Source: a virus. Taken from it: DNA of 27,288 bases. The DNA lies in the IMG/VR virus record IMGVR_UViG_3300031565_000293, positions 1-27,288 of that record, one strand, 5' to 3'. The translations under genes and the position numbers were made by a program. The notes below the pieces were generated by a model that saw nothing but the letters and a program-made list of their open reading frames with translations, did not search any database and was not told where the DNA came from. This document shows, piece by piece, positions 1 through 27,288 of the stretch (positions within the stretch are counted from its first letter, which is position 1; the number at the start of each line of letters is the position of its first letter).

Positions 1-323
1 GACCCGCTTCCGGCAAGAACACCTACGCCTCGGCACAAGGAACCTACGGGAACCAACTGTTTGAGACTCAGGCGCTTGCTACGAGTGGTGCCGTCGCTGT
101 TGGTGACGATCTGGTCTACACGACTGGAAATCAACTGGTTGCCTCTCGGAACGGCTACCTGATGATGCGCGTCACCACGCAAACCGGTGCAGCAATCTCG
201 CTGGACCTCGCCACCATCACTTCTGAAGTTGCCAACGGCGCGGCTGCTTCCACAACCCTTGGCATCCTGAAGATGCCGCCCGACGCGGAGCAATTCGAGT
301 TGGTCTACGACCAGCGCGTCTAA
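1..323 (+). CDS. Partial virion-type protein, C-terminal 106 residues
   Basis: Open from the left edge (first whole codon at base 3) to TAA at 321-323; the start lies outside the window. The visible 106 residues are rich in Gly, Ala, Thr and Val, with alternating hydrophobic stretches such as GAVAVGDDLVYTTGNQL, and end in FELVYDQRV. This suggests a beta-rich small virion protein. It lies 15 bp upstream of the major capsid gene, where tailed phages often encode a head decoration or stabilisation protein. That role is inferred from position only; no family was recognised with certainty. Confidence 0.6.
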   Translation, partial: PASGKNTYASAQGTYGNQLFETQALATSGAVAVGDDLVYTTGNQLVASRNGYLMMRVTTQTGAAISLDLATITSEVANGAAASTTLGILKMPPDAEQFELVYDQRV

Positions 324-338
324 AGGGAGGACTGAAAA

Positions 339-1214
339 ATGTCAGGAGTTAACAACGCCATCAAGCAAAGGCTCATCAGCGAGTACATCAAGACCCCCGG
401 TGGTCGTGCAAAGCTGGCTGCAAGCCTTACTCAACCGTTGCGTCTTCGACGCGACTACACCTCGGTCGGTCGTAAGACCTTCCTGGTGGAGCAGTTGCCC
501 GACGGAGCCTTGCCGATCTACGACAAGGACCCCGATGTCACCGCATTCGTGATTGGTGAGGAAGGCGAGAACATTCTCGCTATCACCAAGCCACGTCGAG
601 TGATCTTTCCGCTGTTTGAGATTGCCTCAAACCCGGAGATTCCATTAACACAAATTAAAGAACGTAGATTCGACCTCATTGAACGGGCTCAAGACCTTGC
701 GCGAGCAAGCATCCAGGCCGCCGAAGATGAGCGCGTGTTCGCCGTTCTGGACGCCATCGCAACCGCAGGGTTCGACAGCGTTCCTGGTGGAACCAACCCG
801 GACATCCCGGTAGTTGCGCCCATCTCTGGTGCGGTCTTGGCTGACGCATTCGCACTCATTGAGCGCCACGACCTTCGGGTTGCTCGCGTTTACATGAATG
901 CGCGTGACTACGCCGACATCAGGAAGTTTGGTCGAGATATCCTTGATATCGAAAGCCAAGCGACTCTGCTCAAGACTGGTTTGCAAGCTACCATCTGGGG
1001 AGCCCAAGTCATCACATCGCGCATCGTGCCCGCAGGTACGGTCTACGTGTGTTGCGAACCCGAAATGTTTGGCCGAATTCCGGTTCGCACTGAGCTGACC
1101 GTTCTTTCGGCAGATGATCCAAAGGCTCGTACCATCGGTTTCTCGGTCTTTGAGAACCTCGGTATTGGCGCGTACAACCCCAAGGGGTTGACCCGTTTGA
1201 CCGTTACTCGCTAG
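339..1214 (+). CDS. Major capsid protein, HK97-like fold (probable)
   Basis: A 291-residue protein that probably forms the capsid shell. The start is supported by a strong Shine-Dalgarno site GGGAGG at 325-330, 8 bp before ATG. The N-terminal ~35 residues are basic and helical-looking, and are followed by RRDYTSVGRKTFLVEQLPDG, a segment I associate with the capsid proteins of large phages. An E-loop-like beta segment, a long helix (about residues 105-130, ERAQDLARASIQAAEDER) and a C-terminal beta-rich part (VYMNARDYADI to GIGAYNPKG) fit the HK97 plan. The gene is followed at once by a strong terminator, as expected for a very highly expressed gene. Residues 20-30 carry P-x2-R-x2-L-x-A-x-L, the spacing also found in three other proteins of the window. 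Recognition is from memory of the family, not from a search. Confidence 0.8.
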   Translation: MSGVNNAIKQRLISEYIKTPGGRAKLAASLTQPLRLRRDYTSVGRKTFLVEQLPDGALPIYDKDPDVTAFVIGEEGENILAITKPRRVIFPLFEIASNPEIPLTQIKERRFDLIERAQDLARASIQAAEDERVFAVLDAIATAGFDSVPGGTNPDIPVVAPISGAVLADAFALIERHDLRVARVYMNARDYADIRKFGRDILDIESQATLLKTGLQATIWGAQVITSRIVPAGTVYVCCEPEMFGRIPVRTELTVLSADDPKARTIGFSVFENLGIGAYNPKGLTRLTVTR

Positions 1215-1234
1215 TAGCGACCGGTTTACGCAAG

Positions 1235-1271
1235 AACCCTCGTTCCTTCGGGAACGAGGGTTTTTGTTTTT
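1235..1271 (+). terminator. Rho-independent terminator after the capsid gene
   Basis: A perfect 12-bp stem (1235-1246 with 1251-1262, AACCCTCGTTCC against GGAACGAGGGTT) is closed by a TTCG tetraloop and runs into TTTTTGTTTTTG. It lies 20 bp after the capsid stop codon. UUCG-capped GC-rich stems followed by U-runs are the classic intrinsic terminator form. It separates the capsid transcript from the accessory island. Confidence 0.95.
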
Positions 1272-1294
1272 GTCCCACGCAAGATCCCGGTCAT

Positions 1295-1311
1295 CACACA
1301 TAATCTGTGTG
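1295..1311 (+). promoter_or_regulatory. Short palindrome CACACA-taatc-TGTGTG before the fusion gene
   Basis: A 6-bp inverted repeat (1295-1300 with 1306-1311) with a 5-nt AT-rich centre lies just upstream of the nuclease/methyltransferase ORF. It could be an operator for one of the HTH domains in that protein or a small RNA hairpin. Only the symmetry is seen; function is inferred. Confidence 0.3.
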
Positions 1312-1316
1312 TATTT

Positions 1317-3308
1317 ATGTCTTGCAGTTGTCCCAATATTTGTATATTTACGATGAGGATGACACTAAATGGGACAAACTCTCTAAAAACGCTGACGGCT
1401 AAGATTCTGCGGGAGCTTTACCTTGAGAAGCATCTGACGGAGAAGGAGATTGCTGAGCGGTACAACACGACCCAGGTGACCATAGGGAGGCGTCGGAAGA
1501 AGTGGGGCATTCCCACCCTTGGTAAGACGGGGCGCAAAACAGCGAGCCTCCTGCCGCTTTCAGAAGTGCAAAAGAGTCTTCTCGTGGGTTCGTTGCTTGG
1601 GGATGGGCACATGAAAGCTGTATCCCCGAAAACAGCGAGATTCATTGAGCGTCATTCAACAGCACAGGAGCCATACCTTCGTTGGAAGACGGAGATCCTA
1701 AGCAACTATGTGAGTTCATTTTATCCTGTCACGAAACGCGAAAAGGACGGACGGGAGTACCCAGGGGTCGAGATGGCTACGGTGACGTGTGAGGCTCTGC
1801 GTCCCTACTATGATCTGTTCTACGGGGGCCCTGAAGGATGCCGGGAGTTTCCATCAAACCTCGACAAGTTGCTCGATCCTCTGGCCCTTGCGGTGTGGTT
1901 TCTGGATGACGGGTCTTGTTCACGGTTCCACCCGACGATTTCGTTTGGTCTCAACCGTTTGAGCCTCAAGAGAGCCACTCGTGCTCTCCGCCGTCTTGGA
2001 CTTAAGCCTGAGATCAGCGGCAAGAAGGGGGAGACACAGACCATCCTGTTCCCTGGCCAAGCGGACAAGTTCTTTGAAGTAGTCGGGCCACACATCCCGA
2101 ACTGCATGGCTTACAAAAGACAGAAAAGCAGTGAACGGCGAGATCAAGACCGCAATGCCCGAAAGCTGACCCCAGATACGGCGCGCGAACTGTATGACGG
2201 AGGGATGTCGATTAGAGAGATTTCCGATGCCTATGGGGTAGGGCATTCGACAGTTCACCGACGTGTTCATGCCAAAGGCGAACCCAAACGGATGGGGCGT
2301 CCCCGAAAGGCGTACACACGACTAGCTGCGGAGGTTGCCTTGGAACGGTACGACTCCGCCCTTTGGCCCGGTCTCCCAGAAGAGGAGAAAGAAAAATGGG
2401 TTGAGGCGGTTCACGAGATACTGCGCAAAGCCCCTTTTCCAGCAACTCCACCCTGGACACAGGAACGAGCGCAGGTGGAGTTTGAAAAGCTTGTTGCCCT
2501 TGAAATGGCTGAGGATGACAAGACAATCCGACCCCAGAGTTACCGGGGCACCGTCTTTTGTCAGAGCTTTTTTCCACATCGGTACAAGAGTTCATGGAGA
2601 GGCATCAAATGCGCTCACGAGGCGTGGCATGACGGCAAGGATCTGCGAAAGGCCATCCGTTTCCAGTTCAAGCAGGGAGATCCTGTAGCCCCTCACAGGG
2701 TTCTCCGAGCGGTCACGATGCAGCACAGGACCCCAGGTGTGTTCCGTCCGGCTGTGGCCAAGTATCTGTACGAGACCTATTGCCCCCCAGGAGGGAGCAC
2801 TTGGGATCCTTGTGCGGGATGGGGAGGCCGTTTGATGGGAGCCGCCGCAGCCGGGGTCAAGTACATCGCAACGGAGATCGAGCCTGAAACGGTGGCAGGG
2901 AACCGGGCTTTGGCAAAAGTGTTGGGAGCAGATGCCACTTTGGTTCAAATGCCAGCAGAGAGCTTCAAGGCTCCAGCCGTTGATTTTGTGTTCACGTCGC
3001 CCCCGTATTTCGATGTGGAGCACTACGGGGTGAGTCCAGGGCAATCGTTTCGGTCCTACTCCGAGTTTGATAAGTGGGTTGAAGGCTTTTTACGGCCGGT
3101 GATCCAATCCGCGTTCGACGCCGCTCCGGTTTTGGCTCTAAACGTGGCTCAAATCCGAAAAAGGAAAGAAGTCATCGACCTTCCCTCCAAGGTGTTGGAG
3201 ATTGCCCAGGAAGTAGGGTTTACCCACGAGGTTACTTTGGAGATGCCTTTGTCGTCGTTGAACCGCAAGAACGCATCTGAGCCCATCCTTGTGTTCCGCA
3301 AGCCGTGA
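1317..3308 (+). CDS. HTH / LAGLIDADG nuclease / HTH / DNA methyltransferase fusion
   Basis: A 663-residue protein with four recognisable parts. Residues ~25-65 form a helix-turn-helix (LTEKEIAERYNTTQVTIGRR). Residues ~85-265 form a LAGLIDADG homing-endonuclease core of the LAGLIDADG_2 type, with motif one VGSLLGDGH (acid D96) and motif two AVWFLDDGS (D197/D198). Residues ~284-320 form a second HTH (MSIREISDAYGVGHSTVHRR) resembling the first. Residues ~340-663 form an amino-DNA methyltransferase with SAM motif I DPCAGWGGRL (from residue 497) and catalytic motif IV TSPPYF (S561-P-P-Y564), typical of N4-cytosine or N6-adenine enzymes. All key residues are intact. The start is uncertain: ATG 1317, 1353 and 1359 are in frame and none has a good Shine-Dalgarno site. 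No intein splice-junction residues are seen, so it appears to be one continuous enzyme. Confidence 0.85.
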   Translation: MSCSCPNICIFTMRMTLNGTNSLKTLTAKILRELYLEKHLTEKEIAERYNTTQVTIGRRRKKWGIPTLGKTGRKTASLLPLSEVQKSLLVGSLLGDGHMKAVSPKTARFIERHSTAQEPYLRWKTEILSNYVSSFYPVTKREKDGREYPGVEMATVTCEALRPYYDLFYGGPEGCREFPSNLDKLLDPLALAVWFLDDGSCSRFHPTISFGLNRLSLKRATRALRRLGLKPEISGKKGETQTILFPGQADKFFEVVGPHIPNCMAYKRQKSSERRDQDRNARKLTPDTARELYDGGMSIREISDAYGVGHSTVHRRVHAKGEPKRMGRPRKAYTRLAAEVALERYDSALWPGLPEEEKEKWVEAVHEILRKAPFPATPPWTQERAQVEFEKLVALEMAEDDKTIRPQSYRGTVFCQSFFPHRYKSSWRGIKCAHEAWHDGKDLRKAIRFQFKQGDPVAPHRVLRAVTMQHRTPGVFRPAVAKYLYETYCPPGGSTWDPCAGWGGRLMGAAAAGVKYIATEIEPETVAGNRALAKVLGADATLVQMPAESFKAPAVDFVFTSPPYFDVEHYGVSPGQSFRSYSEFDKWVEGFLRPVIQSAFDAAPVLALNVAQIRKRKEVIDLPSKVLEIAQEVGFTHEVTLEMPLSSLNRKNASEPILVFRKP

Positions 3309-3325
3309 GGGGTCGCGGGACTTTT

Positions 3326-3709
3326 CTAATTCTTGGGCTTCTTCGATATCCATTTGGAGAAATCATCCCCGTAGTACCAAGTGAGTTCTTCGCCCGCTTT
3401 GATGTTGCGTAAGGCGGAGAAGTCCAGGGTCTCACTCTCTTCGTTGAACACGAGGTTGGGCTTATCCGCATGGTTGATGTGCTTAGCCTTTCCTGTCCCC
3501 ATGACTTTCATGTTGCGACCCTCCTCTTCCACGTGGAGGATGTAGATGCTCTTGAAGCCACGAGTGATGTGTCCTTCGTAGGAGATGACGTACTCCCCTT
3601 TCTTGATGGCTTCTTTGGTGAAAAGCCCGGAGCCGTGGATGCCGGAGGAGCGCACTTCAACCTGTTTGGGTACGAGATGGGGAGGCTGAACAATGCGCCG
3701 GGCTGGCAT
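3326..3709 (-). CDS. SET-domain protein lysine methyltransferase
   Basis: A 127-residue protein that is little more than one complete SET domain. Seen in order are SSGIHGSGLFT (residues 21-31, the SAM-binding GxG segment), YEGH at 44-47, the hallmark INHADKPN (78-85, matching NHxxxPN), and GEELTWYYG (106-114, matching ELTxDY with catalytic Tyr candidates at 112-113). The SET family transfers methyl groups from SAM to lysine side chains of proteins. There are no pre-SET or post-SET cysteine clusters. The size is close to that of the small chlorella-virus vSET protein (about 119 residues). The gene is on the minus strand, convergent with the fusion gene (17 bp apart) and divergent from the hydrolase-like gene (64 bp). 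The substrate is unknown: host or phage nucleoid-like proteins, ribosomal proteins or capsid proteins are all possible. Confidence 0.9.
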   Translation of the reverse strand: MPARRIVQPPHLVPKQVEVRSSGIHGSGLFTKEAIKKGEYVISYEGHITRGFKSIYILHVEEEGRNMKVMGTGKAKHINHADKPNLVFNEESETLDFSALRNIKAGEELTWYYGDDFSKWISKKPKN

Positions 3710-3773
3710 GGCCTAGCTTTATGTAAAAACCACGAACATCGCAAGTAATCCTTCTATCCTGTTCCCTTGGTAG

Positions 3774-4307
3774 ATGTTGGTCGTAGCTCTCAATGGACTC
3801 CTGGGAAGCCGGGATAGACACCTCGATGTGACCGAGATCGTGGCGGACTCTTTGCGCCTCCTTCCTATCAGGGACCGTGTTGATGTGGTCAAAGGAAGAG
3901 GGGGAGCGGGTCCGGTTGCTTTCAACAAGCTCTACCGCCGTGTGAAGCCCTATGCGGACGGCAAGACCACTCTGCTCCTGGTAGGCAAGTCCTACGGTGG
4001 GCACTGGTGTAGGAGGCTCCTGTGGCGTCTGGCGGAACAGAATCTACTGGAGCGCTTCCATGCGGTTGGGATGGTGACGATTGACCCGGCCAACGCTTTG
4101 CACAAGCTTCAAAAGAAGATGAAGCAGATTCCCCATATCGCTCTCGCTACCAACATCCATCAGTACGGGAGCCGGTCTGGGTATCGCATGGGACCGCCCG
4201 CAACCAACATTGCGGTGGTGGCCAAACACGGGAACATCGAGATGGCTCCGTTGGTCACGAAGAAAATCGAAGATCTGGTCCTCTGGGGCCACGCGAGAAG
4301 GAAATAA
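3774..4307 (+). CDS. Small alpha/beta-hydrolase-like protein
   Basis: A 177-residue protein with a nucleophile elbow G71-K72-S73-Y74-G75-G76 preceded by a hydrophobic strand (TTLLLVG). Two further candidates fall in the right order for a Ser-Asp-His triad: D104 in MVTIDPAN and H152 in VVAKHGN. This pattern is typical of lipase/esterase-type alpha/beta hydrolases, although the protein is short for the fold and lacks an evident lid. There is no signal peptide. An in-frame stop immediately precedes the ATG, which fixes the upstream limit; there is no good Shine-Dalgarno site, and TTG at 3777 is an alternative. It ends 1 bp before the peptidase gene, so the two are probably co-transcribed and translationally coupled. 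The substrate is unknown. Confidence 0.6.
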   Translation: MLVVALNGLLGSRDRHLDVTEIVADSLRLLPIRDRVDVVKGRGGAGPVAFNKLYRRVKPYADGKTTLLLVGKSYGGHWCRRLLWRLAEQNLLERFHAVGMVTIDPANALHKLQKKMKQIPHIALATNIHQYGSRSGYRMGPPATNIAVVAKHGNIEMAPLVTKKIEDLVLWGHARRK

Positions 4308-4308
4308 C

Positions 4309-5058
4309 ATGTCTGAACCCATCAAGATGCGCAACGGTACGGAAACCCTAGACGGGCGGTTGGCCCGGTTGATCCAATTTGACGAACGCTCCCGTAAGTT
4401 CCCGGTCATGGCAACGGTGGGCACCAAAAAGAAACCCCGGAGCTACACTTGGAGGAACGACCAGTATTTCGATCAAGGTTCCGAGGGGGCCTGTGTTGGG
4501 TTCGCCCTGACCCACGAATTGACGGCCCGTCCGGCTGAAGTCCAGCATCTCAGTGCTGCTTTCGCCCGAGAAGAGGTTTACTGGGAAGCCCAGAAGATCG
4601 ATCCATGGGAAGGCGGCAGTTACCCTGGAGCGACTCCGCAGTATGAGGGCACAAGTGTCTTGGCTGGGGTCAAGATGCTGAAGACGCTAGGGTATATCGA
4701 CGGATACAAGTGGGCTTTTGGGCTCAACGACCTTGTGATGGCTGTGGGCTACGCAGGGCCGGCGGTACTGGGTTTGGCGTGGTACGAAGGCATGTTCGAC
4801 ACAGCCTCTTGTGGGCACCTCCATGTCACTGGAGAGATGGCTGGTGGTCACGCCATCCTGTGTAAAGGCGTGGATGTGAAGAACAAGACCTTCACGTTGC
4901 ACAACTCCTGGGGAGCTGACTGGGGGACCGGAGGGGATGCGCTCATTCATTGGGATGAGATGGGTCGACTTCTCGATGAACAGGGCGAAGCCGTGATCCC
5001 GACGGGCCGTCACAAGACTGGGCTACTAGGGACTCTCAAGAAACTCGTTGGCGGCTGA
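4309..5058 (+). CDS. Papain-like cysteine peptidase (C1 family)
   Basis: A 249-residue protein with the complete papain active site. Q56 (oxyanion hole) lies six residues before C62 in DQGSEGACVGFAL, the same Q-to-C spacing as in papain; H181 is in GGHAILCKGV and N199 in HNSWGADWG. The family hydrolyses peptide bonds. No signal peptide or classical inhibitory propeptide is seen, so it probably acts in the infected cell's cytoplasm or is packaged in the virion. The start at ATG 4309 is chosen because GAGAAGGAA lies just upstream and it follows the previous stop by one base; an in-frame ATG at 4210 would overlap the hydrolase-like gene by ~100 bp and adds an unrelated Arg/Trp-rich segment. Its place in the island behind the capsid gene allows a role in capsid maturation, but a host-directed role is equally possible. 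Confidence 0.85.
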   Translation: MSEPIKMRNGTETLDGRLARLIQFDERSRKFPVMATVGTKKKPRSYTWRNDQYFDQGSEGACVGFALTHELTARPAEVQHLSAAFAREEVYWEAQKIDPWEGGSYPGATPQYEGTSVLAGVKMLKTLGYIDGYKWAFGLNDLVMAVGYAGPAVLGLAWYEGMFDTASCGHLHVTGEMAGGHAILCKGVDVKNKTFTLHNSWGADWGTGGDALIHWDEMGRLLDEQGEAVIPTGRHKTGLLGTLKKLVGG

Positions 5059-5348
5059 ACCGTCCGAACACACCGGAGTCGCGCAGACATAAACGGGATA
5101 GGGGGTTCGGTCTTCAGGTGTGGAACACTTGGGGGCTAGGATCGGCTGTTCCACGGCCATTTGGCCCCATAGATCGATCCAACGCCGACTGTGCTCCGGG
5201 CGCTGGGACGCTCATATACAAACCCATAAGAAACTTTATGTTCCTGACATACTCTGGCGTCGATGGCGCAGCGCGGTGACAAGTCGGGTAGTTCCTCTAT
5301 AGGGGTGTCTTAGGCAGGGGTTCCTGGCGGAGCTTCTAAGCAGCCAAA
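5059..5348. other. 290-bp gap without a convincing gene; several small hairpins
   Basis: No ORF here has both a start signal and a convincing protein; the longest, 60 codons at 5120-5302, is basic, Trp/Arg-rich and has no ribosome-binding site. Structures seen: GTGGAACA at 5120-5127 pairs with TGTTCCAC at 5147-5154 (8 bp, 19-nt loop); GGCC-atTT-GGCC at 5155-5166; CATAA at 5225-5229 pairs with TTATG at 5236-5240 in a small AT-rich pocket; and CTCTATAGGGG at about 5295-5304. It may hold a promoter or a small RNA, or be decayed gene material. No tRNA could be folded. Confidence 0.5.
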
Positions 5349-6530
5349 ATGGAACAAAAACAACGATTGTCTTCAGCGATCCTCCGGGTTGCGTCCACCA
5401 ATCCTGAGTTTCGTAAAGCTTTGGTGGCTGAACTCAAGACCGCTCGGACGGAGTTTAGCGATGTTGCTCGTCAGGTTGCTCGCGAGTTGGGATCCCGGAT
5501 TGTCCCGGTGCCGTTCAACCGAGTGCTGGAACTCAAGAACTACCGAGATCCCAGGCTCACGCTTGATCCTGATGCGCCGGAGGTGGCCTATCTCATCAAG
5601 AACATCGAATACGGTGAAGGGACGACGATGTTCGACATCTCAGGATCCCCTGGGAACCTGGAGGTCATTATCGACGCCATCCTGGCTCCTTGTGTGGTGA
5701 AATCCAATGGGCGTAAAGCCATGTTGGTTCTGACTTACGATGGCCAGAGCAACCCGTTGAGCAGCCAAGCCTACGATGAAGATTACGACATCGAACCGTT
5801 CAAAGTGAGCGAGGTTGTTAATATGATTGAGGGCGCCGCGTCAGGTGTGGGTTGGGCTGACGAGGAAGCTAATATCCGGGCTGCCAGCGCGCCGGTCAGC
5901 GTCCTGACGCCTCCCAAGTTCGACGCGAACCAGTACCGGTATTTCAAAGGTCCCGGCAAGACGCTGATGAGGGTTTGGAGACAGCGTAAAGAGAACCCGA
6001 AGTGGAATCTCATCAACCGAGTGGTCGAACACTTTGAGGGCTACAAGTACCTTCGTGAGAAGCCCGGTTGGGAAGACCAAGAGCAGACCGTCTCGATCAT
6101 GGACGCTATGGACAAACTCATCAAGTACAGGGACCACCTGTACCCTGGTGGGAAACCCAAGCCTCCCAAGAAGAAATCCCCACGTGCGGTCTTTTTGGAG
6201 CAGATGGAGTACCCCGAGGTCAAAGCCCTCATCTCCAAGTTCAGCCGGATTTTCAAAGGCAAGCCCGCCGAGGCCGGACAGTTCGCTTACGACGTGTTGG
6301 AGGATGCGAACTTCCACCGGGATGGCCGCAACATGAACGTGGCGATGGCGGATTACTCTGGCACGACCCGAGTTGCCCCAAGTTCAGTAGCCCAGAGACT
6401 TGAATACAGCAGCACCGTGTTGCCTTTCGCTGTGGGCATCGTGGCTGGTGCCGGTGACAAACGTGGAGCCATGCAGATGCTCAAGACTTTCGTGCAGATG
6501 AACAAAGACTGGTACGTGGAGCAGAACTAA
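5349..6530 (+). CDS. Phage protein of unknown function with N-terminal tag motif
   Basis: A 393-residue protein not assigned to any family. Residues 10-32 form an amphipathic segment containing NPEFRKALVAEL, nearly repeated at the start of the protein at 8603 and at the C-terminus of the next gene product. The middle part (about 50-150) is mixed alpha/beta (DAPEVAYLIKNIEYGEG, MLVLTYDG). Residues ~225-290 are charged, with KPKPPKKKSPR near 272-282, and the C-terminal part (GQFAYDVLEDANFHRDGRN) looks helical. The start ATG follows a weak signal (GGCGGAG about 16 bp upstream). It is followed after 2 bp by the next gene, so they are probably one operon. A virion or capsid-associated role is inferred only from the shared tag and the neighbours. 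Confidence 0.7.
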   Translation: MEQKQRLSSAILRVASTNPEFRKALVAELKTARTEFSDVARQVARELGSRIVPVPFNRVLELKNYRDPRLTLDPDAPEVAYLIKNIEYGEGTTMFDISGSPGNLEVIIDAILAPCVVKSNGRKAMLVLTYDGQSNPLSSQAYDEDYDIEPFKVSEVVNMIEGAASGVGWADEEANIRAASAPVSVLTPPKFDANQYRYFKGPGKTLMRVWRQRKENPKWNLINRVVEHFEGYKYLREKPGWEDQEQTVSIMDAMDKLIKYRDHLYPGGKPKPPKKKSPRAVFLEQMEYPEVKALISKFSRIFKGKPAEAGQFAYDVLEDANFHRDGRNMNVAMADYSGTTRVAPSSVAQRLEYSSTVLPFAVGIVAGAGDKRGAMQMLKTFVQMNKDWYVEQN

Positions 6531-6532
6531 TC

Positions 6533-7507
6533 ATGGCCGACGACAACAAACCCACCGCAGACCAGATCCAGTTCGCCCTGGATCTCGCCAAAGAGAAGGG
6601 CAAGGACTACACGAAGTCCAAGCTCCAAGGCATGTCTGGCAAAGAAGTTTCCGACGCCATTGATGCCATGAAAAAGGAGGAGACTGAAGCCTCCAGCAAG
6701 CAGGTCAGTTTCGCTCTTGATCTACTCAAGGAGCAAGGCAAGTCCAGTCCGTCCAAAGCCCAGTTGGAGAAGATGCCAGGGGCCGACATCTCCAAGCTCA
6801 TTGACAAGCTCAAGGGTTCGGACAAAACGGCCAATCAGATTGCCAAGACCATCAGGGATCAGATGGGTGGTCACCGTGGCATGATGATGATCGGGGCCAA
6901 GAACCTCAAAGCCCTTCCAAGGGGTCTGGCTTTCTCCTGGCCCAACCGTACACGGTCCAAAGGGAACTACGTCGAGATCACCCTGACAGGGCGTGATGAC
7001 TACGACATGGAGTTCTTCAACTGGGTGATGAGCAAAGGCAAGAAGCCGGTCAAGAAGTACCGTGGCATCTACGCGGACGATCTCATCCCCACGTTTGAGA
7101 AGCAGACGGGTTGGTACTTACGCATGGGTGCGGATAAGAGCGCTGGCATGTTCAATGGTTTGGACGCGGACCAGGAGCGCCTTGCAGAAGAACTCTTTGT
7201 GATGGCGTCCAACGACGGGTCGGCCTACCAGAAGAGGGACGCTGCTGGGGCAGTCAAGACAGCCATGCGGGAGCTTCGTCAGCAAAGGGTCCGAGACCTG
7301 GACCATGACATGAAGACAGCCACCCAAGCGGTCGTGAAGGCTTTGAAAGCCCGATGGCGTCAAAGTGACAAAGAGCATCGTCAAAACCAGAGAGCAGCCA
7401 GCATGAACAAGCAAGCCGTAGTCCAAGAAGCCATGAAACGAGCCAAGGCGGACCCGGAGTTTCGTAAGAAGCTCGTGGCGATGGTAAAGAAGCAGAAGCA
7501 GAAGTAA
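6533..7507 (+). CDS. Phage protein with duplicated T/S-x-x-Q module and C-terminal tag
   Basis: A 324-residue protein. Residues ~8-47 and ~54-94 are two copies of a small helical module: [TS]xxQ(I/V)xFALDLxKExGK, a linker, then [KM]xMxGxx(V/I)Sxx(I/D)xxxK. It resembles the small helical module often attached to phage and plasmid proteins. A second domain (about 115-200) contains IGAKNLKALPRGLAFSW, NYVEITLTGRDDYDMEFF and EKQTGWYLRM, which I recognise as a recurrent small domain of uncharacterised phage/bacterial proteins. The C-terminus is strongly basic and ends with DPEFRKKLVAMVKK (307-320), matching the tag at the start of two other proteins here. Function is unknown; nucleic-acid binding is possible from the charge. 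Confidence 0.7.
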   Translation: MADDNKPTADQIQFALDLAKEKGKDYTKSKLQGMSGKEVSDAIDAMKKEETEASSKQVSFALDLLKEQGKSSPSKAQLEKMPGADISKLIDKLKGSDKTANQIAKTIRDQMGGHRGMMMIGAKNLKALPRGLAFSWPNRTRSKGNYVEITLTGRDDYDMEFFNWVMSKGKKPVKKYRGIYADDLIPTFEKQTGWYLRMGADKSAGMFNGLDADQERLAEELFVMASNDGSAYQKRDAAGAVKTAMRELRQQRVRDLDHDMKTATQAVVKALKARWRQSDKEHRQNQRAASMNKQAVVQEAMKRAKADPEFRKKLVAMVKKQKQK

Positions 7508-7516
7508 GCTAGCCGC

Positions 7517-8185
7517 ATGGTTGCCGTCTTCGATCCCGCTCGTTGCTCCTGCATCGACAAAACTGAGAGCACGCAGATCTGGCGCGGCAATCTTCCGCTG
7601 AACAAGAACGGCGAGTTTGCTTACCACGAGATGGTTGTTGCTCTGGACATCGAGCCAGGGTGGCAGCTCATTGACGTGAGCCTCATCGACAACATCGAAG
7701 GGGCGGAACGCGATCAGTGGATGACCGAACTACTGACCTACGGTCTCCACCCCGTTATTTTCCCGTCTATCCCCAACACCCCTCCCCAGTTCAACCAACC
7801 TAACTGGGATCCTCGACGTTTGTTGGGGGATGGTGTCCATCTGAAAAACGGACTCGCACCCGGTAGCTGGGTTTGGTGGCAAATCGAGGGAGGGCACGAT
7901 GGGATCGTTCTCGGCCCCGAAACCAAGAGCTATAACTTCATCGGGCTCATCAAGTACATGGAGAAGCTCCGTAGCCTTGAAAACTCGGTGGTCTACATTC
8001 ATTGCATGAACGGTACGGACAGGACGGGAGCTGTCGTGGCTGCCTATGCCATCACGTACATGGACATGGATTTGGACCAAGCGATGGCGTTCGCCGATTC
8101 ACTCAAACCAGCAGGTGTGATGAACCCCGACTACCGGGCGTTGGTCAAAGCCTACTGGGAGTGGTTCGGTCACTTGGACCTGTAG
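7517..8185 (+). CDS. Tyrosine/dual-specificity phosphatase-like protein
   Basis: A 222-residue protein with the phosphatase loop IHC163MNGTDR169TG, an exact CX5R signature followed by the usual TG and a helix (AVVAAYAITYMDMDLDQAM). The family removes phosphate from tyrosine, Ser/Thr or phosphoinositides through a cysteinyl-phosphate intermediate. The general acid Asp usual upstream of the loop is not obvious; D133 in GGHDGIV is a candidate. There is no signal peptide or membrane segment, so cytoplasmic action is likely. The start ATG at 7517 lies 9 bp after the previous stop, with no clear Shine-Dalgarno site. The stop codon abuts that of the convergent GIY-YIG gene. Phosphatases of this type are uncommon in phages. 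Confidence 0.8.
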   Translation: MVAVFDPARCSCIDKTESTQIWRGNLPLNKNGEFAYHEMVVALDIEPGWQLIDVSLIDNIEGAERDQWMTELLTYGLHPVIFPSIPNTPPQFNQPNWDPRRLLGDGVHLKNGLAPGSWVWWQIEGGHDGIVLGPETKSYNFIGLIKYMEKLRSLENSVVYIHCMNGTDRTGAVVAAYAITYMDMDLDQAMAFADSLKPAGVMNPDYRALVKAYWEWFGHLDL

Positions 8186-8557
8186 CTACTTCTTCGGCTT
8201 CTTTTTGCGAGGATCTCCCCAAAGAGGATCGCTGACCCAGGGGTGGTCTGGCCCTTGGCCCCTACAAAGCTCTGAGTCGGCCGAAGACCACTTGACTCGT
8301 GCTGGCCCCCTCTTGGTCCGCTTGAGTTTCATCTCAGCTCTGAGTGCCTCTGAGCGGTCCTTGTAAGGTCCGAATAATGCCCGTGGCTCCCACGGCCTGT
8401 GCGTAGAGGTATAACGACCTCCGCCTTTAATTTCACCATTGTGCTGGCGCAAACGCCGCGCAGGGTTTGTTGTTGAGCCAACGTAATGGAAGCCGGGGAG
8501 AGGCCCACGTTTCCCAAAACGGGGCTCAAGGCTTTGAATGACGTAAACCCACCACAC
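8186..8557 (-). CDS. GIY-YIG endonuclease (small, single domain)
   Basis: A 123-residue protein of the GIY-YIG superfamily. WVYVIQS near the N-terminus corresponds to the GIY motif, and FHYVGSTTNPARRLRQHN carries the YIG-like YVG with the following catalytic Arg (R34/R35). A helix with Glu (EALRAEMKLKRTKRG) follows, as in SLX1/UPF0213-like proteins. These enzymes cut DNA. The start appears to be GTG (complement of 8555-8557), within the leader of the rightward gene at 8603. It is the only minus-strand gene between 3710 and the right end, and stands alone between two phage genes, as expected of a mobile homing endonuclease. The C-terminal ~30 residues end in a basic KKKPKK tail. Confidence 0.85.
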   Translation of the reverse strand: MWWVYVIQSLEPRFGKRGPLPGFHYVGSTTNPARRLRQHNGEIKGGGRYTSTHRPWEPRALFGPYKDRSEALRAEMKLKRTKRGPARVKWSSADSELCRGQGPDHPWVSDPLWGDPRKKKPKK

Positions 8558-8602
8558 AGAGTCACTTTACCGTCTATAGCCCGCCCCTGGATAGGAGCCG
8601 TC

Positions 8603-9811
8603 ATGTCGATCAACAAAGCCATCCTCAAAGTCGCCCAGGCGAACCCTGAGTTCCGTAAGGCTCTAACTGCGGAACTCAAGAAGGCGCGAAATACCGTCCC
8701 GCCTCTTGAGATGAAGTATTACGACCTTGGTGACTTTGGAGGAACTCAGCGTTCGTTGCAGAACTGGGTGTTGGAAGTCGGTGGTCCCACTTGGCGCATC
8801 AAGGATGATCTGAAACGCGCCAAGCTGCGGTGGAATCCTCAGACCAAGATCTGGGAGCTACGGGCCACGCTTTACGCTGCCGGCATGATGGGACGACCCG
8901 CTCAGAACTTTGAGCGCATCCGCAAGATGCAAGAAGTTGCCCACAAGATGCTCAAGCCGGTCATCGAGGCTGAGAACAACATCATCGAAGCGGAGAACGA
9001 GGGTGTTGCGGGTCCGGCCAAGAAAAAGACCATCCGAGAGCTTGTCCAGTTGGTCCGTCGAGATGAGCGTGTTCGCAACTCTTTGAAGGACAACTACGGG
9101 GTCACGATGGAGTACGACTTCAAGGGTCGATACAGCCCAGCAGGCACAGAGCCCCAGCTTATCTTCGTGGGTGACACCTACTCACTCCGAAACATCTTCA
9201 AGAAGTTTGGACTCCGGTGGGAACCGTCCAAGAAGGGATGGAAAATCCCGCTCATGGAGTATGAGACGGTCAAGAAGCAGTTGCTTCCCGCTGTGATGCG
9301 CGAGTTGAAGACGGCATCGACGAAGACCGCCAAGATCCGTCCTGAGACTCCGATTGAGAAAGCGGTGTGGAACGCTTGGGACCATTTTGAAGGCACGGAG
9401 AAGATTCGGGACGCTGCGTCCTACCTGACGGTCGTGGGAAGGACAGGGCTCTCCGCCAGCACTTCGGAGGCTGCGGATGATGAGCCGAAGATTGGAAAAC
9501 TTGGCGACCAAATCAGTAGATCCACGAAGGCAATGGAACGGCAGTCCCGTTCGTGGCGCACAGCCTACAACCTTGCTCTTGAGGGAAAGATCGAACTGGA
9601 CCCCAAAAGGCTCGCCGGAGACCTGGCCAAGACGCTCAAGGCCATTCGGGCCACCCATTTCAAACTTACGCAGTTGATGATGCTCGTTGCTAGCAGCACG
9701 GACACAGCCCACGCTCCGTACCTGAAGACCGATGTCGACCAGGCATTGCGCGCGTCGGACTCGACCATCACAGCGTTTCTAGCTGCCATCAAGTTGGCCG
9801 CACGAGGTTGA
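8603..9811 (+). CDS. Phage protein with two Lys/Trp 'RWxPxxKxW' modules and N-terminal tag
   Basis: A 402-residue protein. The start at ATG 8603 is chosen because of ATAGGAG just upstream (8591-8597); an in-frame ATG at 8486 would overlap the opposing GIY-YIG gene. Residues 6-28 are a close copy of the N-terminal tag of the protein at 5349 (NPEFRKALTAEL). Two modules of the same type follow: residues ~56-88 (IKDDLKRAKLRWNPQTKIW) and ~172-225 (LRNIFKKFGLRWEPSKKGWK). They resemble the small DUF5710-like module in which a Lys-rich helix is followed by RWxPxxKxW. The C-terminal half is helical, without recognised motifs, and ends in AFLAAIKLAARG. Function is unknown. The stop overlaps closely with the next start. 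Confidence 0.7.
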   Translation: MSINKAILKVAQANPEFRKALTAELKKARNTVPPLEMKYYDLGDFGGTQRSLQNWVLEVGGPTWRIKDDLKRAKLRWNPQTKIWELRATLYAAGMMGRPAQNFERIRKMQEVAHKMLKPVIEAENNIIEAENEGVAGPAKKKTIRELVQLVRRDERVRNSLKDNYGVTMEYDFKGRYSPAGTEPQLIFVGDTYSLRNIFKKFGLRWEPSKKGWKIPLMEYETVKKQLLPAVMRELKTASTKTAKIRPETPIEKAVWNAWDHFEGTEKIRDAASYLTVVGRTGLSASTSEAADDEPKIGKLGDQISRSTKAMERQSRSWRTAYNLALEGKIELDPKRLAGDLAKTLKAIRATHFKLTQLMMLVASSTDTAHAPYLKTDVDQALRASDSTITAFLAAIKLAARG

Positions 9812-9812
9812 G

Positions 9813-10457
9813 ATGAACAAGCTCTTTCCACTTCCTCTCCTGCTGTTGGCGGGATGTCCTGGTTTCACTTACGACGCTCCTCGTCCCCCAACGTGGGATG
9901 ACGAGTGCAAGATGTCGGAGCCCTACTACATGGACTTGGCAAGGGGGACTCAGTTCCTCGCCAAAGAGGGAGAGATTCCCTCTGATCCAGAAAAGGCACT
10001 GGCAGCGGCCAAGAAGTACATCGCGGACAAGAACGTCGACATCGAGTACAAGGCCGACGGCATTGAGGATTGGTCGAAGTTCAACACGACCTTCCCGACG
10101 GTGGTTTACGTCACCAAGGATTTCGATCAATCCCAGATCGAGATGCAGGCAGTCATCCTCTGGCACGAGATTGTTCATCTTCGTGAGTACAAGGAGATGA
10201 AGCCCGCGGTGTTCTTTCAGCACTACGCTTTCGCAGAGGGACGTTGGGCTTTGGAGGTCCAAGCGTACCGGGAGAGTTTTCGTGTGATGCGGTTGCTGGG
10301 GTTGTCCGAATCAAAGATCCGATCCCAGATGAGGGATCAAGCAGAGAGCTTGTACGAGGGCTACGAACTGGGCCAGGTCAACGAGAACAGCCCAGGGATC
10401 CCCAAGAAGTGCGCTGTTGATGTCGCCATCGACATCTGGATCACAGACATCCCCTGA
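9813..10457 (+). CDS. Lipoprotein zinc metallopeptidase-like protein (HExxH)
   Basis: A 214-residue protein. The N-terminus MNKLFPLPLLLLAGC is a classic lipoprotein signal with lipobox L12-A13-G14-C15, so Cys15 is probably lipidated and the protein anchored in a bacterial membrane. The zinc-peptidase motif H118-E-I-V-H122 lies in VILWHEIVHLREY, preceded by hydrophobic residues as in zincin peptidases. A later EGRWALEVQAYRES segment (about 142-155) could supply the third ligand Glu. It begins 1 bp after the previous stop, so translation is probably coupled. In a phage it may modify the host envelope after infection, for example superinfection exclusion or peptide trimming; this is inference. 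It is unlikely to be a structural protein. Confidence 0.75.
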   Translation: MNKLFPLPLLLLAGCPGFTYDAPRPPTWDDECKMSEPYYMDLARGTQFLAKEGEIPSDPEKALAAAKKYIADKNVDIEYKADGIEDWSKFNTTFPTVVYVTKDFDQSQIEMQAVILWHEIVHLREYKEMKPAVFFQHYAFAEGRWALEVQAYRESFRVMRLLGLSESKIRSQMRDQAESLYEGYELGQVNENSPGIPKKCAVDVAIDIWITDIP

Positions 10458-10474
10458 GTTGCGTATAGTTGGCG

Positions 10475-11020
10475 ATGGCTCGTTCGTTCATCGTTACCCG
10501 CGCAGATCTGGAGGCGAGGTATCCCGATGTGGAGTTGGGTGACTTTGAGCCGACCCATGCTGCGCGTATCCGAGGCTACGAGCACTGGGACTTTGTAGAG
10601 CTGCGTCCCGAAGGTTCAGCCGGGGTCAACTACGGCTACGAGCCTGGTAAAGAGTCCCCGACCTACGCGGAGATCCCGAGTGGGAAGTGGCAGCACCTCA
10701 ACGCTGCGGGCATCGTTGAGTCCGACATCATTCGTTGGGATGAGAACTGGATTCCTTTGTACGAACGGGATGGTCACGTCTATTTTGTTGAGAGCGGTGA
10801 AGACGGTCCAATCAAGATCGGATGGTCACAAGATGTGGAACGTCGCATTGCAGAGTTGCAGGTTGCAAACGCGCACAAACTCAACCTCTTGGGCGTCGTT
10901 CCCGGCACGATGAAAAACGAGGGCGAGCTTCACGCAAAATTCGCTCACATCCGTATGGAAGCCGAATGGTTCCAAAATACGGAGGAAATACACGAGTACC
11001 TCCGAAAAAATGGACGGTGA
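10475..11020 (+). CDS. T5orf172/MUG113-type GIY-YIG superfamily protein
   Basis: A 181-residue protein. The C-terminal half (from about residue 101) is a T5orf172-like domain of the GIY-YIG superfamily: HVYFVESGEDGPIKIGWSQD, then VERRIAELQVAN, LLGVVPG, GELHAKFAH and EWFQNTEEI, all in the family's order. The N-terminal ~100 residues (MARSFIVTRADLEARYPDVE) are not recognised. Related domains occur as stand-alone phage nucleases and as tails of restriction-like proteins; DNA binding or cleavage is likely but not shown. TTG at 10469 is an alternative start two codons upstream. The end overlaps the next ORF by 11 bp. Confidence 0.75.
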   Translation: MARSFIVTRADLEARYPDVELGDFEPTHAARIRGYEHWDFVELRPEGSAGVNYGYEPGKESPTYAEIPSGKWQHLNAAGIVESDIIRWDENWIPLYERDGHVYFVESGEDGPIKIGWSQDVERRIAELQVANAHKLNLLGVVPGTMKNEGELHAKFAHIRMEAEWFQNTEEIHEYLRKNGR

Positions 11021-11309
11021 AGTGCCTATACGCTTGCCTAATTGGCAGGCCCTTATGAGCATCCCCGACAACCCCTGGCTGGAAGGCTTCCATTTCGAAG
11101 TTCATTGTCCGGGGAACGGGTACTCAATGAATTACATTTGGAAGGAAGCGGTTGAGGAACAGTCCCTTCCAGACGAAACGAGTCTCCAATTGGGATACCC
11201 CTACGGCAAGCCAAAGCCAGCACCAACAGCTTCACACCCGCATTCGATCCTTGCGGGGGATTATCTCATTACCGAAAACGGCGAGATCATTCTTACTGAC
11301 CGCAGGTAG
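11010..11309 (+). CDS. Small protein of unknown function
   Basis: A 99-residue protein overlapping the end of the previous gene by 11 bp in another frame. An alternative start, ATG 11055, would give 84 residues and remove the overlap. The protein has an aromatic-rich front part (NPWLEGFHFEV, MNYIWKEAVEE), a Pro/Lys middle and a C-terminal beta-hairpin-like ending (GDYLITENGEIILTDRR). No family was recognised. Its tight position in the rightward cluster and good codon use support it being real. Confidence 0.5.
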   Translation: MDGEVPIRLPNWQALMSIPDNPWLEGFHFEVHCPGNGYSMNYIWKEAVEEQSLPDETSLQLGYPYGKPKPAPTASHPHSILAGDYLITENGEIILTDRR

Positions 11310-11325
11310 AGTGGGGGGTCTGTAC

Positions 11326-11622
11326 ATGTCGAATTTAAAGCGCGACACGAAAGTGAAAGTCGAACCCGAAGTGAAATTCGGCGAGTTCGCAAATGCGTTT
11401 CGTGTGGTCGAGGAGGCAGGAGACGACTGTTTTCTCGACTTTTTGGTCTACTCCGAGCAAGAGCAGGAGGCCACTGTGGTCTCCCGAGTCCGCATTCGGC
11501 GCGAGTTTTTAGGTGCCATCTGCGATCGTTTGGGGGAGGCTATGGTCGATTTTTCGACCACAGAGGGGACAGACCCCCCTAAAAACGACGTTTTCGCCAA
11601 ATCCGGTAAAATGGTCCATTGA
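11326..11622 (+). CDS. Small acidic/charged protein of unknown function
   Basis: A 98-residue protein starting at ATG 11326, preceded by a G-rich ribosome-binding stretch (GGGGGG at about 11314-11319); the frame is open further upstream, but that part overlaps the previous gene. It contains KVKVEPEVKFGEFANAF and an alternating charged/hydrophobic segment (DDCFLDFLVYSEQEQEATVVSRVRI) that looks like beta strands. No family was recognised. Confidence 0.55.
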   Translation: MSNLKRDTKVKVEPEVKFGEFANAFRVVEEAGDDCFLDFLVYSEQEQEATVVSRVRIRREFLGAICDRLGEAMVDFSTTEGTDPPKNDVFAKSGKMVH

Positions 11623-11648
11623 TCTCGTTTTCGGCTGGAGTGGGTAAG

Positions 11649-11684
11649 ATGAAACTGCCCGCGATCTCCGCGACGAGGATTTGA
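11649..11684 (+). CDS. Possible 11-codon leader peptide
   Basis: ATG 11649 lies 8 bp after GGAG (11637-11640) and is followed by ten codons (KLPAISATRI) and TGA at 11682-11684, three bases before ATG 11688 of the large downstream gene. Such an arrangement could couple translation, but an ORF this short can arise by chance. Confidence 0.25.
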   Translation: MKLPAISATRI

Positions 11685-11687
11685 CGA

Positions 11688-13412
11688 ATGTCGGACGTAG
11701 AATACGAATCAGGAGCCTTCCACGCTTATCGCGCAACCGAGACGATTAACATCGGCGCGATTGACACGCAGACGAGCGGTTACAACGTCAAAAAAGATGA
11801 AGTGTTCCGGTACGACGGCGACACCATCATTTTGAAAGACGGCCGCGAGTTCCCCGGCATCACGCAGATCCGTGGAGCGATCAAAGCGGGTTGGTTTGTC
11901 GATGCTGCGGACACGGACTCCATCTACCGCCCGAAGTCCGCAAACATCCAAGTGGGTGAGTCCGAGCAGCGTGGACATACCAAAACACCAAAGCACCGCA
12001 TCGTTGTTCAAGAGGCTGAGGATGCAGTAGCCGGAACGGTCGCTGCACGAACAGCCCACCGTGAAGCAAGCCACCAAGCGATCTCCACAGGCGTCCCTGT
12101 CATGGAGAGCCCTGAAGCACAAGCGGTGGTTGCTGCCCAACCGGTACGAGCACCAAAGCCCGTGGCTTCTGATGAAGAGATCTTCGAAATGCTCGACGCA
12201 GCAGGTTCGGACATCCTTGAGCAGTTGAACGAGATGGTTGGTCTCAACTTCGATGCCCAGGTGTTGTTCAAGAGCGGCGACCGAGAGATGGACCTGATTG
12301 CCGGTGTTCTTTCAGAAGCGGGAGACGAATGGCTCAAAGAGAAAATCTGGGAGCACACGCCTGACGACTCCGAAGAGGTAGAAGACTCTGACCCCGCAGT
12401 CACTGTCCGAGCCAAAATCGAAACAGACCTGCTGGGGATGTTCTCCATGCTTGATGAGCTGGATGAGGTCGAAGAGGCTCCCAAGCCTCGTTCCCGACAA
12501 AAGGCAGTAGCCCCCAAAGCAGCAGCTCCCGCACGGCAACAGCCGAAGTTCCCAGTACGTGAAGAGGAGCGAATTTCGATGCCCATCAAGAAGGCGGACG
12601 AAGACACCCAAAGCGGGGAAGTCATCGCCACTGTTCCCAAACGACTCGTCGTCGAACAGGAACAGTCTGTCAGGATGCGCAACGTGGCTCCTGCCAAGCC
12701 GGCACAAGAACCCCGTCGTGGCTTCTCAGGCGCCATCGTGGTTTCCGAAGATCAACGTGATGTTGGACAGATCAATTTGTCTGAGACCGCTTCACGTAAA
12801 TCCATCGACGCTTCCGCCGAAGTTGTACAAACCCCGGCTGATGGCGTTCGCATGGCTTCCAAGGCCCAGGTCGGACCCAAGAAGCGTCAAGTGGTGGTCT
12901 CAGGGGAAAGTGAGGGCGTGGCCGTTGGTCGGGTTCTTTCACCCACACACACGCAGTTCAATGCCAAGCAAGTGGCGAGCGCGACTCCAAGCCAGATCGC
13001 CAACATCGAAAAGGGCAAACAACTCAAAATTGAGAAGTACGAAGTGGAAGTGGCGGAGAGTACCCAAGTCCGTACTGCTTCTACTGCTGTCGCCACAGGT
13101 GATGTGCAGGAGGTCAAGGCGGGAGAAGAACTCACCGACATCCTGCCTGATGCTGCAACGCCCCCAGCCCCTGAGCCCAAGGTTTACATCCATCAGGACG
13201 ACGACCCTGCTTTCGCTACCGTCAGAATGCTCATTCCTGACTTCAAATGGAACAAAGAGCGTCGTTGGCAGGATCGAGTTGAAGATGCGATGAAGCACGC
13301 CAAAAACCCTCAGTACATGAAGGGCATCCTGGCGGTCGAAACGGAGATCGTGCGCGATAAGATCAAAGAACGGCTTGTGGAGTTCCTTCAGGGCACTTCC
13401 AAGACAAACTAG
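11688..13412 (+). CDS. Probable virion protein with long low-complexity middle
   Basis: A 574-residue protein. The N-terminal domain (about 1-85) contains VFRYDGDTIILKDGREFPGI and QIRGAIKAGWFVDAAD, a pattern I associate with uncharacterised virion proteins of large phages. The middle (about 100-480) is low-complexity, rich in Ala, Glu, Val, Lys and Pro, with an acidic patch EEVEDSD near 226-232, and is probably flexible. The C-terminal ~60 residues (FKWNKERRWQDRVEDAM, then a helical VETEIVRDKIKERLVEFL) form a compact domain. The start at 11688 follows GAGGA at 11675-11679. It begins the block of probable virion genes that continues to 16703. The exact role is unknown; a head-interior or scaffold-like role fits the disorder but is inference. 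Confidence 0.65.
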   Translation: MSDVEYESGAFHAYRATETINIGAIDTQTSGYNVKKDEVFRYDGDTIILKDGREFPGITQIRGAIKAGWFVDAADTDSIYRPKSANIQVGESEQRGHTKTPKHRIVVQEAEDAVAGTVAARTAHREASHQAISTGVPVMESPEAQAVVAAQPVRAPKPVASDEEIFEMLDAAGSDILEQLNEMVGLNFDAQVLFKSGDREMDLIAGVLSEAGDEWLKEKIWEHTPDDSEEVEDSDPAVTVRAKIETDLLGMFSMLDELDEVEEAPKPRSRQKAVAPKAAAPARQQPKFPVREEERISMPIKKADEDTQSGEVIATVPKRLVVEQEQSVRMRNVAPAKPAQEPRRGFSGAIVVSEDQRDVGQINLSETASRKSIDASAEVVQTPADGVRMASKAQVGPKKRQVVVSGESEGVAVGRVLSPTHTQFNAKQVASATPSQIANIEKGKQLKIEKYEVEVAESTQVRTASTAVATGDVQEVKAGEELTDILPDAATPPAPEPKVYIHQDDDPAFATVRMLIPDFKWNKERRWQDRVEDAMKHAKNPQYMKGILAVETEIVRDKIKERLVEFLQGTSKTN

Positions 13413-13433
13413 CTGTTTCGGTTTTCCGCCAAT

Positions 13434-13459
13434 GGGCCGCCCCCTAGTGAGGGCGGTCC
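13434..13459 (+). promoter_or_regulatory. GC-rich hairpin directly abutting a start codon
   Basis: GGGCCGCCC (13434-13442) pairs with GGGCGGTCC (13451-13459) in a 9-bp stem with one G-U pair and an 8-nt loop. It ends one base before ATG 13461 and occupies the place where the ribosome-binding site should be. No T-run follows, so it is not a standard terminator. It may restrain translation of the next gene or mark an mRNA processing site. Confidence 0.5.
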
Positions 13460-13460
13460 T

Positions 13461-13859
13461 ATGTCTCCTACCAAACAAGCAGGAAGCCAAGCCGGCTGGG
13501 CACTTATCGCAGGCGGCGTGAATACCGCCCGTGTGGATGTCCATCGTCTTCATCAATTGATGATGAAGGTCCAGAAACTCGTCGATACCTCAAAAGAGAG
13601 GGAGCACCTCTACCAAGTAGCGGGTGATTTGCTTAGTGCGATCCCGGCCACGATTGAGAGGATTGAAGGCCAGCTCGATGAGACGAGTTACGCCTTATCG
13701 CTCATGGGCAAAGAGCACCTCAAGGATCGTCTCCCCGTCTCAAGTCGAGCAATGGTGGATGCCACGGTCGAAGGCACCTCTGCTTTTGGTCCCCCTATGC
13801 TTCGTGGGACAGCCCAGCGTGTTGCTGCTCGTTGGCTTTTGAAGCAACAGGGCAAATGA
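13461..13859 (+). CDS. Small helical phage protein with C-terminal RVAARWL tag
   Basis: A 132-residue protein, mostly helical (VDVHRLHQLMMKVQKLVD, LLSAIPATIERIEGQLDETS), with the C-terminus GTAQRVAARWLLKQQGK. The last part shares RVAAR[WY]L with the end of the next gene product. It has no recognised family and no visible Shine-Dalgarno site because a hairpin sits in front of the start. The stop codon overlaps the next start (ATGA), so the two genes are translationally coupled and their products may act together in the virion. Confidence 0.65.
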   Translation: MSPTKQAGSQAGWALIAGGVNTARVDVHRLHQLMMKVQKLVDTSKEREHLYQVAGDLLSAIPATIERIEGQLDETSYALSLMGKEHLKDRLPVSSRAMVDATVEGTSAFGPPMLRGTAQRVAARWLLKQQGK

Positions 13860-15553
13860 CCGACAAGAAAGCGTACCGTCCTCGTTGGCAGGACACCCCC
13901 GGTTACAAGACCGTTGTCGATGACAAGTCGACAAAAGGCATTTTGCCGTCTCAGTTGGAAAACAAGACGGACACGGGACAAAGCCGGTTGGACTCTGCGT
14001 GGCCTGTCGCTCCTGGCGTCGCCCGCGAAAAAGAGCGCGCCCTCCCTTTGCCGTCGGGACACAGCGAGCAACGAGAAAAGAAGGTTGGACCTACTACGGT
14101 CAACAAACCCGACAAGGTTCCGTTCCGCACTTTGAGTGTTCCTGGTCAGGAGTACGGACATCCCGTCAAGTACGACTACAACGGAGTCACACGGCGCCCT
14201 GGTATCACAGGTGCTGAAGACGAAGACCACACAGCGGGATCGGTTCTCCCTGAAAAGCGGCAGAACAAGTTGCCTCCGGCATACCGGAAGCAAAAGAGTC
14301 TTGATTACCTCAAGAACCCTTCAAAGAAGACCGAAAGCCGTCAGCGTTACCAAACCCGTGGGAAGTTCGATCCACAGGCCAAAAAATACCGAGAGTATTA
14401 CCGGCAGTACCCCGGTCGCTACAAGCGACGTGGACAGAGCCCGTATGGCACCGCTGCGGAGCGCACGAAGGCATGGCGTGAGGAGCAGGGACAAGACGCA
14501 AAGTCCAAAGGTATCTCCAGAGAGGAGCAGGCCAAACGTCGTAAGGACAAGCCTTTGCGTACCCGTACCAAGCCACCGTCGGGGTCTACCTCCAAGACCT
14601 ACGCCAGTGAGAATCTGATGGCAGACTGGGAGATGCTGGGTGCGAACTACCCTCTTGATTGGAACACCACCACCAAGAAGACCGAAGCCCCCAATCAGTT
14701 AGATCAGAACTACGGGAAGGGGCAGTCCCGAGACACGGGCGTCCCTCGTACTTCGCCAGGCAAACAAAAGGGCGAATCGCAGCGGGCTCCTGACCTTCAC
14801 GGAAAGCATCAGCCAGGTTTGTTCACGCAACACATCCCACCGGCTGCTGGGATGCCCAATGTTCAGGTCAACAACCCGACTTCAGGATCTGGGAAAGTCA
14901 TCCCGTTGTCGTTCACGACGGATTTGGTGAACAACACCCAGCAGATCCCCGACGGTCGGCAGCACACCTACGAACGGAACAACAACTTCCAGGTGAAGCA
15001 AGCGGCGACGATGGCGGAAATCCTTGACCGGGTTGACGAGGAGATTCGTCTAAAGGCCAGGGAACGTCGGGCGACTTTGGTCCGAACCGACACCAAGAAC
15101 TGGATGTGGCATTGGAAGTCCGGTCGATGGCTCGTCAAAGTTCAAGCCTACAAGAAGGGCAGCGCGAAGAACCTCAACAAGCTCAATCTGCGGATCGCTT
15201 GCAATTGTCCCTTTTGGCAGTGGCAAGGGCCGGAGCATTGGGCTCGACAGGGGAACTACCTCTTAGGACGCCCCAGAGGCTCAGCAGCGGACCCCAAAGT
15301 CCGTGACCCGGCTCACCGTCATCCTGTCTGCAAGCACGTCTACGCGGTCCTCAAACAGTCTGAAGAGTTCTTCGTTCGCCCGAAGAAGTCACCCCTTCGG
15401 AAGCTGGGTTCGCGGTTTTCCGTCGATAGCGCGGCCTCAATTGAGATCGAAGTCGTGTCGCAGCCAAATCCAGCGCGTGTAGCGCAAGTCTATTTGGAGA
15501 AGCAACTCATCCGCAGAGTGGCTGCTCGGTATCTTGAAGAGAGGAATTCCTGA
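13856..15553 (+). CDS. Phage protein with C-terminal SWIM-type zinc motif
   Basis: A 565-residue protein; ATG 13856 overlaps the preceding stop as ATGA. The N-terminal ~330 residues are basic and low-complexity, rich in Lys, Arg, Gln, Tyr and Pro (KYREYYRQYPGRYKRRGQSP), and probably disordered. The C-terminal region has a WMWHWKSGRWLVKVQAYKK segment and the zinc ligands C449-x-C451 and C492-x-H494, i.e. the CxC...CxH arrangement of SWIM domains with a ~40-residue Trp/Gly-rich spacer (CPFWQWQGPEHWARQGNYLLG). SWIM motifs bind DNA or protein. I recall the same extended motif in other large-phage proteins. The C-terminus ends RRVAARYLEERNS, sharing a tag with the previous gene. A DNA-associated virion role is inferred. 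Confidence 0.75.
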   Translation: MTDKKAYRPRWQDTPGYKTVVDDKSTKGILPSQLENKTDTGQSRLDSAWPVAPGVAREKERALPLPSGHSEQREKKVGPTTVNKPDKVPFRTLSVPGQEYGHPVKYDYNGVTRRPGITGAEDEDHTAGSVLPEKRQNKLPPAYRKQKSLDYLKNPSKKTESRQRYQTRGKFDPQAKKYREYYRQYPGRYKRRGQSPYGTAAERTKAWREEQGQDAKSKGISREEQAKRRKDKPLRTRTKPPSGSTSKTYASENLMADWEMLGANYPLDWNTTTKKTEAPNQLDQNYGKGQSRDTGVPRTSPGKQKGESQRAPDLHGKHQPGLFTQHIPPAAGMPNVQVNNPTSGSGKVIPLSFTTDLVNNTQQIPDGRQHTYERNNNFQVKQAATMAEILDRVDEEIRLKARERRATLVRTDTKNWMWHWKSGRWLVKVQAYKKGSAKNLNKLNLRIACNCPFWQWQGPEHWARQGNYLLGRPRGSAADPKVRDPAHRHPVCKHVYAVLKQSEEFFVRPKKSPLRKLGSRFSVDSAASIEIEVVSQPNPARVAQVYLEKQLIRRVAARYLEERNS

Positions 15554-15939
15554 TGCCTACCTACAGCTACGAATGTGATCCCTGCGAAAGCCAATTTGAA
15601 GAGATGGTGTCCATGGCTTTGTACAAAGAGCCCCAGCCTTGCCCCGAATGCGGGACGATGGCCAAACGGATCTTGGGAGACAGGGCTCCGGGCATGGTGT
15701 TCAAAGGTGATTCTTGGGCTTCCAAGAATGGACGCGTTGCGGGACAGATGGCGGAGCGCCGTCGGAAGGCCGGCATCAAGCAGCACGAGCTGAAGATGGA
15801 TGGTGCTGTTCCCTCACTAGCGCCCAACGTCGGTGGAGAGCGCACGGCGTCTTGGAGTGATGCTGCCAAGCTCGCCAAAGACAAGGGTAAGGACACGAGC
15901 GGTTACGAAAAACTAGCTCGTAAGGAGAATTCTGCATGA
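15553..15939 (+). CDS. FmdB-type zinc ribbon protein
   Basis: A 128-residue protein whose first 40 residues are a FmdB-like zinc ribbon: MPTYSYECDPC with C8-x2-C11, then CPEC with C30-x2-C33, followed by AKRILGDRAPGM. Such domains bind zinc and are common as small regulatory or structural proteins in bacteria and large phages. The rest is basic and helical (AERRRKAGIKQHELK, AKLAKDKGKDTSGYEKLARK). The start overlaps the preceding stop (TGATG) and the end overlaps the next start (ATGA), so it is embedded in the virion operon. The exact role is unknown. Confidence 0.85.
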   Translation: MPTYSYECDPCESQFEEMVSMALYKEPQPCPECGTMAKRILGDRAPGMVFKGDSWASKNGRVAGQMAERRRKAGIKQHELKMDGAVPSLAPNVGGERTASWSDAAKLAKDKGKDTSGYEKLARKENSA

Positions 15940-16703
15940 GCGCTGCGATCCCAATCCCAAGCATTCTGGACCGTTCTGCTGGGTACATGACCGTTCAATG
16001 GAAGAACGATCCTGACATCCTGGGGTACCGAGTTCGGGTAGCGGACTCGTTGAACAACGCCTACGGGCCGTTCAACGGTGTTGTGCCGTCAGCAGGAGTT
16101 GGGACCGAAGCCATTTTTGATGTGCGACGTGGCCAAGCCAGTCGATCCAAAGCGATTCGGTTGAAAGGTCTTGGGGCTGCTGCGGACACCACTCGTGGTC
16201 AGACTCGGTACACGTTTGATCCAAACGAGTATTTCGATCCGCCCACGACGACGGTTGTCCCTCCTGACAACCAACTCATTTTCATGCGAGTTCAAGTTCG
16301 CACGACGGCGAACCCTGTCTTTCCTGGTGGAGCTTTCCCAGGGACGTTCGATGCGGCGAACCAATCGAACATCCTCATCGTCCAGAACCCGGGGTTCTTC
16401 TCGGTCCCCGCTCCGGCATTGACGGTGTACGGTACGGCCCCTCTCATCGCTACAGCGTTGCCTGGTTTGCCGGCCCCACCTGAAGCGATGGTGTTCCACG
16501 TCCCAGGTAGTGGCGAAGGAGTGGTTGTCACCAACCACGGAGTTGCTCCGCTGTTGTTGGCGGTTGGTAACAACCAACCGATGATCATCGTGGCCCCAGG
16601 AGCTTCGATCTACCCGGCCGGTGGCATGGGAGATCAGCTCATTGTTTGCTCTGCCACTGGAAATCCCGACTTCTCCATGTTCATCGCCACCATCAATGGA
16701 TAG
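15936..16703 (+). CDS. Probable virion protein of unknown function, beta-rich
   Basis: A 255-residue protein. ATG 15936 overlaps the previous stop and has GGAGAATTC at 15924-15932 as ribosome-binding site. The N-terminal part (YMTVQWKNDPDILGYRVRVADS) resembles a fibronectin-III-like strand pattern. The remainder is rich in Pro, Gly, Val and Thr with alternating hydrophobic residues (VVVTNHGVAPLLLAVGNNQP), typical of beta-structured virion proteins. No catalytic motif and no certain family. It closes the tightly overlapping operon; the intergenic leader that follows separates it from the paralogue trio. Confidence 0.6.
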   Translation: MSAAIPIPSILDRSAGYMTVQWKNDPDILGYRVRVADSLNNAYGPFNGVVPSAGVGTEAIFDVRRGQASRSKAIRLKGLGAAADTTRGQTRYTFDPNEYFDPPTTTVVPPDNQLIFMRVQVRTTANPVFPGGAFPGTFDAANQSNILIVQNPGFFSVPAPALTVYGTAPLIATALPGLPAPPEAMVFHVPGSGEGVVVTNHGVAPLLLAVGNNQPMIIVAPGASIYPAGGMGDQLIVCSATGNPDFSMFIATING

Positions 16704-16790
16704 GCGCCTTTGGCGCATTATCAATAGTCAGTCTATAGCTTCTCTCTTTACAGGAGAGAACCCGTTTTTTGGGTCTCGGGAGAATTCAAG
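16704..16790 (+). promoter_or_regulatory. Structured 87-bp leader with hairpins and possible terminator
   Basis: Three hairpins follow one another: GCGCC-ttt-GGCGC (16704-16716), TTCTCTC with GAGAGAA (16740-16746 with 16754-16760), and ACCC-gtttttt-GGGT (16760-16763 with 16771-16774). The second is followed after CCCG by six T residues, which could make it a weak intrinsic terminator. Between the first two is TCAATAGTCAGTCTATAGC, where GTCTATAGC (16731-16739) also occurs before the gene at 8603. The block may end the upstream transcript and start a new one for the paralogue genes. Confidence 0.45.
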
Positions 16791-16795
16791 ATGCC
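16777..16795 (+). repeat. 19-bp ribosome-binding leader, copy 1
   Basis: CGGGAGAATTCAAGATGCC spans the ribosome-binding site and first codons of the first paralogue. An exact copy occurs at 17459-17477 before the second paralogue, and the core GGAGAATTC also precedes the gene at 15936. It is probably part of the duplicated unit. Confidence 0.85.
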
Positions 16796-17453
16796 ATTTA
16801 TCATCATGCGTCGAACCGACATCCCCAACGGGATCCTTCAGGTCATCGATCTCAAGCCCAACACCTCGCAGCGGAGTTTCATCTACGATCCCGGTGACGG
16901 GCAGTCTGGGTACATCCGCAACATTCCAGCGAGTGACACGGTACTCACGACGGGCGTGGGTCCGGTTGTGACCAACCGGGACTACTGTGGGCTTGCTGCG
17001 TACCTTCTCGACAATGTTGAGGATTCAAGCGGTACCGCCATCCTGGCAGCGGTCGCCAATGCGGCTGCGACTGCCATCCTGGCGATCCCTGTGGCGGGCA
17101 CGGATCTGACTCTGGCCATCGTGGATGCGGCCCTTGTGACCGCAGGTGCCACGGCAGGCACAGGGTTGGAGACCGGTCTTTCCACGGGGTTGTTCACCGA
17201 ACTTCTGAATTTGATCCAAGGCAGCAAGTACCTCCTTCCTGGTGGTGCTGAAGTCGAGGATGTCGGCAACCTTTTCAACCCCACTCGGTTGGGTTCGTTC
17301 ACTTTCCTCACTCGGGTCTACTACCCCACAGGTGCTTTCAACATCTCCAACGGAGACGGAAACCTGTTCAACTACAAGCGCGCCGACTTCGAATACAACG
17401 GAGTCACTGGGCCTGCTGTAACCGTCTACGACGACACAGGCGTGGCCATCTAG
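16791..17453 (+). CDS. Tandem paralogue 1: probable virion protein
   Basis: A 220-residue protein, first of three neighbours that share the start MP(F/Y/Q)xx(I/L)VMRRTDIP, then LQVIDLKPNTSQRS, YDPGDGQSGYIRNI, and a C-terminal region with TGAFNISNGDGNLFNYK and TVYDDTG. The middle is Ala/Thr/Gly-rich and hydrophobic (about 80-130). No enzyme motif is seen. The composition and location just before the neck and fibre genes suggest a structural protein present in related forms. It is preceded by a structured leader and a strong GGGAG site 8 bp before ATG. Confidence 0.65.
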   Translation: MPFIIMRRTDIPNGILQVIDLKPNTSQRSFIYDPGDGQSGYIRNIPASDTVLTTGVGPVVTNRDYCGLAAYLLDNVEDSSGTAILAAVANAAATAILAIPVAGTDLTLAIVDAALVTAGATAGTGLETGLSTGLFTELLNLIQGSKYLLPGGAEVEDVGNLFNPTRLGSFTFLTRVYYPTGAFNISNGDGNLFNYKRADFEYNGVTGPAVTVYDDTGVAI

Positions 17454-17458
17454 GTCAA

Positions 17459-17477
17459 CGGGAGAATTCAAGATGCC
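17459..17477 (+). repeat. 19-bp ribosome-binding leader, copy 2
   Basis: Exact copy of the 19 bp at 16777-16795, covering the ribosome-binding site and first codons of the second paralogue. The third paralogue (18532) has a different leader (AAAGGATTAGAACG), so copies 1 and 2 share the more recent leader. Confidence 0.85.
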
Positions 17478-18519
17478 GTACATCATTATGAAGCGAAGCG
17501 ACATTCCGGTGGGAACGCTTCAGGTTTTGGACCTGACGCCCAACACCTCCAACCGGAATCTCATCTACGATCCGCCCGGACAGACCAAGTACATCGACCC
17601 TGTGCAAAACGACACAGCCGTCTACGCCCAACCGGCGGGTGGCGGTACGCCGCAGGTCATGTACACGGAGGTCAACGGTCTTGCAGGATGGATTGCCACC
17701 AACCTCAATGACGGAACCGGAGCCCCTGGCGTCGGCACCACCACCGTCGTCATTGGCACAGAGGCACCCGGCGATACCGTCACGGTAGGCGCTTTCGTGT
17801 TTGCTGCGGTTGCAGGTGCACGGACCTCTGGAAGCAACGATTTCAGTTTGGCGTCGGGCACCGCGGCAGGGATCGCATTGGACCTTGCAGCAGCCATCAA
17901 CGACCCCGCAAACCATAGTGGTTTGTTGGAAGCGACGGCTGATGCTGTGGCAGTTGGCGCTGTTGTGACGATCATTGCCAACGCGGACGGAACTGCTGGC
18001 AACTTGGTGCTGGCCGCCAGCAACGCGGTTGCGTTTGTGGTTGCTGGTATGGCTGGTGGTGTGGATGCTGGGTCACTGAGTGCGGCGGATGTGAACGCCA
18101 GTGCAGTAGCCATCTTGGCTCTGTACGCCTACGGAGACCTTACGGCAGCGGCTGGCGCACTTGACCTGGCTACTGTCAACGGTGTCCTGCTCGGTGGTGC
18201 TGTCCTCACGGCGGCGCAACTCCTCGACGTTCTTGATGTCCTGGCGGGTCGCATCTACGTGGTGCCTCGCGGTGTGCAGATCGACCAGGACGGAACTATC
18301 TGGGACGTGCAACCCGCTGTGGGTGCCGCTGGTGGTCCCGGTTTCGTGGCGGGTTCGCTGCGGAACATCTACTCCACGGGGTCGTTGACTCTTTCGTTCG
18401 CAATGGGCGAGCTTGAGGGTTTCACCGATTCTGCCTTCATTTACGCGGGTGTCGCAGGCACTCCCAACGGAGAGGCCGTCGCTGTCTACAACGACGACGG
18501 AACCCTCTACACGCCGTAA
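17473..18519 (+). CDS. Tandem paralogue 2 with inserted phage repeat domain
   Basis: A 348-residue protein, paralogous at both ends to its neighbours (MPYIIMKRSDIP, LQVLDLTPNTSNRN, YDPPGQTKYI; C-terminal TVYND-type ending AVAVYNDDGTLYTP). It is ~125 residues longer because of an extra domain at about residues 88-195: GDTVTVGAFVFAAVAG, NDFSLASGTAAGIALDLAAAIN, VTIIANADGTAGNLVLAAS and GGVDAGS. This order matches the beta-rich domain that recurs in many phage tail and structural proteins (GDTVTV..F...., T..A..LA.AIN, A..GTAGN, S...GG.D). So this copy gained a domain after duplication, or its neighbours lost one. It is preceded by the duplicated 19-bp leader. Confidence 0.65.
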   Translation: MPYIIMKRSDIPVGTLQVLDLTPNTSNRNLIYDPPGQTKYIDPVQNDTAVYAQPAGGGTPQVMYTEVNGLAGWIATNLNDGTGAPGVGTTTVVIGTEAPGDTVTVGAFVFAAVAGARTSGSNDFSLASGTAAGIALDLAAAINDPANHSGLLEATADAVAVGAVVTIIANADGTAGNLVLAASNAVAFVVAGMAGGVDAGSLSAADVNASAVAILALYAYGDLTAAAGALDLATVNGVLLGGAVLTAAQLLDVLDVLAGRIYVVPRGVQIDQDGTIWDVQPAVGAAGGPGFVAGSLRNIYSTGSLTLSFAMGELEGFTDSAFIYAGVAGTPNGEAVAVYNDDGTLYTP

Positions 18520-18531
18520 AGGATTAGAACG

Positions 18532-19203
18532 ATGCCACAAGTCTTCTTGGTAATGCGTCGAACTGACATCCCCGAAGAGGAGATGCAGGTCGTAGATCTC
18601 AAACCCAACACTTCCCAGAGGAACTACGTCCTCACGCCTCCGGGCCAATCGGGATACATTCACAACATTCCGGCACCCGCCATCGCGGCGAGTGTGGCAG
18701 CCGGACCTCCAGTTGCAGCTACGGCTGACCTGACGGGTCTTGCGGCTTACCTGATCGGTAACCTCGACACGACTGCTGGCGTAGGCGGAGCGGTATACAC
18801 CGGCGCTCAGGCAGACGCAGCGGCTGGTGCTTTGGTGGCCATCGCTCAAGCGGGCACGGTGCTCGACGCAGCGGCCGTGGATGCTATTTTGGCAGTCTTT
18901 GTGGCTGGCACCTCCCTCTCGGGAGGCGGCTCAACAGGCGTCCTCAGCGAGCTTCTGAGCGTCATGGCGGGCAATGGCTACATGATTGAAGCCGGTACTG
19001 AAATCTCAGACGGTGGCGGTTTGTTCGCTGGTCGTGTGGGTGATTTTGTTGAAGGTGTTTACAAGCAGCTTTACGACACTGGGTCGTTCAACATCTCCAA
19101 TGGTGAGGGGAACATCTTTCGCTACAAGCAAGCGACGTTCACCTACCTTGACGTTCAGGGCGCTGCTCTGACCGTCTACTCGGCTACCGGCACTCTGCTC
19201 TAA
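18532..19203 (+). CDS. Tandem paralogue 3: probable virion protein
   Basis: A 223-residue protein related to the two preceding ones: LVMRRTDIPEEEMQVVDLKP, NTSQRNYVLTPPGQSGYIHN and C-terminal TGSFNISNGEGNIFRYKQ. It is closer to paralogue 1 than to paralogue 2 in both end regions and lacks the inserted domain. The middle is Ala/Gly/Thr-rich (about 50-150). The start is supported by AAAGGA 5-10 bp upstream. A strong hairpin follows the gene. Confidence 0.65.
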   Translation: MPQVFLVMRRTDIPEEEMQVVDLKPNTSQRNYVLTPPGQSGYIHNIPAPAIAASVAAGPPVAATADLTGLAAYLIGNLDTTAGVGGAVYTGAQADAAAGALVAIAQAGTVLDAAAVDAILAVFVAGTSLSGGGSTGVLSELLSVMAGNGYMIEAGTEISDGGGLFAGRVGDFVEGVYKQLYDTGSFNISNGEGNIFRYKQATFTYLDVQGAALTVYSATGTLL

Positions 19204-19226
19204 GTCTGGGGGCTATGGCCCTCTCC

Positions 19227-19248
19227 TCCCCCCTCTTGCGAGGGGGGA
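19227..19248 (+). terminator. Strong hairpin after paralogue 3, possible terminator
   Basis: TCCCCCCTC (19227-19235) pairs with GAGGGGGGA (19240-19248), a 9-bp stem closed by TTGC, 24 bp after the stop of paralogue 3. No T-run follows (ATGGTCAAATT), so it is either a factor-dependent terminator, an mRNA-stabilising 3' structure or an attenuator before the next gene. Confidence 0.5.
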
Positions 19249-19272
19249 TGGTCAAATTCAAGGAAATGAACA

Positions 19273-19515
19273 ATGGAAAAAACAGATGGATATGAAACGT
19301 CGGACCTCTACTACGCCGCATATTTGAAAGTGGCGGGGGTTCTCCTTCAAGAGACTGTCCGAAAAAAGGGTCGAGTGTTTTTCGTGTTTGAAAACCAGCC
19401 CACCATCAAGGAACTCAAGACGCAGTATTTCAACCGCCAAAGCAAGGTGGCTGCGTTGTCCTATGCGGACGAGATCAAGGCCATGAAGGCTTTGACACAC
19501 GACGCGATGGGGTAA
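19273..19515 (+). CDS. DUF5659-like small protein
   Basis: An 80-residue protein with the order of conserved features I associate with DUF5659: SDLYYAAYLKVAGVLLQE, RVFFVFEN, then a helical part with QYFNRQSKVAALSYADEIKAMKAL. Proteins of this kind are frequent in phages and of unknown function. ATG 19273 follows AAGGAAATG at 19260-19268. It is followed by the unknown gene at 19525 with TAAGGTG as ribosome-binding site. Confidence 0.65.
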   Translation: MEKTDGYETSDLYYAAYLKVAGVLLQETVRKKGRVFFVFENQPTIKELKTQYFNRQSKVAALSYADEIKAMKALTHDAMG

Positions 19516-19524
19516 GGTGAAACC

Positions 19525-20049
19525 ATGAGACTCGGCCAACTTATCGACTCAAATTCTGGGGAGGGCGGTCAACACGACCAACTTCAACGTCTGGTTGCAG
19601 AGGGTCGAGCAAAGCAGGCTGAGATTCATTTGATTGCGCCACAAGCGCGTAACGCCATCCGGGCAGAGATTATCCCTCAAATCGAAGAGGCCGTGACGAG
19701 CATGGAAACGCTCAACGCCGTCACGGATACGATGGTCGTGGAGATCGAATCCGCGTTCAAAAACAAGAACCAAGTCTACACCCGGCTGATTCGTTACAAA
19801 TCCATCGACCAATCGGACTCTCAGTTTGAAAAAGACCTCATTGCCGCCATGGGCGAGTGGCAACACTCGACTGCTCAAACTCTGGCCGATGGCAACAAGC
19901 CGGGAGAAAATAAGCAAGAGGTCACCCTCAAGGTCGAAATCGAGAACGTGCCTTCTCCGGCCGAAGTGGAACTACGGGACACAGACACGACCGAGACGAT
20001 CGAGGTGGCCCCAGAGTCACCGTTCGATCTCGTCGACATAAGACTTTGA
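19525..20049 (+). CDS. Phage protein of unknown function, helical with acidic tail
   Basis: A 174-residue protein. Residues ~15-120 are predominantly helical and charged (QLQRLVAEGRAKQAEIHLI, IPQIEEAVTSMETLNAVTDT), possibly a coiled coil. The last ~45 residues switch to acidic, beta-like sequence (VTLKVEIENVPSPAEVELRD, DTTETIEVAPESPFDLVDIRL). No family was recognised. The Shine-Dalgarno site AAGGTG overlaps the previous stop. It sits between a DUF5659-like gene and a neck-like gene, so a role in the virion or its assembly is plausible but unproven. Confidence 0.6.
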   Translation: MRLGQLIDSNSGEGGQHDQLQRLVAEGRAKQAEIHLIAPQARNAIRAEIIPQIEEAVTSMETLNAVTDTMVVEIESAFKNKNQVYTRLIRYKSIDQSDSQFEKDLIAAMGEWQHSTAQTLADGNKPGENKQEVTLKVEIENVPSPAEVELRDTDTTETIEVAPESPFDLVDIRL

Positions 20050-20052
20050 GGT

Positions 20053-20961
20053 ATGGGCGTTTGCTACAACACCGGGACCGAACTCGGCCGGAATGACCTG
20101 AAGGTCTATCTGGTCGATGAGTACGGCACCCCCTGCAACGCAGCCTCCATCACCTACAGCATCTACTACCTTGACGAAACCGTGGGATACCCCGGTACCG
20201 AAGTCCTGGTAGGCCCCGCAAACCGAACTCCCGTCAACCCATCGGTCGGTGAGTATTTTGCGGCTTTGTTGATTCCCCCAGGAGCCAGCGTAGGTGACTA
20301 CCGGATTCGGTGGAAATTCATCAAGAGCGTTGGTGACGAAGAACAGGAAGTCGTGCAGGATTTCGGCGTAACCGATCCTGCAACTGGATCGTCCGGGGAA
20401 CGGGTTTACACGCAATGTGAGGCGGACTTCATCAACAAGTTCCGTGTTGTGTTGCGAGACAACAACCCAGACAGGAACTACCACTTCCGTCCTCCTGAGC
20501 AGGAGAGCGTGGTTGGATCGTACAACCGGGTCTTCGGGTACGTGTGGGAAGATTACGAGCTTCTTTGCTACCTCCAACTCGGGCTCGATTACTGGAACTC
20601 TTTTCCGCCGGAGACGGATTCGTTCCGCTCGTTGAACGACATCTGTACGCGGAAGCCTTCTTGGAGAGCCAACATCATTTGGGCAGCCACGGTTCACGCC
20701 ATGTTTGCGTTGACGACAAACGCGATCCACGACGAATTTGACTATTCGATTGGTGGGATTTCGCTGTCGATTGAGAAGTCCTCCAAGTACCAAAGTCTCA
20801 AGGACAACGCCGAACAGCAGTTCACGAAGGCCACTGAGGCCAAGTTGCAGACGGTGAAGTTCATTCGGGGACTACGCCAGCCCAAATTCGGCTTCGGAAT
20901 TCGATCCAGCTTTGGTCCAAATGTCGGCCGAGGCGTTTTGAGTCCGAGAAGTTTTATCTGA
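20053..20961 (+). CDS. Virion protein, neck/connector-like, with N-terminal Ig-like domain
   Basis: A 302-residue protein. Residues ~10-115 look like an Ig-like beta-sandwich (NDLKVYLVDEYGTPCNAASI, GEYFAALLIPPGASVGDYRI). Residues ~125-300 contain VVLRDNNPDRNYHFRPP, VFGYVWEDYELLCYLQLGLD and WNSFPPETD, followed by helices and IGGISLSIEKSSKYQSLKDN. I recall this second part as conserved in the virion genes of many tailed phages, where it sits near head-tail joining genes; the precise role is inferred. The 95 bp after it, up to ATG 21057, carry no gene, a GGGATCCC palindrome at about 21026-21033 and no obvious ribosome-binding site for the next gene. Confidence 0.7.
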   Translation: MGVCYNTGTELGRNDLKVYLVDEYGTPCNAASITYSIYYLDETVGYPGTEVLVGPANRTPVNPSVGEYFAALLIPPGASVGDYRIRWKFIKSVGDEEQEVVQDFGVTDPATGSSGERVYTQCEADFINKFRVVLRDNNPDRNYHFRPPEQESVVGSYNRVFGYVWEDYELLCYLQLGLDYWNSFPPETDSFRSLNDICTRKPSWRANIIWAATVHAMFALTTNAIHDEFDYSIGGISLSIEKSSKYQSLKDNAEQQFTKATEAKLQTVKFIRGLRQPKFGFGIRSSFGPNVGRGVLSPRSFI

Positions 20962-21056
20962 TGTGGTGTGTTTTGCTGGTGTCCGGCGGTTAGTCGGTAT
21001 TCGGCCAATAGGACGACGTAGGTAGGGATCCCTCTCCTTGGGCCCTCTCCTGCGCC

Positions 21057-22739
21057 ATGAGCAACATTGTCGCCGTTCTGATCGTCCGGTGTACCCACAC
21101 GGGGGTATATGCGGACGGACGCCCAAATACGGCGTCCGTCACGATCTACGACCTGGATGAGATCACCATCCAGAAGAACCGAACGCGCGCGGTTCCCGTC
21201 CCTTTTGGGTCAGGAACGACTCGCCCGGCAGTGGACATCGCCATGTCCACGCGCACCTTGGTCTCCTATCACGATGGAGACATCTGCAAGCTCGTTGGTC
21301 TTGGTCTCATCACCGCTGAAGTTATCCTTCAGCTTCGTGACAAAGAGAACGACGGAGGCCCCACTGGAACGGGACAAGCCCTCCAGCCGGCAGTTCCGAA
21401 CATCGAACGTGTAGGTGACGAACTTCGGTTGGTCATCCCCAACAACGTCCTCCCTACGGATCTTTCGTCGGTGGGCTTCATTGTTGGTGAACCCGTTGAG
21501 ATCACGGGACTGACCGGCCTCTACCGGAAACTCAACGGTGAGTACGTCATTGACACTGCGGCTCCTGGGTCGGGGCTGGCCGGAGTTGATGCCAGTTCGT
21601 ACCTCATTACGGTTCCCTCCGAAGGCGTGGACATTGCCCCCGCCACTTTGGCTGGCGTCAACATCCGACTAAGCGCTCCTTGTGGTGGTGGGCGGGTCGT
21701 TGCTCAGTTCAACAGTGGTGGAGATGTCGGCGGCCTTGGCACCAACGTCTACGGGTACATCGGCGGTCAACTGTTCCCCAATGCTGGAGGAGGGGGAGGG
21801 GGCGCGGTTGCGGTTTACGATGAAGGCGTCCTCATCGACGCGGCTGCGACCACTATCGACTTCATTGGTGCAGGGGTCACGGCGTCTTCGGCCGGAGCCG
21901 GACTAGTGGACATCACCATCCCTGGTGGCGGTGGTGGAGCAGGGACTCTTGCAGCCACTTTGCTTCTTGGGAACACCACAGGCGGCACCGACATCCTGGT
22001 TTCGACTGGGGACTCCATCATCGGTGTCACCGACCTGATCCTCGCTCCAGGGGGTGCTGGCACTGACAATGTGATCATTGATGGGCTGACCTGGCCCTCT
22101 GTCGACGGCGCTTCGGGCCAAGCACTCATTACAAATGGAGCAGGGGTTCTCAGTTTTGGAGATCCCACCCCTGCTCTACACGCACCTACGCACGTTCATG
22201 GGGGAACGGATGTAATCGACGGGGACACCCTCTCCATCACCTACGTTCCCACCAACTACACACGAGACACTTCACCGCCCGAAGTCACTGTTGTTGAGGA
22301 ACTAACCGCCCATTTAGCGGGGCTAGATAACGCAATCGGAGGATTGCGGACCAAACCTTTCACGGCCGGAGAAGCCCTCACAACGGGGGATTTGCTGACT
22401 TTCAACACGTCAGGCGAGGTTATTCGCGCGAATTCTTCTATTGCCGGAGCTAATTGGGAGGTGATTGGCGTCGCAAACGAAACCGTGCTTTCAGGAGCAA
22501 CCGTTCAGGTGGTGACCACTTCGGGCGCATGTCCGATTGTGCGATTCGCCGCCGCCCCTGCTGGGGCTCTCAACGGTCGACTGGTTTTCATCTCCGCAAG
22601 TTCAGGGCTTGCAACAGCAACTCCGCCCACCACTTCGGGCAACACACTTTTCACCATTGGCACCCTTCAAGGTGCCGACGGAGCAACGATGACCCCGACC
22701 GTCTTGTTTCGTCCTCAATTCATCGCTCATCGTCGCTAA
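21057..22739 (+). CDS. Tail-fibre-like virion protein 1
   Basis: A 560-residue, Gly/Thr/Val-rich protein. The first ~100 residues (MSNIVAVLIVRCTHTGVYADG) form a separate domain that probably attaches to the tail. Further parts are VYDEGVLIDAAATTIDFIG (about 257-275), LLLGNTTGGTDILVSTGDSI (about 303-322), a HAPTHVHGGTDVIDGDTLSI segment (about 377-396) of the kind common in phage fibres and collars, and a C-terminal ~120-residue domain (GEALTTGDLLTF to QFIAHRR) shared with the 1316-residue protein downstream. Poly-Gly stretches (GGGGGG near 248-253 and 292-296) form flexible joints. It is followed after 12 bp by the large fibre gene with its own AAAGGAA site. Confidence 0.7.
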   Translation: MSNIVAVLIVRCTHTGVYADGRPNTASVTIYDLDEITIQKNRTRAVPVPFGSGTTRPAVDIAMSTRTLVSYHDGDICKLVGLGLITAEVILQLRDKENDGGPTGTGQALQPAVPNIERVGDELRLVIPNNVLPTDLSSVGFIVGEPVEITGLTGLYRKLNGEYVIDTAAPGSGLAGVDASSYLITVPSEGVDIAPATLAGVNIRLSAPCGGGRVVAQFNSGGDVGGLGTNVYGYIGGQLFPNAGGGGGGAVAVYDEGVLIDAAATTIDFIGAGVTASSAGAGLVDITIPGGGGGAGTLAATLLLGNTTGGTDILVSTGDSIIGVTDLILAPGGAGTDNVIIDGLTWPSVDGASGQALITNGAGVLSFGDPTPALHAPTHVHGGTDVIDGDTLSITYVPTNYTRDTSPPEVTVVEELTAHLAGLDNAIGGLRTKPFTAGEALTTGDLLTFNTSGEVIRANSSIAGANWEVIGVANETVLSGATVQVVTTSGACPIVRFAAAPAGALNGRLVFISASSGLATATPPTTSGNTLFTIGTLQGADGATMTPTVLFRPQFIAHRR

Positions 22740-22751
22740 AGGAACACCGTC

Positions 22752-25700
22752 ATGGCTGGCACACAAACCGATAACCTCTTGCTCCTCGACCTGACCACAG
22801 GTCTCGCTCGGACCACCGAACAAGGCGGTACCCCCGATGTCATCAATACTTCTGTCGACTGGGAGTGGGTATCTGGGGCCAACGTCGTCATTGATGGGAA
22901 CTTGACCGTCAACGGGACGACGACCACGATCCACAGTGAACAGGTCAACATCAGGGACAATCACCTGTACCTGAACGCGGACTATACTGCGACCGTCGCT
23001 CAGACGGGTGGTCTCGTGATCAATGTTTTGCCGACGGCCACGGCGGACACTATCGCGGGCACGTTTGTTGCGGGTGTTGCTGCCACCAGCAACCCGACGG
23101 TGCAGACCATTGGATCCGCTACGTTCGCGGTAGGCGACATCATTCAGATCGCGGGTGCCAACGATCAAGAGAACGACAACATCTACGAGGTTCTGAGCCA
23201 TATCGGAACGACCCTGACGATTAGGGGTATCGGTCTGACGGGAACGACGGTTCCGTGGGTCGCCAACGATTTTGCGGCTGATGTAACGGCTGGCGGTGAT
23301 GTCCGAATCGTTAACGTCAATGTTCTTGAAGGCGACTCTTCAGGGAACTGGTCGACGGCCACGACTACAACCACGACGGGCATCACCTACAACACGTTCA
23401 CGACTCAGGGGCTTGTTGACCTTCAGGAAGCCTATGAGCAAGGCAACACGATCACCACTTCAGTGGGTGAAGGGGATGTCACGTTTGCTGGCACCGAAAC
23501 CTTCATCGTCACGACCTCTGGTGGCATAAACCTGGACGCGCCGTTCGACTTCGACAGCACCAGCTTCGATGTCCAGATGACGGGAACTAATGGGTTCTCC
23601 ATCGACGGTACGGCAGCATCAAACGTCAGCGCCACGGCTGGCGACCTGACGCTTTCCACCATCACAAGTGGAGCGTTGATTGGTACCTCGGCGGCTGGGA
23701 TTGACCTCAACGCCACAACCACGTTGACGGCTGACACTGCGGATGCAGCAAACGCCTCCGGCAACGACATGACGTTCACTGCTGGTTCTTCCACAGCAGG
23801 TACGGCAGACGGTGCGTCCATCATTTTGACCCCCGGTGACGGTTTCACCAGTGGGGCCGCAGGTTTCGTCAACATCACGTCCCCAGCGGACGAAGACGAG
23901 ATTCTTCTTCAGATTGAGTCCACGGGCTCAGGCGCGAACGCTGCGGGGTTCTTCACAGGAACCAGCAACCCCGATACGGTGGTCACGGCCGATGCCGGCT
24001 CCATTTTCCTTCGTGACACCGGAACGGGTGCTGAGGCGTACCTCAACACTTCGACGGGTTCGGGAACATCTTGGACGGTCATCAATGTGGGTGCTGGTGG
24101 AGATACGTTGCAAACCGCCTATATTGCGGGCAACACCATCACGACGAGCGGAGCAGAAGGCGATGTCACGTTCACTGGGACCGAAGACTTCATCGTCACG
24201 CTCTCGGACATGTTGGTCGATACCACGGCCAGCATCTCTCTGGATGCTGACGCTGCGTCGAACTTCACGGTCGATTCTGCTGGACTCACCCTCTCCACCA
24301 CGACAAGTGGCACGGTGGCGGTGTCGTCAGCGGGCATCTTGGACCTGGATGCGACAACCACCGCAACGCTGGACACAGCAAACGCAGGGGATGCCTCCGG
24401 CAACGACATCACCGTCACGGCCGGTTCTTCCACAGCCGGCACTAACGCTGGTGCTTCGATCATCCTGACTCCTGGTGACGGTTTCACCACGGGGGCAGCG
24501 GGTTCGGTGGACATCCTGTCTCCGGCCGATGAAGACGAAGCGGTCCTAACTCTGACAAGCACCGGAACGAGCGGCGATTCGATTCAGATGTTCGTTGGTG
24601 ACAACGATCCCAGTGGATCAGTTACCGGCCTGGCGGGTTCTCTGTTTTTCAGGGATACCGGAGCAGGTGGCGAGCTTTACCTGAACCAGTCCACTGGTTC
24701 AGGCACCGCATGGACGGCGTTGTCCACAGGCGGCGCAGTCACGCTCCAAAACGCCTATGTGAACGGGAACACCATCACGACAAGTGGTGGCGAAGGCGAT
24801 GTGACCTTCACTGGGACTGAAGATTTCATCGTGACATTGAGCGACATGCTCGTGGACACGACGGCTGGGATTTCGCTGGACGCGGATGCAGCATCCAACT
24901 TCACTGTTGATGGTGGGGCGCTGACCCTGAGCACCACCACCTCTGGGTCCGTGCTTGTCGACGGCATCGGCGGCGTGGAGATCAACTCCAGTGGCGGTGC
25001 ACTCGACCTTGGGAACGATGCCAACACGGGGGCCATCAACGTAGGCACGGGAGCGGCTGCGCGGACCATCACTCTCGGGAACTCGACGGGAGCCACGGGG
25101 ATTGTGGCAAATGTTGGAACCGGAGAGTTTGCCATCAACTCCACGGTGGGTGAGGCCGATCCGGTTGTCACGCTGACCACTACAGGCACAGGTGGTGATT
25201 CCGCTGAGATGTTCGTTGGTGACAGTGACCCGAATGGCTCCGTTACGGGTCTCGCCGGCTCATTGTTCATGCGAGACACCGCTACAGGCGGCGAACTCTA
25301 CATCAACAACTCGACGGGTTCGGGCACCGTTTGGCTTGAAGTGGCGACGACGGCTGATGTTGACGCCATTACGCTTCAGCAAGCCTACGTCAACGGGAAC
25401 ACCATTGTCACAAGTGGCGCGGAAGGGAACTTTGATGTCTCTGGCACCGAAGCCATTTCGTTGGATGCGAGTTCGGCATCGAACTTCACGGTCGACAGTG
25501 CGGCACTGAGTCTTGGAACCACCACTTCGGGTGCTGTGAGTGTTACTTCCGCAGGCATCCTTGACTTGGATGCCGCGACTGCTCTGAGCCTCAACTCCTC
25601 TGGTGGGGCCATCAACGTCGGCAACGACGCCAATACAGGAGCCATCAATGTAGGAACGGGTGCCGCAGCCCGGACCATCACCATCGGTAACGCTACCGGA

Positions 25701-26702
25701 GCCACGGGGACCATCCTCAACGTCGGAACGGGCGAACTGGCTGTCAACTCCACGGTGGGTGAGGCCGATCCGGTTGTCACGCTGACCACTACAGGAACAG
25801 GCGGCGATTCCGCTGAGATGTTCGTTGGTGACAGTGACCCGGACGGGTCTGTCACAGGTCTCGCTGGTTCGTTGTTCATGCGAGACACCGCAACGGGTGG
25901 TGAGCTTTACATCAACGACTCCACTGGATCAGGAACGTCCTGGGATCAGGTGGTCACGGTCGATGGCGGCAACCTGACGTTGCAGCAAGCTTACGTGGGT
26001 GGAAACACCATCACCACCTCGGCGCCTGAAGGTGCATTCGACGTATCCGGTACGGAGGCCATCAGCCTGGATGCTGGAGGAGCATCCAACTTCTCCGTTG
26101 CTGGCGCCAACCTGACCCTGGAGACCACAACCTCCGGCACCATCGACATCAACTCGGCTGCGGACATCGACATCACTTTCGCTACGGCCAACGCCACGGC
26201 GCTGGTCATCGACGACGGCTCCACCACGTACATGACCTTCGACTCGACCGTGGCTGAGCCTGCTGTCGAAGTCAGCGAGTTCTTGGACATTGTTGGAAGT
26301 GGTGCGGGTGTCACCCTCACGGCTGGTGAGGCTCTTTCGGCTGGTGATGTTGTCACCATCGAAGGCACCACGGGCGATGTCATCCTGGCTGACTCCAACA
26401 CGGGCACAACTCTTGATGGATTGGCCATTGGTGTCGCGGCCTACTCCGCAGCCGACACGGCTCCGGTCAAGGTCTTCACTGTCCCAGGATCGCTGATCCC
26501 CGTGAACTTCGCTGCGGCTCCTGCTGCGGCTCTCAACGGCCGCCCGGTGTTCGTCAGCCAGACAGGTGGTCAAGGCACCACGACGGCTCCTACGGGCTCT
26601 GGCAACGTCGTCTACATCGTCGGCATCCTCCAGGGTGCCGACGGGGCCTCCACTTCTCCGTTGGTCATGTACCAGCCGCAGTTCATCGCTGTCCGTCCGT
26701 AG
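22752..26702 (+). CDS. Giant repetitive tail-fibre protein (1316 aa)
   Basis: A 1316-residue protein, almost entirely Gly, Ser, Thr, Ala, Asp and Val, probably a long beta-structured fibre at the tail. The N-terminus MAGTQTDNLLLLDLTTG resembles the start of the partial gene at 26931. Residues ~54-77 (VIDGNLTVNGTTTTIHSEQ) are a motif seen in many phage fibres. From L224 five units of ~200-230 residues follow, each starting LQxAYxxGNTIxTS and continuing with a FTVDxxxLxLxTTTSG element and, in most, a GSLFxRDTxxGxExYxNxSTGSGTxW element. The C-terminal ~120 residues (about 1190-1316) are a domain shared with the preceding fibre protein. It probably acts in host recognition. Shine-Dalgarno AAAGGAA lies at 22738-22743. 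Confidence 0.8.
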   Translation: MAGTQTDNLLLLDLTTGLARTTEQGGTPDVINTSVDWEWVSGANVVIDGNLTVNGTTTTIHSEQVNIRDNHLYLNADYTATVAQTGGLVINVLPTATADTIAGTFVAGVAATSNPTVQTIGSATFAVGDIIQIAGANDQENDNIYEVLSHIGTTLTIRGIGLTGTTVPWVANDFAADVTAGGDVRIVNVNVLEGDSSGNWSTATTTTTTGITYNTFTTQGLVDLQEAYEQGNTITTSVGEGDVTFAGTETFIVTTSGGINLDAPFDFDSTSFDVQMTGTNGFSIDGTAASNVSATAGDLTLSTITSGALIGTSAAGIDLNATTTLTADTADAANASGNDMTFTAGSSTAGTADGASIILTPGDGFTSGAAGFVNITSPADEDEILLQIESTGSGANAAGFFTGTSNPDTVVTADAGSIFLRDTGTGAEAYLNTSTGSGTSWTVINVGAGGDTLQTAYIAGNTITTSGAEGDVTFTGTEDFIVTLSDMLVDTTASISLDADAASNFTVDSAGLTLSTTTSGTVAVSSAGILDLDATTTATLDTANAGDASGNDITVTAGSSTAGTNAGASIILTPGDGFTTGAAGSVDILSPADEDEAVLTLTSTGTSGDSIQMFVGDNDPSGSVTGLAGSLFFRDTGAGGELYLNQSTGSGTAWTALSTGGAVTLQNAYVNGNTITTSGGEGDVTFTGTEDFIVTLSDMLVDTTAGISLDADAASNFTVDGGALTLSTTTSGSVLVDGIGGVEINSSGGALDLGNDANTGAINVGTGAAARTITLGNSTGATGIVANVGTGEFAINSTVGEADPVVTLTTTGTGGDSAEMFVGDSDPNGSVTGLAGSLFMRDTATGGELYINNSTGSGTVWLEVATTADVDAITLQQAYVNGNTIVTSGAEGNFDVSGTEAISLDASSASNFTVDSAALSLGTTTSGAVSVTSAGILDLDAATALSLNSSGGAINVGNDANTGAINVGTGAAARTITIGNATGATGTILNVGTGELAVNSTVGEADPVVTLTTTGTGGDSAEMFVGDSDPDGSVTGLAGSLFMRDTATGGELYINDSTGSGTSWDQVVTVDGGNLTLQQAYVGGNTITTSAPEGAFDVSGTEAISLDAGGASNFSVAGANLTLETTTSGTIDINSAADIDITFATANATALVIDDGSTTYMTFDSTVAEPAVEVSEFLDIVGSGAGVTLTAGEALSAGDVVTIEGTTGDVILADSNTGTTLDGLAIGVAAYSAADTAPVKVFTVPGSLIPVNFAAAPAAALNGRPVFVSQTGGQGTTTAPTGSGNVVYIVGILQGADGASTSPLVMYQPQFIAVRP
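23421..26321 (+). repeat. Five in-frame coding repeats in the giant fibre gene
   Basis: Units begin at 23421, 24108, 24744, 25374 and 25980, giving lengths of 687, 636, 630 and 606 bp for the first four, with a shorter fifth. Units 1 and 2 share a NDMTFTAGSSTAGT-type insert (23731-23860 and 24369-24500). Units 3 and 4 instead share GNDANTGAINVGTGAAARTI (from about 25013 and 25620). Two DNA stretches are identical between units 3 and 4: 52 bp (25135-25186 and 25744-25795) and 36 bp (25197-25232 and 25806-25841). This points to recent duplication or gene conversion of that pair. Confidence 0.85.
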
Positions 26703-26711
26703 GAATGAACC

Positions 26712-26924
26712 ATGAAAGTTACCCTCACAGTCGAGTTTGAGGTTGAGCCTGAAAAGGAACTCAATCTCAAGGAACAGGCCAACGTCCAAGGGATGATGGT
26801 TCGTAAAGCACGGGCACGGTTGGACGCCCTCCGGGGCCAACGTCTTGGAGGGGAAATCCAAACTGTTGGGTGGGAAGTCACCGTCAACAATATCGAAGTT
26901 TCTTCTCCGAGTAAGATGAAGTGA
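26712..26924 (+). CDS. Small protein of unknown function between fibre genes
   Basis: A 70-residue protein starting 9 bp after the giant fibre stop, with TAGGAATG upstream as a weak ribosome-binding site. The N-terminus is a beta-like alternating acidic segment (KVTLTVEFEVEPEKEL), followed by a helix (ANVQGMMVRKARARLDALRG) and a strand ending (WEVTVNNIEV). No family was recognised. Its location between two fibre genes suggests a small chaperone or assembly factor; this is inference. Confidence 0.55.
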   Translation: MKVTLTVEFEVEPEKELNLKEQANVQGMMVRKARARLDALRGQRLGGEIQTVGWEVTVNNIEVSSPSKMK

Positions 26925-26930
26925 GCCTAG

Positions 26931-27288
26931 ATGGCTAACCAGATCGACAATCTCACACTCAACGACGATACGTCAGGGTTCAACCGAACCGTGAACGTGG
27001 CGTCGGACGATCTGTTTTTGTCTGTCGATCTCACGCTTCAGTCCGGCGGCATCCTCACATCCGACAATATCAAGCGAGGAACGGCAGACCCCAACGTCGC
27101 TCTGCTTGCAGGCAACGAAGGAGATGTTTACCAACGGACTCTTGGTGCCACAGGTGAGTTGTGGGTCAACACGGATGGCACAACGACTGGCTGGAGGCAG
27201 GTTGTCCTCGATGCGGACGGGTCGCTGACCTGGGCAGAGGTACTTGCTAACGGCAACACCTCCGGCGGAACCAACCCCGTCATTTCAA
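26931..27288 (+). CDS. Partial tail-fibre-like protein, runs off the right end
   Basis: Open from ATG 26931 to the end of the window, 119 codons seen. The N-terminus MANQIDNLTLNDDTSGFNR is similar to that of the giant fibre (MAxxQxDNLxLxDxTxGxxR). Residues ~70-92 (GDVYQRTLGATGELWVNTDG, GWRQVV) match the GSLFxRDTxxGGELYxN element of the giant fibre repeats. The last residues, AEVLANGNTSGGTNPVIS, match LLLGNTTGGTDILVS of the first fibre protein. It is therefore a third fibre built from the same parts. The start lies 6 bp after the previous stop, with GTGAG upstream. Confidence 0.75.
   Translation, partial: MANQIDNLTLNDDTSGFNRTVNVASDDLFLSVDLTLQSGGILTSDNIKRGTADPNVALLAGNEGDVYQRTLGATGELWVNTDGTTTGWRQVVLDADGSLTWAEVLANGNTSGGTNPVIS

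Follow-up and report, generated by a model that had tools for sequence, protein, structure and literature searches.

The window analysed here is a 27,288-nucleotide stretch of viral DNA, positions 1 to 27,288 of IMG/VR record IMGVR_UViG_3300031565_000293. Near its start lies a major capsid protein-like gene of 291 aa (339..1214, plus strand), recognised through a weak Pfam Phage_capsid match and followed by a terminator-like hairpin (1230..1267, plus strand). Adjoining this gene is a plus-strand open reading frame (ORF) at 1317..3308, which runs uninterrupted for 663 residues and encodes, in order, a helix-turn-helix (HTH) segment, a two-motif LAGLIDADG core, a second HTH and a class I amino-methyltransferase. 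The first 18 residues are modelled with a pLDDT below 50, so the ATG at 1353 may be the true start of the gene.

Domain searches and structure prediction of the full protein both recover this architecture. The LAGLIDADG core (residues 67-269; 1515..2123, plus strand) contains a Pfam LAGLIDADG_2 match at residues 87-236 (E 6e-23), and motif conservation places its catalytic acids at D96 (1602-1604) and D197/D198 (1905-1910). Pfam finds HTH families at residues ~23-61 and ~282-319, one on each side of the core. The N-terminal HTH (residues 24-66; 1386..1514, plus strand) matches Sigma70_r4 below threshold and the second (residues 282-320; 2160..2276, plus strand) matches HTH_23 and HTH_7; each forms three helices in the model, and their mutual similarity is weak. 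The methyltransferase domain, delimited by a family HMM (residues 342-662; 2340..3302, plus strand), carries motif I, DPCAGWGGR, from position 2805 and the catalytic SPPY at 2997-3008, while Pfam N6_N4_Mtase matches residues 555-662 narrowly below the family cut-off (E 4.5e-5). All of the residues that the first-pass annotation had singled out in this frame (D96, D197/D198, D497-PCAGWGG and S561-PPY) carry the numbers it gave them.

The AlphaFold2 model of the protein, built from a 38-sequence alignment, has a mean pLDDT of 92. Its residues 67-269 resemble I-SceI (Z 24.0 over 198 residues) and I-WcaI (Z 22.5), and residues 394-663 resemble Trm11/TrmN-type amino-methyltransferases (Z ~18). The protein thus has the single-chain core, the two LAGLIDADG motifs and the catalytic acidic residues that characterise the LAGLIDADG endonuclease family. 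The catalytic motifs of nuclease and methyltransferase are intact in one chain, the arrangement of a single-chain restriction-modification enzyme.

Other genes in the window include a papain-like cysteine protease-like gene (4309-5058, plus strand) and a dual-specificity phosphatase-like gene (7517-8185, plus strand), both amid structural genes. A MUG113/T5orf172 (GIY-YIG-like) domain protein at 10469-11020 (plus strand) is possibly another homing-type nuclease.

The same domain order recurs in other phages. Alignment-based scans of IMG/VR, with the ORFs then annotated by HMM, yielded 40 ORFs carrying both LAGLIDADG and methyltransferase domains; about 30 of these are distinct ORFs whose methyltransferase domain is long. 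This recurrence, together with a GenBank homologue, excludes chance, misassembly or a sequencing error joining two genes, and with the intact ORF, the Pfam matches and the AlphaFold2 model it confirms the fusion with two flanking HTHs that had been read from the window. The homologue, from the 485-kb uncultured phage LR745208, was matched by tblastn over 89% of the 663-residue protein; it is 1229 aa long and has zinc-binding modules in addition to the methyltransferase and a pair of HTH-LAGLIDADG units, and its gene immediately follows the same capsid gene as in the window. A cellular origin was rejected because one scan of GTDB genomes yielded only three such fusions, all in phage-like context: two (L206 and L210) are preceded by the same capsid gene and the third (L231) lies among phage structural genes. 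The L231 fusion (1453-4795) occupies a different structural locus, on a contig binned as an archaeal MAG, and adjoins an ORF that resembles an intein fused to the last part of a structural gene.

Both halves of the fusion are maintained. Nearly all fused proteins retain the LAGLIDADG motifs LGD and DDG, so the suspicion that the nuclease core might be catalytically dead throughout the family can be set aside; the sole dead copy is the first of the two in LR745208, where N and R replace the catalytic D, and the second copy there is intact. The methyltransferase motifs DPC[AGS]G[YW]GGR (a pattern that includes DPCGGWGGR variants) and TSPPY are likewise intact in complete LAGLIDADG fusions, with the exception of L125, which has neither. 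In the three pairs in which both halves could be measured, dN/dS was 0.08-0.14 for the HTH and LAGLIDADG half and 0.05-0.09 for the methyltransferase half; both are under purifying selection. At L002 3990-7679 and L116 5887-9687 there are tandem LAGLIDADG units; the two copies of each branch from separate regions of the LAGLIDADG tree, which would fit the stacking of one element in front of another.

Most fusions lie just downstream of one near-invariant capsid gene, whose product is 88-100% identical across the best 80 IMG/VR loci. Elsewhere this slot is empty, holds LAGLIDADG alone, including genes of the HTH-core-HTH type, or holds a PD-(D/E)XK-like domain followed by a methyltransferase of the same family. 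The capsid query by itself recovered 61 capsid loci with sufficient flanking sequence; 31/61 had no element, 17/61 LAGLIDADG only, 10/61 the fusion and 3/61 another nuclease type with methyltransferase; a broader slot survey, unlike this count, was enriched by nuclease and methyltransferase queries. At two loci (L136 9006-12120 and L088 5030-6939) two or three successive LAGLIDADG ORFs follow the capsid gene, and one of those in L136 has GD at the second motif, where DD is normal. At a third (L158 8951-9829) a D12-class adenine methyltransferase stands alone in the slot.

A natural empty site is provided by locus L132, whose capsid protein was a 100% match in the scan and whose capsid gene DNA differs by ~10%. 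Window positions 1-1272 align to L132 1-1280, and similarity returns at window 3763 and L132 1325. The absent segment of ~2.49 kb (1273..3762) comprises the fusion gene and, on the minus strand, a SET-domain gene (3326-3709; Pfam PF00856, E 1.6e-12) that has no homologue among the ORFs of 205 fetched loci. The empty site and the slot survey show what is expected of a free-standing homing element, which lies between genes and is carried at one site by some relatives but missing from others that are otherwise collinear. In other pairs the backbone similarity often breaks off no more than a few bases from the capsid stop codon; L160 and L171, for example, are 97% identical up to a breakpoint near it. 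On other contigs the spacer past the stop codon varies with the downstream cassette, and such a non-conserved spacer points, if only indirectly, to the 3' end of the capsid gene as the target.

The history of the element is discordant with that of its flank, as expected of a mobile element. The capsid-gene tree requires at least 12 presence/absence changes, and 25 changes over all states. Distances among the nuclease halves and among the methyltransferase halves are closely correlated (Mantel r 0.95, 0/5000 permutations), whereas either half correlates with the adjoining capsid gene at r only 0.29-0.35, which indicates that the halves are transmitted together and are mobile with respect to the flank. 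Mobility of the element is well supported. The proposal of a homing-like element carrying its own methyltransferase is supported by its movement at a fixed slot, the selection on both halves and their co-inheritance.

Differences within the capsid gene itself crowd towards its 3' end. In close-relative pairs with different downstream cassettes, 85 differences fall in the last 90 nt against 34 expected; same-cassette control pairs are also in excess, more weakly (59 observed, 38 expected; Fisher p 0.013 between the two classes). In the pair L095/L149, 7/7 capsid-gene differences lie within these 90 nt. Crowding of this kind is the pattern that co-conversion would leave, with a control that is not clean.

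The methyltransferase belongs to a family whose members are mostly free-standing phage genes of ~330-390 aa, often with the motif DMSCGWGGR, and frequent in phages (~70 ORFs in this survey). In the window protein the methyltransferase begins at residue 342, its alignment to the family model running from model position 2; free-standing members start at, or within ~30 positions of, the model's start. Since both start near the same point, the nuclease was appended rather than inserted. An alternative raised at first, that a nuclease had invaded a methyltransferase gene between duplicated HTH modules, finds no support, as the LAGLIDADG unit is N-terminal to an unbroken methyltransferase domain and LAGLIDADG-only genes of the HTH-core-HTH type occupy the same slot. 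The unbroken domain likewise rules out an intein, which would lie inside a host coding sequence. A group I or II intron ORF is also rejected, as the capsid gene is uninterrupted and an Rfam search of window positions 1-6000 found nothing up to E 1.

For the most part the fused methyltransferases make up a subfamily of their own, marked by the motif I DPC[AGS]G[YW]GGR, and in the methyltransferase tree the free-standing and fused groups part with a single change, at weak support. The same subfamily is also joined to Vsr-like domains (L004, L011, L012) and to PD-(D/E)XK-like domains (L180, L178, L160, L029, L210). The Vsr-like fusions sit at loci other than the capsid slot. L011 and L012, labelled Vsr-like from a D...EAHGxQH motif read by eye (L012 also has a PHROG homing-endonuclease match), nest in the window's LAGLIDADG clade (SH-aLRT 96). 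L004 (LR756508; Pfam Vsr E 3e-6) has a long branch in the same tree, and its methyltransferase, with SIPY at the motif, may be inactive. The PD-(D/E)XK-like fusions form a clade of their own. Their nuclease-like part resembles NhoI (Z 10.4) and the homing endonuclease I-Ssp6803I (Z 10.1) in a weak model (pLDDT 60); it has no acidic residue ahead of its VK/VR pair, so that the catalytic acid seems to be missing and cleavage is not claimed. The placement of these fusions in the tree implies that the nuclease partner changed at least once, or that the domains joined independently.

The fusion is probably a free-standing (intergenic) homing-endonuclease element. In a mixed infection, the nuclease would cut the co-infecting phage's allele near the 3' end of the capsid gene, and repair off the donor would bring in the element together with its leader. 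The methyltransferase would, less certainly, modify the same or an overlapping site and so spare the element's own genome and its copies. A target-protecting methyltransferase is suggested because an element inserted downstream of the stop codon would not disrupt a cut site within the capsid gene. That the added domain has this putative role, protection of an unbroken target, stands a little short of an even chance, and the target shared by nuclease and methyltransferase is itself inferred. For the reading as a whole, a free-standing homing element of mostly huge phages whose methyltransferase spares the same or an overlapping site, the chances appear evenly divided.

The strongest competitor, unlikely but of real weight, is that the methyltransferase is useful cargo: the LAGLIDADG part would mobilise the gene, and a methyltransferase of unrelated specificity would shield phage DNA from host restriction and pay for the element's keep, the fusion merely ensuring co-transfer. 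Since the free-standing family is so common in phages, the methyltransferase may serve anti-restriction, and the D12-class enzyme alone in L158 shows a methyltransferase filling the same slot by itself. The LAGLIDADG-only elements, which share the slot and do without a methyltransferase, keep this explanation alive and indicate that protection by methylation is not obligatory. Against it, the fused methyltransferases are largely a subfamily apart, and their pairing with several nuclease types suggests that the joined domains work together. The two halves also co-diverge closely, which fits matched specificity but is no proof of it.

An improbable alternative is that the fusion is a phage-borne single-chain restriction-modification system of type IIG/IIC-like organisation with a LAGLIDADG nuclease, acting chiefly to exclude competing phages rather than to home. 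Type IIC enzymes, too, hold nuclease and methyltransferase in one chain (PMC3384240). There are also weak matches to PADLOC type II methyltransferase models, and the PD-(D/E)XK-like version is similar to NhoI and PvuII. However, LAGLIDADG enzymes recognise long, rare sites, which suit general restriction poorly; a fixed position next to a gene that hardly varies, and a mosaic of gain and loss, fit homing, and a separate specificity subunit was not seen. That both domains are inert or DNA-binding only, or that the frame was misassembled or is a remnant in decay, as isolated degenerate cases such as L125 and the first LAGLIDADG copy of LR745208 might suggest, is very hard to credit given ~30 distinct intact fusions, low dN/dS and a pLDDT of 92.

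The usual explanation of how a homing enzyme spares its own genome is that the target there has been destroyed by insertion or differs in sequence; restriction systems spare theirs by methylation. The homing element favoured above may combine the two. Tentatively, and with somewhat less than an even chance, it is a hybrid of homing and restriction-modification: a selfish element cutting a conserved site in the capsid gene of rivals, preserving that site in its own genome by methylation, and using a methyltransferase that has paired with several nuclease folds (LAGLIDADG, Vsr-like and PD-(D/E)XK-like). If true, it would link homing endonucleases to restriction-modification systems as an intermediate protected by methylation. 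The methyltransferase partner would explain how a nearly invariant gene can be targeted without being broken, and the element may shield its own DNA and cut that of rival phages. A widespread homing nuclease-methyltransferase family at one slot in huge phages would make the proposed link between homing and restriction directly testable, and it offers ready-paired nuclease and methyltransferase modules.

A comparison with known systems places the element between several of them. It shares with the single-chain LAGLIDADG enzymes I-SceI and I-WcaI the same fold over ~198 residues and the two acidic motifs; unlike the window fusion, these enzymes are intron-encoded and have neither HTH flanks nor a methyltransferase domain. 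Like free-standing phage homing endonucleases, it is intergenic, lies by an essential conserved gene, is patchy among relatives and joins DNA-binding modules to a nuclease. The T4 seg and mob genes are of this kind, but they encode GIY-YIG or HNH enzymes rather than LAGLIDADG (PMC2988022), and T5orf172/HNH homing genes occur near capsid and terminase genes (PMC10448857). The main text of these two papers contains no word starting with 'methyl'. No description of a LAGLIDADG-methyltransferase fusion was found in the open-access literature, a coverage that leaves subscription papers and preprints largely outside. On that basis, which does not prove prior absence, the fusion appears to be a form of free-standing phage homing element not previously described, and possibly a homing/restriction-modification hybrid.

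Other systems bring a nuclease and a methyltransferase together by different routes. Homing elements (an intein, LAGLIDADG, ShiLan) have inserted inside phage methylase genes (PMC9957025, PMC11855218), so that there too one phage gene yields a LAGLIDADG nuclease and a DNA methylase. Those insertions split the invaded methylase, whereas in the window the nuclease is appended N-terminally, the methyltransferase is unbroken and the unit moves together. Fusions of a GIY-YIG domain with a methyltransferase in Lactobacillales likewise join a predicted nuclease to an amino-methyltransferase (PMC1564403), but they are bacterial, use different nuclease and methyltransferase families, not LAGLIDADG, and are interpreted as a hypothesis; the same paper likened homing enzymes, also as a hypothesis, to restriction-modification systems guarded by insertion rather than methylation. 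The type IIC/IIG enzymes TspGWI, TspDTI and MmeI carry nuclease and methyltransferase in one chain (PMC2700111, PMC3384240), and the self-protection by methylation proposed here is that of such single-chain restriction-modification enzymes. They are built of Type I-like domains in tandem, in contrast to the window gene, which has a LAGLIDADG nuclease, a fixed slot in the phage genome and a mobile distribution.
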